Of a DNA stretch of 64,000 nt, positions 1-64,000 are shown in pieces. Source of the stretch: Bryobacterales bacterium (GTDB lineage: Bacteria; Acidobacteriota; Terriglobia; Bryobacterales; UBA6623); contig JAPPMG010000003.1 of the NCBI GenBank assembly GCA_028819215.1, positions 1 through 64,000 on the forward strand, written 5' to 3'. Position 1 is the first letter of the stretch. Every line of letters begins with the position of its first letter. Both the position numbers and the translations under genes were made by a program. Under the pieces are notes generated by a model. It saw nothing but the letters and a program-made list of their open reading frames with translations, searched no databases and was not told the origin of the DNA.

Positions 1-237
1 CCTTTGTTTGCAATCACTTCCGAGACTTGTAAGTCACAAAATGGCGAACTTGGGTGCGGATCGATGTTCGGGCTCGCCGCCAAAAAACAGGTGCCGCCAC
101 ACTCTCCGCCTGTGGCCGGACTGCACTATGATGGAAGCGGGCGAAAGGGCGCACGGTCCTTGTCCAGCGGCCACCGGCAATGCTGTGCCAAATGTAACGG
201 CAGCCCCGGCCGGTGCGTCAAGTGTTGATAGCTGGAA

Positions 238-1521
238 ATGCCGAACCTACAGTATCAGGACCCGCATTCAGAGCCCGGCCCAGGCACTTCGGAATTCGGC
301 CCGCTAGTCATCGACTCTCTCCACGTCGGGTGGTGGCGCAACCTGCTCAACGAGGTTGCCGAGATGACCAACCCGCCGGAGCGCATCCAGATCCCGGACT
401 ACCCCCCCGCGAAGCCGGGAGAATACGACTTCCGCGACCCGAACGTGTACTCGCTCGGCCGCCCGTGGTGGCTGGCGATCTTCGACACTCTGGGCGCGAT
501 GCGCGAATACGCGAAGCTGCCACCGCCGCCAGCGTATCCGCCCGCCAGACCAGGCGTGCCGGAGCTGCCGCCGCTCACCCTCCGCACGCTGGCACTGCCT
601 TGGTGGTCCGGAGTGCTGGAGAGCTACCGGCTCGAGCAGGAGATGCGCAACGCGCCTCCGCTGGTGGTGACATCGAAGCCGATTCAGGTCAAGGAGATCT
701 GGGGGCATTTCAGCCGCCGCAGGGACGGCATGATCGCCACGGCCTGCATGCATGCGCTGGTCCTGCTGCTGATGTTCGGCTTTCAAGACAACGAGTACGT
801 CGCGACGCGCTCGGGGACCGTCACGCTGGTCGTCCCAGTCGACGTCTCGCCGTACCTCGCGCAGCTACAGGCGCCCCCCACGCCCGATCCGGGCGAGAGC
901 GGCGGAGGAGGCGGCGGCGGTGCCAACTCGCCGATGCCGGCCAGCCGGGGCAAGCTGCCGCGATTCTCGCTGGAGCCCCAACTCGCTCCGCCCAGCCCGA
1001 TCATCCGCAATCGCAACCCGAAGCTGGCCGTGGAACCCACGGTCCGCGTCCCGCCCGATATCAGCGTCCCCAACGTTGACCTTTCGGTATTCGGGGACCC
1101 GTTCGGAGCGGACGGTCCGCCATCGGCGGGCCCGGGCACCGGCGGCGGTATCGGATCGGGCCGCGGCACCGGCGTCGGATCGGGCCGGGGATCCGGCGTG
1201 GGGCCGGGATCAGGCGGAGGCATCGGAGGCGGCGTCTTCCGGATTGGCGGAGGGGTGTCAAGCCCGCGTCTGCTGTCCAAGATCGAGCCGGAGTATTCCG
1301 AGGAGGCCCGCAAGGCGAAGTACCAGGGCGTGGTCATGCTGTCGGTTGAGATCTGGGAAGACGGGCTCCCCCACAACATCCGCGTGGTGCGCAGCCTCGG
1401 ACTGGGCTTGGACGAGAAAGCCGTCGAGGCGGTCCAGCAGTGGCGCTTCAGCCCCGGCAAGAAGGACGGCAAGCCGGTGCGCGTCCAAGCGCAAATCGAA
1501 GTTAGCTTCCGCCTGCTCTAG
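238..1521 (+). CDS. TonB-family protein with triplicated PWW-type cytoplasmic segment
   Basis: A 427-residue energy-transducer-like protein. The C-terminal ~85 residues (from 'SPRLLSKIEPEYSEEARK') are a TonB C-terminal domain, ending in the usual 'QWRFSPGKKDGKPV' and 'IEVSFRLL' pattern. One membrane segment lies near residues 165-180 (ACMHALVLLLMFGF), preceded by RRR, so the long N-terminus should be cytoplasmic. That N-terminus has three copies of a motif with a WW pair followed by an amphipathic stretch and a proline run (HVGWW, GRPWW, ALPWW). A Gly/Ser/Arg-rich linker joins the membrane segment to the TonB domain. The ATG start is the first in frame and has only a weak ribosome site. It would pair with ExbBD and outer-membrane receptors; no exbBD lies in this window. 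Confidence 0.85.
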   Translation: MPNLQYQDPHSEPGPGTSEFGPLVIDSLHVGWWRNLLNEVAEMTNPPERIQIPDYPPAKPGEYDFRDPNVYSLGRPWWLAIFDTLGAMREYAKLPPPPAYPPARPGVPELPPLTLRTLALPWWSGVLESYRLEQEMRNAPPLVVTSKPIQVKEIWGHFSRRRDGMIATACMHALVLLLMFGFQDNEYVATRSGTVTLVVPVDVSPYLAQLQAPPTPDPGESGGGGGGGANSPMPASRGKLPRFSLEPQLAPPSPIIRNRNPKLAVEPTVRVPPDISVPNVDLSVFGDPFGADGPPSAGPGTGGGIGSGRGTGVGSGRGSGVGPGSGGGIGGGVFRIGGGVSSPRLLSKIEPEYSEEARKAKYQGVVMLSVEIWEDGLPHNIRVVRSLGLGLDEKAVEAVQQWRFSPGKKDGKPVRVQAQIEVSFRLL

Positions 1522-1543
1522 ACGGCCAGAACGTACGCGAGCC

Positions 1544-1565
1544 CGCGGATTGCGGTCTATCCGCG
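1544..1565 (+). terminator. Hairpin after the TonB-like gene
   Basis: A perfect 7-bp inverted repeat (CGCGGAT / ATCCGCG) with an 8-nt loop lies 22 nt after the TonB-like stop codon. There is no T-run, so it is a weak intrinsic-terminator candidate only. Confidence 0.35.
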
Positions 1566-1621
1566 ATGCACTCGCGCGGAGAGCGCGCTAGGCAGGCCTT
1601 TCGGGTAAGCATTGCGGATGT

Positions 1622-1627
1622 TAGACT
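1622..1627 (+). promoter_or_regulatory. -10-like hexamer TAGACT just before a sulfatase
   Basis: TAGACT ends 7 nt before the ATG at 1635, which would put the transcription start at or next to the start codon. No clear -35 or ribosome site is seen. Confidence 0.35.
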
Positions 1628-1634
1628 CGCTCTC

Positions 1635-3059
1635 ATGCCTGCGATAGATCGTCGCGAGTTCCTGGCGGCCGCATCAGGCGCTGCCACGATCAGTGTCGGC
1701 TGCGAGACCGCGAAGGCCCCGACCAACATCCTCTTCGTCCTCGCGGACCAATGGCGCAGCAGCGCCTTGGGCAGCGGTTCGGACGCGGTCGTGCGTACAC
1801 CGCATATCGACGGCCTGGCCGCTGAAGGCGCGAACTGGCAAAGGGCTTACGCCGCAAATCCGGTTTGCACGCCCAACCGAGCGTGCATCCTGACCGGGCG
1901 CCATTCTCATCAGACAGGCATGGTCCGCAACGACATCCAGCTGCCGCCGCAAGAGGTCTGCTGGCCGGAGCTGCTGCGCAGCGCCGGCTACGCCACGCAC
2001 TACGTCGGCAAATGGCATCTGGATGGCCCGCCCAAGCCCGGCTATGTGCCGCCCGGCTGGAGACGGAGGGGCTTCGCAACGTTTGAAGGATTCAATCGCG
2101 GGCATATCTACCACAGGCACTGGGGCTTCGACGACAGCGGCGAGCCGCTGGCTCAGATCGCCGCCGGCCTGGACCCGTACTACGAACCGACGCTGCAGAC
2201 GAGTCTGGCGATCGACTTCATGCGCCGCAACCAGGCCCAGCCCTTCGCCTGCTTCCTCTCCTGGGGGCCGCCCCACACGCCGTTCCGACCGCCGGACGCG
2301 CACGATCTCTACGAGCCTGGCGAGATCGTCCTGCGCGGAAACGTACCCGCGGAGCACGAAGCGCAGGCGCGCAAGGATCTGGCCGGCTACTACGGCCTGT
2401 GCGAGTCGCTCGACCACGAGATGGGACGGCTCCTGGCATTCCTGGACGAGAGCGGCCTGCGCGACAACACGCTGTTGATCTTCACGTCCGACCACGGGGA
2501 ATTGGCCGGTTCGCACGGCAAGTACCGCAAGGGGGAGCCCGAGAGCGAGTCGCTCCAAGTTCCGCTCATGATGCGGCTGCCGGGACGCATCGCAACCGGG
2601 TCAGCGCCGGAGACCCTGATCAGTTCCGTGGACCTCATGCCCACGCTGCTCTCGCTGTGCGACTTGCCGGCCGCGGACACCTGCGCCGGCTCTGACCTGT
2701 CCGGCGCCGTGACGCCGGGCGGAACGGCTCCGAGCGTCGAATCGGTCTATTGCGAGGGCAAGGTATTGAACTCACCCGAGCTGAAGCCAGGCACGAACAG
2801 CCCCGATGCCCGCCCGTGGCGGTCGCTTGTGACCGCGCGCTACAAGCTGAACGTCCGCGCCGACCACTCGATCGTCGATGGATTGTTCGATCTGCAAGAG
2901 GACCCGCTGGAATTGCGCAACCTCGCAAACGCGGTCGAAGCACGCAGCTTGCAGGGTGACTTGCTGGCCGAGCTCAAGGCTTGGGGGCAGAGGACTGGCG
3001 ACCCCTTCCCTGCTGCCCCGGAGCCAGCACGGGAGCAATACGAAAGCGACGAAGGCTAG
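1635..3059 (+). CDS. Exported sulfatase, Cys-type
   Basis: A 474-residue type I sulfatase that hydrolyses sulfate esters. The formylglycine signature is C78-T-P-N-R, within 'NPVCTPNRACILTGR', so maturation needs a formylglycine-generating enzyme. The metal-site pattern 'ILFVLADQ' follows the signal region, and 'FTSDHGELAGSHGKYRKG' is the second conserved block. The start at 1635 was preferred over the upstream in-frame ATG at 1566 because 'DRREFLAAASG...ISVGC' right after it looks like a Tat-type leader with a lipobox (C23), so a membrane-anchored periplasmic lipoprotein is likely. A TAGACT hexamer lies just upstream. Substrate is not readable from sequence. First of four sulfatases in the region. 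Confidence 0.9.
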   Translation: MPAIDRREFLAAASGAATISVGCETAKAPTNILFVLADQWRSSALGSGSDAVVRTPHIDGLAAEGANWQRAYAANPVCTPNRACILTGRHSHQTGMVRNDIQLPPQEVCWPELLRSAGYATHYVGKWHLDGPPKPGYVPPGWRRRGFATFEGFNRGHIYHRHWGFDDSGEPLAQIAAGLDPYYEPTLQTSLAIDFMRRNQAQPFACFLSWGPPHTPFRPPDAHDLYEPGEIVLRGNVPAEHEAQARKDLAGYYGLCESLDHEMGRLLAFLDESGLRDNTLLIFTSDHGELAGSHGKYRKGEPESESLQVPLMMRLPGRIATGSAPETLISSVDLMPTLLSLCDLPAADTCAGSDLSGAVTPGGTAPSVESVYCEGKVLNSPELKPGTNSPDARPWRSLVTARYKLNVRADHSIVDGLFDLQEDPLELRNLANAVEARSLQGDLLAELKAWGQRTGDPFPAAPEPAREQYESDEG

Positions 3060-3124
3060 GCATCTCCTGCAAGGGGCAGATCCAACCCTCGGCGCAAGCT
3101 TGGCTCTGCTACAGTTTCCTACTT

Positions 3125-4186
3125 ATGAAGGTTCCAGAATTGAGCCGCAGGGCGTTCGCCGCCGCAGCGGCCACCGCCTTGGCATCCCCGGTGCGCGGCC
3201 TTGCTCAGCGTGACTGGACGAACGTCACGCCGACGAGGTATCCCGATCCCGATATCGTCTCGCTAGACCCGCGATTCAACAAGTACAAGCTCGGCAACAC
3301 TCCCATCCAACGCCTGCATGTCGGGACGCTTTGGGCCGAAGGGCCAGCTTGGAACACGGTCGGCAAGTACCTGGTTTACTCCGACATTCCCAACAACGTG
3401 CAGTTACGCTGGCTCGACGAAGACGGCCATGTGAGCGTGTTCCGCCACCCGTCAGGCAACTCGAACGGCAATACGTTCGACTGGCAGGGGCGGCAGCTGT
3501 CGTGCGAGCACGGCAATCGCCGCATCGTCCGCTACGAGTACGACGGCAGCGTCACGGTGCTGGCCGACAGCTGGCAGGGCAAGCGGCTCAACGCCCCCAA
3601 TGACGCGGTTGTGGATCCCGACGGGAACATTTGGTTCACCGATCCGGGATACGGCAGCCTGATGCACTACGAGGGCAACAAGGGGCCGCTGGAGATCAAG
3701 GAAGCGGTCTACCGCATCGACGGCCAGAGCGGAACAATGGAAATGGTGACCGACGAGATCTTCAAGCCGAACGGATTGTGCTTCTCGCCCGACTACAAGC
3801 TGCTCTATATTGCTGATACCGGGGCTTCGCACTACCCGGAAGCCGAGCGCGAGATCAAGGTCTGGGACGTGGACAACGGGCGTAACCTGCGCAACGGCAG
3901 GCGCTTCGTCTCGATGATGATGGACGGCTTCGAGCAGGCCGGCAACGCCGACGGCATCCGCTGCGACACCGACGGCAACATCTGGTCCTCGGCTGGCTGG
4001 GTCGGCGACGGCTACGACGGGGTGCACGTGTTCGCGCCAGACGGTGACCGCATCGGCCTGATCAAGCTGCCGGAGATCTGCTCCAACGTGTGTTTTGGGG
4101 GCGTCAAGCGCAACCGCTTGTTCATGACGGCAAGCCAAAGCCTCTACGCCGTATACGTGGAAGCGCAGGGAGCGCACATCACTTGA
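3125..4186 (+). CDS. SMP-30/gluconolactonase-like beta-propeller, exported
   Basis: A 353-residue protein of the SMP-30/gluconolactonase/LRE-like family, six-bladed propellers that hydrolyse sugar lactones or related esters. Family-like motifs are 'EGPAWNTVGKYLVYSDIPNN', 'NAPNDAVVDPDGNIWFTDPG', 'KPNGLCFSPDYKLLYIADTG' and 'ADGIRCDTDGNIWSS', which carry the expected metal-binding Glu, Asn and Asp positions. The start at 3125 gives 'LSRRAFAAAAATALASPVRGLAQ', a Tat-like signal peptide with an AQ cleavage site, so the protein is periplasmic. A TACAGT hexamer lies 9 nt before the ATG and no clear ribosome site is present. It sits between two sulfatases, which suits sugar-acid lactone processing during glycan breakdown (inference). 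Confidence 0.88.
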   Translation: MKVPELSRRAFAAAAATALASPVRGLAQRDWTNVTPTRYPDPDIVSLDPRFNKYKLGNTPIQRLHVGTLWAEGPAWNTVGKYLVYSDIPNNVQLRWLDEDGHVSVFRHPSGNSNGNTFDWQGRQLSCEHGNRRIVRYEYDGSVTVLADSWQGKRLNAPNDAVVDPDGNIWFTDPGYGSLMHYEGNKGPLEIKEAVYRIDGQSGTMEMVTDEIFKPNGLCFSPDYKLLYIADTGASHYPEAEREIKVWDVDNGRNLRNGRRFVSMMMDGFEQAGNADGIRCDTDGNIWSSAGWVGDGYDGVHVFAPDGDRIGLIKLPEICSNVCFGGVKRNRLFMTASQSLYAVYVEAQGAHIT

Positions 4187-4209
4187 TCCCGCGGCGGCGC
4201 TGCTAGAAT
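4183..4209 (+). promoter_or_regulatory. Promoter of selC
   Basis: TAGAAT at 4204-4209 ends 8 nt before the first base of the mature tRNA, the expected place for a -10 box. TTGATC at 4183-4188 could be the -35, with a short 15-bp spacer. The -35 overlaps the end of the lactonase gene. Confidence 0.5.
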
Positions 4210-4217
4210 CGGGCAAC

Positions 4218-4312
4218 GGAAGCTAATCCCGGCCGGTGTCGGGCCCGGTCTTCAAAACCGCTGTTTGGCGCTCCGCGTCAAGGGTGGGTTCGACTCCCAC
4301 TAGCTTCCGCCA
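4218..4312 (+). tRNA. selC: tRNA-Sec (anticodon TCA)
   Basis: A 95-nt selenocysteine tRNA including the encoded 3' CCA. Seen directly: an 8-bp acceptor stem (GGAAGCTA with TAGCTTCC), a 6-bp D stem with a 4-nt loop (CCCGGC/GTCGGG), the anticodon loop CTTCAAA with TCA at 4252-4254, a long variable arm with a 7-bp stem (TTGGCGC/GCGTCAA), and a 5-bp T stem (GTGGG/CCCAC). The 8+5 acceptor-T stack and extended D stem are the bacterial tRNA-Sec hallmarks. The upper anticodon stem has one C-C mismatch. It implies selA, selB and selD elsewhere in the genome. I found no selenoprotein gene inside this window. Confidence 0.96.
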
Positions 4313-4351
4313 CCAGCCCGGGCCCAGACGCCCCGCCCGACCAAACCTGCC

Positions 4352-5836
4352 ATGGCAAGCCGCCCGAACGTCCTGCTCATCTCAACGGACCACTGGCCCG
4401 CCGAACTGCTCGGCGAAGCAGGCCATCCCGACATCCTTACGCCTACCTTGGACGAGCTGGCGCGTAGCGGCGTCCGCTTCCGCAACGCCTACGGTGAGTG
4501 CCCAGTGTGTATCCCGGCGCGGCGCACGCTGATGACGGGTGTCAGCCCGAGGACGCACGGCGATCGCGATTTCGGCGAGACGAAGCCGATGCCAGACCTG
4601 CCGACCATGGCCCAAACCTTTCGTGAGGCAGGCTACCAAGCCAATGCGGTGGGCAAGTTGCACGTCTACCCGCAACGGAACAGGATCGGCTTTGACGACG
4701 TGATCCTTGATGAAGAAGGACGCACGCAATACGGTGTGGTCGACGACTACGAAGCGTTCCTAGCCGATCAGGGCTACGCGGGGAGACAGTTCGACCACGG
4801 CATGAGCAACAACGACTACGCCACCCGACCGTGGCACCTGCCGGAGGAGCTGCACGCCACGAATTGGGCGACCCAGCAGATGGTTCGCACCATCAAGCGC
4901 AGGGACCCGGGCAGGCCGGCGTTTTGGTTCCTCTCGTACAGACACCCACACCCGCCGATCGTGCCGGTAGCGACGTACCTGGAGATGTACAAGAACAGCG
5001 AGCTGCGCTGGCCCACGCAGGCGATGTGGTGCCGCGAGGAACTGCCGTACTTGCTCCAAGCGATTCGCGGGCGCGCGGCTCACATGGGACCGAAGCAGAT
5101 CCAAGAGGCGCTGCAAGCCTTTTACGCACTCTGCACGCACATCGACCACCAGCTCAGGGTGGTTATCGGGACCCTGCGCGAAGAGGACCTGCTCAAGGAC
5201 ACAGCGATCTGCTTTACGTCCGATCACGGCGACATGCTGGGGCGGCACGGCATGTGGGCCAAGCGGCTCTTCTACGAGCCGTCAGCGAATATCCCGATGA
5301 TCTTGGCCGGCCCGGACGGAGACCGGCGCGTAGGCCACCACCGCGTCGACGACCGCTTGGTCGGGTGGCAGGACGTGATGCCGACCCTGCTAGATCTGGC
5401 CGGCATCGACGTGCCCGACAGTGTGGAGGGCTTGTCAATGGTCGGCGAGCGCGAGCGAGACTGGCTCTATGGCGAGGTCGGCGAGCGTGAACATGCTACG
5501 CGCATGATTCGCAAGGGGCCGCACAAGCTCATCTACTACCCGGCCGGCAATACGAGACAGCTGTTCGACGTGGAATCCGACCCGGCCGAAATCACCGACC
5601 TCTCCGGCCGGCCTGAGCACGAAGCTCTGCTGGAGGAGCTGACCCAGCTATTGGTCGGCCAGCTCTACGGCGGCGACGAAGAATGGGTGCGAGACGGCAA
5701 GCTGGTTGGCCTGCCCAACCGGGAGTTCAGGCCGGGACCGAACCGGGGCCTGTCAAGCCAGCGCGGGCATCATTGGCCCCCGCCGCCGAAGACGGACATG
5801 CGGCAGATTCAATGGCACAACGAAGATGAGGCCTAG
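4352..5836 (+). CDS. Sulfatase without signal peptide, Cys-type
   Basis: A 494-residue type I sulfatase. The protein begins directly with the first beta strand and metal site (MASRPNVLLISTDHW), and no signal peptide is visible, so it is probably cytoplasmic, unlike the other three sulfatases here. The formylglycine signature is C53-I-P-A-R within 'CPVCIPARRTLMTG'. Later blocks 'SYRHPHPPIVP' and 'CFTSDHGDMLGRHGMWAK' fit the family, and the latter resembles choline-sulfatase/arylsulfatase-type members. It starts 39 nt after selC and may have its own promoter. The cytoplasmic location suggests it acts on small imported sulfated sugars or phenols (inference). C-terminal ~40 residues are polar and unassigned. 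Confidence 0.9.
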   Translation: MASRPNVLLISTDHWPAELLGEAGHPDILTPTLDELARSGVRFRNAYGECPVCIPARRTLMTGVSPRTHGDRDFGETKPMPDLPTMAQTFREAGYQANAVGKLHVYPQRNRIGFDDVILDEEGRTQYGVVDDYEAFLADQGYAGRQFDHGMSNNDYATRPWHLPEELHATNWATQQMVRTIKRRDPGRPAFWFLSYRHPHPPIVPVATYLEMYKNSELRWPTQAMWCREELPYLLQAIRGRAAHMGPKQIQEALQAFYALCTHIDHQLRVVIGTLREEDLLKDTAICFTSDHGDMLGRHGMWAKRLFYEPSANIPMILAGPDGDRRVGHHRVDDRLVGWQDVMPTLLDLAGIDVPDSVEGLSMVGERERDWLYGEVGEREHATRMIRKGPHKLIYYPAGNTRQLFDVESDPAEITDLSGRPEHEALLEELTQLLVGQLYGGDEEWVRDGKLVGLPNREFRPGPNRGLSSQRGHHWPPPPKTDMRQIQWHNEDEA

Positions 5837-5996
5837 CATCGCGGGCCCGGCAGTCGCCGCCCGCTGACGTGATTCGTCGTTCGTCCCTGAGGCAATCAGA
5901 CTCCGTTGCCGAGCCCGGCATCAGGCAACGGCGCGTGTTCAGGCGAAACGGCGCAGAGGCCGTCCTGGGACGTGACAGGATCTCGCGAGACCGAGC

Positions 5997-7634
5997 CTAA
6001 GGCCCGACCCTGTCGATCCGCTCCGCTCCGAACAACGTCCAGCCCGTATCAGGTCGATCGCCCTTCATCACAATCTCGTACACCACCTCGGGCGGGTCCG
6101 CGCGCTTGTACTCGCGCAGCCGGGTCCACTGGGTGAATTGCTGCCTAGATCTGGACTCCCACCCGACCTTGCCCAAGGAGTCCGGATCCAGCAGAGCGCC
6201 GTACGCAACCAGCACGTTCTCCGTCGATGGCAGCCAGTCCACGTCTCCCATCGCGATGGAAATCACCCGATCAGGCCCCATGACTTCCGACTGCCATAGC
6301 TGTCGCGCGGTCATGGCGTCGCCATCGACTGCGTACTCGACGGCCCTGGTGAATGTGTCAGTGACGGCACTGGGCTTGCGGAACGGCCGCGCTTGGTAAT
6401 TGCCGTTGTCGAAGATCATCAGCGTCCCGTTAGGAGTCGGCTGAGGCGAGTGCTGATGGTAGGGCCACTGCAGATCCCCTTCGGCCTCGAGGAGCTTGTC
6501 AGACAGATCGCCCCAACCGCTTGGCTCGCCGAAGATCCAGACGATCTCCTTGGACTGGCGGTCGATCTTCATCGCGGCCGCCTGGTAGCGGAAGTTGACG
6601 ACAACGGAGTCGTCCGCCGGATCGTAAAGCAGGTTGTTGGCGTGGCTCCAATCCACCGTGTCAGCGAAGCCCCGCCGGACCCAATAGTTCGAGAACGTCT
6701 CGTAGCCGATGCGGAACGGATCCATGTGGTCGAAGGCCTTCCATTCCCACACGATGTTGCCCGTGTCGCGTTCGAACTCCACGATCACGTCGCCCATCAC
6801 CTTCTGCCGCTTGCGCGGCGCGTTCTCGTCGTACTCGCTGGTGTAGTAATCGTCGATCTCCCTAGCCTCGGCGCTGAGGACCAAGATATTTCCGCTCGGC
6901 ATCTCGTCGATCTCGTGATGGAAGGTGAGCGTGTCAACGGCGATACCATCGGTCGCCCCTTGCGGGCGGCCGGTCGCATACCACTGATTCACGGTGTTTC
7001 CGAGCCAATCGATCTCTATCAGCCGGAAGTCCGCAGTGACGAAGATCAGGTTGCCGTTGCTCAGCTTCTCGAAATCGCTGATCCGTGAGTCCACCTTGTA
7101 GTACCAGACCACCTCCCCGGCAGAATCCAGTGCCGCCAGCATGCCGAAGCCGGCATTGAAATCGGCCACGTCTTGACCGCGCCCGACCCTGCGCCTGCGG
7201 GGGTTGAACAGCGTGACTCCCGGCTCCATCTCGCCAGGCTTGCTGACCGCAACTTCGATGGGCGGGAATTCGACACCCGATTCAGGTGGCGGCGGCGTTT
7301 GGAACTCAAGCACATCGGGGGACTGAACCGGTGCTCCGTCGCCGGAACGGATCGAGACGCGGACCTCGTGCCGGCGGTCCGGCCGCATGCCGACCACGGC
7401 CAGGCCCCTGCTCGGGTCGTGCTCCGGACCGTACTCGAGCTGCCACGCGTGGTCTCCGTCGGTCACGTCGATCAGTGCGGTCACCGGGACAGACGCCTCA
7501 AACTCCAGCACCGCCGCAAGAGGCACGGCTGGGTTCGGGTTCGGCTTCAGCACAGGCCCGGCTAGAAACGATGGGGGCTGCGAACACGCGCCCGCGACGA
7601 TCACGGTCGCGAGCAGCGCAACCGACTTCAACAT
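5997..7634 (-). CDS. Arylsulfotransferase (ASST-type) lipoprotein
   Basis: A 545-residue arylsulfate sulfotransferase-like protein. ASST enzymes move a sulfuryl group from a phenolic sulfate to another phenol without PAPS, in the periplasm, through a His intermediate. Family blocks seen are 'TFHHEIDEMPSGNILVLS', 'DWSHANNLLYDPADDSVV', 'NFRYQAAAMKIDRQSKEIVW' and 'HQHSPQPTPNGTLMIFDNGN', carrying three His and one Arg at expected positions. The start at 7634 was chosen over 7661 because AAGGAGGCG directly precedes it. It is followed by a lipoprotein signal ending 'VIVAGAC'. N-terminal ~130 residues look like an Ig-like/fibronectin-like domain. It is divergent from the sulfatase at 7814. Confidence 0.85.
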   Translation of the reverse strand: MLKSVALLATVIVAGACSQPPSFLAGPVLKPNPNPAVPLAAVLEFEASVPVTALIDVTDGDHAWQLEYGPEHDPSRGLAVVGMRPDRRHEVRVSIRSGDGAPVQSPDVLEFQTPPPPESGVEFPPIEVAVSKPGEMEPGVTLFNPRRRRVGRGQDVADFNAGFGMLAALDSAGEVVWYYKVDSRISDFEKLSNGNLIFVTADFRLIEIDWLGNTVNQWYATGRPQGATDGIAVDTLTFHHEIDEMPSGNILVLSAEAREIDDYYTSEYDENAPRKRQKVMGDVIVEFERDTGNIVWEWKAFDHMDPFRIGYETFSNYWVRRGFADTVDWSHANNLLYDPADDSVVVNFRYQAAAMKIDRQSKEIVWIFGEPSGWGDLSDKLLEAEGDLQWPYHQHSPQPTPNGTLMIFDNGNYQARPFRKPSAVTDTFTRAVEYAVDGDAMTARQLWQSEVMGPDRVISIAMGDVDWLPSTENVLVAYGALLDPDSLGKVGWESRSRQQFTQWTRLREYKRADPPEVVYEIVMKGDRPDTGWTLFGAERIDRVGP

Positions 7635-7813
7635 CGCCTCCTTCGAAGTAAAGGTCTCCATAGCTTCAAGATACTCATTCGACCGAGGAGCCTTGCACCC
7701 CGCTCGGGCGTCACCGCGGGAAGCTGCGCGCTAGCGACGAATCGAACTGGCGCTCAAGGCCGACTGCCGAGCGGTCCTCTCAGATACACTCGTGGGCGGG
7801 CGAGGCAACGCAA

Positions 7814-9580
7814 TTGCGACCAACGACATTCGCACTGGCGGCACTCGGCGTGGCAAGTCTGCTCGCCGGGGCCGAAACGAAGCCGAACATCGTGCTGATC
7901 GTCACCGACGACCAGGGCTGGTGGGACCTCGGGATACATGGCAACCAACAGATCGAAACTCCGAATCTGGATCGGCTGGCAGCAGAGTCCGTCGAACTGA
8001 CACGCTTCTATGTCCAGCCCGTTTGCGCTCCTACGCGAGCGGGCCTGATGACGGGCCGCCACTACCTGCGCACTGGTCTCTACAACACCCGCTTCGGCGG
8101 AGACACTCTCCACCTCGGCGAGCAGACTCTCGCCGAAGCGCTGCGTCGGGCCGGCTATCGGACTGGGATCTTCGGGAAGTGGCACTTGGGAGAGTACCGC
8201 CGCTTCCATCCGGACCAGCGTGGTTTCGACGAGTCGGTCTTCTTCTCGGCGGGCCATACGGAACGCTACTGGGAGCCGGACGCGCTGCTGAAGAACGGCC
8301 ACCCGGTCAGCGTCAGAGGACACATCACCGACGTGCTGACAGACGCGGCATCTACGTTCGTCCGGGCGACGCGAGACCAGCCGTTCTTCCTGTACCTGTC
8401 CTACAACGTCCCGCACTCGCCCCTGCTGGTTTCCGACGCCCTGCACGAGAAGTACCGCGCGAAGGGCGTCGGCAGCAACGATGCCCGCATCTATGGATTG
8501 GTCGAGCAATGCGACGCGGCGATCGGGCGCCTACTCGGTGTCATCGACTCGGCCGGCCTCGAGCAGAACACCGTGGTCCTGTTCATGAGCGACAACGGCG
8601 GCGTCAGCCGCCACTTCCGCGCCGGCCTGAGAGGCGGCAAGGCGTCGGTCTACGAGGGAGGCGTGCGGTCGCCATTCTTCGCTCGGTGGCCGGGGCGATT
8701 CGAGGCGGGCCGCAAGACCGACGCTAGGGGGTCCCACTTGGACCTGTTCCCTACCCTGCTCGAGATCGCGGGCGGCGAGGCACCATCGGAACGCGCGCTT
8801 GACGGCAAGAGCCTGCTGCCGCTGCTGACCGGCGCAACGGACGATAGCCCGCACGAGCGGCTGTTCCATATCTGGGACCGGCACGCGCCCAGCATCGAAT
8901 CGCGCTGGGCAGTCGCGGGCCCCAAGTACAAGCTTGTCGGGAACGAACTGTACGACCTGGAGGCGGACCCCGGCGAGCAACGAGACATCGCCGCCCAAGA
9001 GCCGGCCATCGCCGCGGCACTGCGACAGGAGTTCACGGATTGGCTGGCCGACGCAACTGAGGGCAGGACCTTCGAACCCGTCGCGATTCCGGTGGGCGAT
9101 AGGCTGGAGGATCCGATCGACCTGTGGCCGAGCTGGGCGCGCCACAAGGGGCAGCACGCGAGCGTCACCCAACTGCGACACCGGGGTCCAGTGCCGCCAG
9201 CTCCGCTCGGCAGCCGCCCGGTCGAAGAATCCACCGTCTATACGTTCGGCGGGTACTACTGGGACACGATCGAGGGGTGGAAGGAGCCGGGCGAGTCCGT
9301 AGCTTGGAAGATCGATGTCGCTGAGGCCGGCGAGTACGAAGTCGTCTTGGTGTACGGCTGCGACTTGGACGACGCGGGCGGGGAGTTCGCGGTAAGCATC
9401 GCCGACGACGAGCTGCGGGGCACGGTGAAGCCGACTCCGGGCCGCACGTTCTTCGAGGCCCATCGAGTCGGAACGCTGCATCTCCCCGAGGGCGTCACGG
9501 AAGTCCGGGTCCGGGTCTTGAGTTCAACGGGCAGGGACTTGATGGCTCTCAATCGGGTTCGTATCCGATCGGTCCGTTAG
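7814..9580 (+). CDS. Exported sulfatase with C-terminal beta-rich domain
   Basis: A 588-residue type I sulfatase. Residues 1-20 are a Sec signal peptide (MRPTTFALAALGVASLLAGA). The metal site 'PNIVLIVTDDQGWWDLG' and formylglycine motif C71-A-P-T-R follow, then 'FMSDNGG' and 'GLRGGKASVYEGGVRSPFF', typical of arylsulfatase A-like enzymes. Residues ~465-588 form an extra domain with 'SVAWKIDVAEAGEYEVVLVY' that looks like a beta-sandwich and may bind substrate. The start codon is TTG, with a GGGCGAGG ribosome site upstream. A TACACT hexamer at 7785-7790 could be its -10. It is divergent from the sulfotransferase, with ~180 nt between starts. Confidence 0.88.
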   Translation: MRPTTFALAALGVASLLAGAETKPNIVLIVTDDQGWWDLGIHGNQQIETPNLDRLAAESVELTRFYVQPVCAPTRAGLMTGRHYLRTGLYNTRFGGDTLHLGEQTLAEALRRAGYRTGIFGKWHLGEYRRFHPDQRGFDESVFFSAGHTERYWEPDALLKNGHPVSVRGHITDVLTDAASTFVRATRDQPFFLYLSYNVPHSPLLVSDALHEKYRAKGVGSNDARIYGLVEQCDAAIGRLLGVIDSAGLEQNTVVLFMSDNGGVSRHFRAGLRGGKASVYEGGVRSPFFARWPGRFEAGRKTDARGSHLDLFPTLLEIAGGEAPSERALDGKSLLPLLTGATDDSPHERLFHIWDRHAPSIESRWAVAGPKYKLVGNELYDLEADPGEQRDIAAQEPAIAAALRQEFTDWLADATEGRTFEPVAIPVGDRLEDPIDLWPSWARHKGQHASVTQLRHRGPVPPAPLGSRPVEESTVYTFGGYYWDTIEGWKEPGESVAWKIDVAEAGEYEVVLVYGCDLDDAGGEFAVSIADDELRGTVKPTPGRTFFEAHRVGTLHLPEGVTEVRVRVLSSTGRDLMALNRVRIRSVR

Positions 9581-9696
9581 ATTTCTTCCGGCAGGCCCGG
9601 CGGCTGAGCCGTCTGCTGTTGGCGCGGCGTCATCCGCGAACGTGATCCGCTGGAGCCCCTTCCAGCGAGTAGCGCCGATGCCTGGAACGACGCGGA

Positions 9697-11526
9697 TCAA
9701 TTTCGTCCGCCGATGCAGGAGGAGTCGGTTGGCGGGCACAACGAAGACGAGTCCGTTCCTCGAACCTTCGTGATCAGGCGCTCGACTTCAACGTAGTAGG
9801 CTCCCCCCAGCAGGTTCCCGGCATCGTCAAAAAACCAGCTCTGAATCTGCGTTTCTCCCGGACTCAATTCGGTTTCAAAGACCACTTCCCGGTCATCCCT
9901 TCCGACTCGCTGGCGTAGTTCCAGATTGCCGATCCGCAGCCGGGCCTGGGCGATCGGCAAGCTCTTGCCAGCCATCAGGTCTCCGTATTCGCCGTGCAGC
10001 GGCGGGGCCGGGTCGCGCAAGCCGAGGCCGGACTCCTTCGGCCAGCGACGCAGCGAGACCCGATAGCGGCCCGCCTGCTCGACTCGGACGCTCCACGGCC
10101 CCGACAGGGCTTGGCCACCCCGCACGCAGCCCGGATTGTCGCAGTAGACCCCGTTCCAATCCGAGGCGCTTAGCCGCGCCGGATTCTCGGCGGCCGCGCC
10201 AACGGCGATGGGCTGATACGCCTCGGCCGCCGGCATGAGCTCGTCCCACCATTGCTCGTAGTGGGCCCGCATCTTCGCAGCCGTGTCGGAAAACTCCTCG
10301 CTGACATCCTCAGTCTGTCCCGGATCCTTGCCAACGTCGTATAGCTCTTTCCCATTGACCAGGCGCCATTTGTTCCACATCACCGCTGCGTCGCGGTGTT
10401 TTTCGAACACTCCGCCGTACTGTACGACCAACATGCGGTCGCTCAGATCCTGCTCTTCACCCCGCAACAGCGGCGCAAGGCTGACCCCGTCGAAAGCCGC
10501 ATCCGACGGCGCCTCCACCCCTGTGAGCTCAAGCAGTGTCGGCAGGACGTCCTGCACGTGCGTGAGGGCTTCCACGTCACGCGGCGCCCCGATATCGCCC
10601 GCCGGCCAGCGCAAGAAAAGCGGTACGCGGTGGCCGCCGTCGTACAGAGACCTCTTCTTGCCGCGCATCCCCGCATTGAAAACAGTCTCGCCCTGCGCTG
10701 TCCCGTTGTCACCGAGGAAAACGAAGATCGTGTCGCGGGCGATGCCCAACTCGTCAAGAAGCGCGGTCAGCCGACCCATGTTCTCGTCAATCGAGGCGAT
10801 CATCCCGAAGAACTTGGCGATTCGGGATTCGACTTTCCCCAGATACGGGTCGATGTACTCTTGCGGCACCCAGAGCGGCACGTGCGGAGCGTTAGTGGGC
10901 AAGTAGACCAAGAACGGCTTCTCGTCGCGAGCCTGGCGTCGGATCCACGCCATCGCCTCTTCGAACCAGACGTCAGTGCAGTAGCCGGCGTACTGCTCGA
11001 TGCGGCCGTTGTGGCGATAGTGATCGTTGAAGTAGTCGTTGCCGAAATAGTCGGCCAACGACGTGATCCCCCAAGCACCGTGGTGCACGGTCTCTTGAAA
11101 CCCTCGGTCTTGCGGGCGAAACGGGTGGTTGTCGCCGAGGTGCCACTTGCCGAAGTGCCCCGTCGCATAGCCGGCACCGCGGAAGATCTGCGCCATTGTG
11201 GGCAGTTCCTCGCGGATCAGTGACCGGCCCATGCACACGAACGAAGCACCGTTGTCAATCGCGTCCCGCCCGGTCAGCAACTGGCCACGGCTGGGGGTGC
11301 ACATGGGCGCAACGTGGAAGTCGGTGAATCGAACGCTCTGCGAGTGGAGCTTGTCTAGGCTGGGTGTCTTGAGCACGGGATTTCCGTGCGCAGAGAGGTC
11401 GCCGTAGCCCTGATCGTCGGTCATCACCACGATCACGTTCGGCAGTGCAGCGGATGCTGTCGAGGCCATCGCTGTAACGACGGCACAGCTCAAGAGTGCA
11501 GCACGTACGTGCCAGGAACCTAACAT
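9697..11526 (-). CDS. Exported sulfatase with C-terminal beta-rich domain
   Basis: A 609-residue type I sulfatase. It starts at 11526 (AGGGAG ribosome site ~9 nt upstream) rather than the in-frame ATG at 11688, which gives a Sec signal peptide ending 'STASA'. The metal site 'PNVIVVMTDDQGYGDLSAHG' is followed by C76-T-P-S-R in 'PMCTPSRGQLLTGRD', then 'FLGDNGTAQG' and 'GMRGKKRSLYDGGHRVPLFL'. The C-terminal ~150 residues hold a second domain ('WSVRVEQAGRYRVSLRRWP') resembling the tail of the convergent sulfatase at 7814, so the two are probably related. The last ~20 residues are polar, Ser/Cys-rich and unassigned. Confidence 0.88.
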   Translation of the reverse strand: MLGSWHVRAALLSCAVVTAMASTASAALPNVIVVMTDDQGYGDLSAHGNPVLKTPSLDKLHSQSVRFTDFHVAPMCTPSRGQLLTGRDAIDNGASFVCMGRSLIREELPTMAQIFRGAGYATGHFGKWHLGDNHPFRPQDRGFQETVHHGAWGITSLADYFGNDYFNDHYRHNGRIEQYAGYCTDVWFEEAMAWIRRQARDEKPFLVYLPTNAPHVPLWVPQEYIDPYLGKVESRIAKFFGMIASIDENMGRLTALLDELGIARDTIFVFLGDNGTAQGETVFNAGMRGKKRSLYDGGHRVPLFLRWPAGDIGAPRDVEALTHVQDVLPTLLELTGVEAPSDAAFDGVSLAPLLRGEEQDLSDRMLVVQYGGVFEKHRDAAVMWNKWRLVNGKELYDVGKDPGQTEDVSEEFSDTAAKMRAHYEQWWDELMPAAEAYQPIAVGAAAENPARLSASDWNGVYCDNPGCVRGGQALSGPWSVRVEQAGRYRVSLRRWPKESGLGLRDPAPPLHGEYGDLMAGKSLPIAQARLRIGNLELRQRVGRDDREVVFETELSPGETQIQSWFFDDAGNLLGGAYYVEVERLITKVRGTDSSSLCPPTDSSCIGGRN

Positions 11527-11693
11527 CGAACGAATCTCCCTATCGCCCCACCCTACCAAGGAGGCAGGCTCCCTGCTCGGAGCCAGTCCCCGGGGATCGG
11601 GCCTCTCGCCGGTCCCGGAAGCGGCGCGCCACGGCTTCGCCGGCGATCTGGAACATCTGGCTCCAAAACACGAAATTGTCCGCGCCACCCAGA

Positions 11694-11699
11694 TATACT
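11694..11699 (+). promoter_or_regulatory. -10-like hexamer TATACT before a Gfo/Idh gene
   Basis: TATACT ends 6 nt before the ATG at 11706, so the predicted transcription start coincides with the start codon. TTGTCC at 11676-11681 is too close to be a normal -35. Confidence 0.4.
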
Positions 11700-11705
11700 C
11701 ACGGC

Positions 11706-12917
11706 ATGACTCGAAGGAACTTTGTCGTCGGCAGCGGAATGGCTGCCCTCGGTGCCACGCGCACCCTCGGCTCGAACGACCGGATCGGCGTCGGGATCAT
11801 TGGCTGCGGGCGAAGGAACCTGCTCGGGCAAGTGCTCGAGTTCCAGGAGCGCTCCAACGCCGAGGTGCGCGCGGTTTGCGACATCTGGCAAGCCCAGCGC
11901 GAAGCCGCGGCCGCAAGGGTCAAAGACTCGGCAGGAAACGCTCCCGCCCAAGTGCACGACTACGAGGACTTGCTCGCTCGCGAGGATATTGACGCGGTCA
12001 TCATCGGGACGCCGGACCACCAGCACTGCAGGCAGCTCATCGACGCGACGCGAGCAGGCAAGGACACGTACGTCGAGAAGCCGCTCGCGATGGATCTGAA
12101 GGAGCTGAAGAGGGCTTATGACACGGTCAAGGCTTCAGATCGCGTCGTGCAGATGGGAACCCAGGTGCGCAGCTTTCCGTCCTCCGGAGCAGCCCGCGCA
12201 TTCGTCCAAGCAGGTGGCTTGGGCGATATCTTCAAGATCGAGCAATCGCGCAACTCATACAGGCCGTACTGGTATCGGTACGCAGAGCGCCGCTTGCACG
12301 AGAGCGACACCGACTGGCGGCGCTTCCTGATGCACCGCAAGCCCAGACCGTGGGATCAGCAGCAGTACGCGGGATGGTTCGGCTACCGGGATTTTTCGCA
12401 AGGCCCGCACAGCAACCTCGGCGTCCACTTCTTCGATCTGGTCCACTACGTGACAGGGGCGGGTCCACCCGCGCGTGCCGTCACGATGGCGGGTGGATTC
12501 CGCTGGAACAGGGACGGCTTCGACGTTCCCGATTCCGTGGAGACAACCTTGGAGTATCCGAAGGAGGGCTTTCTTGTCCGGTATTGCTCAACGTTCGGCG
12601 TCCGCGGGAATAGCTACTTGAAGTTCTTCGGATCTCGCGGTGAAATGGACGCGACGCGCTGGGGAGATCCGTTCGTTATCAGCGGCAATACCGTGGAAGA
12701 CGATGACCGGATTCGCGAGGGCGAGACGATCGGAAACGCCGAGAGCGTGCCACACATGCTCAACTTCCTGGAGTGCGTCCGCACAAGGCAGACCCCGAAC
12801 GCTCCGATCGAGGCCGGATACAACCACTCGATCGCAGCGATCCTTGCCGACGAAAGCTTCGTTCGAGGCAGCCGAGTGGTATACGACGCGGGCAAGAGAA
12901 AGATTCGCGAAGGCTAA
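11706..12917 (+). CDS. Gfo/Idh/MocA-family oxidoreductase with Tat signal
   Basis: A 403-residue NAD(P)-dependent sugar oxidoreductase-like protein. The Rossmann motif 'IGVGIIGCGRRNLLG' lies at residues ~27-41 and the family's catalytic/nicotinamide 'E124-K125-P126' is present in 'TYVEKPLAMDL'. A short Tat-like leader (TRRNFVVGSGMAALGATRTL) precedes the Rossmann fold, so the protein is probably exported folded with its cofactor bound, as known for Tat-dependent relatives such as glucose-fructose oxidoreductase. The start at 11706 was chosen because the leader begins there and TATACT lies just before it; the reading frame is open further upstream. It lies between a sulfatase and a hydrolase, fitting glycan or sugar-acid conversion; substrate unknown. 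Confidence 0.87.
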   Translation: MTRRNFVVGSGMAALGATRTLGSNDRIGVGIIGCGRRNLLGQVLEFQERSNAEVRAVCDIWQAQREAAAARVKDSAGNAPAQVHDYEDLLAREDIDAVIIGTPDHQHCRQLIDATRAGKDTYVEKPLAMDLKELKRAYDTVKASDRVVQMGTQVRSFPSSGAARAFVQAGGLGDIFKIEQSRNSYRPYWYRYAERRLHESDTDWRRFLMHRKPRPWDQQQYAGWFGYRDFSQGPHSNLGVHFFDLVHYVTGAGPPARAVTMAGGFRWNRDGFDVPDSVETTLEYPKEGFLVRYCSTFGVRGNSYLKFFGSRGEMDATRWGDPFVISGNTVEDDDRIREGETIGNAESVPHMLNFLECVRTRQTPNAPIEAGYNHSIAAILADESFVRGSRVVYDAGKRKIREG

Positions 12918-12989
12918 TCGTTGCGTAGTCTCTCTGAGGATCACGATTCGAACCGAGCGCTCTGTGCGGCCCGCAGTTCCAGGAAGACA

Positions 12990-15278
12990 ATGACACGCGG
13001 CAAGGCCATCATGCGCGTTCTCGCAGCGGCGCTTGCAATCAGTGTCGGGGCAGCTGCACAGACAGTGCTGCCTGCCGCCAGACCTCTCGAGACTTCTCAG
13101 GATCTCGCGGTCGAGATGGTCGAGGGCATTCATCGCTTTCTCGACAGGGCCACGCAGTCGGCCGCCTCGCAGCGGGATCGAAATTGGAGGCCGGACTTCA
13201 GCTCCCCGGACAAGTATTGGCGTTCAGTCGATGCAAATCGCGAGCGCCTCAAGACGATTCTCGGCGTCGTCGATCCCCGCTTGCCAGTCGAGGCCGTCGA
13301 GTTGGTCGCTACCACGGACCGGCCTGCGAAGATTGCCGTCGGCAAAGGGTACGAAGTGCTGGCGGTTCGATGGGAAGCCCTGCCTGGAGTATTCGGAGAG
13401 GGGCTGCTACTGCAGCCGGACTCGCCGCCTAGAGCCCGGATCGTGGCGATTCCGGACGCCTCGTGGTCGCCGGAGACGCTCGTTGGAATCCAAGGCGGCA
13501 TTCCGAGCCAAGCTCAGTTCGCTCGAAGGCTGGCAGAGAACGGCTGCCAAGTACTCGTTCCCACGCTGATCGATCGGACGGCCAGGTGGACTGGCCTGCG
13601 CGGCGTCCGCGAATCCAACCTGCCGCACCGCGAGTTCCTATTCCGCATGAGCTACGAGCTTGGCCGCCACGTGATCGGCTACGAGTTACAGAGAGTCCTC
13701 GGGGCCATCGACCTGTTTGAATCTCTCAACCGCGACCACGAGGCACCGATCGGAGTGATCGGCTACGGGGAGGGAGGTCTGCTGGCGCTCTACGCGGCAG
13801 CTCTAGACAGGCGAATCAGCTCGGTCGTCGTTAGCGGCTACTTCCAAGAACGGGAGGGCCTCTGGCAGGAAACGATCGATCGCAACGTGTGGAGCCTGCT
13901 GGCGGAATTCGGCGACGCGAAGGTCGCCAGCCTCGTCGCTCCTCGTAGATTGACGATAGAAGCCTCGCAAGGTCCAGATGTCCCGGGCCCACCTGCCCCT
14001 CCGGGTCCCAATGCGGACCGAGCGGCGTCTGGTCGGCTAGTCTCACCGCAGATGGACTCGGTACGCCGAGAGTTCGATCGAGTGCGACGAATCTACGAGC
14101 AACTCGACTCGGACAACTGCTTCCTCGTGGAAGAGGCGCCCGCTCCCGGCACCGAGCGATCGCTACAGCTGCTGATCGATGCCCACGACTTGCGCCGCGA
14201 AGCCGGGCAGCTCCGGATCGTGTCGGCAGCGCCGGACCAAGACGCGCGCATGCGTCGCCAGTTCGACCAAATCGTCGACTACAACCATCGGCTGGTCCGG
14301 GATTCGCCGCAGCGCCGCAGTAGATTCTGGGCCAAGGCCGATGCGTCGTCGGTCCGCACGTGGAAGGCTTCGACGCAGTTCTACCGAGACTACATCTGGG
14401 ACGAGGTGATCGGGCGCTTGCCGGAACCCGACCGACCAGCCAGTCCCAAGACCCGCCGAATCTACGACCACGCCGACTTCGAAGGGTATGAAGTCGTGCT
14501 CGAAGTCTGGGAGGATGTCTTCGCATACGGCGTACTTCTAGTTCCCAAGGGGCTGCGTCCGGGCGAGCGCCGACCGGTCGTAGTCGCCCAGCACGGGCTT
14601 GAAGGGCGTCCGACCGATCTTGCCGATCCAGACGTTGACCATCGCGCATACCACCGCTACGGGGCGCGCTTGGCGCAAGAGGGATTCGTGGTCTACGCCC
14701 CGCAGAACCCGTACATCGGACGGGATCGGTTCAGGCAGATCTGGCGCAAGGCCCACCCATTGAAGCTGTCCCTGTATTCGTTCATCGTTGGGCAGCACCA
14801 GCAAACGCTGGCTTGGCTCAAGTCGCTGCCGTTCGTGGACGGGGATCGGATCGGGTTCTACGGTCTGTCGTACGGAGGCAAGACGGCCATGCGGATTCCC
14901 CCGCTGCTCGACGATTATGCCCTGTCAATCTGCTCGGCGGACTTCAACGAGTGGGTCTGGAAGAATACGAGCACCACCGATCGCTACAGCTACCTGTTCA
15001 CGCAGGAATACGACATGCTCGAATTCAATTTCGCCAACGTGATCAACTACGCGGAGCTTGCCACGCTGATGGCGCCGCGGCCGTTCATGGTGGAGAGGGG
15101 GCATTCCGATGGCGTCGCCCCGGACGAGTGGGTCGCGTATGAATTCGCGAAGGTCCGGCGATTCTACGACCGACTTGGACTGGGAGACAAGACCGAGATC
15201 GAGTTCTTCGATGGTCCCCACGAAATCCACGGAAAGGGCACGTTCGACTTTCTTCGCAAGCATCTTGATTGGCGGTGA
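12990..15278 (+). CDS. Exported tandem alpha/beta-hydrolase
   Basis: A 762-residue protein with a signal peptide (RVLAAALAISVGAAAQ) and two alpha/beta-hydrolase halves. The C-terminal half has a standard nucleophile elbow, G-L-S627-Y-G in 'RIGFYGLSYGGKTAM', with 'GPHEIHG' near the end as a plausible catalytic His. The N-terminal half has the same kind of block, 'IGVIGYGEGGLLALYAAAL', but with Glu261 where the Ser should be, so it may not hydrolyse esters by the usual route. The closest general type is the dienelactone-hydrolase/acetyl-xylan-esterase group. The start could also be the ATG at 13011. AGGAAG lies 3 nt before 12990. It follows the Gfo/Idh gene by 72 nt and may be cotranscribed. 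Confidence 0.8.
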   Translation: MTRGKAIMRVLAAALAISVGAAAQTVLPAARPLETSQDLAVEMVEGIHRFLDRATQSAASQRDRNWRPDFSSPDKYWRSVDANRERLKTILGVVDPRLPVEAVELVATTDRPAKIAVGKGYEVLAVRWEALPGVFGEGLLLQPDSPPRARIVAIPDASWSPETLVGIQGGIPSQAQFARRLAENGCQVLVPTLIDRTARWTGLRGVRESNLPHREFLFRMSYELGRHVIGYELQRVLGAIDLFESLNRDHEAPIGVIGYGEGGLLALYAAALDRRISSVVVSGYFQEREGLWQETIDRNVWSLLAEFGDAKVASLVAPRRLTIEASQGPDVPGPPAPPGPNADRAASGRLVSPQMDSVRREFDRVRRIYEQLDSDNCFLVEEAPAPGTERSLQLLIDAHDLRREAGQLRIVSAAPDQDARMRRQFDQIVDYNHRLVRDSPQRRSRFWAKADASSVRTWKASTQFYRDYIWDEVIGRLPEPDRPASPKTRRIYDHADFEGYEVVLEVWEDVFAYGVLLVPKGLRPGERRPVVVAQHGLEGRPTDLADPDVDHRAYHRYGARLAQEGFVVYAPQNPYIGRDRFRQIWRKAHPLKLSLYSFIVGQHQQTLAWLKSLPFVDGDRIGFYGLSYGGKTAMRIPPLLDDYALSICSADFNEWVWKNTSTTDRYSYLFTQEYDMLEFNFANVINYAELATLMAPRPFMVERGHSDGVAPDEWVAYEFAKVRRFYDRLGLGDKTEIEFFDGPHEIHGKGTFDFLRKHLDWR

Positions 15279-15493
15279 TCCGAGGATCGGCGGAGCGTTG
15301 AATCGACCAAGAGTCGTGCGTGCCCGATCCGCGGGCTCGCGCACCCAGCCAGGATGCTCGCAAGGTATTGCATCATCGCGTGCTTGAGGTCGGCGCCCTA
15401 ACGACGCTCCGATCACTACACGCGGTGGACGGCCTGGCCGGACACGGCCCGAAGCCCTCCTCCTGCGAGAATGAATCACGGCAACGATCAAAC

Positions 15494-17632
15494 ATGCCTC
15501 GACGCGCCTATCTCGGACCCCTCGCACTGATACTCTGCTTCGCCGCTATCGCTCCACCCAACGCCATCGGCGGACCCGTCTCGGGCACCGATCTGCTGGA
15601 ATCCGCCAAGAACACCGGCGACTGGCTGATGTATGGCCGCGACTATCACGCGCATCGCTACGTCGAACTCGACCAGATCACGCCGGACAACGTCGACCGG
15701 CTGCACCCTGTCTGGGTATTCGCGACAGGCGGCGAAAATCGCGGCCTGCAGGCCACGCCGCTGATCCACGAGGGAATTCTGTACGTCTCGGCTGACGGCT
15801 CGCGGGTGTTCGCGATCGACGCCAGGACGGGTGCCAAGCAGTGGGGTTACGATCCCGAGCTCTCTTCTGAGAGCGAGCGCGTTTACTGCTGCGGCTCGAT
15901 TAACCGCGGCGTGGCTCTCTTGGGCGATCTCGTTTACGTCGGAACGATGGACGCGCGCCTTGTCGCCCTCAACAAGCAGACCGGAGAAGTCGTCTGGGAG
16001 ACTCAGGTGATCGACTGGCGGCAGGGCTACAGCATCACGGGCGCACCCTTGGTGGTCAAGGACATGGTCCTCACTGGTGTTGCCGGCGGCGAGTTCGGAA
16101 TCCGCGGCTTCGTCAAGGCGTTCGACGCCAGCTCGGGAGAACTGCGGTGGACCGCCTATACCATCCCAGGGCCGGGCGAACCAGGCAACGAGACCTGGCC
16201 GGGGGACACTTGGAAGCACGGCGGGGCGCCAACTTGGACCACTGGGGTCTACGATCCGAAGTTGGACCTTGTGTACTGGAACACCGGCAACGCGGCGCCG
16301 TGGAACTGCCAAGTCCGCAAGGGCGACAACCAGTGGTCGGCAGCCACGGTCGCGCTCCGGGCGGACAGCGGCGAAATTGCCTGGGGCTTCCAATACACCC
16401 CGTGGGACTGCTGGGACTATGACGCTGTCAGCACGCCGGTGCTGGCCGACCTCGAGCTTGAGGGGCACGGACCCGTCAAGGCCCTGTTCCATCACGACAA
16501 GAACGGCTTCTTCTACGCCTTGGATCGCACCAACGGAAAGTTCCTGTATGGCGATCCGATCGTGCCCGGCATCACCTGGGCGCGGGGCCTGGACCCGGAG
16601 ACTGGCCGGCCGATCGTCAATCCGGACATGGTGGCTGAGTCGGGCGGGCCTGAGGTCGGCCCGATCATTCCCAGCCTCGAGGGCGCGATCGACTGGCAGC
16701 CGCTGTCGTACAACCCTGAACTCAAAGTCTTGTACTTCATGTCCAACCAATGGGCCATGGGTTACAAGTTCTGGGAGGAAGGCACGTTCCAGCCTCCAAC
16801 GAACGGCGAGTGGTACCTGGGCGGGGACTACCAGCAATACCTAACCACCGACACGCCCGGCAATTTCGTCGCCTTCGACGTGGTGGAACGCAAGATCCTT
16901 TGGCGCCAGACCAGCCCCGCGCCGTTCTGGGCAGGATCGGTGGCGACCTCCAGCGGCGTGGTCTTCACGGGCGACATGCGGGGCCACTTCATGGCCTTCG
17001 ACGGTCGCACCGGCGACCTGCTGTGGCAATTCCAGACTGGCTCGGGAATCATCGGAAGTCCGATCACGTACGAACTCGACGGGATCCAGTACGTGGCCGT
17101 GCCGTCCGGGGGCATCGGCGGCGACATGACGTTCTACTACACCGAGCCGCGCGCAGGGAACATCTGGGTGTTCGCGCTGGATGGTGGCGGGCCCGCGCAG
17201 GTGGGCCCCGGTACGAACCTCACCACGCTTGAGGGCGGACTGCCGTACGTCGGGCAGCCGGGCCATACGCTGGGTGGCCGCGTGCTGCCCGGCTACGGAT
17301 TCGAGCCGACCGAAGGGGGAGAACCGATCCAGACATCCGGCCCGCCGCAGCCGTGGACGGCCGAAGCCGCAACTGCGGCGGACCTTAGCGGACACTTGGA
17401 GTCCCCTGAGGACTTGCGAAGAGTGACCGCAGTCTTCCGAGCCCGCTGCATCGGCTGCCACAAGGTGGGCGGGGGCAGCGGGCCGAACCTGTTCCGCACC
17501 GGACTCGCTCCCGGGGAGTTTGTCGGCAGGGTGCTTCAGGGCGGCAATGGCATGCCGACATTTCAAGACGTCTTGAGCGACCGCGACATCCTCGAGATCC
17601 ACGCGCTCGTAGCCTCGCGGGACCGGCTCTGA
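15494..17632 (+). CDS. PQQ-dependent quinohemoprotein alcohol dehydrogenase
   Basis: A 712-residue periplasmic quinohemoprotein with an eight-bladed PQQ propeller plus a C-terminal cytochrome c domain. Seen: signal peptide at the N-terminus, the vicinal disulfide pair C132-C133 ('YCCGSINRG'), W-motif repeats, and D308-Y-D310 in 'DCWDYDAVSTPVL'. In characterised methanol/ethanol family members the second Asp, two residues after the catalytic one, marks lanthanide rather than calcium use. The haem motif is C652-I-G-C655-H656, and a likely axial Met occurs in 'NGMPTFQ'. The start at 15494 was chosen for the signal peptide; the frame is open to 15320. An 8-nt gap to the next flavoprotein gene suggests one transcript. 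Confidence 0.92.
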   Translation: MPRRAYLGPLALILCFAAIAPPNAIGGPVSGTDLLESAKNTGDWLMYGRDYHAHRYVELDQITPDNVDRLHPVWVFATGGENRGLQATPLIHEGILYVSADGSRVFAIDARTGAKQWGYDPELSSESERVYCCGSINRGVALLGDLVYVGTMDARLVALNKQTGEVVWETQVIDWRQGYSITGAPLVVKDMVLTGVAGGEFGIRGFVKAFDASSGELRWTAYTIPGPGEPGNETWPGDTWKHGGAPTWTTGVYDPKLDLVYWNTGNAAPWNCQVRKGDNQWSAATVALRADSGEIAWGFQYTPWDCWDYDAVSTPVLADLELEGHGPVKALFHHDKNGFFYALDRTNGKFLYGDPIVPGITWARGLDPETGRPIVNPDMVAESGGPEVGPIIPSLEGAIDWQPLSYNPELKVLYFMSNQWAMGYKFWEEGTFQPPTNGEWYLGGDYQQYLTTDTPGNFVAFDVVERKILWRQTSPAPFWAGSVATSSGVVFTGDMRGHFMAFDGRTGDLLWQFQTGSGIIGSPITYELDGIQYVAVPSGGIGGDMTFYYTEPRAGNIWVFALDGGGPAQVGPGTNLTTLEGGLPYVGQPGHTLGGRVLPGYGFEPTEGGEPIQTSGPPQPWTAEAATAADLSGHLESPEDLRRVTAVFRARCIGCHKVGGGSGPNLFRTGLAPGEFVGRVLQGGNGMPTFQDVLSDRDILEIHALVASRDRL

Positions 17633-17640
17633 CCGCCGCC

Positions 17641-18786
17641 ATGTACGACGCCGCCGTAATCGGCCTCGGCGGGATGGGCAGCGCAACGCTGTACCACCTG
17701 GCACTGAGCGGCTGCAAGGTCCTGGGCCTGGAGCAGTTCGAAATCGGCCACGCAATGGGGTCGTCCCACGGGTCAACGCGCATCATCCGGCTGGCATACT
17801 CCGAAGGGCCGGAATACGTCCCTCTGCTGCGAGCGGCGTACCGTTACTGGCGAGAACTGGAGAGCGCGGCGGATTTGAATGAGCCGCTGCTGCACGTGAC
17901 GGGCGGGCTTGATATCGGACCCGAGGGGAGCTGGACCGTAGAGGGCTCGAAGAAGTCTTGCCTAGAGCACGGACTCGAGTTCGAGGAGCTTGGCGGTGCG
18001 GACGTCAACCGGGAATTTCCCGGATACCAGCTGCCCGCCTCGATGACGGCAATCTACCAGCCCGACGGGGGCTACCTGCTGTCCGAAGCGGCGATCCATG
18101 CCCACATCGAGCGCGCCACCGACGCCGGCGCGGTGGTTCGCTCCGGCACGGCGGTGGTCGGCTGGACCCGACAGGGATCCGGATTGCGGGTGGATACGTC
18201 CGATGCGGCGTTCGAGGCCAAGCGCCTCATCGTTACGGCCGGGCCTTGGATCGGCAGGCTGTGCTCCCAGCTGCACTCCTATTGCGAGCCAGAGCGGCAG
18301 GTCATGCTGTGGACTGCGCCGGCGGCTCCGGACCGCTTCAAGCCCGAGCGCTTCCCAGTCTTCAACCTGGAGTCGCCGCAGGGACGCTTCTACGGGTGCC
18401 CCGACCACTGCGGCCAAGGCTTCAAGATCGGCAAGTACCGCCACCTAAGGCAGCGCGTCAAGAATCCAGGCGCCATGGACCGAGCTTGCCAGCCGGAGGA
18501 CGAGGCCGTCTTGCGCGAGGGCATTGCAGGCTACTTTCCGGACGCGGACGGCCCGAGCCGCAGGGCGGTTGCCTGCATCTTCACCAACACGCCGGACGGC
18601 CACTTCATACTGGATCGTCTCCCGGGCAACGACGACGTGTTCGTCGCGGCGGGATTCTCCGGACACGGCTACAAGTTCTGCAGCGTCGTCGGCAAGATCA
18701 TGGCCGACCTCTGCCAAGACCGCTCGCCGGCATGGGACATCGACCGCTTCCGACTCAACCCTCGGCGCTGGGCGGGCCGCGCTTGA
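17641..18786 (+). CDS. Sarcosine oxidase / N-methyltryptophan oxidase-like flavoprotein
   Basis: A 381-residue FAD-dependent amine oxidase of the monomeric sarcosine oxidase family, which demethylates N-methyl amino acids to give formaldehyde and peroxide. The FAD-binding start 'DAAVIGLGGMGSATLYHLA' and 'GSSHGSTRIIRLAY' are textbook. Cys312 in 'VACIFTNTPDGHFILD' aligns with the covalent-flavin Cys of monomeric sarcosine oxidase, and 'AAGFSGHGYKF' is the usual C-terminal FAD block. No signal peptide, so cytoplasmic. It begins 8 nt after the quinohemoprotein stop, probably the same operon. The true substrate cannot be read, and related enzymes act on other secondary amines. Confidence 0.88.
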   Translation: MYDAAVIGLGGMGSATLYHLALSGCKVLGLEQFEIGHAMGSSHGSTRIIRLAYSEGPEYVPLLRAAYRYWRELESAADLNEPLLHVTGGLDIGPEGSWTVEGSKKSCLEHGLEFEELGGADVNREFPGYQLPASMTAIYQPDGGYLLSEAAIHAHIERATDAGAVVRSGTAVVGWTRQGSGLRVDTSDAAFEAKRLIVTAGPWIGRLCSQLHSYCEPERQVMLWTAPAAPDRFKPERFPVFNLESPQGRFYGCPDHCGQGFKIGKYRHLRQRVKNPGAMDRACQPEDEAVLREGIAGYFPDADGPSRRAVACIFTNTPDGHFILDRLPGNDDVFVAAGFSGHGYKFCSVVGKIMADLCQDRSPAWDIDRFRLNPRRWAGRA

Positions 18787-18888
18787 TGCCGCGCGACTAG
18801 CGGCGCATCAGTCCGCGCCCGCGTCACGAGACGATCGCTCCGGCACCCACTTCGGAGACCGATTGGCTATAGTGATTGTGGGTCTGCC

Positions 18889-20340
18889 ATGACATTCGAC
18901 CCGCGGCTGCACCCGCGCCCTCGTCGCCCTGTCTCGCGCAGGGAGATGCTGCGCACGACCTCGACCGGATTCGGAATGCTGGCCTTGGCCGGCCTGATGG
19001 CAGATCCGGCCTACGCCGGCCCCTCGGAGGAAGCCGACCAGCGGGCGCTCCATTTCGAGCCGAAGGTGAAGAACGTCATCTTCTGCTACATGTCCGGCGG
19101 GCTCTCGCACATCGACTCGTTCGACCCCAAGCCGCGGCTGGCGAAGGAAGCCGGCCAGCCGATGCCATTCGAGACGGCGCGCACGATGTTCGACCAGGAC
19201 GGCAACATCATGCCGTCCCCGTGGGACTTCCACCGCTACGGCGAGTGCGGCGCGCCGGTCAGCGACCTGTTCCCGCACATCGCCACTTGCGTCGACGACA
19301 TCGCCATCGTCCGGGGCATGACGGCGAAGTTCATGGAGCACGCGCAGGCCAATTTCTACTTTCACTCCGGACAGCCCTTTACCGGGTTCCCATCCATGGG
19401 CGCGTGGGTGACCTACGGGCTGGGCAGCGAGTCAAAGGACCTGCCGGGCTTCGTCGTGATCGGCACAGGCGGCATCCCGCTGGGCGGAATCAATATGTTC
19501 AGCAGCGGCTTCCTGCCTGCCGAGCATCAGGGCTCAATGCTCTACCCCGGTGCCGAAGAGCCGCTGGCCAACATCAAGCCGACCGAGGCGGACTCGAAGC
19601 AGCGCCGGCGGCTGGACTTTATTCGCTCGCTGGACTCGCTATACCTGGAGCGGACAGCCCGCGACCCGGACGTCGAAGCCGCGATCAAGAACTACGAGAC
19701 CGCGTATCGCATGCAATCGGCGGTTCCGGAACTGGTCGATCTCAGCGGCGAGACCGAGGCGACCCGCAAGCTCTACGGGCTCGACTCGACCTTCCCGCCG
19801 AAGCGCGACTATGCCCTGCAGTGCCTGACTGCCCGGCGGTTGATCGAGCGTGGCGTGCGGTTTGTCGAGCTGACCATGGTGGACGGGCGCAACCGCGGCA
19901 CGGGCAATTCCTCAAACCCGTGGGACCAGCACACAGACCTGATCCTGGGGCATGGCCGCAATGCCTTCGCCGTCGACCAGCCGGTAGCCGCACTGCTCCA
20001 AGACCTCAAGGCGAGGGGACTGCTCGACGAGACGCTGGTGATCTTTGCCGGAGAGTTCGGGCGGACGCCGTTCGTGCAGGGAACGAACGGCAGAGATCAC
20101 AACCCGTTCGGCTTCAGCCTGTGGCTGGCAGGCGGCGGAATCAAGGCCGGGACGACCTACGGCGCGACCGACGAGTACGGCTACCACGCCATCGAAGGAA
20201 TCCGCACCGTGCACGACCTGCACGCCACTGTGCTGCACCTGCTCGGAATCGACCACACAAAGCTGTCCTATAGGTTCGGCGGAAGGGACTTCCGCTTGAC
20301 CGACGTACACGGGCACGTGATCGACGAGGTTCTCTCCTGA
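18889..20340 (+). CDS. DUF1501 protein with Tat leader
   Basis: A 483-residue DUF1501 protein, a family related to alkaline phosphatase/sulfatase folds with no settled function. The N-terminus has 'SRREMLRTTSTGFGMLALAG', a Tat-like leader, so it is probably exported. Family blocks include 'NVIFCYMSGGLSHIDSFDPK', 'GAWVTYGLGSE', 'LPGFVVIG' and 'IFAGEFGRTPFVQGTNGRDH', the last containing the conserved metal-like Glu/Gly/Arg/His pattern. In Planctomycetes and Acidobacteria such genes usually sit beside a DUF1549/DUF1553 cytochrome gene. No such partner is adjacent here. TATAGT at 18868-18873 is a possible -10. Confidence 0.88.
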   Translation: MTFDPRLHPRPRRPVSRREMLRTTSTGFGMLALAGLMADPAYAGPSEEADQRALHFEPKVKNVIFCYMSGGLSHIDSFDPKPRLAKEAGQPMPFETARTMFDQDGNIMPSPWDFHRYGECGAPVSDLFPHIATCVDDIAIVRGMTAKFMEHAQANFYFHSGQPFTGFPSMGAWVTYGLGSESKDLPGFVVIGTGGIPLGGINMFSSGFLPAEHQGSMLYPGAEEPLANIKPTEADSKQRRRLDFIRSLDSLYLERTARDPDVEAAIKNYETAYRMQSAVPELVDLSGETEATRKLYGLDSTFPPKRDYALQCLTARRLIERGVRFVELTMVDGRNRGTGNSSNPWDQHTDLILGHGRNAFAVDQPVAALLQDLKARGLLDETLVIFAGEFGRTPFVQGTNGRDHNPFGFSLWLAGGGIKAGTTYGATDEYGYHAIEGIRTVHDLHATVLHLLGIDHTKLSYRFGGRDFRLTDVHGHVIDEVLS

Positions 20341-20454
20341 TCAGATCGGAGCGCACGCCCCGCTCCGCGCCCTGACGACCTCGGGCTCGACTTGCGCCAG
20401 TCGCGTGGCGGGCGAGCCAACGGAGAACGGAAGCTGATCGCCGTCCGCCCCCCG

Positions 20455-20467
20455 CTCCCTGAGGGAG
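20455..20467. terminator. Hairpin between convergent genes
   Basis: CTCCC-TGA-GGGAG, with flanking GC pairs that extend the stem, lies between the convergent DUF1501 and ammonium-transporter genes, 11 nt beyond the latter's stop. No T-run on either side. Confidence 0.4.
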
Positions 20468-20477
20468 GGCGGCCGGA

Positions 20478-21872
<1,395 letters not shown>

Positions 21873-22147
21873 CACTTCCCTCTACCTCCCTAAACAACGC
21901 CTAACCGCCGCGCGACACACGAGAAGGTGAAGACGCGGCCCTAGAGAGCATAGCGCCTTCTGTTGTCCGAGGTCTTGCGGGATGGGGCGCACTGCCACAA
22001 ACGGGCGTTGAGCGAGGCCCCGGCCGGTCGAAGCCCGGTTGCGCCGAGTGCGGCGGGCGGATCGCGGTCCGGCAGCGAATCCGATAGAAGGCTGCCGGAC
22101 AGTCCGTCCGGATTCGCGAATCTCCCCTTGTCGGCGGGACGGTTCGT

Positions 22148-22153
22148 TATAAT
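22148..22153 (+). promoter_or_regulatory. Consensus -10 TATAAT upstream of phoH
   Basis: A perfect TATAAT, followed by TCGACTCGGGC. A very similar sequence, TATAATCCGATTCGGGC, precedes gatB at 31283. If transcription starts near 22160, the longer in-frame reading of phoH from 21963 cannot be translated from this promoter. Confidence 0.5.
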
Positions 22154-22229
22154 TCGACTCGGGCACGCGCTCGCCATCCCGCACCACCAGCGGAATCGCG
22201 AAATCTCTGCGGAGCCCGTCAGCATCCCA

Positions 22230-23243
22230 TTGAGCAAGGCATCGATCGTCGTCAACCAAGGCATCCAAACCCTGTGCGGCACAAGGGACGAGAACCTCCG
22301 TCTCTTGGAGAGTTCGCTGGGAGTCTCGGCCCACATCTCCGCAGGAAGCCTTGAGATCGAAGGAGACGAACAGCAGGTCCGCCGAGCGGACGACATTATC
22401 GCGGACTACCTGACGCTGCTGAGCGAGGGTCACCGCTTCAGCAACGGCGACATGCGCTCGTTCCTGCGCGTCGCTACCGCGGATCCCGACATCAGCTTCA
22501 AGGGGTTGGTGCAAAACAGTCGGCGGCGGCTGTGCGGGCGCAAGTCCGTCACGCCGCGCAGCCTCAATCAGCTCCGCTACTTCGAGGCGATGGATCACTC
22601 GGACATGGTCTTCGGCATCGGCCCGGCAGGCACGGGAAAGACCTATCTGGCGGTGGCTTACGCGATCTCCGCGCTGCTGGCCAAGGACGTGCGCCGGATC
22701 GTCCTCGCCCGCCCCGCGGTGGAGGCTGGCGAGAAGCTAGGCTTCTTGCCCGGGACGCTGCAACAGAAGGTCGACCCCTACTTGCGCCCGCTGTACGACG
22801 CCCTGCACGACCTGCTCGATGCGGAGAGGGTGGAGCGTAACCTCGCGAGCGGCATCATCGAAGTGGCGCCGCTGGCGTTCATGCGCGGTCGCTCGCTGAA
22901 CGAGAGCTTCATCATCTTGGACGAAGCGCAGAACGCCACCGCAGAGCAGATGAAGATGTTCATCACGCGGCTGGGCTTCGGCTCCAAGGCTGCCATCACG
23001 GGCGACATCACACAGATCGACCTGCCCGCCGGCAAGCGCAGTGGACTGATCGAGGCGATTGACGTGCTGGCGGATGTGAAGGGCGTCAGGTTCGTGCACT
23101 TCGACGAGCAGGACGTGGTGCGCCACGGCCTAGTCCAGCGCATCATCCGCGCCTACGACCGCTACGGCTCCAGGCGATGGCACTCGGCGGCTGCCGCGCC
23201 GCAGCAAGCCGCGGAGTACGCGCCCGGCCATGATCAAGACTGA
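22230..23243 (+). CDS. phoH: PhoH-family ATPase (YbeZ-like)
   Basis: A 337-residue PhoH-like P-loop ATPase, a partner of YbeY in RNA metabolism. The Walker A is 'GIGPAGTGKTYLA' near residue 129, the Walker B 'FIILDEAQNAT', and 'TGDITQIDLP' is the conserved sensor-like block. The N-terminal ~110 residues match the KH-like front part of the family. No ATG is available. The TTG at 22230 fits the usual family length and lies downstream of the TATAAT at 22148; the frame is open back to 21963. Its last 14 nt overlap the start of ybeY, so the two are translationally linked. Confidence 0.9.
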   Translation: MSKASIVVNQGIQTLCGTRDENLRLLESSLGVSAHISAGSLEIEGDEQQVRRADDIIADYLTLLSEGHRFSNGDMRSFLRVATADPDISFKGLVQNSRRRLCGRKSVTPRSLNQLRYFEAMDHSDMVFGIGPAGTGKTYLAVAYAISALLAKDVRRIVLARPAVEAGEKLGFLPGTLQQKVDPYLRPLYDALHDLLDAERVERNLASGIIEVAPLAFMRGRSLNESFIILDEAQNATAEQMKMFITRLGFGSKAAITGDITQIDLPAGKRSGLIEAIDVLADVKGVRFVHFDEQDVVRHGLVQRIIRAYDRYGSRRWHSAAAAPQQAAEYAPGHDQD

Positions 23244-23715
23244 CGAACGGCCGGAAGTCGAAGGCTGGAGCTACCAAAACCGCCAGTGGAAGATACGGTT
23301 CGACGAGGACAGCGTGCGAGGCTTCATCTCGCTCGCGTGGAAAGACTTGGCGAGCGAGTGGGACTTCGGCGTCGTCATCTCCAACGACCGCGCGGTGCGG
23401 GACGCTAACCGAAGGTACCGCGACGTGGCCCGCGCCACCGACGTGCTGTCATTCCCGGCCGGGGATGGCATGCCCTATACTCGCTGGGACGGATACATCG
23501 GGGACTTGCTCATTTCCGCCGGCAGAGCGGCCAGGCAGGCGAGCCAATACCAGCACTCCGTAACGGACGAGATCAAGATCCTCGTGCTTCACGGCCTGCT
23601 GCACCTGCTGGGATTTGACCACGAGCTAGATGGCGGCGAGATGCGACAATTCGAGACCGTGCTGCGTCGCAAGTACGGGCTGCCTGCAGGATTGATCGAG
23701 CGGGAGAGTCATTGA
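23230..23715 (+). CDS. ybeY: Endoribonuclease / rRNA maturation factor YbeY
   Basis: A 161-residue UPF0054 metalloprotein acting in 16S rRNA 3'-end maturation and ribosome quality control. The zinc motif HGLLHLLGFDH is present in full in 'LVLHGLLHLLGFDHELDG'. 'VVISNDRAVRDANRRYRD' and 'ATDVLSFPAGDG' are the other conserved blocks. It overlaps the end of phoH by 14 nt, and era follows 65 nt later, giving the classic phoH-ybeY-era order. Confidence 0.95.
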   Translation: MIKTDERPEVEGWSYQNRQWKIRFDEDSVRGFISLAWKDLASEWDFGVVISNDRAVRDANRRYRDVARATDVLSFPAGDGMPYTRWDGYIGDLLISAGRAARQASQYQHSVTDEIKILVLHGLLHLLGFDHELDGGEMRQFETVLRRKYGLPAGLIERESH

Positions 23716-23780
23716 TTCCGAGGCATCCGCCCAAGGCGGCAGTGCGGACGTGGATTCCCGCTGAAACCGGCCACTAGCCT

Positions 23781-24695
23781 ATGTCCGCGCCAAGCATGAC
23801 CAAGGCAGGGTTTGTCACCATTCTCGGCAAGCCCAATGTCGGCAAGTCCACGTTGCTCAATGCCTTGGTGGGCAGCAAAGTCGCGATCACCAGCCGCCGC
23901 GCCCAGACGACGCGGGACGCCATCCAAGGCGTGCTCAGCGAGCCGCGCGGGCAGATCGTCTTTGTGGACAGCCCCGGGATCCATGAGCCATCAAGGCAGC
24001 TTGGCAAGCGCATGATGCGCGAAGTCAGCCGCGCCACGCAGGGCTGTCACGCAGCCCTGCTGATGGTGGACGCCAGCATGGGCATCAATCCGTCCGACGA
24101 GCGGGCGCTAGCCGTTGCCAAGCGGCTCGGCGCGCCACTGCTGCTAGTGGCCAACAAGGTGGACAAGCTGGACCGGATGCAGGAATTGCTGCCGTTCCTA
24201 GACAGCTGCCGCCAACTTCACGACTTCGAAGAATTCATACCGATCTCAGCTACCAAGCGCATCAACCTAGACCGAGTGCTGACCGCGCTGTTCAAGACGC
24301 TGCCGGAATCCCCGCAGTTCTACCCGGAGGGGTACCTCACCGACCAGCCGCAGAAATTCCTTGCGGCGGAATTGATCCGGGAGCGGATTCTGCGCGAGAC
24401 GCACGACGAGCTGCCCCACTCGGTCGCGGTGCAAATCGAGCGCTGGGAGGAAACGCCGCGCAAGCTGCGCATCTTCGCCACGACCGTGGTCGAGCGGCAG
24501 GGGCAAAAGGCTATCCTGCTGGGTAAGAACGGTGAGAAAATGAAGGAACTCGCCACCAGGGCGCGACAGTCGCTCGAGGCCTGCTTCGACCGCAGCGTGC
24601 ACCTAGAGGTGTTCGTAAAGGTGCGCAAGAACTGGCGCAACAACGATGGATTCGTGGAAGACCTTGATTTCCGGCGCATCCTCGAACAAGGTTAG
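23781..24695 (+). CDS. era: GTPase Era
   Basis: A 304-residue ribosome-assembly GTPase that binds the 3' end of 16S rRNA. G1 'GKPNVGKST', G2-region 'RRAQTTRDAI', G3 'DSPG' and G4 'NKVD' are all present. The C-terminal KH domain contains 'ILLGKNGEKMKELATRARQ', the usual 'GxxG'-type RNA-binding loop. The start at 23781 gives a normal family length; the ATG six codons later (23796) is an alternative. It is the last gene of the phoH-ybeY-era group, with a BON gene 14 nt after its stop. Confidence 0.96.
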   Translation: MSAPSMTKAGFVTILGKPNVGKSTLLNALVGSKVAITSRRAQTTRDAIQGVLSEPRGQIVFVDSPGIHEPSRQLGKRMMREVSRATQGCHAALLMVDASMGINPSDERALAVAKRLGAPLLLVANKVDKLDRMQELLPFLDSCRQLHDFEEFIPISATKRINLDRVLTALFKTLPESPQFYPEGYLTDQPQKFLAAELIRERILRETHDELPHSVAVQIERWEETPRKLRIFATTVVERQGQKAILLGKNGEKMKELATRARQSLEACFDRSVHLEVFVKVRKNWRNNDGFVEDLDFRRILEQG

Positions 24696-24709
24696 GGACG
24701 CCTAGCTCT

Positions 24710-24988
24710 ATGAGGATGACCAGGCGCAGCCTAATCTGGATCGCTCCACTGACCGCGAGCGCGGCATTCGCGCAAGCGGTGGACGACGACCTGCTCTATG
24801 ACCGCGTGCACAGAAAGCTGAACAATCACCCGGCGCTCAGAATCCGGGACTTGGTCGTGGACGTGACCGATGGAATCGTCACTATCGATGGCGTGATCCG
24901 GTCGGACGCCGCCAAACGCCGCGCCAGCAAGGTCGCCTCGATCAAGGGGGTCAAGAAGGTTGTCAACAACCTCGTCGTGAGCGCCTAA
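24710..24988 (+). CDS. Small periplasmic BON-domain protein
   Basis: A 92-residue protein with a signal peptide (TRRSLIWIAPLTASAAFAQA) and one BON domain, a fold that binds phospholipid or other envelope components. The core is 'LRIRDLVVDVTDGIVTIDGV' followed by 'KVASIKGVKKVVNNL', the typical BON pattern. It follows era by 14 nt and may be read through from it. A damaged second copy of this gene, including sequence beyond its stop codon, lies at 27885-28095, on the far side of the toxin-antitoxin and fucosidase genes. Confidence 0.87.
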   Translation: MRMTRRSLIWIAPLTASAAFAQAVDDDLLYDRVHRKLNNHPALRIRDLVVDVTDGIVTIDGVIRSDAAKRRASKVASIKGVKKVVNNLVVSA

Positions 24989-25259
24989 GCAGGGGGCGGC
25001 CGACGGTTCCGGATCCTTACGCAACGGCTTCCGCCTGCGGCCGGGGAAAGGCCCGGGCAGACCGGCCTAGATCGAGGGGTCGGGCGAAAGCTCTTGGCAA
25101 CTCGCATCTTCTGAGACTGCTTTGGTCGGCAGCTCGACTCGTCACAAGACCCCGCCCGTCGACGCATGCGATGGCAATGGGCCCGCATCGCGACGGCAAA
25201 GCGGGAATTGAAGAGCGGCAGACCCGCGGATGCTCAGTCAGCTTGCGGGGTCTGCATGC

Positions 25260-25286
25260 ACTACAGCTGTAGTACACTTGTAATAC
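25260..25286 (+). promoter_or_regulatory. Putative operator of the VapBC-like operon
   Basis: A perfect 14-bp palindrome, ACTACAGCTGTAGT, at 25260-25273, followed by two near-identical half-sites TGTAGTAC (25268) and TGTAATAC (25279) spaced 11 bp apart, about one helical turn. They end at the antitoxin's ATG. Ribbon-helix-helix antitoxins usually bind such sites to repress their own operon. Confidence 0.55.
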
Positions 25287-25517
25287 ATGGGTGCCACCAT
25301 CACTGTCCGCGCCAGTGCCGAGTTACGCGAGGCGCTTGAGGCGCATGCAGCCAGCCTCGGGAAATCTCTGTCTGAATTTGTTCGCGACACTCTAGAGGAC
25401 GCTGTTTCGGAGCGCTCGATCGGAGACCGGGCGGCTCACGTTGCTGGCAAGCTTGCACCGGCGGAGTGGCAGGATAATTGGCATCGCGAGCTGCGGGAGC
25501 GGAATTGGCGAAGCTAA
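25287..25517 (+). CDS. Ribbon-helix-helix antitoxin (VapB-like)
   Basis: A 76-residue protein. The N-terminal ~45 residues ('ATITVRASAELREALEAHA', then 'SLSEFVRDTLEDAV') fit a ribbon-helix-helix DNA-binding domain, and the charged tail likely binds the toxin. The pairing with a PIN-domain gene that overlaps its 3' end identifies it as the antitoxin of a VapBC-type pair. No ribosome site is visible; the operator-like repeats run up to the ATG, so the transcript may have little or no leader. Confidence 0.82.
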   Translation: MGATITVRASAELREALEAHAASLGKSLSEFVRDTLEDAVSERSIGDRAAHVAGKLAPAEWQDNWHRELRERNWRS

Positions 25518-25936
25518 GGTCGCTCCTGCTCGATACGGGACCGGCTGTAGCTTTTCTTGATCGGGCGGATCCCGAGCACCAGTGGGCCACGCGTGAGCTG
25601 TCCGCCTTCAGCGGCCGACTCCACACGACCACGGCCGTTATCACCGAAGTAATGCACTTTGTCGCACCCCGCCGCAGAGGGCCCGCGCTCTTCGCGGAGT
25701 TCCTGCGCTCCACCAAAACCGTCGTGCATGGTTGGTCGGGCCCCAAGGAAATCAGCCAAACCGCCGCACTAATGGAGCGGTACTGGGATTCTCGGATGGA
25801 TTACGCTGACGCCACCTTGCTGCTCCTCGCGGAGCAGATTTCAACATTCGAAATCCTGACCTTGGATCGTCGGGGATTCGCATTCTTCCGGACTCCAGCC
25901 GGTCGGCCGCTGCAGATCGTGCGATCCGGGCCCTGA
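25505..25936 (+). CDS. PIN-domain toxin (VapC-like)
   Basis: A 143-residue PIN-domain ribonuclease. The acidic active-site positions are visible as D in 'LLLDTGPAVAFLDRADP', E in 'VITEVMHF', D in 'MDYADATLLLLAE' and D in 'ILTLDRRGF'. The TTG at 25505, preceded by GGGAGCGGA, was preferred to the TTG at 25478; it overlaps the antitoxin's last 13 nt, as is usual for such pairs. Likely targets are tRNA or rRNA, by family analogy. Confidence 0.85.
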   Translation: MAKLRSLLLDTGPAVAFLDRADPEHQWATRELSAFSGRLHTTTAVITEVMHFVAPRRRGPALFAEFLRSTKTVVHGWSGPKEISQTAALMERYWDSRMDYADATLLLLAEQISTFEILTLDRRGFAFFRTPAGRPLQIVRSGP

Positions 25937-26034
25937 CTGGGGCGCATTCGCAGCGAACTCTTGGGGAAGAACTCCAGCTCAGTCGACCCTCGCTGGCGTG
26001 CTGGTGCCGACGTCGATGCCGTGGCGTTTCCGAA

Positions 26035-26040
26035 TAGAAT
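26035..26040 (+). promoter_or_regulatory. -10-like TAGAAT directly before the fucosidase
   Basis: TAGAAT ends 5 nt before the GTG at 26046, so transcription would start about at the first codon. Confidence 0.4.
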
Positions 26041-26045
26041 GGATC

Positions 26046-27686
26046 GTGAGTAGGAATCGGATATTCGTGGCGAGAGCGAGCTCCTGTCTCCCTTGCAGCG
26101 TTCTCGCTCTAGCCGTCTTGGTGGGCTGTGGACCGCAGCCAGCGACTGAAGAAGCAGGTCCCGACGAGATTGTCTTTACCGGAGCGGTCGAAACCGACCT
26201 TGCAACGATTGACAAGGCGATCGCCTCCGGCCCGTTCTCAGCCGACTGGGACTCGTTGGCCGGGAACGGTGTCGCGGACTGGTATCGAGACGCCAAGCTC
26301 GGCATCTTCATCCACTGGGGCGTCTACGCCGTCCCCGCGTTCGGCCACGAGTGGTACCCGCGGCGCATGTACCTCAATGAGCTCAACAGGCGCAGGAACG
26401 TGAACTTCTTCGAGCATCACCTGAAGACCTGGGGCCCCCAGAAGACCTTCGGCTACAAGGATTTCATTCCGATGTTCAAGGCCGAGAACTATGACCCGGA
26501 AGCCTGGGCGGCGCTCTTCGAGGAAGCAGGAGCGCGATACGTCGTGCCGGTCGGCGAGCACCACGACGGCTTTCCCCTCTACGCCTCGAGCTTCACCAAG
26601 TGGGACGCTTCCGAAATGGGGCCTAAACGCGACGTCATCGCGGATCTCGAAAAGGCAGTCCGCTCTCGCGGGATGAAGTTCGGTATCAGCAGCCATCGGG
26701 CCTTCAACTACGGCTACTACCCCCGCGACGAGTCCTACGACACCGTCGACGAGGAGGGCTTCGGGCTCTACGGCAAGCCTCGCGAGGACCTCGAATTCAC
26801 CTCGGGACAAAACTTCGACTGGTTTCCGCAAAGCGAGGAGTTCCGCGACGACTGGCTCGGGCGAACGGCAGAGATGGCGGAGAAATTCAAGGCCGACCTG
26901 GTCTGGTTCGACTTCGGGATCGGTCCCAGGCAGCAGGTCCCGACATGGGACGTGAATCCTTACGCGCCCCACCTCAAGCGCTTCATGGCCTACTACTACA
27001 ACCGCGCCCGGGATTGGGGCAAGACTGGCGTCGTGAACTACAAGTTCGCGGCGATGCCCGAGAACGTCGCCGTGCTCGACCTCGAGCGTGCGCGGCTCGC
27101 CGGCATGCGCGACCTCTTCTGGCAGACCGACACCTCGGTCGGCTTCACGTCGTGGGGCTACGTGACGAATCACCGCTACAAGGACGTGCGCCTGATCTTG
27201 ACCGAGTTCGTCGACATCGTTTCGAAGAACGGCTGCCTACTGCTCAACGTCGGTCCCAGGGCCGACGGCACGATTCCCGCGCAAGAGGCCAACATGTTGC
27301 GGGAAATCGGCGCCTGGCTTCAGATCAACGGGGAAGCCATCTATGGCTCGCGCCCGTGGAAGATCTATGGCGAAGGCCCCACCGAGACAGTCGAAGGGCA
27401 CATCAGCGAAGAGCGAAACAAGCAGATGGGTCCAGAGGATATCCGATTCACCTCCAAGGGCGACGCTCTCTACGCGACCGCACTGGGCTTGGCCGAGCAG
27501 GAGTGGACTATCGAGTCGCTGCGGGCAGGGTCCGATCATCTGGAGGGGCGAACCGTTTCCGGAGTTCGCCTGCTGGGTCACGACGGGGACCTAGAGTGGT
27601 CGCAGCGACCCGACGCGCTGGCGATCCGCAGCCACGGAGCGAGCGCCGCCAAGCACGCTTATGTGTTCGAAGTAACTCTGGAATAG
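26046..27686 (+). CDS. Alpha-L-fucosidase (GH29) lipoprotein
   Basis: A GH29 alpha-L-fucosidase, 546 residues from the GTG at 26046 (ATG 26016 or GTG 25998 would lengthen it). A lipoprotein signal ends 'ALAVLVGC'. Family blocks: 'DAKLGIFIHWGVYAVPAF', 'FEEAGARYVVPVGEHHDGF', 'RGMKFGISSHRAFNYG', and 'DLVWFDFGIGP', whose Asp is at the nucleophile position. 'TSWGYVTN' and 'LLLNVGPRADGTIPA' are also typical. The enzyme removes terminal fucose in the periplasm or at the surface. Its presence beside a sulfatase-rich region supports use of fucose-containing sulfated glycans (inference). The start 5 nt after TAGAAT would make the mRNA leaderless. Confidence 0.9.
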   Translation: MSRNRIFVARASSCLPCSVLALAVLVGCGPQPATEEAGPDEIVFTGAVETDLATIDKAIASGPFSADWDSLAGNGVADWYRDAKLGIFIHWGVYAVPAFGHEWYPRRMYLNELNRRRNVNFFEHHLKTWGPQKTFGYKDFIPMFKAENYDPEAWAALFEEAGARYVVPVGEHHDGFPLYASSFTKWDASEMGPKRDVIADLEKAVRSRGMKFGISSHRAFNYGYYPRDESYDTVDEEGFGLYGKPREDLEFTSGQNFDWFPQSEEFRDDWLGRTAEMAEKFKADLVWFDFGIGPRQQVPTWDVNPYAPHLKRFMAYYYNRARDWGKTGVVNYKFAAMPENVAVLDLERARLAGMRDLFWQTDTSVGFTSWGYVTNHRYKDVRLILTEFVDIVSKNGCLLLNVGPRADGTIPAQEANMLREIGAWLQINGEAIYGSRPWKIYGEGPTETVEGHISEERNKQMGPEDIRFTSKGDALYATALGLAEQEWTIESLRAGSDHLEGRTVSGVRLLGHDGDLEWSQRPDALAIRSHGASAAKHAYVFEVTLE

Positions 27687-27884
27687 AGCGCTGCGAGCAT
27701 CACGATGTGCCGGATCGAGTCGCTGATCCCGCGATCACCTGAAATCGTCCGAGCACGTTGGCTCCAGTCCCTGTCCGCCGGAGACCCTCGCGGAGCTTGG
27801 CTGGCAGCCCTGCAGGTCACCCCTTCCCAGACGAGCCGATCGACCAAGCGCTTCCTGTGAGAGCTGTCCGCAGTCGTCTTGGTC

Positions 27885-28095
27885 GGACCTGTTCCTGCTG
27901 GAACTCAAGGAAGCACCCGGTGGCACCCGAGATCCGAGGCTTGGTTATGGCGGCCACAGATGGAGTCGTCACTGTCGATGGCGTAGTCCGGCCGGACGCC
28001 GCCAACCCGCGTGCCACCAAGGTCGCCTCGACAACGGGGTCAAGTAGGCTCCAATGATTTGATGGCGAGCGCCTGAACAGGATCCGGCCGACGGT
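27885..28095 (+). pseudogene. Decayed second copy of the BON gene
   Basis: The stretch reading 'EIRGLVMAATDGVVTVDGVV' then 'RPDAANPRATKVAS' matches residues ~46-75 of the BON protein at 24710. After KVAS, a one-base loss shifts the frame, and a TAG replaces a Lys codon. The signal peptide and start are not recognisable. Nucleotide similarity goes on past the old stop codon (GAGCGCCTGAACAGG versus GAGCGCCTAAGCAGG, then GGCCGACGGT in both), so this is a DNA-level duplication, not just a related gene. Confidence 0.8.
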
Positions 28096-28156
28096 AGCGA
28101 ATCCGCCTATAAGAAAGCTGGTCGCACAGCTGCAACAACGGCCGCGGACCGGACAG

Positions 28157-30292
28157 CTAGGTGCGCGCCCGGTCCCAGGCCGCGAAGCTCCCGCCCTGCC
28201 CCGCCAGCTCTTCCAGCAGAGGCGCGGGGCGCCACCAGTGGCCGTGGGCTGCGTGAAACTCCTTCACGCGCTCCAAGACACTGGCCAAGCCTACCGTGTC
28301 GGCGTAGAACATCGGACCGCCGCGCTGCGGCGGAAAGCCGTAGCCGTACAAGTAGATGATGTCGATGTCCGAAGAACGCAGCGCGTAGCCCTCCTCGAGG
28401 ATGCGGGCGCCTTCATTGACCAGGGCGTAGACCAAGCGGTCCCGGATCTCGTCATCGTCAACGTCGCGCTGTGCAATGCCCGCCTCGGCGGCAACGCGCT
28501 GCAGCAAGGCATCGACCTCGGGATCCTCGCTACGGCTGCGATCGGCACCGTAGCGGTACCAGCCCGCACCGGTCTTTTGGCCGTAGCGCCCAAGTTCGCA
28601 GAGTGCGTCCTCCGCCAAGGGCCGCCGAGTGCCGGGCGGATATAGGTGCGGCGCTTCCTTGCGCACCCGCATGCCGACATCCAAACCGGCCAGATCTCCC
28701 ACGGCCATCGGACCCATGGCCGCCCCGAACTCGTACATGACGCTGTCGATGCGTGACGGCCTGGCACCTTCCTCGGCCAAGAACTGGGCTTCGCGGCGGT
28801 AAGGATGGAACATGCGGTTGCCCACGAAGCCGTGGCAGTTGCCGACGAGCACGCCAACCTTTCTCAAGGTGCGGGCCAACGCCATCGAAGTGGCGACGAC
28901 ATCCTTGGCAGTCTCCCGGCCGCGCACGATTTCCAGCAGCCGCATGACATTGGCCGGGCTGAAGAAGTGGTGCCCGATAACGTCCTGCGGGCGCGAGGTA
29001 ACCGAGGCGATCTCGTCCACGCTCAGGGTGGACGTGTTGGAGGCGAGCACGGCACCCTTACGGGCAACCCCATCGATCTGCCGGAAAACCTCCTTCTTCA
29101 GAGCCATGTTCTCGAAGACGGCCTCCACGATGATGTCGGCCTCTTCGAAACCCTCCCAGCCGGTCTGCGGAGTGATCAGAGCCAGGCGCTGTTCAGCGAA
29201 CTCCGGCGTAAAGCGTCCGCGCTTGACAGAGCGCTCGTAGTTCTTGCGGATCGTCGCGATGCCCTTGTCGAGCGCCTCTTGGGTGACCTCCTTGATGCGC
29301 ACGGGAATTCCGGCGTTGGCGTAAGACATTGCGATGCCACCGCCCATGGTCCCCGCGCCCAGCACGGCGGCGGATCGGATCGGCCGCGTCGGCGTCTGCT
29401 TGGGCACGTCTGGAATCTTGCGCACTTGCCGCTCGGAGAAGAACGCATGGATGAGGGCTTTCGATTGCGTCGAGAACAGGCACTCGCGAAAGATCTCGGC
29501 CTCGCGCTTGATGCCATCGGCAAACGGCAACGTCGCTGCGCACTGCACCGCATCGATGGCCTTCAGGGGGGCCATCTGGCCCCTGCGCACCCTGCGCACC
29601 TTGGTCCTGGCAGCGTCGCAGATAGCTGCCGCCTCCTCCGGCGTGCCCAAGCGATCGTCACGCTCGCTCGCCTTGGGGTGCGGTCCCCCGCCCTCCGCGA
29701 TCTCGGCGGCAAACTCGACCGCACCAGCCAGCAATTCCTCATAGCCGCTGCCTTCGATCACCCGGTCGACGATGCCGTGGTCACAGGCGTCCGCAGCCGA
29801 GATCGGGTCGCCAAGCGCGCACATCTCCACGGCCTTCCCGACACCCGCCAAGCGAGGCAGCCTCTGCGTGCCGTGAGCGCCGGGGATGATGCCGAGCTTG
29901 ACTTCTGGCTGCCCGACCTGGGCCGAGGCCAACGCCACCCGGTAGTGGCATCCTTGGGCCGTCTCGAGGCCGCCGCCGAAGGCGGTGCCATGGATCGCCG
30001 CGACGGTCGGCTTGGGGGAGTTCTCGAGGTGTTCGATGACGCTGGTCAGGCCCGGACCGCTCCTCTTCTGCCCGGATGTGATCTTGCCGAATTCCTTGAT
30101 GTCCGCCCCGGCGATGAAGGTCCGCCCGCCTCCGATCAGAACGATGGCATTGACGCTGTCGTCGTCACCGAACTGCCCGACACCTGTCAGGATCCCTTCC
30201 GGGACACCGGGGCTGAGAGCGTTCACAGGGGGGTTGTCGACCGTGATGACACCGACGCTGCCCTCGACACTCAAACGGACTAAGTTCGACAT
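28157..30292 (-). CDS. Fatty-acid oxidation multienzyme (enoyl-CoA hydratase / 3-hydroxyacyl-CoA dehydrogenase)
   Basis: A 711-residue FadB/FadJ-like protein. The N-terminal hydratase/isomerase half has 'GGGRTFIAGADIKEF' (oxyanion-hole region) and 'AAIHGTAFGGGLETAQGCHY'. The C-terminal dehydrogenase half starts with the NAD-binding 'AAVLGAGTMGGGIAMSYANA' and includes 'IVEAVFENMALKKEVF', 'LASNTSTLSVDEIA' and 'GHHFFSPANVMRLLEIV', whose His is catalytic. It performs the second and third steps of beta-oxidation in the cytoplasm. The strong ribosome site GGGAGGA supports the start. The usual thiolase partner is not adjacent. Architecture is closest to single-chain bifunctional enzymes. Confidence 0.94.
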   Translation of the reverse strand: MSNLVRLSVEGSVGVITVDNPPVNALSPGVPEGILTGVGQFGDDDSVNAIVLIGGGRTFIAGADIKEFGKITSGQKRSGPGLTSVIEHLENSPKPTVAAIHGTAFGGGLETAQGCHYRVALASAQVGQPEVKLGIIPGAHGTQRLPRLAGVGKAVEMCALGDPISAADACDHGIVDRVIEGSGYEELLAGAVEFAAEIAEGGGPHPKASERDDRLGTPEEAAAICDAARTKVRRVRRGQMAPLKAIDAVQCAATLPFADGIKREAEIFRECLFSTQSKALIHAFFSERQVRKIPDVPKQTPTRPIRSAAVLGAGTMGGGIAMSYANAGIPVRIKEVTQEALDKGIATIRKNYERSVKRGRFTPEFAEQRLALITPQTGWEGFEEADIIVEAVFENMALKKEVFRQIDGVARKGAVLASNTSTLSVDEIASVTSRPQDVIGHHFFSPANVMRLLEIVRGRETAKDVVATSMALARTLRKVGVLVGNCHGFVGNRMFHPYRREAQFLAEEGARPSRIDSVMYEFGAAMGPMAVGDLAGLDVGMRVRKEAPHLYPPGTRRPLAEDALCELGRYGQKTGAGWYRYGADRSRSEDPEVDALLQRVAAEAGIAQRDVDDDEIRDRLVYALVNEGARILEEGYALRSSDIDIIYLYGYGFPPQRGGPMFYADTVGLASVLERVKEFHAAHGHWWRPAPLLEELAGQGGSFAAWDRART

Positions 30293-30390
30293 GAATTCCT
30301 CCCACCGCTCGAGGCAGCGACGCTTCGAGCGAATTAAGTCCTATAGCGTAGCCAAACTAGTGGCTTTGCAATCGCCAAGAGCGCGCTGGC

Positions 30391-31182
30391 CTAACCGCCC
30401 GAAGCCGCAAGCACCTCGATGTCGACCCGGATCTCGTCCCATGGCGGCAGGCTCTGCAGGCTGCCCATGGCGGCCAGCCCCACGTCAACCTCCTTGCCGC
30501 CGTGAGGCGGCAAGGGGTCGCTGATCACCACTTCGAACGTCGCCAGCGGCGGAGCTTGCGAACTGGCCTCGCGCACTCGGAGAAGCACTTGGACCGCTAC
30601 CGACTGCGCCTCCCTGGAATGATTGGCCACGAAGGCCCGCACGTGCGTCTGGAAATCGTCGTCGTAGTACGGCCGAATGCCGGAGATTTCGATCGGCCCC
30701 CGAACGCCGATTGCGAACGTTTCGACCGGAGACACGGCCATCTCGGCCGGATCTTCCAAGCGGAGCGCCGAGAACAAGCCGCCGGGCCCGGTGGAAACCA
30801 CGACCGCGACGCAGACGGCCAATGCCACCGCCGCGCCGAACCAGAGCAAGTGCTTGGTCTGGAGCGCAAACGCCCCGCGCGGTCGACTCTCCCTCCGCGC
30901 GGCAGGAGCCTGGATCGGTTCAACAGGAGTCTGAATCGGCTCCGCAGCAGTCTGAGTCGGCTCCGCAGCGACAGGCACCGCCGGATCGGAGGCCGCCTGC
31001 GGATCAGGGCTTGCCGGGGGCTCGGCCTGGGGCGCTTGCACGGCCTGTGTCTCGTCCCCGGCCGGCACGGGGCTGTGCCGCGTAGCGGGCTCGGGCGCGG
31101 CGCCCCGCGCCGCGCAGTGCGGGCATGTGACTTCAGCTACATCGACGCTGCCGCCGCATTTCGGACAGACCCAAGTGAACAT
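30391..31182 (-). CDS. Zinc-ribbon membrane protein, function unknown
   Basis: A 263-residue protein. It starts at the ATG of 'MFTWVCPKCGGSVDVAEVTC' (31182; GGAAGAGG upstream) rather than at 31323. The first 25 residues form a zinc ribbon (CPKC...CPHC). A ~85-residue Pro/Ala/Glu/Gln-rich linker with repeats of 'EPIQTPVEP' type follows, then a membrane helix ('LLWFGAAVALAVCVAVVVS') and a ~95-residue extracytoplasmic domain with 'RAFVANHSREAQSVAVQVLL', which reads like an Ig-like or FxLYD-type beta-sandwich. Function is unknown. It is divergent from gatB. Confidence 0.72.
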   Translation of the reverse strand: MFTWVCPKCGGSVDVAEVTCPHCAARGAAPEPATRHSPVPAGDETQAVQAPQAEPPASPDPQAASDPAVPVAAEPTQTAAEPIQTPVEPIQAPAARRESRPRGAFALQTKHLLWFGAAVALAVCVAVVVSTGPGGLFSALRLEDPAEMAVSPVETFAIGVRGPIEISGIRPYYDDDFQTHVRAFVANHSREAQSVAVQVLLRVREASSQAPPLATFEVVISDPLPPHGGKEVDVGLAAMGSLQSLPPWDEIRVDIEVLAASGG

Positions 31183-31282
31183 GCCTCTTCCATTGTGCAG
31201 CAAGGCCCGGCTGGGAGGCGCAGCGACCTGCGGAAGATCGAATACGGTTCTGCCGGTGCGAGGCGCGGAAAACGACGTTGGA

Positions 31283-31288
31283 TATAAT
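31283..31288 (+). promoter_or_regulatory. Consensus -10 TATAAT upstream of gatB
   Basis: TATAAT followed by CCGATTCGGGC, 34 nt before the gatB ATG. It closely matches the element upstream of phoH at 22148. Confidence 0.5.
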
Positions 31289-31322
31289 CCGATTCGGGCT
31301 CGGTCCGTAAATCTCCCAGCCA

Positions 31323-32804
31323 ATGTCCTCCTTGGATGCAGGTCTAGCGGACGAAGCTACCATCTCGAAGTACGAGCCTGTCATCGGCTTAGAAGTCCAC
31401 GTCCAGCTCAAGACGAAGACCAAGATCTTCTCCCACTCGAGCCACGCCTTCGGCAATGCGCCGAACACCCAGACCGATCCGGTCGTACTGGGGTTGCCAG
31501 GCGCACTGCCCGTGCTGAACCGAGAGGCGGTCTCGCTGGCAGTGCGCGCCTCCCTAGCGATCAACTGCAAGGTCAACCGCTACTCACAGTTCGCGCGGAA
31601 GAACTACTTCTACCCCGACTTGCCCAAGGGCTACCAGATCTCGCAGTACGACCACCCCCTTGCCGAGCACGGCTGGCTGGACATCCAGACCGGAGAGCTT
31701 GCCAAGCGCATCGGGGTCACCCGCCTGCACATGGAAGAGGATGCCGGCAAGACCATCCACGACGGGTTCCCGGACTCGCACCGCTACAGCTATGTGGACC
31801 TGAACCGTGCCGGCGCGCCGCTGTGCGAGATTGTGAGCGAGCCGGACTTGCGCAGCGCCGACGAAGCGGTGGCCTATCTGAATGAACTCAAACTGCTGAT
31901 GCAGTTCGCCCGCGCCTCGGACTGTGACATGGAGAAGGGACAGCTGCGCTGTGACGCCAATGTCTCGCTGCGCCTGCGGGGCGGCGACAAGTTTGGCACG
32001 CGCTGCGAAATCAAGAACCTCAACTCGTTTCGCTTCGTCAAGCAGGCCATCCAGTACGAGATCGCGCGCCAAGCGGCGCTACTGGAGGCCGGAGGCACCG
32101 TGGTGCAAGAGACCCGACTGTTCAACACCACCACCGGCACCACCGCAGGCATGCGCGGCAAAGAGGATTCCCACGACTACCGGTACTTCCCCGAGCCGGA
32201 CCTGCCCCCCCTCATCGTGGAGGACGAGTGGTTGGACGAGATTCGTGATGAGATACCGGAGCTGCCCCCGGCCATGCGGAAGCGGTTCGTCGAGCAGTAC
32301 GGGCTGTCCGACTACGACGCCAAGGTCCTCACGCTGACGGCCGCGACCGCGGCCTACTTCGAGGCCGTAGCCAAGGCTGCCGACAATCCCAAGCTCGCGT
32401 CCAATTGGGTGCAGGGCGAATTGATGGGGGCTCTGAACGCCGCGGGCAAGGCTATCGAGGACTCCCCGGTGGGCGCGGCCGAAATCGGCGAGCTGATCGC
32501 CCTAGTGAACAAGGGGACTTTGTCCGGCAAACTCGGGAAGGAAGTGTTCGCGAAGATGTTCGAGAGCGGCAAGAGCGCCCCTGAGATCATCGAGGCCGAG
32601 GGTCTGCGACAGATCAGCGACACCGACGAGCTGGACAAGATCATCAGCGAGGTCCTGGCCCGGTCAGAACGCCAGGTGCAACAGTATCGCGGCGGCAAGA
32701 CGGGCGTGATCGGTTACTTCGTGGGACAGGTGATGAAGGCCACCCGGGGCCAAGCTAACCCCAATCTGGTCAATCAGATGCTGCGAGCTGCCCTAGACGG
32801 CTGA
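31323..32804 (+). CDS. gatB: Asp-tRNA(Asn)/Glu-tRNA(Gln) amidotransferase subunit B
   Basis: A 493-residue GatB. Signature blocks are 'PVIGLEVHVQLKTKTKIFSH', 'RKNYFYPDLPKGYQISQYD', 'HMEEDAGKTIHD', 'YVDLNRAGAPLCEIVSEPD' and 'MRGKEDSHDYRYFPEPDLPP'. The C-terminal ~150 residues are the GatB/YqeY helical domain that contacts tRNA. It acts in the cytoplasm with GatA and GatC, which are not in this window, and indicates an indirect route to Gln- and/or Asn-tRNA. Length is normal. Confidence 0.96.
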   Translation: MSSLDAGLADEATISKYEPVIGLEVHVQLKTKTKIFSHSSHAFGNAPNTQTDPVVLGLPGALPVLNREAVSLAVRASLAINCKVNRYSQFARKNYFYPDLPKGYQISQYDHPLAEHGWLDIQTGELAKRIGVTRLHMEEDAGKTIHDGFPDSHRYSYVDLNRAGAPLCEIVSEPDLRSADEAVAYLNELKLLMQFARASDCDMEKGQLRCDANVSLRLRGGDKFGTRCEIKNLNSFRFVKQAIQYEIARQAALLEAGGTVVQETRLFNTTTGTTAGMRGKEDSHDYRYFPEPDLPPLIVEDEWLDEIRDEIPELPPAMRKRFVEQYGLSDYDAKVLTLTAATAAYFEAVAKAADNPKLASNWVQGELMGALNAAGKAIEDSPVGAAEIGELIALVNKGTLSGKLGKEVFAKMFESGKSAPEIIEAEGLRQISDTDELDKIISEVLARSERQVQQYRGGKTGVIGYFVGQVMKATRGQANPNLVNQMLRAALDG

Positions 32805-32821
32805 ACCTCGCGCCGGCACGC

Positions 32822-32839
32822 GCCGATGCCGGGATCGGC
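32822..32839. terminator. Hairpin between convergent gatB and LytTR regulator genes
   Basis: GCCGAT-GCCGGG-ATCGGC, a perfect 6-bp stem with a 6-nt loop in the 37-nt gap between two convergent genes. No T-run. Confidence 0.4.
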
Positions 32840-32841
32840 AA

Positions 32842-33585
32842 TCATTGCAGCAACGTGCGCACAATCGCGGCGTTGCGCTTGCTCACGGTGTATTGCAAGC
32901 CGTTGACCAGCGTCAGCAGCCAGCGGCGACTGCTCAGCGAGCTGATGCGCCCGATCTTGTCGCTGTTGACAAGAACTGCCCTGTGCACGCGCAGGAAACT
33001 CGAGCCGGCTAGCCTGGCCGCAATGGCTGTCAGTGTCTGCGTCGCACGGTAGCGCTTGTTCTGCGTCTGGATCCAGACGATCTCGCCCGAAGCCTGAAAG
33101 GCATAGACCTGATCGAGGTCGATTAGCAAGAATTCGCGCCCGTGGCAGGCGACGATCTTCGAACTCTGCCGACCGCGCTGAGCGGCAGCGTTAACTGTCC
33201 GGGCCACGCGCTCGGCATTGTCCCGAGGATTCCTGTGAGCCCGTCGAGCCCGTTGGATCGAGCGGTCGAGCCGCTCGACGCTGAACGGCTTCAACAAGTA
33301 GTCGACCGCGCCGATCTCGAACGCCTTCAGCGCGTGCTCGCTGTAGGCCGTGACGAAAACGATCGAGGGCAGTTGCCCGCGGATACCGCGAACCACTTCA
33401 AACCCGTCGCGGACGGGCATCTGGATGTCGAGAAGCACCAAATCAGGGTGTAATTCCTCGATCCGCTCCATCGCTGTCAACCCGTTCTCGGCCTCGCCAA
33501 CGATCTCGACCCCCTCGATCTGGGCCAAGTCCCGGCGCAGTACGTCGCGAGCAGCACGCTCGTCGTCGACGATCAGGGTCCGCAT
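32842..33585 (-). CDS. LytTR-family response regulator
   Basis: A 247-residue two-component regulator. The receiver domain is residues ~1-115 with the acidic pocket 'LIVDDE' and the phosphoacceptor D53 in 'LVLLDIQMP', the conserved Thr/Ser region 'IVFVTAYSEHALKAF', and 'DYLLKPF' containing the conserved Lys. The C-terminal LytTR DNA-binding domain includes 'RYRATQTLTAIAARLAGSSF' then 'RVHRAVLVNSDKI'. An ATG 8 codons upstream (33609) is possible. Its probable partner kinase is the LytS-like gene at 34800, which faces away with another gene between them. Confidence 0.92.
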   Translation of the reverse strand: MRTLIVDDERAARDVLRRDLAQIEGVEIVGEAENGLTAMERIEELHPDLVLLDIQMPVRDGFEVVRGIRGQLPSIVFVTAYSEHALKAFEIGAVDYLLKPFSVERLDRSIQRARRAHRNPRDNAERVARTVNAAAQRGRQSSKIVACHGREFLLIDLDQVYAFQASGEIVWIQTQNKRYRATQTLTAIAARLAGSSFLRVHRAVLVNSDKIGRISSLSSRRWLLTLVNGLQYTVSKRNAAIVRTLLQ

Positions 33586-33971
33586 TGTCTGGGCTGGCCT
33601 GTCGGGCATGCTGTTCGATGTTGTATCACGGCACCGTCAGTGTCCGTACGCACAACTGCGCGAACGGAACACAGGAGTCAATGAACGGGTCTTCCGAGGC
33701 TGGCAAGCGGGCCATTCGCTCGGGAACGACGCTGGCATCCGATGCGATCCGATCATCGAATCCGACGAATTTCGCACTAACGTTCGGGCAGAGAGCGAAC
33801 GCCGCTTCAAGGCCTGCAATGGCGGCATCGATCGTGAAGTGGCGCAGAAAGGATGTCGAGCCTTTATGGGTCTAAATACTAGACATATAGAAGATTATAT
33901 ACTATATTTTTCGTAGAAAGAACGATGATTCGACGAATTCAAAGTTCATTCTCAGTCACTGGAGGACAAAT
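33586..33971. other. Intergenic region with an AT-rich island
   Basis: No convincing gene. Bases ~33871-33930 are strikingly AT-rich (TAAATACTAGACATATAG, ATTATATACTATATTTTTCG) in a GC-rich genome. They contain at least two -10-like hexamers (TATACT at 33898) and an imperfect TATAG/CTATA inverted pair. The island lies just before the coiled-coil gene at 33972 and probably carries its promoter. Confidence 0.6.
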
Positions 33972-34514
33972 ATGAAACACGAGACTGACACACCTGAAAC
34001 TGCACACCACAAATCCATGGTCGCTCTCTTAATCCGCCTCGGGGCCAACCCGGACGAAGCGTATAATGCGACCGAGGCGATGACGTCGGAAACCAAGCGC
34101 GTAGCCCTAGATCTCGTCGAGGGAGTGAAGTTGCAGGTTCTGTCGCGCCTCGAGGCGCTTCACACCGCGCTGATGGGCTTCAAGGCCGAAGTTGCGGCGA
34201 GATTTGAGGCAATCGACCATCGCTTCGAGGCTATGAACCATCGGTTCGAGGCCGTCGACCATCAGTTCGAGGCCGTCGACCATCGCTTCGGGTCGATCGA
34301 GCGCGAGATGAGAGCGGGCTTCAAGGCCATCGAGCAGCGCTTCGATGGTATGGAACAGGGGTTCGACAGGATGCAAGCCCACCTCGATGGTCATCTCGCG
34401 AGTTACAGGAAGCTGCTACTGCTGCTTGTTGTACCCGTTGCCGTAGCCATCACGGCTGGAATCGGAGGGATGATCTGGAAGGCCATCAGCAGTTGGCCGA
34501 CTGGCTTGCCGTAG
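33972..34514 (+). CDS. Coiled-coil protein with C-terminal membrane anchor
   Basis: A 180-residue protein of unknown function. Residues ~1-60 are mixed helical; residues 77-111 are five tandem 7-residue repeats of the form RFEAVDH, followed by further heptads to ~145, so a long coiled coil is expected. A membrane helix (KLLLLLVVPVAVAITAGIGG) lies at ~148-167 with a short tail. It resembles the general layout of small DUF1640-type coiled-coil membrane proteins, but I cannot assign it firmly. A strong ribosome site (GGAGGA) and the AT-rich upstream region support expression. It is placed between a LytTR regulator and a LytS-like kinase. Confidence 0.75.
   Translation: MKHETDTPETAHHKSMVALLIRLGANPDEAYNATEAMTSETKRVALDLVEGVKLQVLSRLEALHTALMGFKAEVAARFEAIDHRFEAMNHRFEAVDHQFEAVDHRFGSIEREMRAGFKAIEQRFDGMEQGFDRMQAHLDGHLASYRKLLLLLVVPVAVAITAGIGGMIWKAISSWPTGLP
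34200..34304 (+). repeat. Five 21-bp tandem repeats inside the coiled-coil gene
   Basis: Each unit encodes one heptad (RFEAIDH, RFEAMNH, RFEAVDH, QFEAVDH, RFGSIER). The third and fourth units are almost identical in DNA, suggesting recent slippage or duplication. Confidence 0.85.
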
Positions 34515-34624
34515 TCGGCTGTTCCAGAATCCCGCATCCGGGCAGGTTCCTTGGCGGAATTGCGAACGACCAACTCGGCTGCGGCCTCGAAGGACACGCA
34601 AGAGCTGGTGAGTTGCACGTTGCA

Positions 34625-34663
34625 CGATTCGCGTCAGCGGCCAAGCGTGGCTGACGCGAATCG
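34625..34663. repeat. Perfect 14-bp inverted repeat
   Basis: CGATTCGCGTCAGC and GCTGACGCGAATCG separated by 11 nt, in the 285-nt gap between the coiled-coil gene and the LytS-like kinase gene. There is no T-run. It may act as a terminator/stability hairpin or a dyad operator. The rest of this gap shows nothing recognisable. Confidence 0.7.
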
Positions 34664-34799
34664 CCAGCCACAACCTGCCCGGTTCGGCTTCACTGCATCC
34701 CATCACCCAAATGGCCGGCGCAGTAAGGACGGCGGAGCCGAGAGTCCGGCAAGACGAGGCCCCAAGATTCGAACTCAGGGCAGTGGGGTAAGACGCTAG

Positions 34800-36623
34800 G
34801 TGGAATTCGCGAATCACTTTCCGATCCTGCTGAACCTGCTGGGGCACGCGGCCGGCGTCACAGCGTTTGGAGCCTTCCTGATCCTGCTCGCAAGGAGCCC
34901 GCGCCGCGATATCGGGGTGCCAGCAGCGGCAGCTGCGCTCGCGCTGTGCTGGAATCTCGGGTCGTTGACGGGGCTGCTGGCCGATCCGGGGGGACAGTTT
35001 CAGGCTGCCGTCTCGGCTCTGAGCCTCGCCTTCCTGAGCCTGTTGCCCTGCACGCTGCTGCACTCAGCGCTAGGAAACGAGCATCGCTGGCTGTCCGCAG
35101 CCGGTTACACAGTTGGCGCGGCGGCAGCGATGATTCACGTCACGAGCGCTTTGGGCGTGCCGGTTGCCAGCCCGGGCGCGGGTCTGGCTTCGATCAACTA
35201 TGGCTTCGGCTCCCTATCGATCATCGGCGCAGTGCTACTAGCACGCGGGGGGTCTCAGCGGAGACGCTCCGGCATGCGGACGCTGGCGGCGATGGCGCTG
35301 TTCCTGCTGGCGCTTTCGTTTGTCCATTTTGGCCGCGCCCACGAGCCAGGAGCGTGGTTGCACGAATTGGTGTTCCACCACGCCGGCATTCCGCTAGCCC
35401 TATTCGTGCTGCTCCAAGACTACCGCTTCTTGCTAATGGACGTGTTCATCCGGCTGGCCGGGTCAGTCTTCTTGGCGGCGGCGTTCGCAGGCACGATTCT
35501 ATGGGTGGCAGATCTGCTGGGCTTGGTGCATGCCGCCTCGCAGACCGCCTCAGACTTGGCGGCGTTCTTGGTGCTGTCCGGCCTGGCGATATTGGCCTAT
35601 CCCGCGATCGGTCAGCGCATGGGCGCCTGGGCGGACAACAGCCTCTTCCGACGCAAGAACTTGCAGGCCGCCACCCGCGCCGTTGGCACGCTGGGGGCCG
35701 ATGACGAGGACACCTTCCTGACGGGAGCGGTCGCGGCGATCGCTGAGTTCGTGTCCGCGGAGCATTGGGAGCTGTTGAGCGCAGACAGCAAGGTGCGCGT
35801 CGCGAAGTCAGAAACCATTCCCGCTCCTGGCGTAGAGGCGCTCCGCGCGGCCGGCCACGGCTGGGGCGAGGCCGTGGTGCCGCTGCAGGATGGAACAGGA
35901 GCCCAGCGTCTCTTGCTGCTCGGCGCGCGCGAGGGCGGGCGTCGCTACCTGAGCGTGGATCTGGCCGACCTAGACCTGCTCGCTGCGGCGGTTGCTAAGC
36001 GGGTCGAGGCAATGCGTCGCGACGAGCAAGATAGCCTGCTGCGCGATGCCGAGATCGCGGCGCTTCGGGCTCAGATCAACCCCCACTTCCTGTTCAACTC
36101 CTTGAACGCCCTTAACGCGATCATTCCCGCGGGAGCGACCTCTGCCCGCAAGACTCTGTTGAACCTGGCTGATATCTTCCGCTACTCGTTGAGCAGCAAG
36201 CAGCAGCTCGTCTCGCTCGCCGATGAGATCGATATCGTGGAGGCCTACCTGCAGATCGAGAGGCTCCGATTGGCAGATCGGCTGACCACCCGCATAGAGA
36301 TCGACGAGCGAGTCCGCTTCAGCCGAGTGCCGGCGCTGTCTATCCAGCCCTTGGTGGAAAACGCAGTCAAGCACGGCGTGAGCCGCAAGGCCGATGGCGG
36401 AGAAGTGCGGGTCTCGGCCCGCGAGGATTCGGGCGGGCTGCGCGTGGAGGTGGCAGACAACGGTCCCGGCTTCGACACTGAAGCCCAGCGGGACCGCGGC
36501 CATGGGCTGCGCAGCGTCGAGCGGAGATTGCAGCTGTGCTACGAGGGAGCGGTCGAGTTTCGAGTCGAATCCGATGATTCCGGGGCCCGCGTCGGCTTCA
36601 CCATCCCTTCCGCTGCGCAGTAG
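34800..36623 (+). CDS. LytS-type membrane sensor histidine kinase
   Basis: A 607-residue kinase starting with GTG. The N-terminal ~280 residues contain about eight membrane segments, reading as a 7TM-like sensor module. A GAF-like region (~285-400) follows, then the His-kinase domain with the LytS/YehU signature 'RAQINPHFLFNSLNALNAII' (predicted phospho-His429). The ATPase motifs are 'LVENAVKHGVSRK' (N box) and 'VEVADNGPGF' (G1). It would signal to the LytTR regulator at 32842. The two are not in one operon but divergent, flanking the coiled-coil gene. Confidence 0.9.
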   Translation: MEFANHFPILLNLLGHAAGVTAFGAFLILLARSPRRDIGVPAAAAALALCWNLGSLTGLLADPGGQFQAAVSALSLAFLSLLPCTLLHSALGNEHRWLSAAGYTVGAAAAMIHVTSALGVPVASPGAGLASINYGFGSLSIIGAVLLARGGSQRRRSGMRTLAAMALFLLALSFVHFGRAHEPGAWLHELVFHHAGIPLALFVLLQDYRFLLMDVFIRLAGSVFLAAAFAGTILWVADLLGLVHAASQTASDLAAFLVLSGLAILAYPAIGQRMGAWADNSLFRRKNLQAATRAVGTLGADDEDTFLTGAVAAIAEFVSAEHWELLSADSKVRVAKSETIPAPGVEALRAAGHGWGEAVVPLQDGTGAQRLLLLGAREGGRRYLSVDLADLDLLAAAVAKRVEAMRRDEQDSLLRDAEIAALRAQINPHFLFNSLNALNAIIPAGATSARKTLLNLADIFRYSLSSKQQLVSLADEIDIVEAYLQIERLRLADRLTTRIEIDERVRFSRVPALSIQPLVENAVKHGVSRKADGGEVRVSAREDSGGLRVEVADNGPGFDTEAQRDRGHGLRSVERRLQLCYEGAVEFRVESDDSGARVGFTIPSAAQ

Positions 36624-36716
36624 CGCGGCCGCGAGGCGCCCGCAATTCCGGGCTCTCGCCGATCGCGAGGCGAAACATCTGCCCCGGAACCGTGCGAAGA
36701 TAGGTTTCAGAAACCG

Positions 36717-37895
36717 ATGAAGTTCCCTTACCGCCTACCTCTGGCCGGACTGGCGCTAGCCGCAGTGCTCCCGGCCGACGTGATGATCCTCGAAGAGATC
36801 ATCGTCAAGGTAAACGCTGGGATCATTCTGCGCTCGGAGTACGAGCGTACGCTGGAGCAAGACCGGCTCGAACTGCTCGCCGATGCGTCCCTGACCGATG
36901 CCGAGCGCGAGGAGCAGCTGCGGCTGCGCGAGAAGTCCGTTCTGCGGGACATGATCGACCAGCGCCTGCTGGTCCAAAAGGGCGAGGAACTTGGTATCGA
37001 TATCCAGGCACAGGTGCTGCGCCAGCGGGACGAGATCATGCGGCGCAACAACATCGAGTCGACCGACGAATTCGAAGCGTGGGTCCTCGAGCGCACCGGA
37101 GAGCCGGCCGAGGACCTGATGGATCGCATGCGCGAGAACTTCCTGTCCCAAGCGGTGCTCGGCCAAGAGGTGTCCCGGCGGGTGGTCGTAACGCGGGACG
37201 AGATCGAGGAGTACTACGAAGCTCACAAGGACGAATTCGTGCGCTCGGAGGGCGTTCGTCTGAGCCAGATCCTGATCTCGTTCGAGGGCGACGAAGATGC
37301 CAAGCGCAAGCAGGCCGACGAGGTTCACGAGCGCGTGGAGCGTGGCGAGCCCTTCGCCGAGATGGCGCGGCGCTTCTCTGAAGACGAGGCCACCAAGGAA
37401 CTGGGCGGGGACATCGGCATCTACCGGCGCGGGATGCTCCGGGAAGAGATCGAGTCCGCAGTGTTCGGGCAGCGTCAGGGACACATTACGGACATCCTCG
37501 AAGTTCCCAATGGGCTGCTGATCCTGCGAGTCGATCAGAACTACAGCGAGGGCTTGGCGGAACTGGAAGAGGTGCAGGAGGAGATTCGCGCGACGATCAG
37601 CGGCCCGCGCTTCCAGCCCGAGATCCGCAAGTACCTCAGCGAACTGCGGATGCAGTCCTACATCGAGATCCGCCCCGGCTACGCCGACGAAGGCGCAGTG
37701 GATGGCATGAACACCGCATGGAGCGACCCATCTCGCCTCGCGCCGCTGACAACGACCCGCGAAGAGGTGATCCGCACGCGCCGACGCAAGCGCCTGCTCT
37801 GGATGATCCCGCTGCCGAAAGGACCGGTGGACCTGGAAGACTCGGACGACAGCACCGAGCCGGCGGACGAGACAGACGGGGCCGCGGCGTCGTGA
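36717..37895 (+). CDS. SurA-like peptidyl-prolyl isomerase/chaperone
   Basis: A 392-residue periplasmic folding factor. A short signal-like N-terminus (PYRLPLAGLALAAVLPADV) is followed by a SurA N-like helical region with 'LRDMIDQRLLVQKGEELGI'. The parvulin domain is at ~175-280, with 'RLSQILISFEG' and 'GGDIGIYRRGML'. The C-terminal ~80 residues are acidic and basic low-complexity sequence unique to this protein. The stop codon overlaps the GTG of the next gene (GTGA). It probably aids outer-membrane protein assembly, including TonB receptors (inference). Confidence 0.87.
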   Translation: MKFPYRLPLAGLALAAVLPADVMILEEIIVKVNAGIILRSEYERTLEQDRLELLADASLTDAEREEQLRLREKSVLRDMIDQRLLVQKGEELGIDIQAQVLRQRDEIMRRNNIESTDEFEAWVLERTGEPAEDLMDRMRENFLSQAVLGQEVSRRVVVTRDEIEEYYEAHKDEFVRSEGVRLSQILISFEGDEDAKRKQADEVHERVERGEPFAEMARRFSEDEATKELGGDIGIYRRGMLREEIESAVFGQRQGHITDILEVPNGLLILRVDQNYSEGLAELEEVQEEIRATISGPRFQPEIRKYLSELRMQSYIEIRPGYADEGAVDGMNTAWSDPSRLAPLTTTREEVIRTRRRKRLLWMIPLPKGPVDLEDSDDSTEPADETDGAAAS

Positions 37896-39133
37896 TAAAG
37901 GACCACTTTATCGCCGATCTGAAGACGATCGATCGTACCGCGAGGTTCGAAAGCACATTCCTGGTCCAAGCCAAGGAGATCCGCTCGAAGAAGAAAAGCG
38001 GCGAGCCGTATCTCGTGCTGCGGCTGGCGGATCGCACGGGCGTGATGGATGCCCGCATGTGGGACAACGTCAGCGCCGTCGCCGAGGTCTTCAAGGTCAG
38101 CGACTTCATCGAGATCCGGGGCCGGGTCCAAGACTACAACGGCCAAGCACAGATCGCCATTGGCAAGCTGGCGGTTGTGCCGCGGGCCCAAGTCGATCCC
38201 GGCGAATTCCTGCCCCGCACGAGACGCGACATCGACAAGATGTTCGGGGAAGTCCAGGCGACCATCGAAGGCTTCGCGGATCCGCACCTGAAGCGGCTCA
38301 TGAGCGATATCTTCCGCGACAAGGAAATCGCCCGCCGCTACAAGCAAGCCCCGGCTGCAAGCGGCATGCACCATGCTTGGGTCGGCGGCCTGCTGGAGCA
38401 TGTCCTGAGCTGTCTTCAGGTCAGCCGGCTCCTGGCGTCCCACTATTCCGAACTCGACGGCGACCTGCTCGCCTCGGGAGTGCTGCTGCACGATTTCGGA
38501 AAGATCTTCGAACTCAGCGTGGACCACGCGATCGAATACACCGACGAGGGCCGTCTGCTCGGCCACATCGCCATGGGCAGCGCCTGGCTAGAGCGCCGCT
38601 GTGACGAAATCGAGGGCTTCCCCCCGCGCCTGAAGACACTGCTGCTGCACTTGGTGCTCAGCCATCACGGGAAGTTGGAATTCGGATCGCCCAAGCAGCC
38701 GCTGTTTCCCGAAGCACTCGCGCTGCACTATATCGACGACCTGGACTCGCGCCTCGAAATGATGCGAGCAGCCACGGGTGAAATCGCCGGCGAGCAGGTA
38801 TGGAGTCCCTTCCATCGCGGGCTGGAATCCGTTGTGCTCGACAAGGGAGCCTTCCTGCGGAGGGGCTCTGAATCGAGCACGCCGCAAGAGCCGGGAGAGC
38901 AAACGCGGGCCAACAGGCGTCCCGAACCACAGCCAAGCCCTCCCACGTCCCAGCCTGAGAGACAGGCGGCCCCGGTTAGCACGAATAGCCCGCCGCTGGT
39001 TCCGCCCGCACTGCACCCTGAGCCTTCTTCTGGCCCTGCGTCCGCGCAAGACGAGCACGGCGAGACCCCCACCACGCCGCCGGCGGTCGACCTGTTTTCC
39101 GCCTCCGGACCGGCTGGCGGGAATCAGGAGTGA
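37892..39133 (+). CDS. YhaM-like 3'-5' exoribonuclease (OB fold + HD domain)
   Basis: A 413-residue protein. The GTG at 37892 was chosen because it overlaps the SurA-like stop (GTGA) and starts right at the conserved N-terminus 'KDHFIADLKTIDRTARFES'. Residues ~15-85 form an OB-fold ('YLVLRLADRTGVMDARMWDN'). The HD hydrolase domain has 'HHAWVGGLLEHVLSC' and 'LLHDFGKIFEL' with the His-Asp metal pair, and 'LLHLVLSHHGKLEFGSPKQP' typical of the YhaM/Cbf1 group. The last ~85 residues are Pro/Ser/Glu-rich and disordered-looking. It degrades single-stranded RNA/DNA by family analogy. Confidence 0.88.
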   Translation: MIKDHFIADLKTIDRTARFESTFLVQAKEIRSKKKSGEPYLVLRLADRTGVMDARMWDNVSAVAEVFKVSDFIEIRGRVQDYNGQAQIAIGKLAVVPRAQVDPGEFLPRTRRDIDKMFGEVQATIEGFADPHLKRLMSDIFRDKEIARRYKQAPAASGMHHAWVGGLLEHVLSCLQVSRLLASHYSELDGDLLASGVLLHDFGKIFELSVDHAIEYTDEGRLLGHIAMGSAWLERRCDEIEGFPPRLKTLLLHLVLSHHGKLEFGSPKQPLFPEALALHYIDDLDSRLEMMRAATGEIAGEQVWSPFHRGLESVVLDKGAFLRRGSESSTPQEPGEQTRANRRPEPQPSPPTSQPERQAAPVSTNSPPLVPPALHPEPSSGPASAQDEHGETPTTPPAVDLFSASGPAGGNQE

Positions 39134-39205
39134 TTCCGGCGTCTCGCGAAGAGTGCGAGCACGGCATGGCAGCGCGGGCTGCACCGGAACGAGAATGATG
39201 GAATC

Positions 39206-39988
39206 ATGTCGGACTCGCTGCAAGGCAAAGTCATCCTGATCACGGGCTCGACCCAGGGCTTGGGCGAGGAGATCGCCCGCCTCTCGGTAGAGCGAGGAGC
39301 CGCAGGCATCGTGCTGACCGGCCGCTCGGTTGAGCGCGGCGAAGCGCTGGCGGCTGCCTTGGCCTCCGCGCAATGCCGGGTGATGTTCGTGCAAGCAGAA
39401 CTCGCGAACACCGCCGCTTGCCGGGAAATCATCAAGCGGGCCGATCACGAGTTCGGCCGCTTGGATGGCTTGGTCAACGCCGCCGCCTGCACTGAGCGTG
39501 GCACGCTCGAAGACACGTCGGCCGAGCACTGGGACAAGATCATGGCGATCAATCTCCGCGCTCCGTTCCTGCTGATCCAGGGTGCGGTCGGCATCATGCA
39601 GCGCGAGGGCAAGGGCGGGAGCATCGTCAACATCCAGAGCATGTCGGCCCACGGCGGCACGCCCAACCTCACTGCCTACAGCGTGTCGAAGGGCGGGCTC
39701 GGCATCCTGACCCGGAACGCCGCGCACTCTCAGAGAGCGCACAAGATCCGGGTGAATGCCCTCAACATTGGCTGGATGGCCACTCCCGCCGAGCATGCCG
39801 TGCAGCGCCTCGAGGGCCAGCCGGAGGACTGGCTGGAAGCGGCGGACAAGGGAGCGCCGTTCGGCAGGATACTGCGCCCGCGAGACGTGGCTGGCATGGC
39901 CGCGTACCTGCTCAGCGACGAAGCCTGCATGATGACCGGAGCCTTGGTCGACTTCGACCAGCACGTGATGGGCATCTACGCTCCCTAG
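39206..39988 (+). CDS. Short-chain dehydrogenase/reductase
   Basis: A 260-residue SDR. The nucleotide-binding motif 'ILITGSTQGLGEEIARL', 'LDGLVNAAA' in place of NNAG, the catalytic Ser in 'IVNIQSMSAHGG' and 'YSVSKGG' (Tyr-x-x-x-Lys) are present. The C-terminus 'LSDEACMMTGALVDFDQHV' follows the classical SDR pattern. Cytoplasmic oxidoreductase of unknown substrate; sugar or polyol dehydrogenases are common among close-looking members. It starts 72 nt after the YhaM-like gene with a weak ribosome site. Confidence 0.9.
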   Translation: MSDSLQGKVILITGSTQGLGEEIARLSVERGAAGIVLTGRSVERGEALAAALASAQCRVMFVQAELANTAACREIIKRADHEFGRLDGLVNAAACTERGTLEDTSAEHWDKIMAINLRAPFLLIQGAVGIMQREGKGGSIVNIQSMSAHGGTPNLTAYSVSKGGLGILTRNAAHSQRAHKIRVNALNIGWMATPAEHAVQRLEGQPEDWLEAADKGAPFGRILRPRDVAGMAAYLLSDEACMMTGALVDFDQHVMGIYAP

Positions 39989-40102
39989 ATCGCGGCGCGG
40001 CTCGCCAAGGCGGCAGGCCGGATCTGACGGGAAGTGCTATGCTTGGGACTGGCAGCGGGCATCGGCCATTACCGAGGCATGCCCGCGATATGGCCCGGTC
40101 AT

Positions 40103-40178
40103 GGGCGCGTAGCTCAATTGGTAGAGCAAGTGACTCTTAATCACTAGGTTCGGGGTTCGAGTCCCTGCGCGCTCACCA
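40103..40178 (+). tRNA. tRNA-Lys (anticodon CTT)
   Basis: A 76-nt tRNA with encoded CCA. The 7-bp acceptor stem pairs GGGCGCG with CGCGCTC (one G-U). The anticodon loop is CTCTTAA with CTT at 40136-40138, and 'GGTTCGAGTCC' is the T-loop region. Confidence 0.94.
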
Positions 40179-40406
40179 CTCCCGAACGGCATTCCGCAAC
40201 CCCCTTGCGGTCCAACTGGACTGCTTGGCGTTCCCCTGGCACCTTGAAGCTGCGGTGCCATCGCAACGTAGGCCGGCTGGCATGAAAGCGACCCACCCGC
40301 TTTTCCCGATCAAACTGGAATACGTCCCGCCCATCAAGGATTACAGCCCGCTTGCCGCAAAAGCCTATAGTATCCCCGCGGGCGCGCATATGCTGGGACT
40401 TAATTC

Positions 40407-42833
40407 ATGTCATCCCTGCGCCTCCGCCTTCTAGCCGCTTCGGCTCTAGCCATTTTCGCGATTCCCGGGTTGGCCCAGTCGACGGGCACCCTTTCCGGGA
40501 CGGTATCGATGAAGGAAACGGGCAGCCCGATGCACGGCGCAAACGTGCTCATCGTCGAGTTGGGCCGCAGCATTCTCTCGGACGACGATGGCGGATTCAC
40601 ATTCGCCCGCGTACCGCCCGGGACATACCACGTCGTCGCTCATCTGGACCATCTCTTCACGGAAGCCGCCAAGACAGTGGCGGTTGAATCCGGTGGCGAG
40701 GCGTCAGTCGATTTCCTCCTAGCGCTGGCCGCCGAGCGATACGAAATCACAGTCACCGCATCGGAGCTGCACGAAACGACCTTCGAGTCCTTCCAAGATG
40801 TCGAGTCTCTGGATGCCTATGACCTAGCCGAAGCAACGGCCATCTCGCTTGGCGAGGCGCTGGACCACCGCGTCGGGACCGGAATCGCAAAGCGCAGCTT
40901 CGGCCCTGGCAGTTCGCGGCCGATCATACGGGGCTTCGACGGCGACCGCGTCCTAGTCATGGAGGACGGCATCAACACCGGAACGCTATCGTCACAGTCC
41001 GGTGACCACGGGGAACTCGTGAACGTCGGGCAATTGGCGAGACTTGAGATCGTCAAGGGTCCCGCGACGTTGCTGTACAGCGGCAACGCAATGGGAGGAA
41101 CGGTCAACGCGATCAGTCGCCACCACGAGCATCATCCCCATCCACACCAAGGTTTTCGCGGATTCCTGTCGGGCTCAGGCGGAACGGCGAACGCGCTAGC
41201 GGGAGGGAATGCGGGCTTCGAGCTCGGGGTCGGAAGAGTGATGCTCTGGGGCCACGGCGGAGGGGTTCGCACGGGAGACTACACCGCTCCTGAGGAAGGC
41301 CAAGTCTTCAATTCTCGCACGGAGATGATGAACGGAGGCGGCGGGCTGGGCTGGTACGGAAATTCGATGTTCTTGACCGCAGAAGCGAGAGTCGACAGCG
41401 GCGATTCCGGAGTTCCCTTCGCGCACGAGTTCCACGCTCACGGTCACGAGGAAGAACACGACGACGACGATGAGGACCACAAAGAGGGCGAGGACGAGGA
41501 CGAAGACGAGGACGAGGAGGAACATCACGAGGAAGAAGAGGAGGAACTCGAGCGAGTCTCCCTCCAAAACCGCCGGACTAGCTACCGGGTGAACTGGGGC
41601 CTGCTGAATCTCGCCGGCCCTGTGGAGAGCTTCACGCTGAAGCTGGCCGTCACCGACTGGCAACATGACGAGATCGAGCACTTCCACGATGGCGGCTCGG
41701 CTATCGGCACTACATTCCGCAATGATCGATTTACTTATCGCGGTGTGTTCGAACAAACGAAGAGAGGACCCCTTTCAGGCCGGTTCGGAGTGTGGGGCGT
41801 TGACCGCGCATACGAAGTGACCGGCGAAGAGGCGCTCGCCCCGCCGATTGACCAGAACGGGCTGGCATTCTTCGCGTTGGAAGAACTCGACTTCGAACGA
41901 TTCAAGATTCAGTTCGGAGGACGCATCGAGACGCAACGCTATAACCCTGCTTACGCGGAACGCGAAGGCCACGACCACGACGAAGAGGAAGAAGACCACG
42001 CCGATGACGATGACGACGAGGAGGGAGAGGAGCACGAAGACGACGAGCACGAGGCTCCCGATGCCGTTGATCGGGCCTTCACTGGCGGCTCTGCCGCGAT
42101 CGGCATCCATGCCGATACGTGGCGGGGAGGAGCGTTCGTAGCCAACTTCTCCAGAAGCTTCCGCGCGCCATCGCTAGAAGAGCTCTACAATTTCGGGCCA
42201 CACCCCGGAAACAGGGCATTTGAGGTCGGCGATCCCAGATTGGATGCCGAGACCGGAAACGGAATCGATATCTCGTTGAGACATGAAGCGGGCCGTGTTC
42301 GCGGCGAGTTCAACTTGTTCTACTACGATTTCAGCAACTTCATCTTCCCGTTCTGGAATGGCGAGATAGTTGACGATTTCATAGAAATCGAGTTCACGCA
42401 GCGCAGCGCACGTTTCACTGGCGCTGAAGCGAGCCTCGGGATCGCCCTCCACGACGCTCTCCGCCTGAACTTGGGAATCGACTATGTCGATGCGAAGGAC
42501 ACCGACACAAACACGTATCTGCCTCGGATCCCGCCCTTGCGCGGGCGCATAGGCTTCGACCTTCGGGCGGGCGGATTCCGCCTTTCGCCGGAGTTTGTGA
42601 TGGCAAGCGAACAGAGCCGGACGTTCACGGGCGAGACCTCGACGCCCGGATATACTGTCGTGAACCTGAAGGCCACCTACACCGTCGCCCGTCAGCACCT
42701 TGCGCACCAGTTTGCGGCCGAGGTGTTCAATATCGGGGACCAGCTCTACCGGAACCATTCGTCCTTCATCAAGGACCTAGCCCCCGAGATTGGCCGAGGC
42801 GTGCGATTCACCTATACGGTGCGATTCTTCTGA
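40407..42833 (+). CDS. TonB-dependent receptor with acidic His-rich loops (metal uptake candidate)
   Basis: An 808-residue outer-membrane receptor. After a signal peptide (ASALAIFAIPGLAQS) comes a carboxypeptidase-regulatory-like domain (~25-110), then a plug domain (~120-235, 'RPIIRGFDGDRVLVMEDGI' and 'LEIVKGPATLLYSGNAMGG'), then the beta-barrel, ending in the aromatic 'FTYTVRFF'. Two surface-loop candidates are extremely rich in Asp, Glu and His: residues 341-~382 (41427-41552) and 518-549 (41958-42053). An HHEHHPHPH stretch also lies just after the plug. Similar His/acidic loops occur in zinc receptors such as ZnuD, so zinc, nickel or copper uptake is a reasonable guess. TATAGT at 40366 may be its -10. 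Confidence 0.92.
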   Translation: MSSLRLRLLAASALAIFAIPGLAQSTGTLSGTVSMKETGSPMHGANVLIVELGRSILSDDDGGFTFARVPPGTYHVVAHLDHLFTEAAKTVAVESGGEASVDFLLALAAERYEITVTASELHETTFESFQDVESLDAYDLAEATAISLGEALDHRVGTGIAKRSFGPGSSRPIIRGFDGDRVLVMEDGINTGTLSSQSGDHGELVNVGQLARLEIVKGPATLLYSGNAMGGTVNAISRHHEHHPHPHQGFRGFLSGSGGTANALAGGNAGFELGVGRVMLWGHGGGVRTGDYTAPEEGQVFNSRTEMMNGGGGLGWYGNSMFLTAEARVDSGDSGVPFAHEFHAHGHEEEHDDDDEDHKEGEDEDEDEDEEEHHEEEEEELERVSLQNRRTSYRVNWGLLNLAGPVESFTLKLAVTDWQHDEIEHFHDGGSAIGTTFRNDRFTYRGVFEQTKRGPLSGRFGVWGVDRAYEVTGEEALAPPIDQNGLAFFALEELDFERFKIQFGGRIETQRYNPAYAEREGHDHDEEEEDHADDDDDEEGEEHEDDEHEAPDAVDRAFTGGSAAIGIHADTWRGGAFVANFSRSFRAPSLEELYNFGPHPGNRAFEVGDPRLDAETGNGIDISLRHEAGRVRGEFNLFYYDFSNFIFPFWNGEIVDDFIEIEFTQRSARFTGAEASLGIALHDALRLNLGIDYVDAKDTDTNTYLPRIPPLRGRIGFDLRAGGFRLSPEFVMASEQSRTFTGETSTPGYTVVNLKATYTVARQHLAHQFAAEVFNIGDQLYRNHSSFIKDLAPEIGRGVRFTYTVRFF

Positions 42834-43519
42834 TCCGCCTACCCGGGCGATCAGAGACCGATCTTTTCGGGATTGGGGGTGTGGGCCACATGGCTCCCAC
42901 TCAAGGTGCGGGGCTGCACGCGGGAGATTGAGCTTCTTGGCCGGCTCCAAGCCTTCGCGCGCAAACAGGCCTCCGACTTGGCCGGCCGAGCAGGGGTCGA
43001 GCATTGGCCTTGCCGGGTTCTCGGACAACCCGATCAGAGCTCGACTCACCATCTGATCCCTCATATCGAACGAAGCTGTCTAACAGGCATTCGTGGCGGA
43101 TGGCTGCCCGTCAGGTCGCGACGGATCGATCGAGCAGCGTGAGGGGCTGACACGCGTCTACGTTTGCGGTGGCAAACGATGCGAGCCCCCGGCGGCCCAA
43201 AGCAGCTTGATGCACACGGGCCGGGCTCGTTGCTGCACTCCGCCTGTTGAGCGAACACTCTGTTAGGCGCAATGGAACGTTGCGGCATTGCACCGGTGCG
43301 TCGCTGCCGACAGTCCGAATTCTGCTGTCCCCGAAGCGCTCGGCGTCCATTCGCCGATCCCCAGCCCGTAGCCTCCTGCGGGCCGATGCGTGCCGGTTAC
43401 GGTCGAGAGCGTACTAGTTGCGGCCCAATACCGAGGTGTGTATCCTATTGGGCGCACTAAAGCCCGAGTCACCGCGCCCTGTCCAGCGCTGGCGTCAGAG
43501 TGGGCATAGGAGGAATCAC
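42834..43519. other. 686-nt intergenic region with an attC-like element
   Basis: No convincing coding sequence on either strand. Within it, GTCTAAC at 43078-43084 and GTTAGGC at 43262-43268 match the R'' and R' core-site consensus of integron attC sites. TTCG (5 nt after the first) and CGAA (6 nt before the second) can pair like short L boxes. The ~190-nt span is longer than most attC sites and no integrase is present. The remainder shows nothing recognisable. Confidence 0.35.
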
Positions 43520-44710
43520 ATGGCAACAAATCGAGGCGTTGCATACATTCGCCCCGGGGTCGTCGAAATTCAATCGACAGACTTTCCGAAACTAGCGCTC
43601 GGGGATCGCAAGTGCGATCACGGCGTGATCCTAAGGATCGTCTCTACCAACATCTGCGGTAGCGACCAACACATGGTCCGCGGTCGGACCACCGCACCCG
43701 AAGGACTCATCCTGGGTCACGAGATCACCGGCGAGGTGATCGAGGCCGGCCGCGATGTAGAGTTCGTCTCCGTCGGCGACATCGTCTCGGTACCGTTCAA
43801 CATTGCATGTGGACGCTGCCGCAACTGCAAGGGCGGCCTGACCGGCATCTGCCTCAACGTCAATCCGGCCAGACCCGGCGCCGCATACGGCTACGTGGAT
43901 ATGGGCGGCTGGGTAGGCGGCCAGGCCGAGTATGTCATGGTCCCCTACGCCGACTTCAACCTGCTCAAGTTCCCTGACCGGGACCAGGCTATGGAGAAGA
44001 TCGGCGACTTGACGCTGCTTTCCGATATCTTCCCGACTGGCTACCACGGAGCGGTGACGGCGGGAGTCGGACCGGGTTCGATCGTATACGTCGCGGGCGG
44101 GGGGCCGGTCGGTCTAGCGAGCGCTCACGGCTGCCAGCTGCTTGGAGCGGCCTGCGTCATTGTTGGCGACATGATCCCCGAGCGGCTCGCCCAAGCGGCA
44201 AGCTTCGGATGCGAGACCGTGGATCTGACCAAGGACGCCTCGCTGGCGGAGCAGATCGAGCAGATCGTGGGCGAGCCCGAAGTCGATTGCGGAGTGGACT
44301 GCGTGGGATTCGAGGCCCGCGGCCACGGCCGCGAAGCGGTTGTCGAGCGGCCCGCCACCGTGCTCAACGCGCTGATGGAGGTCACACGGGCAGGCGGCGG
44401 GATCGGCATTCCGGGCCTCTACGTGACCGGCGATCCGGGCGGTGTCGACGACAACGCCAAGATTGGCAACTTGGGCATTCGCATTGGCCTGGGGTGGGCC
44501 AAGTCCCACCACTTCATGACCGGCCAGTGCCCGGTGATGAAGTACCACCGCCAGCTCATGCAGGCGATCTTGTACGGCAAGGCGTCTCCGGCCAAGGCGT
44601 GCAATGTCACCTACATCTCGCTGGACGAGGCTCCGCAGGGCTACGAGGACTTTGACAAGGGGGCGGCGCGCAAGTTCGTGATCGATCCGCACGCTCAGAT
44701 CGCGGCCTGA
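43520..44710 (+). CDS. Zinc-dependent formaldehyde/alcohol dehydrogenase (glutathione-independent type)
   Basis: A 396-residue medium-chain zinc dehydrogenase. '[19 protein letters not shown]' with Cys, Asp and His, followed by '[15 protein letters not shown]', gives the catalytic zinc site. '[15 protein letters not shown]' gives four Cys for the structural zinc. The NAD site is '[16 protein letters not shown]'. The inserted '[10 protein letters not shown]' and '[13 protein letters not shown]' regions are typical of glutathione-independent formaldehyde dehydrogenase/dismutase. It converts formaldehyde to formate, or dismutates it, in the cytoplasm. The start at 43520 has a strong ribosome site (GGAGGAA). 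It would suit disposal of formaldehyde from the PQQ and sarcosine-oxidase-like enzymes in this window (inference). Confidence 0.9.
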
Positions 44711-44769
44711 CGGACGATCAGATCACCGCCGGAGCCCGTTCCCGGCGGGAATCGATTAGCATAGGGAGC

Positions 44770-45711
44770 ATGCAAGAAAAGACCTCGCGGCGCCAGCTGC
44801 TTGCCGCAGCTGGGGCTGGCGCTCTGGGTGCGGCATGCTCCCGGCCATCTTCAGAGACCGAGCCAAAGCCAGCCGACCCCGCCGATAGGATCCGGCTGGG
44901 TGTCTCCTCGTATTCGTACTGGCACTTCTCCGAGGAGAAGTACCCGATCGAGAACGTGATCGACCATGCGGCAGCGCTGGGCTTCGACGGCGTCGAGATC
45001 TTGCATCGCCAGATGGAGAACGAGACGCCTGAGTACATGAACGCACTCAAGCGCCGCGCCTGGGACGAAGGCTTGGATCTGATCATGCTCTCGATCCACC
45101 AGGACTTCGTCGATCCCAGCGCGGACAAGCGGCAGGAAGCAATCTCCCACACCAAGCACTGCATCGATCTAGCCCACCAATTGGGTATCCCGGCAATCCG
45201 GCTCAACACCGGTCGCTGGGGCACGATCAGGTCTTTCGACGACCTGATGGCCGCCGACGGGAACGAACCAGCCCTCGAGGGGTACACCGACGAGGACGCG
45301 ATCGGCTGGTGCGTGGACTCAATCCGCGAATGCCTGCCCCACGCCGCACAGGCGGGAGTCGTGATGGCGCTGGAGAACCACTGGGGGCTGTCCACCAAGG
45401 TCGACGTTCTCTTGCGCATCCACCGCGAAGTGGGCGACCCTTGGCTCGGCATCAACATGGATACGGGCAACTATGTCGGGGACCCGTACCCCCAAATGGA
45501 GCAGCTCGCACCGCACGCCAACATCGTGCAGGCCAAGACCTACCCGGGCGGCGGCGTCTGGTATTCTCTCGACCTCGATTACCTGCGCATCGCCCAGATC
45601 CTGCGCGACGCGGACTTCAAGGGCTATGTCTCGCTTGAAATGGAAGGCAATGCTCCGGCCGAGCAGGCGGTCGCGGAGAGTTTCCAAGTCCTGCGCGAAG
45701 CATTCACCTAG
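44770..45711 (+). CDS. Exported sugar isomerase/epimerase-like TIM barrel
   Basis: A 313-residue xylose-isomerase-like TIM-barrel protein (AP endonuclease 2 superfamily). The N-terminal '[18 protein letters not shown]' combines a Tat motif with a lipobox Cys, so it is likely a membrane-anchored periplasmic lipoprotein. Barrel motifs are '[14 protein letters not shown]', '[13 protein letters not shown]', '[13 protein letters not shown]' (metal Glu), '[14 protein letters not shown]' (metal Asp) and '[11 protein letters not shown]' (Glu). GGGAG precedes the ATG, and a TAGCAT hexamer at 44757-44762 ends 7 nt before it. Substrate unknown; sugar-acid or keto-sugar isomerisation is plausible. Confidence 0.87.
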
Positions 45712-45990
45712 AGAGCGGTAATCGCTCGGCTGCACGTCTTTGGCGGATCGGCCACTGAGCAGCGGGACGCTCGGCGTTCGATCCCGTCTGGCAGGAGAGC
45801 ATCCGTGGGTCGCGGCGCGGGGAGACGTTGATCGGTGAGGCCGCCCGGGGCTTGGAGCCCAGCGGCCAGGGGCGCTGGCACGAACGGCACTACGCCCGGC
45901 AGAAGTACCCGCAGGCATTCAGGCTCAATGCTGAGACGCGGGTCAGGGATTCGTCCTCGCACAGTCTGCTAGCCTTGATAGTCATTCGCC

Positions 45991-46782
45991 ATGCGGCTAT
46001 TGACGTACATCGCCCTGCTCGCGGTGATCCCGGCCCTCCTCACCGCCGCGCGGACTCACGAGACCAACCCGATGAGTTCCCAAGAAGACTTCGAAGAGGG
46101 CCGCCGGCTATATCGCATCAACTGCGGGGTCTGCCACGGCATGGAGGGCAAGACTGGACGCGGCGCCCGCTTGGCGCGTCGCACCTACCGGCACGGCAAT
46201 TCCGATGCCGCTCTCTTCGACCTGATCGAAGCCGGAGTCCCTGGCACCGACATGCCCGGACTGTGGCTTGACGAGGACGACATCTGGAGAATCCTCCTGT
46301 TCGTCCGCACGTTCGCGGAAAAGGCCAGCGAGGTCTGCAACGCAAGCGGCGACGTGGCCGCCGGAAAGCGCGTCTTCGACTCGCAGGGTTCGTGCCTAGC
46401 CTGCCACACCGTCGGGCCTCGCGGCGGCCGGCTTGGCCCGGACATGTCGTTCGCGGGCGTGCAGTACACAGACCAGCAGCTGCGCGATGCGCTGCTGGAG
46501 CCCTCGCGCGAAGTGACCGACCGTTACGAGACTGTGAGACTTGTCACTGCGGAAGGCGAACGCGTCGAGGGAGTCGTGATGAATGAGAACAGCTACAACA
46601 TCTTTGTCATGGATCGCTCCGAAAATATCCGGTCCTTCCGCAAAGCGGAGCTTCAATCGCTCGATCTGCCGGAGGAATCGCTGATGCCTGCCTATGGGGA
46701 CCTGTTGAGCAAAGCAGATCTCGACAACCTGATCGCCTACCTGTGCTCGCTGCAAGGGCGGGACGAGGAGGTCGCACAGTGA
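45991..46782 (+). CDS. Diheme c-type cytochrome with heme-binding C-terminal domain
   Basis: A 263-residue periplasmic cytochrome. A signal peptide (RLLTYIALLAVIPALLTAA) is followed by a first cytochrome c domain with CGVCH, then a second with CLACH. The second domain ('GPDMSFAGVQYTDQQLRDAL', 'YETVRLVTAEGERVEGVV', 'LMPAYGDLLSKADLDNLIAY') matches the heme-binding domain frequently found in planctomycete and acidobacterial proteins. Its TGA overlaps the ATG of the next gene by one base, and GAGGAGGT in its 3' end serves as that gene's ribosome site. It is therefore the likely electron acceptor of the PQQ dehydrogenase that follows. Confidence 0.88.
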   Translation: MRLLTYIALLAVIPALLTAARTHETNPMSSQEDFEEGRRLYRINCGVCHGMEGKTGRGARLARRTYRHGNSDAALFDLIEAGVPGTDMPGLWLDEDDIWRILLFVRTFAEKASEVCNASGDVAAGKRVFDSQGSCLACHTVGPRGGRLGPDMSFAGVQYTDQQLRDALLEPSREVTDRYETVRLVTAEGERVEGVVMNENSYNIFVMDRSENIRSFRKAELQSLDLPEESLMPAYGDLLSKADLDNLIAYLCSLQGRDEEVAQ

Positions 46783-48377
46783 TGGACGTGTTCTTGCGAC
46801 GGATGCTCCTGTCAGCACTGCTCTGCGCCGCTGGCGCAGCGGGAGAGGTGACCTATCAGGACCTGTTGGACGACCCCGAGGTGGCAGCCGACTGGCTAAA
46901 CTACCACGGCGGCTACGCCGGGCACCGGCACAGCCTGCTGGACGAGGTGAACCGCTCGAACGTCAAGTCCCTGCGGCTGCAGTGGGCCTTCCAAGAGCGG
47001 ATCGCGGAGAAGTTCGAAGTCACCCCGCTCGTGCATGACGGAATCATGTACATCACTGTCCCGCCAGGTGATGTCTATGCGCTAGACGCGGAGACCGGAG
47101 CCCGCCTGTGGCGCTATTCCAGGCGCATGCCCGCCAAGCTGATCGCATGCTGCGGGCTCGTCAACCGCGGCCTGGCGATCTTGGGCGATCGGCTCTTCAT
47201 GGCGACGCTTGATGCCTACACGATCGCGCTCGACCGCAAGACCGGGCGCCTGCTATGGGAGACGGAACTGATCGACTACTCCCTCGGCTATTCGGGCACG
47301 CACGCGCCCTTGGTGGTCAAGGACATGGTCATGGTCGGCACGGCCGGAGGCGAGTACGGCATCCGGGGGTTTATTGACGCCTTTGACGTAGAGACCGGAG
47401 AGCGCCGCTGGCGCTTCTACACGGTCCCGGGACCGGGAGAGTTCGGCAACGACACTTGGTCCGGAGACTCGTGGAAGACTGGCGGGGCCTCGGTCTGGAT
47501 CACGCCCAGCTACGACCCCGAACTGAATCTCGTGTACTGGGGCGTGGGCAATCCGGGGCCGGACTGGAACGGCGATGTGCGCCTGGGGGACAACCTGTTC
47601 TCCGATTCCGTGGTTGCCTTGGACGCGGACACCGGCAAGCGCAAGTGGCACTTCCAGTTCACCCCGCATGACGTCCATGACTGGGACGCCACGCAAGTCA
47701 TGGTGCTGATCGACAGGGAGTACCGGGGAGTGGAGCGCAAGCTGTTGGTCACCGCCAACCGGAACGGCTTCATCTACATGCTAGATCGCGAAACCGGCGA
47801 GTTTCTCAAGGCGACGCAATTCGTCAAGCAGACCTGGGCGGTCGGGATTTCTGAAGAAGGCCGCCCAATTCGGCGGCCGGGCATGGAGCCGAGCGCCGAG
47901 GGTATCGAAGTGTTCCCGGCCGTGGCCGGCGGCACGAATTGGATGTCTCCTGCCTACAGCCCAGACACGGGCCTGCTGTACGTGTCTTGCCGCGAGGGCA
48001 GCAGCATGTACTACAAGGGCGAGACCGAATACCGGCCCGGCACACGCTACTGGGGCAGCATGTTCGTCAACGAGACGACCATGGACAAGTGGTATGGCGC
48101 TGTGAGGGCCTTCCATCCGATAACCGCCGAGAAGGTTTGGGAGCATAAGCTCTTCCAGCCGGTATGGGCCGGATTGCTCTCCACAGCCGGCGGCTTGGTG
48201 TTCGCCGGCGGCACGGGCGGATTCTTCAAGGCGCTTGATTCCGAATCGGGCGAGGAGTTGTGGCGGATTAACCTCGGAGCATCGATCCTTGCCAGCCCGA
48301 TGACGTTCGAGGTCAACGGCCGCCAGCTGGTTGCAGTTGCTTCCGGCGGCGGGATGTTCGTGTTCACCCTGCCTTAG
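46782..48377 (+). CDS. PQQ-dependent alcohol dehydrogenase (no haem domain)
   Basis: A 531-residue quinoprotein with a signal peptide ending near 'GAAGE'. The vicinal Cys pair is C123-C124 ('IACCGLVNRG'). D300-W-D302 in 'PHDVHDWDATQVMVL' lies at the active site, with Asp two residues beyond the catalytic Asp as in lanthanide-using relatives. Tryptophan-docking repeats are seen throughout. Unlike the enzyme at 15494 there is no C-terminal cytochrome domain. That role is evidently supplied by the coupled upstream cytochrome (TGATG overlap). Periplasmic oxidation of an alcohol; substrate unknown. Length is normal for single-domain members. Confidence 0.9.
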   Translation: MDVFLRRMLLSALLCAAGAAGEVTYQDLLDDPEVAADWLNYHGGYAGHRHSLLDEVNRSNVKSLRLQWAFQERIAEKFEVTPLVHDGIMYITVPPGDVYALDAETGARLWRYSRRMPAKLIACCGLVNRGLAILGDRLFMATLDAYTIALDRKTGRLLWETELIDYSLGYSGTHAPLVVKDMVMVGTAGGEYGIRGFIDAFDVETGERRWRFYTVPGPGEFGNDTWSGDSWKTGGASVWITPSYDPELNLVYWGVGNPGPDWNGDVRLGDNLFSDSVVALDADTGKRKWHFQFTPHDVHDWDATQVMVLIDREYRGVERKLLVTANRNGFIYMLDRETGEFLKATQFVKQTWAVGISEEGRPIRRPGMEPSAEGIEVFPAVAGGTNWMSPAYSPDTGLLYVSCREGSSMYYKGETEYRPGTRYWGSMFVNETTMDKWYGAVRAFHPITAEKVWEHKLFQPVWAGLLSTAGGLVFAGGTGGFFKALDSESGEELWRINLGASILASPMTFEVNGRQLVAVASGGGMFVFTLP

Positions 48378-48715
48378 CGCTGGTGCTGGTCCGCGAGGCA
48401 GTCCGGCCGTTGGCCCGTTGGTGTTCACGTCCCGGCGTGCAAGAGTTCGTCAGGTGGCTTCCAGACCTTGGTCCGGAGGCCAGCCCTTTCCGGTGCGACG
48501 AGTACCAGAGCTTCCTCACGGTTGGCGAGGAGGATCCGGCCGGTGACGAGAAGGCGTTCGGGCAGACGCGGCAAATGGGACCGGATCCTCATCGTGGCCA
48601 CGCAGTCGACCTCGACGCGGACGGGAACAGCCTAGTGTGAAGAAGGGGGCGGCCCGGCCGTCCAAGAGGGGCGGGCCGCCTAGTCAGGGCCGGCGGCGCC
48701 GCGCTGCAGGTCCGA
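48378..48715. other. Intergenic region with a GC-rich hairpin
   Basis: Between a plus-strand and a minus-strand gene. No convincing gene. A short minus-strand reading at 48425-48592 (55 codons) has protein-like composition but no family I recognise. A perfect 9-bp inverted repeat (GGCGGCCCG / CGGGCCGCC) lies at 48648-48680. Confidence 0.5.
48648..48680. terminator. GC-rich hairpin between convergent genes
   Basis: GGCGGCCCG, a 15-nt loop, then CGGGCCGCC. It sits 35 nt beyond the stop of the minus-strand DUF2442 gene. No T-run. Confidence 0.35.
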
Positions 48716-49000
48716 TCAACGGTAGCCCCACTTGCGGAAGGTGGCCTGAAGTCCGGGATCATGCTGGAACGCTCGGTAGTAGACATACTCCGGTGCCAGA
48801 TCCGCTCCGTTGGGCCATACGATCGTCCGAAGCTCTTCGTCGACCCGCAAGGCTCTGAACACGTCCGGATCCTTCAGCGGCTCGAACATCGGCCCGTGCA
48901 GCGCCTCCAGCAAGTCCGCGACGCCTTGGCGACCGTCGTCGAAGCACACTTCCACCTTGAAGCCATCAAGCGCTCTTGCACTCGTCACATGAAGGAACAT
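48716..49000 (-). CDS. DUF2442 protein
   Basis: A 94-residue DUF2442 protein. The core 'YKVEV' style strand is seen as 'LDGFKVEVCFDDGRQGVADL', followed by the conserved 'VDEELRTIVWPNGADLAPEY'. DUF2442 genes are often paired with DUF4160 genes in toxin-antitoxin-like cassettes, and here the DUF4160 gene ends 4 nt before this start, with a GGAG ribosome site inside it. Biochemical function is not established. A second, separate DUF2442 gene is found at 60584. Confidence 0.85.
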   Translation of the reverse strand: MFLHVTSARALDGFKVEVCFDDGRQGVADLLEALHGPMFEPLKDPDVFRALRVDEELRTIVWPNGADLAPEYVYYRAFQHDPGLQATFRKWGYR

Positions 49001-49004
49001 CGAG

Positions 49005-49262
49005 TTACTCCAGCGGCTCGATGGGATTCGGCGCTTCCTTCCGGCGACACCGTTCCCAGTTGGCCAGAAGCTCGTCCTGGTGCAACTCGTGCCACTCCAT
49101 CACATGCCGCAGGGCCCGCTTCGGAAACCGACCCTCCACCGCCCCCGTGGCGATTTGAACGATGATTTCATACTCCCCGTACTTCGCGTGGAAGTGGGCG
49201 GGAACGTGATCATCCCAGTACATCGCGATTACGATTCCGAGGAATCTACTGACAACCGGCAT
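49005..49262 (-). CDS. DUF4160 protein
   Basis: An 85-residue DUF4160 protein. It starts at the ATG of 'MPVVSRFLGIVIAMYWDDHV', the family's usual N-terminus, and continues 'PAHFHAKYGEYEIIVQIATG' with the conserved His-x-His pair and 'RFPKRALRHVMEWHELHQDE'. Together with the DUF2442 gene 4 nt downstream it forms a two-gene unit. The His/Tyr pattern could be catalytic, but that is inference. Upstream in another frame is a damaged coiled-coil-type gene (49263-49509). Confidence 0.86.
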   Translation of the reverse strand: MPVVSRFLGIVIAMYWDDHVPAHFHAKYGEYEIIVQIATGAVEGRFPKRALRHVMEWHELHQDELLANWERCRRKEAPNPIEPLE

Positions 49263-49509
49263 GTTGGTTTCTGAGTACCGGCTCTGCGACCGCGCGCGCG
49301 TCAGCCGCCGCCACACCCCCATGATGGTGTTGGTCGGTGACCGCATCGCGTCTGCGAGGTCGGCCCTGAGCGGCGGGAGGGCGACCCTCGTGGCAATGTC
49401 GGCCGCTGCTTGGGCGGCCTCGCGGACCAGCCTTTGTGATCGCGTCGGCTTGCTTCAGTTCGATGTCGGCGTCCGTCAGGCTGCCGGAGATTGCGAGAGT
49501 GTCGAGCAC
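49263..49509 (-). pseudogene. Frameshifted remnant of a DUF1640-like coiled-coil gene
   Basis: From a GTG at 49509 the text 'MLDTLAISGSLTDADIELKQ' and 'ADAITKA' is followed, only after a one-base shift, by 'VREAAQAAADIATRV' and 'LPPLRADLADAM'. The joined reading resembles the N-terminus of DUF1640-type proteins (FDTL...EQAEAI...). The coiled-coil body and membrane anchor are missing. Confidence 0.4.
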
Positions 49510-50086
49510 AATCGTCGCCCTTACCCTCCCGCTCTCAGCTTAGCGCACGTTCGGCCCGGCGACATGCCGCGAGGGCTCATCAGCGGCCACGACCGCGCGC
49601 GGACACGACGGCGGCCGCCGTGCACACGAACCTCACCGGACTACCTGCCGGACCCGGGGTGCGCGAGGCGAACGCCTCACGCCTCCACTGTGCTCCCTTG
49701 GCAAGCGCGTCTGCGCCGACGGCTCTCCGACCCCTAAGCCCCGCCACCGTGTCGCCTCCTTCCAGGGCCACCACGGCACCGGAAAGCTCGATCACGTACG
49801 CCAGTAGCCGATAGCGGATCGGACCATGGGAGCTCTCGGGTCCATACTGCCGGCCCGGCTAGCGCATCAGCTTCAAGGCTCGCGCAACGTAGTGGCGAGC
49901 GCTTCGTGGTCCGCGGGCAAGCGCGTCGCCTGCTGGGCGGAGTGCTCGACTTGTGGCCGCATCATCACCATCTGCGTGTCACGACTGCGGTATCATGCGC
50001 CTGCATGGTTCAGAGCCGTCTGACGATCCTGCTCCTCGCCGGCCTTCCAACCAGCCTGAGCCGCTGAACGGCGCGGCGACGCACGC
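49510..50086. other. Accessory intergenic region
   Basis: No convincing gene on either strand. Near its right end, TATCAT at 49991-49996 is followed 8 nt later by a 20-codon reading (50005-50067, MVQSRLTILLLAGLPTSLSR) that ends just before the ABC operon. It could be a leader peptide or chance. Confidence 0.4.
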
Positions 50087-50947
50087 ATGCCGGTAGTCGA
50101 CGTAGACGGGCTGACCTTCACCTACGCGTCCGGCACGGCTCCCGCGGTGCGGGATCTGCGCTTCAGCATCGAGCGGGGCGAGATTTTCGGGTTTCTCGGG
50201 CCCAACGGCGCGGGTAAGTCGACCACCCAGAAGCTACTGATCGGGCTCCTGCGCGGCTATCGAGGCACCGTCTCTATACTGGGCAGCGACCTCGCAGACT
50301 GCAAAGCCGACTACTACGAGCGGATTGGCGTTTCGTTCGAGCTGCCCAACCACTATCTCCGTCTGACCGGCCTGGAGAATCTCCGCTACTTCCGCACGCT
50401 TTACCGGGGCGGGACCCAGCAGCCCGAGGCGCTACTCGAGATGGTCGGGCTGGGTGAGGACGGCGAGCGCCCCGTCGGCGAGTACTCCAAGGGCATGAAG
50501 ACACGGCTCGGGGTGGCGCGCGCCCTGCTCAACGATCCGCAGCTGATCTTTCTGGACGAGCCGACGGTGGGGCTCGACCCGGTCAGCAGGCGGCGCATAC
50601 GGGACCTCGTCCGGGAGATGAAGAAGGCGGGCCGCACCGTGTTCCTGACCACGCACGACATGACGGTGGCGGACGAGCTGTGCGACCGCGTGGCCTTCAT
50701 CGTCAACGGCGAGATACGGCTCGTCGAGTCGCCGCGCGACCTGAAGCTGGCCCACGGCGCGCGGACGGTCGTGATGGAGTACGACCTAGACGGCCGCCCC
50801 GGGCGGCGCGAGTTCCCGCTCGACGGGCTCGCCGACGACGCCGACTTCCTAGACCTGCTGCGCCAGGCCGCCGTCCGCACCCTGCACACCCAGGAAACGA
50901 CCCTTGAGGACGTCTTCCTGCGAGTCACCGGCCACGGCCTGGAGTAA
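50087..50947 (+). CDS. ABC transporter ATP-binding protein
   Basis: A 286-residue ABC ATPase of the drug/lipid exporter (DrrA/CcmA-like) type. Walker A 'GPNGAGKSTT', Q-loop region, signature 'YSKGMKTRLGVA' (SKG in place of SGG), Walker B 'LIFLDEPTVGLDP' and the H-loop 'FLTTHD' are all present. The C-terminal ~75 residues are the accessory domain typical of this class. Two permease genes follow closely, and the three make one exporter. The gene order of one ATPase and two distinct permeases resembles the fluoroquinolone-export type described in actinobacteria, though the substrate here is unknown. Confidence 0.93.
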   Translation: MPVVDVDGLTFTYASGTAPAVRDLRFSIERGEIFGFLGPNGAGKSTTQKLLIGLLRGYRGTVSILGSDLADCKADYYERIGVSFELPNHYLRLTGLENLRYFRTLYRGGTQQPEALLEMVGLGEDGERPVGEYSKGMKTRLGVARALLNDPQLIFLDEPTVGLDPVSRRRIRDLVREMKKAGRTVFLTTHDMTVADELCDRVAFIVNGEIRLVESPRDLKLAHGARTVVMEYDLDGRPGRREFPLDGLADDADFLDLLRQAAVRTLHTQETTLEDVFLRVTGHGLE

Positions 50948-50951
50948 GCCG

Positions 50952-51656
50952 ATGCACAGGCTGGCCGCCACCGTGCGCCTAGACCTCCGCCTGCAGATGC
51001 GGAACGGCTTCTACTATGCGGTGGCCTTCGTGTTGGCCTGCTGGTTCGTTGTGCTCACCCGCCTCCCCGCGATCGACTGGGGGTACGTCCTGCCGGCCGT
51101 CGTGTTCGGCAACCTGGTGATGATCAACTTCTACTTCGTCGCCGGCCTTGTGCTGCTGGAGAAGGGCGAGGGGACTCTGGAGGCCCAGGTGGTGACGCCC
51201 CTCGCAAGCTGGGAGTACCTGGCATCGAAGGCGCTGACGCTGGCCGCCCTCGCGGTGGTCGAGCAGGTGGTCATCGTCTGGTCGGCGTACGGAGGCGGAT
51301 TCGCGGCCGGCCCGCTGGTCGCCGGCGTCGTGCTGGCGGGCGTCCTGTACACGTTGACCGGCTTTCTGCTCGTCGCCCGCTACCGGTCGATCAACGAGTT
51401 CATGTTTCCGTCGGTCGTCTTCACAACCGTTCTCTCACTCCCGCTGCTGCACTATTTCGGCCTCTGGGACGCCTGGCTGCTCTATCTCCATCCCTTCGCG
51501 GCGCCGCTGGTGCTGCTGGGCGGGGCGTTTCGGCCGATCGCGCCCTGGGAGTGGGCCTACGGCGCGCTGTACTCTGCCGTCTGGGCCGGGATCCTGCTGC
51601 TCGCCGGCCTGCGGGCGTTCGACCGCTTCATCGTCGCCCGGGAGGGGGTGGGTTGA
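50952..51656 (+). CDS. ABC transporter permease 1
   Basis: A 234-residue integral membrane protein with about six helices. It starts at the ATG of 'MHRLAATVRLDLRLQMRNGF', 4 nt after the ATPase stop. An amphipathic N-terminal elbow helix precedes 'YYAVAFVLACWFVVLTRLPA'. Its 'LEKGEGTLEAQVVTPLASWE' segment is the conserved cytoplasmic loop of ABC-2 type permeases. Its stop overlaps the next start (TGATG). Confidence 0.87.
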   Translation: MHRLAATVRLDLRLQMRNGFYYAVAFVLACWFVVLTRLPAIDWGYVLPAVVFGNLVMINFYFVAGLVLLEKGEGTLEAQVVTPLASWEYLASKALTLAALAVVEQVVIVWSAYGGGFAAGPLVAGVVLAGVLYTLTGFLLVARYRSINEFMFPSVVFTTVLSLPLLHYFGLWDAWLLYLHPFAAPLVLLGGAFRPIAPWEWAYGALYSAVWAGILLLAGLRAFDRFIVAREGVG

Positions 51657-52396
51657 TGCCGACCACAATCGCGGTGATCCGCGCGTTCGGCCCCATCGAC
51701 GTCAAGAGCGTCGCCCGCGACAGCATGCTGCGCTGGATGATCGGCATGCCGATCATCCTCGCTCTCGTGTTCCGGTGGGGCGTCCCTGCCCTCGCCGGAT
51801 GGCTCGGCGAGCGGTACGACTTCGACCTCATCCCGTACTACCCACTCCTCAGCAGCTTCCTCGTGCTGATGATCCCGACGCTGATAGGCGCAGTCGTCGG
51901 CTTCCTGCTGCTGGATCAACGCGACGACCGCACGCTCACTGCACTGCAGGTCACTCCCCTCACCGTGCAGGGCTACCTCGCCTACCGCATCGCTGTCCCG
52001 ATGACCGTCAGCGTGCCCGTCATGATGGCGAGCGTCGCCATCGCGGACCTAGTCGAGATGGGTGTCGCCACAGCCTTCGCCGCTGCCGTCCAAGCGGCTC
52101 CGACTGCACCGCTGTACGCACTGTTCGTCGCCGCGTTCGCGGCGAACAAGGTCCAAGGGTTCGCCCTGCTTAAGGGCGCGGGGGTGCTCACGTGGCCGCC
52201 GGTTTTCGCTTGGTTCATTGCGTCGCCGTGGCAGGTAGCGATCGGGCTCGACCCGCTCTATTGGCCGCTCAAGCTCTTCTGGATGCTCGAGGCTGGCGAA
52301 CCCCGCGTGGCCCTCTACTTCCTTGCCGGCTTAGGGTACCAAGGCATCCTGATTGCACTCTTGCTGCGACGCTTCAAGGCCGTGATCGCTCGATAG
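51656..52396 (+). CDS. ABC transporter permease 2
   Basis: A 246-residue ABC-2-like permease with about six membrane helices. It begins in the last base of the upstream stop codon (TGATG), so it is translationally coupled. 'DVKSVARDSMLRWMIGMPI' at the N-terminus and 'LDQRDDRTLTALQVTPLTVQ' in the cytoplasmic loop parallel the first permease, implying an ancient duplication and a heterodimeric channel. Confidence 0.87.
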   Translation: MPTTIAVIRAFGPIDVKSVARDSMLRWMIGMPIILALVFRWGVPALAGWLGERYDFDLIPYYPLLSSFLVLMIPTLIGAVVGFLLLDQRDDRTLTALQVTPLTVQGYLAYRIAVPMTVSVPVMMASVAIADLVEMGVATAFAAAVQAAPTAPLYALFVAAFAANKVQGFALLKGAGVLTWPPVFAWFIASPWQVAIGLDPLYWPLKLFWMLEAGEPRVALYFLAGLGYQGILIALLLRRFKAVIAR

Positions 52397-52486
52397 CGGT
52401 GTGCCGCTACCCGTCGGCCGCTGGCGGGATCCGCTTGGACACACGTGTCAGGCCAGTCAAGGTTACCGATGCCAGCCTGCGGTAGG

Positions 52487-53131
52487 CTAACCCGATACCA
52501 GACGTCGCATTAAGTTATCCACAATGTTGCTCCAGTCACGAGGCTCCACTTCGACAATCTCCATGCCGCCGATCGACACGCTACAGATGACAGCGTCCAC
52601 ACTCAGCGTGCGGAGAAGTGCGAGGCTATCCGCCAAGTCCCGGCGACTTCCCCTGTCCTGAGAGACGACTATCGTGGCCCACTCGCCGTGGTCCAAGTAG
52701 ATCGTATCTCCCGTGAAAAGGTATTTCTTGCCGTGTGGCGACTGGTAGCGATAGCACACATTATTGTCCGTGTGCCCGGGCGTGTGGATCACTTCGACAT
52801 TGCCGGCGTGAAGCTCTCGGTCGGGCGAGTCGAAGTAGGTGGCGGCAGACATGGTGTTTGTAAAGTACGGTTCAACGCGGGCGTGACAGCACAACTCTGA
52901 ATCGAAGCGTTCCGCAACTTCCACCAGCCCGTGGCCGACCTCGTGACAATGGCTCAGGTAGTGGTGAGCGATTCCGCCGAGATCAGCGATCGCTTGAAAA
53001 TCACTGGTGCTTCTAGGGTTGTAGAAGAGGGCATTGCCGCCTGGACGTTCGAGCAGATAGGCGTGCACGGTCAATGTGGAGAACTGCGTCTGCTCAGCTG
53101 TCTGCCACAAATCGGGATAGAGCTGTTTCAT
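52487..53131 (-). CDS. Metallo-beta-lactamase-fold hydrolase
   Basis: A 214-residue MBL-fold protein. The first metal block is atypical: 'LSHCHEVGH' instead of HxHxDH, resembling the HRDDVADH-type branch. 'EVIHTPGHTDNNVCY' and 'LFTGDTIY' supply the later His and Asp ligands, and a final His ligand is not obvious. No signal peptide. The likely activity is thioester, lactone or phosphoester hydrolysis, not predictable. AAGGAG lies upstream of the ATG. It is convergent with the ABC operon. Confidence 0.85.
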   Translation of the reverse strand: MKQLYPDLWQTAEQTQFSTLTVHAYLLERPGGNALFYNPRSTSDFQAIADLGGIAHHYLSHCHEVGHGLVEVAERFDSELCCHARVEPYFTNTMSAATYFDSPDRELHAGNVEVIHTPGHTDNNVCYRYQSPHGKKYLFTGDTIYLDHGEWATIVVSQDRGSRRDLADSLALLRTLSVDAVICSVSIGGMEIVEVEPRDWSNIVDNLMRRLVSG

Positions 53132-53282
53132 GGCCTGCTCGTCTCCTTGTGCCGGAAGAATCGAATGGCTGCGTTCATTATCCAGCCTGCTCTTCCGAAA
53201 CAGCTTTCGCCGGCCGGGGCGAACCGCCCGCAGCTCGTGCCGAAGGCCCGGGTTGCAGGCCCAGTCTAAGGGTCGATCAGGC

Positions 53283-54422
53283 TCATAGACACCAACGCTG
53301 AATCAGTTCGGAATAAAGCCGTGACCCTTTCTCGAGTTGGTCGAGGTGGATCCATTCATCTTGAGTGTGCGCCTGAGCGATGTCCCCGGGACCCAGCACG
53401 AGCAGGTTTCTCAAGTCGGTCAGAACGGCACCGTCGGTCCCGTAGCACACGGTCTGGCTGCGTTCATTGCCGGCCAAGTCCAAGACTTCGCGGACATAGT
53501 CGGACTCGGGATCCACGTACAGCGGCTGCCCCGCCTTGAGCAACTCGAACTCGATGCCGCATCGACCGGCCGCTTTTCTGGCCCTCTCGACTAGCAGCTC
53601 CGCATCGTGACCCGGTGCCGGCCGGAAGTACACGGTGCAGATGCTCTGGGCGGCGGTCATGTTCACAGCTCTCGTGTGATCGTTGATCCCTATGTTCCAG
53701 CTGATGCCGGGCGGATCGAAGGCCGGATCCTGCCAAGCGGGATCCTCCTGGGTCTCGTCATGTATCCGCTTCATTTCGTTGAGAAATGGGATCATCGCAA
53801 GGTTAGCGTTGATTCCCTCGCTCGTGCTGGAGTGAGCAGCCCGCCCCTGGGAGGTTGCCTTGAATCCGTATGTCCCCTTGTGGGCGTGAACGACATTGAG
53901 CAGAGTGGGCTCCCCGACGATTCCGTTCGCATTCCCCAGCACCATTTCTCGAAACAGTTCGGATCTCTGAGCTACCTGTTCCGCTCCGCAATACCCGATC
54001 TCCTCGTCGGCGGTGAACGCCACGTAGAGCGGATTGCTCAGGTCGACTTCACCGACATCTTCGACAGCAGCCAGCATGGCACCGATCGAACCCTTCATGT
54101 CGCAACTGCCGCGCCCGTACAGCCTGTCTCCCTTGACGGTGGGCTCGAAGGGACCGTGGCCGCTCGAAAACCAAGAGTCGGCGGGCACGACATCGGTGTG
54201 GCCGAAATAGGCCATGCCTCCGGTTCCACTGCCCTTCTTGCCAACAACGTTGACCTTGTCAACGCCGTCTGTATCGACGTACTCGATTCGTTCTGTTGCG
54301 AATGCGAGCTTCTTCAGAACCTCTTCCAGATACGCGCATATGGCAGCGTTGGAGGAGGTGCTGACCGTCGGGAACGCGACGAGCTCTCTCGTGTGCTGAA
54401 GTGCATCCATTCTCTGAACCAT
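53283..54422 (-). CDS. M20 family deacylase/peptidase (ArgE/DapE-like)
   Basis: A 379-residue zinc hydrolase of the M20 family (acetylornithine deacetylase-like). The metal/catalytic blocks are 'MAYFGHTDVVPADSW', 'LYGRGSCDMKGSIGAMLAA' and 'FTADEEIGYCGAEQVA'. The dimerisation domain contains 'HAHKGTYGFKATSQGRAAHS'. 'GTDGAVLTDLRNLLVLGPGD' comes near the end. The start is uncertain: ATG 54422 directly follows GAGGGG, ATG 54410 has better spacing, and the frame is open to 54485. Cytoplasmic; arginine biosynthesis (acetylornithine deacetylation) is a good guess, but other N-acyl amino acids are possible. Confidence 0.88.
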   Translation of the reverse strand: MVQRMDALQHTRELVAFPTVSTSSNAAICAYLEEVLKKLAFATERIEYVDTDGVDKVNVVGKKGSGTGGMAYFGHTDVVPADSWFSSGHGPFEPTVKGDRLYGRGSCDMKGSIGAMLAAVEDVGEVDLSNPLYVAFTADEEIGYCGAEQVAQRSELFREMVLGNANGIVGEPTLLNVVHAHKGTYGFKATSQGRAAHSSTSEGINANLAMIPFLNEMKRIHDETQEDPAWQDPAFDPPGISWNIGINDHTRAVNMTAAQSICTVYFRPAPGHDAELLVERARKAAGRCGIEFELLKAGQPLYVDPESDYVREVLDLAGNERSQTVCYGTDGAVLTDLRNLLVLGPGDIAQAHTQDEWIHLDQLEKGSRLYSELIQRWCL

Positions 54423-54727
54423 CCCCTCGCTTCCGATTCGGTGAGCCGTGATCTCTCGAGGCAGTCGAAGCGTTCCGCCCCGCAAACCATTCCTGCTCGC
54501 GGCGTGCTAGATGTCTGGGCGCCCCCGAGGTGAATTCGCGCGGGATTAGAGCGAACCTGCATTCTACAGCCAGATTCCGGCACAGGGCCCGCTAGGCTCC
54601 CGAAGGGCCGCTCTGTTTCCCTCGAAGAGTGCCCTTGCCGGCACGGGCAATTCGAACACTGCCGTCAACAAGTCACTTCTCGTGAGCGACTTGCGCCAAT
54701 CGCGCGGCGAGCGGCAATGCAGCCGAG

Positions 54728-56038
54728 TCAACCTTGGATCAGGTCGAGCACCAGTTCCCGATCCGCAGGCGGCTGGGAAGAGATACGGAAAGCATCCTCA
54801 ACGAGTTGCTTGGCCTCCTCGAGATTAGCGTCGCTGTTGTAGTACAGCGCGCACAAGCGAGTTCCGTTGACAACCTGCTGGCCAACCTTCGTCTCCAAGA
54901 CCACCCCAACCGCTGGATCGACGGCGTCCTCAGGGCTGCTGCGCCCGGCTCCCAGCATCACCGCGGCCCTGCCGATGTCTTCGGCATTGATCCGGCTCAC
55001 GTAGCCGTCACGCGGCGAGGTGATCGGTTCGGCACCCGCCGGGTTGGGCAGTCGGGCAAAGTCTGTCAGCACGGCCGGGTCGCCGCCCTGTGCCTTGATC
55101 ACATTGCCGAACGCTTGCAGCGCAGATCCGTCCAGGATTACGGAATTGGCGCGCTCGCGCGCATCTTCGATCGAGATGCTCGTATCGGAAAGATAGATCA
55201 TGCGGGCGGCCACTTCCACAGACAGGCCCAGCACGTCTTCGGGGCCTTGGCCCTGCAGCGTCTGGGACACCTCCATGATCTCCAAGGCGTTGCCTACCGT
55301 GTACCCCAAGGGCTGTTCCATGTCCGTCAGCAGCGCCTGCACTTTGCAGTCGTGCTTCCTGCCAATCGCGATCATCAGCTGGGCCAGCCGTCGAGCCTCG
55401 TTGCGGCCGGAGAGCAGCGAGCCCTTGCTCACCTTGATGTCGACCACCAAGCCCATGATCTCTTCCGCCAGCTTCTTGGACATGACAGAGGCGGCGATCA
55501 GGGCCAGCGAATCAACGGTCGCAGTCTCGTCGCGGAGTTCGTACAAGCGCTTCTCGGCCGGGGCCAGCGCATTGCTCTGCTGGGCGAACGCCAGACCGTA
55601 CTCGCCCACCAGATCGGCGAAATCGGAAACCTCTAGGTCCGTGCGAAAGCCCGGGATCGAGTTCAGCTTCTCCAACGAGCCGATGACGTGGTCAGAGCCG
55701 CGCTCGACGATCATCGGCACGGCCACCCCGGCCGCCGCCGCGATCGGTGCCACGATCAAGGGCGTCTTGTCGCCCACGCCGCCAGTGGAGCAGCAGTCCA
55801 CCGTGGGCCGCTTTCCCTCGGGCAGTTCCAGCCGTTCGCCGCAGCGCAGCATCGCAGTTGTGAGCACGGTCGCTTCCGCGTCGGAAAAGCCCATGCAAGT
55901 CCCGGCCATCAGCAGGGCGCCCATCTGGGCGTCGGAAATCTCATTCAACGTATAGCCGTTGATCAGGCGTTCGAATTCGGCCAGCCCGAGTTCATCCCCG
56001 CGCCGCTTGCATTGAATCAGGTCTACGATGCGATCCAT
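54728..56038 (-). CDS. Pyrimidine/thymidine phosphorylase family, altered active-site motif
   Basis: A 436-residue nucleoside phosphorylase of family 3 (thymidine/pyrimidine-nucleoside phosphorylase). 'RIVDLIQCKRRGDELGLAEF' and 'VMSKKLAEEIMGLVVDIKVS' are family-typical, and the C-terminal domain is complete. The phosphate-binding motif normally reads D-K-H-S-T-G-G-V-G-D. Here it is D81-C82-C83-S-T-G-G-V-G-D, so the conserved Lys and His are both Cys. The RGLGHTGGTLDK block is also changed, to 'RGSDHVIGSLEK'. All the rest is intact, so it looks like a working enzyme with a shifted phosphate or substrate preference. Confidence 0.9.
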   Translation of the reverse strand: MDRIVDLIQCKRRGDELGLAEFERLINGYTLNEISDAQMGALLMAGTCMGFSDAEATVLTTAMLRCGERLELPEGKRPTVDCCSTGGVGDKTPLIVAPIAAAAGVAVPMIVERGSDHVIGSLEKLNSIPGFRTDLEVSDFADLVGEYGLAFAQQSNALAPAEKRLYELRDETATVDSLALIAASVMSKKLAEEIMGLVVDIKVSKGSLLSGRNEARRLAQLMIAIGRKHDCKVQALLTDMEQPLGYTVGNALEIMEVSQTLQGQGPEDVLGLSVEVAARMIYLSDTSISIEDARERANSVILDGSALQAFGNVIKAQGGDPAVLTDFARLPNPAGAEPITSPRDGYVSRINAEDIGRAAVMLGAGRSSPEDAVDPAVGVVLETKVGQQVVNGTRLCALYYNSDANLEEAKQLVEDAFRISSQPPADRELVLDLIQG

Positions 56039-56217
56039 GTTGACTTACCGCGTGAATGCACAACACCCCCTCCAGCCTAACGAGCAACGCTGGTCGGGCC
56101 GGCAAGCGGCGTATGCGGGTACACAGAATCTCTAATCTACCACAGCGTATTCCCTAAATGCCACAGAAACTTGCGGTTACGTGCGGCCGCTGAGGTCGCG
56201 TCCCAACGCCGCTGAAT

Positions 56218-57045
56218 CTAGCTGGCGCCGTCGAGCGGCGGCAAGGCGTGCCGCGTGTGGCCGCGTGAAACCTCAGCGAAGAGTTCCAGCAGATCTGCGG
56301 TCACCTTGCCGTTGGTGGCCACGATACGCCGGTCGCCCGGACGATAGCGCTTCCGGTCGAAGTCGCAGTACTCCCCGCCCGCCTCGGAAAGCAGCACCAG
56401 CCCCGCAGCCACGTCCCACGACTTCAGCCCGATCTCCCAGAAGCCCTCGAAATGGCCCGCGGCGACCGCGCACAAGTCCAGCGCCGCAGAGCCTGTTCGT
56501 CGGACCCCGTGAGTCGCCATGGCCGCTTGGTGAAAGTAGTGCATGTTCGGGTTGGTCGCACGGATAGCGCTGGGAAAGCCCGTTGCGAACAAGCTGCGCG
56601 TGAGGTCACTCTCGTCTGAGACGCGGATACGGCGGCTGTTCAGATACGCCCCGGAGCCCCGCTCGGCTGCGTACATGTCGCCGCTCACCGGATCGAAGAC
56701 AACACCAGCCAAACCCTCCCGGGGGGACCACAGGCCGATGCTCACGCAGAAGCGCGGCAGGCCGTGGGAGAAGTTGGTCGTTCCGTCCAGCGGATCCACG
56801 TGCCAGATCAACTCGCCGGACCCCTCGAAGTTGCCACCCTCCTCAGCTACGATCGAGTGGCCGGGGAAGCGCGAGCGGATGCGCTCGACTACGAGACGCT
56901 CGGATGCCCTGTCAGCGGCCGTTACGGTATCGAAGCTGCCCTTGTGCTCGACCTGCACGTTGCCGTAGTGCCGCATAAGGACGGCACCCGCCTCCCGTGC
57001 AAGCTCCGTGGCGAACGGAATGTAGTCCGGAGCGGCGAAGGGCAC
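56218..57045 (-). CDS. Inositol monophosphatase family protein
   Basis: A 275-residue Mg-dependent sugar phosphatase (SuhB-like). The metal motifs are 'SIVAEEGG', 'WHVDPLDGTTNFSHGLP' and 'SWDVAAGLVLLSEAGGEY'. It starts with GTG. It may dephosphorylate inositol phosphates or related sugar phosphates, and SuhB also has a role in rRNA transcription in other bacteria. It is likely in one minus-strand group with the VWFA gene, which ends 52 nt before its start. Confidence 0.92.
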   Translation of the reverse strand: MPFAAPDYIPFATELAREAGAVLMRHYGNVQVEHKGSFDTVTAADRASERLVVERIRSRFPGHSIVAEEGGNFEGSGELIWHVDPLDGTTNFSHGLPRFCVSIGLWSPREGLAGVVFDPVSGDMYAAERGSGAYLNSRRIRVSDESDLTRSLFATGFPSAIRATNPNMHYFHQAAMATHGVRRTGSAALDLCAVAAGHFEGFWEIGLKSWDVAAGLVLLSEAGGEYCDFDRKRYRPGDRRIVATNGKVTADLLELFAEVSRGHTRHALPPLDGAS

Positions 57046-57097
57046 GCCTTCAGGCTACCAACCGGCGCAAGGCGCATCGGAGCGACTTCCCCGCCAG

Positions 57098-58204
57098 CTA
57101 AGGACCGGGCCGGACTATCGGAGTCTTGCGGCTTCGGGAGCGCCGAGGCGGCCTCGTGACCGGTTCGGCGGATTCCTCGTCCTCGTCGTCGGAAACCCCC
57201 GCCTGGGGCACGGTGCGCAAGCGGACCGGAGCTCCGATCCGGCTCCTGCGGGCCGGTCGCTTCACGGGACTCTTGGCGAAGTACCCGCTGCGAGCCAGGA
57301 CGACGGCACCCTCGCGAGCCACGCCCACCTCGACCTTGCGGAAGTCATCGGCCGGATTGAAGCCTTCGTCGGCAGGATAGAAGCCGAGCAAGTATTGCGT
57401 CCGCAGGTTGCGCAGCACCTCGTCGAACGCGGCATCCAAATCCCTCGCTCCGTGCTGGACGAACGCCTCGCCCCCCGTGTGTTTCGCCAAGGTGATCAGG
57501 GCGTGTTCCCCGCCCCGGTTCCGTCCGGCATCGCTGCGGATCGGCAACACGATCAGGGGGTAGATCGCGGCTTCGGCGGCATGGGCCGCCCGCAGCGCGT
57601 CATCAAACTTGAGGCCGCTGGTGGTATCGCCGCCATCGGTGATGATGACGATGACCGGACGGCCGTCCCGCTGCTGCAAATACTGAGACGCCAGCAGAAC
57701 CGCGTCATAGACCGAGGTGCCGGTTTGCGGCCGTACCCTCCCAAGGGCGCTAGTGAGATCCCTTTGGTTGCGAGTGAAATCGGCGAGAATCGTGACATCA
57801 CTGGAGAAGGAAAAGACGGCGGCGGCATCATCCGGCTGTGAGCCGGGTCCCAGCAGCCGCTCCAGGAAGCGGCCCGCGGACTCCCTCTCGTAACGCAGCT
57901 CCACGGCCGTGCTGAGGCTCGCATCCATCAGCAACACGATCGACAGTGGCCTATCGGTTCTACGCTCGAACACCGCGATCTCGCGCTGCTCGTCGGATTC
58001 GAAGACCTGGAAATCCTCGCGTTTCAGATCGCCGACTGGAGCGCCGCGAGCGTCCTTGACGGTTACGGGCAGGGATACCAGGCGGACGTCTGCCGTAAAC
58101 ACGGCGGGCTCGGGTTGCTGGGCCGCTGCACAAGCGGCGATTGCGAGCGAGCCGAGAATCAGCCTGCGCCCGCTGCCGAGTACCTGGCTACCGAAGCGTC
58201 CCAC
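57098..58204 (-). CDS. Acidobacterial-type VWFA-domain protein
   Basis: A 368-residue exported protein. The MIDAS motif D-A-S-L-S is in 'LSIVLLMDASLSTAVELR'; the Thr/Asp partners are in 'RPQTGTSVYDAV' and 'IVIITDGGDTTSG'. The preceding 'LPVTVKDARGAPVGDLKRED' and following 'RTQYLLGFYPADEGFNPADD' blocks are those of the family named for its abundance in Acidobacteria. The GTG at 58204 (GTG 58219 possible) gives a signal peptide ending 'ACAAAQ', and it overlaps the 3' end of the upstream MoaDE gene by ~46 nt. The C-terminal ~60 residues are Arg/Glu-rich. Confidence 0.88.
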   Translation of the reverse strand: MGRFGSQVLGSGRRLILGSLAIAACAAAQQPEPAVFTADVRLVSLPVTVKDARGAPVGDLKREDFQVFESDEQREIAVFERRTDRPLSIVLLMDASLSTAVELRYERESAGRFLERLLGPGSQPDDAAAVFSFSSDVTILADFTRNQRDLTSALGRVRPQTGTSVYDAVLLASQYLQQRDGRPVIVIITDGGDTTSGLKFDDALRAAHAAEAAIYPLIVLPIRSDAGRNRGGEHALITLAKHTGGEAFVQHGARDLDAAFDEVLRNLRTQYLLGFYPADEGFNPADDFRKVEVGVAREGAVVLARSGYFAKSPVKRPARRSRIGAPVRLRTVPQAGVSDDEDEESAEPVTRPPRRSRSRKTPIVRPGP

Positions 58205-58887
58205 TGGCCCTCTACCCACACCTCGCCGTCAGCGAAGTGTTCCTTCTTCCAGACCGGCACCTTGCTCTTGACCTCGTTGATCGCGGACAAGCTGGCCTCG
58301 TACGCCGGCTTGCGGTGCGCCGAAGCGACCACGATCGAGACGCTGGCCTCGCGCACCTGGAGTCGGCCCACCCGATGCACCAGCGCGATGGCATGGACGT
58401 CCGAGCGGTCCAAGATGTCGCGTCCGATCTCCTCGAGCTGGCGCAGGGCCAATGGCACGTAACACTCGTAGTCGAGGTACGTCGTCCGCCGGCCCGCGGT
58501 GTTGTCCCTCACGACTCCCTCGAACACCAGCACCGCACCGTCGCCATCACCCTGCATCCGCCGCGCCAGAGCCGCGCTGTCGATTGGCGCTCGCGTAATC
58601 GCGGCGAACACGCCGTCACGCTCGGCGCTCGCAATCCAGTCAGAGCCGCCGCTCACTGGCGGCATGATCGCAACCTCGTCGCCATCTTCAATGGCTTCGC
58701 TGGCCGAAGCGAACCGCTGATTGCGCGCCATCGCCACGCTGCCGGCCATTTGCCCGAGCCTGGGGTGTTGAGACGCATAGTGCTGGAATACCGTTTCGAG
58801 CCGTGCGCCGCATTCGAACTCGGCCTCGTCCGAGGAACAACCGACCAAGTCCTTGAGTTGGCCAAAGAAGAGCACGCGGACTTTCAT
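58159..58887 (-). CDS. MoaD-MoaE fusion (molybdopterin synthase)
   Basis: A 242-residue protein joining both subunits of molybdopterin synthase. Residues 1-81 are MoaD-like and ubiquitin-fold, ending in the Gly-Gly (G80-G81 in 'VAIMPPVSGGSDW') that must carry the thiocarboxylate. Residues ~84-242 are MoaE, with 'GAVLVFEGVVRDNTAGR', 'VHRVGRLQVREASVSIVVAS', 'VKSKVPVWKKEHFADGEVWV' and the conserved Lys pair. The internal Gly-Gly means the chain should be cut to be active, or a separate MoaD must exist. The start at 58887 has GGGGGTGG upstream. Confidence 0.9.
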   Translation of the reverse strand: MKVRVLFFGQLKDLVGCSSDEAEFECGARLETVFQHYASQHPRLGQMAGSVAMARNQRFASASEAIEDGDEVAIMPPVSGGSDWIASAERDGVFAAITRAPIDSAALARRMQGDGDGAVLVFEGVVRDNTAGRRTTYLDYECYVPLALRQLEEIGRDILDRSDVHAIALVHRVGRLQVREASVSIVVASAHRKPAYEASLSAINEVKSKVPVWKKEHFADGEVWVEGQWDASVARYSAAGAG

Positions 58888-59498
58888 GCCACCCCCATTC
58901 TTGCAAGACCTGCGCCCGTACGCTGACAGCGCCAGCAAAGACCCACTACATTCGATTGATCGGACGGACAGCGTGCCGCTGCACGTTCAACCTTTGGCGG
59001 GTGAGTGCGAGGACCGCAAACGGCCGGACCGCCAAGGTCGGCCATATCACCTCAGCCGGCACCTGAGAACTCGTGCGGTGAGAAGAGAACTGCATGGTTT
59101 GGGGCAGGCACCCGACTGCCATGGCAGCCCGCATGCCCAGCGCTCGCGTCTTGACGGACTCGGCGGAGGTTCATCGCTCGTCTCCCCGCCATCTGTGCAG
59201 GGCCATGATCTGGAAGGCAGCGCCCCCTCTGCATGAGCTCGCCACGTGCGAGCAGGGAGCGTGAGGGCGGATGCAGGGCGTAGTCCGTTCTAAGCCGCCG
59301 TCCGCCGTTTTACGGCAAGGGTTCTATTCGGCCGACAGGCTTGAGTTCACTAGGCTCCTTGTCTCGGCGTAGGGTCGACAATCGAGTCAAGTCTCGAAGC
59401 CTGAGCGAGCATTGCCGACGGGCGGCACCTCGGCCGGAGCACCCGCAGCGGCTGTACAATCAGTGGGACGAGACGCGCGCCACGCGCACCGAGTCCAA
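58888..59498. other. Intergenic region without recognised genes
   Basis: A 611-nt gap between divergent genes. I see no convincing reading on either strand. TACAAT at 59455-59460 is a possible -10 for the Uma2-type gene. Confidence 0.6.
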
Positions 59499-60347
59499 AT
59501 GTCAACCAGCACTGCCACAGACACGCCCGTTCCTGCAGCTCCATCTGCGGATGTCGCCGCCGAACTGCGGCAGGCCGACGAGGTCGAGTACCCGGAAGGC
59601 CAGTGGGTCGCGCAGAGCACCTCTCACGGCGACGCCGTCGAGCAGGCCGCCGGGGCCTTGCGCCAGCACTTCCGGGAGCGCGCGGAGGTGCTGGTGGCGA
59701 TGGAGCTAAGGGTGTACTACCGGCGTGGCAACAACCAGGTCTGGCTGCAGCCGGATGTGCAGGTGGTGCACGGGGTGGGGCGCAGCCCGAGCCGCAGCAG
59801 CTACCTGGTGTGGCAGGAAGGCAAGCCGCCGGACTTCGTGCTGGAGGTGGCCTCGCCGTCGACAGCGGCCAGGGATGCGCAGCACAAAGTGGGCGCATAC
59901 GCCAGCCTGTGCGTGCGCGAGTACTGGCGGCTGGATCCGATCGGGACGTTGATGGCCAGTCCGTTGGAGGGCTACGTGGCCCGAGCGGGCGGCTACGAGC
60001 CGGTGCCAGCGCTGGAGGTGGCGGGCCGCGTGTGGTTGCGCAGCGAGGTCCTAGGGCTGGACCTGCGCGGCGAGTGGCGGGAGCGGGGGAGCGTGCTAGT
60101 GTTCCGCGACCCGCGCACGGGAGAGGAGTGGGCCAGCGCCGCCGAGCGCGAGCAACAGGCCGCCGAGCGCAAGCTGACTGCCGCCAGAGACGAGCTAACT
60201 GCAGCAAGAGATGCGTTGAGCGCTAGGGATGCCGAGTTGAGTGCCAGGGATGCCGAGTTGAGTACCTCGCAGGAGAGAGTGCGGGAATTGGAGCAGCGGC
60301 TCCGGGACGCGACCGGCCAGACCCGCCCAAGCGGGCGCGACGCATAG
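59499..60347 (+). CDS. Uma2-family endonuclease-like protein with coiled-coil tail
   Basis: A 282-residue protein of the Uma2/DUF820 family, which has a PD-(D/E)xK-like nuclease fold and is often duplicated in cyanobacteria and other genomes. Fold motifs are 'VWLQPDVQVVH' (Asp), 'PDFVLEVASPSTAARD' (Glu-x-Val) and 'KVGAYASLCVREYWRLDP' (Lys). The C-terminal ~60 residues form heptad repeats (ARDELTAARDALSARDAEL), a coiled coil with a near-perfect 21-bp duplication (GATGCCGAGTTGAGTGCCAG). The start at 59499 gives a normal N-terminus; the frame is open to 59412. Cellular role is unknown. Confidence 0.85.
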   Translation: MSTSTATDTPVPAAPSADVAAELRQADEVEYPEGQWVAQSTSHGDAVEQAAGALRQHFRERAEVLVAMELRVYYRRGNNQVWLQPDVQVVHGVGRSPSRSSYLVWQEGKPPDFVLEVASPSTAARDAQHKVGAYASLCVREYWRLDPIGTLMASPLEGYVARAGGYEPVPALEVAGRVWLRSEVLGLDLRGEWRERGSVLVFRDPRTGEEWASAAEREQQAAERKLTAARDELTAARDALSARDAELSARDAELSTSQERVRELEQRLRDATGQTRPSGRDA

Positions 60348-60583
60348 GGTTGAGTCACGCATTGCCATCAACGTGCTGCACGGACCTCGGCTAACCGGGA
60401 ATCAGCACTCGGACTGGTTGCGGCTCATTCTCCCGGCTTGCGATCATGACAGGACAACCGCGGATTCGCAGAGTGCCAGGGCTAGGCGCAAGGCCGACGG
60501 TGCCCGTTGCAGCGGTGGCTCAACATCTGCCCTCGTCGGTCTGAGGCAGAGCCTCGCTAGCATTTGTCCAAGCCGCTCGAAGC

Positions 60584-60868
60584 TCAGGCATCAGCAGCTA
60601 CACGCATCAACCCGGGGAAGATCTCTTCCGGTTGCCTGCCAGTCAATCGAATATAGAGAGCGTCAGGGCACAGGTCGATTTCACCGGGCCAAACGATTGC
60701 ACCGCTCTCGCTAATGGTCACAGCCTTAACGGTATTCCCTTCAGACCAGGCCTCAAAGACGCCTCGGCCTGCCAAATCGCTGAGGTCCACGATGCCTTCG
60801 ACGCCATCTTCGTATTTCAACCAGAGGCGGAAACCGTCTAACGGCCTTGCTTGAACTGCTTTCTTCAA
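60584..60868 (-). CDS. DUF2442 protein (unpaired copy)
   Basis: A 94-residue DUF2442 protein: 'LDGFRLWLKYEDGVEGIVDL' then 'ISESGAIVWPGEIDLCPDAL'. It begins with TTG, with GAGG upstream. Unlike the copy at 48716, no DUF4160 gene is visible next to it on either side. The ~265 nt upstream of it (to 61133) holds nothing recognisable. Confidence 0.82.
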   Translation of the reverse strand: MKKAVQARPLDGFRLWLKYEDGVEGIVDLSDLAGRGVFEAWSEGNTVKAVTISESGAIVWPGEIDLCPDALYIRLTGRQPEEIFPGLMRVAADA

Positions 60869-61133
60869 CGGCGGCCTCTACTGCCGATTCTAACGCTTGG
60901 TCGGCTTGGTCGGGCTGCGCCCATAGCATAGGTCTTGATCCGACTGTCGTTGCACGTACGTTTTCGTAGCCGATTCCCGTCGGCGGTCTCGCGGGTGCTG
61001 AAATCCGGCTCTAAACCAAAGAATCGAACGCCAGCATGGCACGCGAGAGAACTCTACTCCCGCGCTTCCGACTCGATCTACCCTATTGGGTATTCTCGCT
61101 CCACGATGTACCAATAACCCTGAACGCTGACTA

Positions 61134-62324
61134 CTAGAAGTCCTCTCCGGCCGGATCCCAAGCCTCGAGGTACTTCAATCCCGTGCCGGTGTTATAGATG
61201 GCGAGTTCGTCGTCAGCGGCCAAGAAACCCTCGTTCAACAGACGCTGGGCGGCCGCTACGCACGCAGCGCCTTCTGGGGCGCCGAAGATACCCTCCGTCT
61301 GTGCCAGCATCCGGCCGGCATCCAACATGTCTTGATCCGAGACCGCAACGGCGGTGCCGCCGCTCTCCCGGACGGCGTTGAGCACTAGGAAGTCGCCGAT
61401 CGCTTTTGGGACGCGCAGGCCGCTGGCCACTGTGGCGGCGTTCTCCCAATAGCGTGACTCGTTCGCGCCAGCGTCCCAGGCGCGCACGATCGGAGCGCAC
61501 CCTGCCGCCTGCACGGAGATCATCTTGGGGCGCTTTGGGCCGATCCAACCCAAGCTCTCGAGTTCGGAAAAGGCCTTCCACATGCCAATCAGGCCCACTC
61601 CCCCGCCCGTGGGATAGAACACCGCGTCCGGCAATCGCCAGCCGAGCTGCTCGGCCAGTTCGAGCCCCATGGTCTTCTTGCCCTCGATGCGATACGGCTC
61701 CTTGAGCGTGGACACCTCGAACCAACCCTCGCTTTGGCCACGTTCGGCGACGATTCGACCACAGTCGCTGATGAGACCGTCGACCAGAGTGACGTTTGCG
61801 CCCATCGATTGGCACTCGACCACATTGGCGCGCGGGACGTCGCGCGGCATGAACAGGTTTGCCTCCAGTCCAGCCCGGGCGGCATAGGCTGCCAAGGCGC
61901 TGGCCGCATTGCCGGCCGAGGGCGCGCCGAACTTCTTCACGCCCATTTCGTTGGCCATCGATACGGCGGCCGCCATGCCGCGGGCCTTGAAGGTTCCGGT
62001 CGGATTCGCGCTCTCGTCCTTGATCAACGCCCGCCGGCAGCCCAGCCGCTGCGCCAGGCGTGGCGTATCCAGCAGCGGCGTCATACCCTCGCCTAGGGTC
62101 ACTAGGTGTTCCATGCTGCGGAGCGGCAGCAGCGGCGCATAGCGCCACAGCGAGCTCGGCCCGAGCGCAATCCGGTCGCGGTCCAGCTCGCGCCTGGCCA
62201 GCTCCAAGTCGTAGCGCACCAGCAAGGGCGCTCCACTGGGCGAGAGGTTGGCGAGCTTGCCGGCGGGCAACCGCTCGCCGGTCCTGCTGCACTCTAGATG
62301 GGATACGTACGTCCTATGATGCAA
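61134..62324 (-). CDS. thrC: Threonine synthase
   Basis: A 396-residue PLP enzyme making threonine from O-phosphohomoserine. The PLP-Lys lies in 'ANPTGTFKARGMAAAVS', 'APSAGNAASALAAYAARAG' is the phosphate/Asn loop, and 'YPTGGGVGLIGMWKAF' is the PLP-phosphate Gly-rich loop. An N-terminal 'YVSHLECSRTGERL' (zinc-finger-like remnant with one Cys) begins the family alignment. The start is uncertain: the TTG at 62324 is the best fit (the frame continues to 62396), leaving only 10 nt to the divergent lytic transglycosylase gene. Confidence 0.9.
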   Translation of the reverse strand: MHHRTYVSHLECSRTGERLPAGKLANLSPSGAPLLVRYDLELARRELDRDRIALGPSSLWRYAPLLPLRSMEHLVTLGEGMTPLLDTPRLAQRLGCRRALIKDESANPTGTFKARGMAAAVSMANEMGVKKFGAPSAGNAASALAAYAARAGLEANLFMPRDVPRANVVECQSMGANVTLVDGLISDCGRIVAERGQSEGWFEVSTLKEPYRIEGKKTMGLELAEQLGWRLPDAVFYPTGGGVGLIGMWKAFSELESLGWIGPKRPKMISVQAAGCAPIVRAWDAGANESRYWENAATVASGLRVPKAIGDFLVLNAVRESGGTAVAVSDQDMLDAGRMLAQTEGIFGAPEGAACVAAAQRLLNEGFLAADDELAIYNTGTGLKYLEAWDPAGEDF

Positions 62325-62334
62325 GTACGCAAGT

Positions 62335-63057
62335 ATGCAACAGCGTCTCGCATGGCGTCTACTGACCTCGCTCTTGATCACGTGGACAGTGTGCACGGCA
62401 GATACCGTCGTGTTGCGCAGCGGCTATCGCTTGCTGGTGCAAGGCCATGAGGCAATCGACGGGAAGATCCGTCTGCTCATGCCCAACGGCGGCTGGATCG
62501 CGGTGTTGGAGGCGGACGTGGATCGGATCGAGCCCGACGCTCCGGAGCCGCACGCGAATCCACTCGTCGGACAGGACGACCCCAGATCCGAAGAGAGCGA
62601 TGCGCTGGATAGCGCTATAGCACGGTTCTCGGCCGAGGCCGGGCTGCCCCCAGGCCTAGTCCGGGCCGTCGTTTGGGCGGAATCCGACTTCCAGCAAGGG
62701 GCGGTCTCCCCCAAAGGCGCAATCGGGCTCATGCAACTGATGCCCGAGACGGCTGCCGAACTCGGCGTCAACCCGCAGGACTCAGAACAGAACCTGAAGG
62801 GCGGCACTGCCTACTTGCGCCAAATGCTGGACCGCTTCGAGGGCGATCCAGAGCAACTTCTGAAGGCGCTGGCGGCTTACAACGCTGGCCCGGGACAGGT
62901 CGCCCGTCACGGCGGAATCCCCCCGTTTCCCGAAACGGCCGCATATGTCAGGCGCGTTGTCCGCCGCTATCTGGCCGACGGCAGGAACCAGCCTGGCCCA
63001 AGCGGTGGGCAAGCCGCTCCTGCGGATCGAGATCTCGGGGCACCACCGGAGAACTGA
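62335..63057 (+). CDS. Lytic transglycosylase (SLT domain)
   Basis: A 240-residue exported muramidase-like enzyme that cleaves peptidoglycan. The signal peptide (RLLTSLLITWTVCTAD) is followed by a ~60-residue region with 'YRLLVQGHEAIDGKIRLLMP'. The SLT domain is at ~95-210: 'VRAVVWAESDFQQGAVSPKG' has the catalytic Glu, 'AIGLMQLMPETAAELGV' and 'LAAYNAGPGQVARHGGIPPF' complete it. TATGAT lies ~14 nt before the ATG. The tail is Pro/Gly-rich. Confidence 0.9.
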   Translation: MQQRLAWRLLTSLLITWTVCTADTVVLRSGYRLLVQGHEAIDGKIRLLMPNGGWIAVLEADVDRIEPDAPEPHANPLVGQDDPRSEESDALDSAIARFSAEAGLPPGLVRAVVWAESDFQQGAVSPKGAIGLMQLMPETAAELGVNPQDSEQNLKGGTAYLRQMLDRFEGDPEQLLKALAAYNAGPGQVARHGGIPPFPETAAYVRRVVRRYLADGRNQPGPSGGQAAPADRDLGAPPEN

Positions 63058-63143
63058 CGCGCCACCCCTAGGCATGCGCAGCCAATCCGAACGCGGCCAG
63101 CGCTCCGACATATACTCAATGCTTGGTCTCAGAACTGCCCGCG

Positions 63144-64000
63144 ATGAAGCCACAAACGACTCTTGTCCATGCCGGCGAACGGCGACCTCTCGGCAACTAC
63201 ATCCCCGTTTCGACCCCCATCTTCGCCTCTTCGAGTTTCTTCTACCCAACCACGGAAGAATTGGCGGACGTCTTCGCGGAACGACTGCCGGGCGAAACCT
63301 ATGCCCGCATGGGCAACCCGACTAGCAACGCCTTGGAAGAGCAGGTCGCGGCGGTCGAAGGCGGGGGCACCGCCATCGCCACCGCGTCCGGCATGGCGGC
63401 GGTGCATCTGGCGCTGATGACCGGGTTGCTGGACCGCCGCCAAGCCATCGTCGCAGCCGACGTACTCTATGGCGGCACGCTCGAACTGCTGCGGACCGTG
63501 CTTCCGTCAGAGGGTGTCGAAGTCCGCTTCTGCGACTTCTGCGACTTGGAAGCGGTCGAAGCGGCCGTGCGGGAAGTGCGCCCGGCGCTGCTGCTGACCG
63601 AGACCATTTCTAATCCCGCGCTACGGGTCGCCGAGCTGGATCGCCTCAGGGAAATCGCCAGCGAAAACGACGCCCTCCTATTGGTGGACAACACCTTCAC
63701 GCCGCTTCTGATCAAGCCGTTCGACCACGGAGCAGACATGGTCATCCACAGTGCAACGAAGTACTTGGGGGGCCACGGGGACGTTCTGTCCGGGGCTGTC
63801 GTTGTCCCGGAAGAGCATGCAGAGGCCCTGCGGCAGACCCACCGCTGCCTGGGTGGAAACCTAGGGCCGTTCGAAGCCTACCTGACCATGCGCGGGATCA
63901 AGACGCTGCCCCTGCGCATGCGGCGCCACTGCGCCAATGCCCGCATGGTCTTCGAAGGGCTGCAGGGGCATCCCAAGATCGAGCGGCTCATCTTTCCGGG
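63144..64000 (+). CDS. Cys/Met-metabolism PLP enzyme, cut off at window end
   Basis: At least 285 residues of a cystathionine gamma-synthase / gamma-lyase / methionine gamma-lyase-type enzyme. It runs off the right edge. 'YARMGNPTSNALEEQVAAVE' and 'ATASGMAAVHLALMTGLLDR' form the PLP-phosphate region, 'LLVDNTFTPLLIKPFDHGAD' carries the PLP Asp, and the Schiff-base Lys is K206 in 'VIHSATKYLGGHGDVLSG'. The TATACT at 63111 upstream is a possible -10. Sequence alone does not separate synthase from lyase activity. The start is the first ATG in this frame; a nearby ATG at 63119 is in another frame. Confidence 0.9.
   Translation, partial: MKPQTTLVHAGERRPLGNYIPVSTPIFASSSFFYPTTEELADVFAERLPGETYARMGNPTSNALEEQVAAVEGGGTAIATASGMAAVHLALMTGLLDRRQAIVAADVLYGGTLELLRTVLPSEGVEVRFCDFCDLEAVEAAVREVRPALLLTETISNPALRVAELDRLREIASENDALLLVDNTFTPLLIKPFDHGADMVIHSATKYLGGHGDVLSGAVVVPEEHAEALRQTHRCLGGNLGPFEAYLTMRGIKTLPLRMRRHCANARMVFEGLQGHPKIERLIFP

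Follow-up and report, generated by a model that had tools for sequence, protein, structure and literature searches.

A Single-Copy tRNA-Sec Gene in a Sulfatase Region of a Bryobacterales Genome and the Candidate Selenoproteins That It Probably Serves

Structure of the selC gene

The stretch of DNA analysed here (hereafter the window) comprises the first 64,000 nucleotides of contig JAPPMG010000003.1 from a Bryobacterales bacterium of the phylum Acidobacteriota (assembly GCA_028819215.1). On its forward strand, ARAGORN called a tRNA-Sec(TCA) gene, selC, at positions 4218-4312. The initial annotation had described an intact tRNA-Sec at this place, to be doubted should a covariance model score it poorly; the RF01852 model matched positions 4218-4308 with 71.2 bits (E 1.4e-12), against an Rfam gathering score of 47. 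When the 5.86-Mb genome (103 contigs) was scanned with the same model, nine matches were returned and selC alone exceeded the gathering score, the second-best match reaching 46.4. The cut-off was passed in 5 of the 14 control genomes and is therefore not fully specific, so that the structure of the tRNA was weighed too.

The 5' arm of the acceptor stem (4218-4225, + strand, as for all parts of the gene) pairs with 4301-4308 at 8/8 positions. In the D arm (4228-4243), the centroid fold and the pair count give a 6-bp stem with 6/6 positions paired and a loop of four bases. The anticodon arm (4244-4262) carries TCA at 4252-4254 and has a 4-bp stem with a C-C and a C-T mismatch above it. It is followed by a long variable arm (4265-4281), which forms a hairpin of seven pairs with a TCC loop in the centroid fold, and by a T arm (4284-4300), whose 5-bp stem, supported by the RF01852 alignment and the fold, results in an acceptor domain of 8+5. 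The discriminator base is G, and the CCA end is encoded at 4310-4312. Taken together, these features confirm that 4218-4312 is a bacterial tRNA-Sec gene, as first proposed.

Comparison with relatives revealed perfect acceptor and D stems in 39/39 distinct sequences. The anticodon stem has four pairs in all six distinct sequences from the 11 genomes of the genus and five pairs in the other 33 (5 from the family and 28 from the order). As the four-pair stem is fixed in the genus while the other stems are perfect, it is best read as a tolerated change. According to PMC7609411, the anticodon arm is not a binding site for any enzyme that acts on tRNA-Sec.

A predicted extended -10 promoter

A -10 box, TAGAAT, lies at 4204-4209 on the + strand and ends 8 nt short of the tRNA; with the TGC directly in front of it (4201-4203), it has the arrangement of an extended -10 element. 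A doubtful -35-like hexamer, TTGATC (4183-4188, +), is separated from it by a 15-nt spacer and shares bases with the stop codon of the preceding gene. A consensus promoter scan, which needs a spacer of 16-18 nt, reported no promoter at selC.

To place these elements among relatives, 50 selC loci were reduced to 46 distinct upstream sequences; 30 of the 50 were the best-scoring RF01852 loci and thus not a random sample. Counterparts of the -10 box, defined by at least 5/6 matches to TATAAT with A2 and T6 required and a start 9-18 nt upstream of the tRNA, were present in 38 of the 46, compared with 0.7 on average and at most 3 in 500 shuffles, and 29 of these 38 had TGn before the hexamer. The -35-like hexamer showed no conservation among the selC loci of relatives. 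The -10 box and TGn are thus kept while the -35 element is weak and not kept, so that selC is predicted to have, likely, an extended -10 promoter. The promoter of its own that had been assigned to selC stands as far as the conserved -10 box is concerned; its -35 part is weak and not conserved, and promoter activity is a prediction.

Gene neighborhood and the sulfatases

Upstream of selC lie genes for a TonB-C protein, a sulfatase and an SMP-30/gluconolactonase-like protein (3125-4186, +; PF08450). Downstream, a sulfatase gene (4352-5836, +; PF00884) starts 39 nt after selC and is followed by an arylsulfotransferase-like gene on the opposite strand. With sulfatases both upstream and 39 nt downstream, the location of selC in a sulfatase region was rightly recognized; the SMP-30 gene and the downstream sulfatase gene themselves fall outside the Sec system. 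In all, four sulfatases and the arylsulfotransferase-like gene are found within 11 kb (1566-12917 of the window), and Gfo/Idh/MocA and PQQ-type genes lie beyond this cluster.

Our analysis uncovered a sulfatase gene immediately 3' of selC in 10/10 relatives of the genus. The SMP-30 gene was immediately 5' of selC in eight of the ten and was 1.4 kb away in genome G254 and 2.6 kb away in G249. In G241, which belongs to another genus of the same family, selC is also adjoined by a sulfatase gene, 75% identical. No sulfatase gene was found next to selC at G242, G245 or G246, and the G244 sequence ends soon after selC; G246 has a 26% match to the window's other sulfatase near selC.

A functional link between selC and the sulfatases is not supported: the adjacency was not seen at G242, G245 and G246, and 0 of the 10 TGA sites of the window (see below) lie in a sulfatase frame recognized by Pfam. 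We take the adjacency to be inherited gene order, in which the sulfatases would not be users of the tRNA and transcription would perhaps be shared. That selC and the sulfatase 39 nt downstream are made on one transcript is a tentative addition, compatible with the main reading and in our view rather unlikely: the two genes share a strand and are separated by 39 nt, no terminator-like site was found within 4000-4500, and the sulfatase adjoins selC in all ten genus relatives and in G241, but the three other genomes named above do not show the adjacency.

The selenocysteine machinery

The absence of selA, selB and selD from the genome had been named in the initial annotation as the finding that would speak against its reading. 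The genome, rated 98.98% complete and 1.71% contaminated, encodes all three, each above its NCBIfam cut-off and without internal stops: SelA on contig C36 (TIGR00474, 516 bits; cut-off 268), SelB on C85 (TIGR00475, 378 bits; cut-off 242) and SelD on C92 (TIGR00476, 297 bits; cut-off 125).

SelD makes up the C-terminal portion of a protein of 752 residues (own genome, G000, contig C92, L019:1387-3645, - strand). The N-terminal part of this fusion matches TIGR03169 (496 bits; cut-off 310), a known SelD-linked oxidoreductase domain. Against TIGR04369 ('fusion_not_SelD') the fusion scored 492 bits, under the cut-off of 700. Read by eye, the usual Sec site of SelD is a Cys here; the motif of this site is given as UxxK in PMC13188914.

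Candidate selenoproteins

Users of the tRNA were searched for with family profiles read through stops, covering the FdhA, AhpC-TSA, AhpD-type, SelW-like and deiodinase-like families. One of the five FdhA matches in the genome, on contig C41, has a single in-frame TGA, and so do three of the 20 AhpC-TSA matches (C45, C35 and C61) and one of the three AhpD-type matches (C39), while TAA or TAG occurs inside 0/28 of these matches. The frames of the five genes are open on both sides of the TGA. Each TGA coincides with an active-site position: in FdhA it lies in CNRT-U-HAPS, so that the site reads UHAP and fits UHxP; in two peroxiredoxins, PrxA and PrxB (C45 and C35), in TGG-U, fitting TxxU; in the Prx-like protein (C61) in U-PFC, fitting UxxC; and in the AhpD-like protein (C39) in CHY-U, fitting CxxU. 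These four patterns are listed as motifs of known selenoprotein families in PMC13188914.

The AhpD-like protein passes TIGR01926 (140.1 bits; cut-off 81.8). Pfam AhpC-TSA recognizes all three peroxiredoxin-type proteins, which stay below the cut-offs of the NCBIfam models that they matched. SelW-like proteins (PF10262) had no match in the genome. Deiodinase-like proteins (PF00837) had none either, a result that does not by itself establish absence, as the control genomes were silent too. A second FdhA-like gene of the same genome (G000 contig C90:27381-29447; frame of 922 aa) has no internal stop and scored 593 bits against a cut-off of 666; it is perhaps a Cys homologue or a relative of nitrate reductase.

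The initial annotation had seen no obvious selenoprotein next to selC and had placed the users elsewhere. The window and the rest of its contig were scanned for a TGA with a stem of at least 6 pairs and at least 40 open codons on each side, settings that shorter genes could escape. The scan returned 16 rows representing 15 sites (one site lies in two overlapping loci), 10 of them in the window. In a Pfam scan, nine of these ten matched nothing; the tenth encodes a DUF2442 domain (residues 81-153), but its TGA corresponds to residue 43, which is not part of that domain and lies 38 residues ahead of it. None of the ten is therefore a credible selenoprotein. The other five sites of the contig were judged by eye only. 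At 48719-49228 of the window (- strand), a DUF2442 domain is encoded opposite a listed ORF. The five genes with TGA and hairpin all lie on other contigs, and both statements thus hold.

SECIS-like hairpins

All five user TGA codons (5/5) are followed by a hairpin whose stem has six or more pairs and whose loop of 3-6 bases has G in its first two bases and starts 16-30 nt downstream of the TGA. In 13 stretches of the same genome, counted on both strands, 289 of 5602 TGA satisfied this rule; two of the stretches overlap by 9 kb, so that some TGA are counted twice. The comparison is indicative only, because the hairpins were already known when the rule was drawn up. Two TGA presumed to be true stops fail the rule.

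Among relatives, the peroxiredoxin sample consisted of 31 loci, all among the best matches, with 31 sites (none fitting the search pattern in L189 and two in L184), which without duplicates represent 21 genes with Sec and 9 with Cys. The hairpin occurs in 21/21 Sec peroxiredoxins, with six pairs in 19, five in one and four in one; none of the nine Cys peroxiredoxins has four or more of its pairs. One pair of the peroxiredoxin hairpin is C-G in 12 genes, U-A in 8 and U-G in 1, and the exchange of C-G for U-A replaces Gly by Asp on one side of the stem, whereas the codon on the other side encodes Tyr either way.

For FdhA, 51 of 55 loci fitted the pattern and gave 42 distinct sequences. The hairpin codons GTC, GGT, CTG and GCG are identical in 41 or 42 of the 42, whereas silent sites just outside vary, and in L105 a C-G pair is swapped to G-C on both sides. 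Compared with shuffled sequences, the FdhA hairpin is not unusually stable (z 0.03 for 49 nt and -1.44 for 34 nt). The case for this putative SECIS element is carried by the comparative evidence, not by the shuffle z-scores.

Distribution across the order

A search of the order, with a limit of E 1e-9 and at most 16 candidates scored per genome, found selC in at least 194 of 257 genomes, at least 132 of the 163 good ones and at least 66 of 84 genera; these counts are lower bounds because of both limits. The selC described here is an ordinary one, and the gene is common in this order.

The 19 best FdhA matches of the order, that of the own genome included, have one TGA each, and 18 of the 19 genomes with such a close TGA-containing FdhA have a selC match, the exception, G106, being 72% complete. 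Among lower-ranked FdhA matches, TGA also occurs in G217 and G144. FdhA-like genes with an internal TAG (G112:C251:2803-4803) and TAA (G149:C113:5950-7854) were also observed and are perhaps broken genes or assembly errors. Within the genus, the close FdhA of 10 genomes retains the TGA, as does the best peroxiredoxin match of 11/11.

Co-occurrence with the peroxiredoxin was evaluated for the genomes among the matches listed (138 of the 203 matching genomes). Among these, 95 of 115 genomes with a TGA peroxiredoxin and 15 of 23 with Cys only had a selC match (Fisher p 0.085), which is no significant link between selC and TGA peroxiredoxin on that test. The 20 of 115 listed genomes with a TGA peroxiredoxin and no selC match (e.g., G119, G236 and G107) may reflect a selC that escaped the search, incompleteness of the genome or divergence of the tRNA, given the limits of the search.

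A split formate dehydrogenase with a predicted selenocysteine

The FdhA gene with the in-frame UGA belongs to a split formate dehydrogenase locus (G000 contig C41, L028:7642-12446) composed of the TGA gene, a NuoE-NuoF fusion gene and an Fe-S gene. The catalytic gene has 639 codons and starts directly after a stop codon. Its product scored 634.8 bits against TIGR01591, under the cut-off of 666.25, and covers model positions 50-672; positions 1-49 are missing because they are encoded on another gene. This part, the Fe4S4 domain (PF04879), forms the end of a separate 320-residue protein encoded two genes downstream, which also has 2Fe-2S and further 4Fe-4S domains, and the NuoE-NuoF fusion is encoded between the two.

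The FdhA is 95-97% identical to five records of Bryobacterales or Terriglobia bacteria (L096-L099 and L101); several such genomes come from sponges. The split build was found in 33 of 36 named loci (L096-L131), in records titled Acidobacteriota, Actinomycetota, Eremiobacterota or unclassified. The frame upstream could be checked in 31 of the 33 and has no Fe4S4 motif; the remaining two (L115 and L128) begin inside the catalytic gene and are followed by the Fe-S gene. In the 32 of the 33 where it is readable, the Sec site is TGA (32/32). A NuoE-F gene follows in 32/33, at a distance above 2 kb in L108, L115 and L129. The Fe-S gene follows in 29/33, the sequence ending first in L108, L117, L122 and L123. 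The usual fused subunit is present in L125, L126 and L130, with Cys, Cys and TGA, respectively.

These loci lead us to favor, with some reserve, a model where a chief user of selC is a distinct, laterally spread Sec formate dehydrogenase in which the Fe4S4 domain has moved to a HoxU-like electron-transfer subunit encoded downstream of NuoE-NuoF. If this is true, different polypeptides would carry the molybdopterin site and the iron-sulfur cluster closest to it, and the enzyme could interest workers on CO2-reducing enzymes. A thin search of the literature turned up no description of a split Sec formate dehydrogenase, and no novelty is claimed on it.

A model for UGA decoding

Computation established selC with its stems and -10 box, the other sel genes, the genes combining UGA with a hairpin, and their conservation. 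On these grounds we hold it very probable, with little doubt left, that this is the functional single-copy selC of a Sec-decoding bacterium of the Bryobacterales (Acidobacteriota), with machinery and users encoded elsewhere in the genome. On the other side stand the 20 genomes of the order with a TGA peroxiredoxin and no selC match, the unremarkable stability of the FdhA hairpin, the four-pair anticodon stem, and the scores of FdhA and the three peroxiredoxin-type proteins below their NCBIfam cut-offs. The earlier suggestion of probable UGA decoding as Sec in this organism gains support from SelA, SelB, SelD and the five UGA-hairpin genes. Charging, delivery, recoding and expression are what we infer from them, as follows. 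SerRS would charge the tRNA with serine, and SelA (C36) would convert Ser-tRNA to Sec-tRNA using selenophosphate from SelD (C92). SelB (C85) would then bring Sec-tRNA to UGA codons that have a SECIS hairpin downstream, and the users would be at least FdhA (C41), the two TxxU peroxiredoxins (C45 and C35), the UxxC Prx-like protein (C61) and the CxxU AhpD-like protein (C39).

A tRNA that resembles tRNA-Sec and serves another amino acid, either a selC* tRNA-Cys or an allo-tRNA(Ser), with UGA read as Cys or Ser, is a very improbable alternative. A long variable arm and a long acceptor stem are common to such tRNAs, and allo-tRNAs have been reported from Acidobacteria, according to PMC7609411; the weak anticodon stem is also unusual. 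The same paper describes U73 in selC* tRNA-Cys, against the discriminator G found here, and 12-bp 8/4 or 9/3 acceptor domains in allo-tRNAs, against 8+5. The presence of SelA, SelB and SelD, and of UGA at known Sec positions with SECIS-like hairpins, argues further for selenocysteine. Slightly less probable still is an intact selC left as a relic of a Sec system out of use: one anticodon-stem pair is indeed lost and the loss fixed in the genus (6/6 distinct sequences), but the acceptor and D stems are perfect in 39/39, the five TGA genes have an open frame to either side of the TGA, and 10 genomes of the genus retain TGA in the close FdhA and all 11 in the best peroxiredoxin match.

Very probable decoding of UGA as Sec in this lineage, with its computational support, means that gene callers would tend to shorten its selenoproteins, of which five likely ones are named here. 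The order also offers a natural comparison of Sec and Cys peroxiredoxins, in which the candidate SECIS hairpin appears and disappears together with UGA.

Comparison with known systems

The type of bacterial tRNA-Sec is E. coli selC. The tRNA described here shares with bacterial tRNA-Sec (RF01852) the 8+5 acceptor domain, the 6-bp D stem, the 4-base D loop, the TCA anticodon, the long variable arm and the G discriminator, and it differs in the four anticodon-stem pairs of its genus. As in the bacterial SelA/SelB/SelC/SelD trait (PMC1794560), the four components occur in one genome together with UGA genes and hairpins. Unlike in that trait, the sel genes are here on four contigs, without a selA-selB-selC cluster, and FdhA is on a fifth.

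The split enzyme resembles NAD-linked metal formate dehydrogenases, which have NuoE, NuoF and NuoG-like parts, in its UHAP site, its molybdopterin domains, its NuoE-NuoF fusion and its 2Fe-2S and 4Fe-4S electron path; the fusion resembles FDH1 of Methylobacterium extorquens. In contrast to those enzymes, the alpha subunit is here cut after the Fe4S4 domain, the halves are swapped around the NuoE-F gene, and the catalytic half has UGA.
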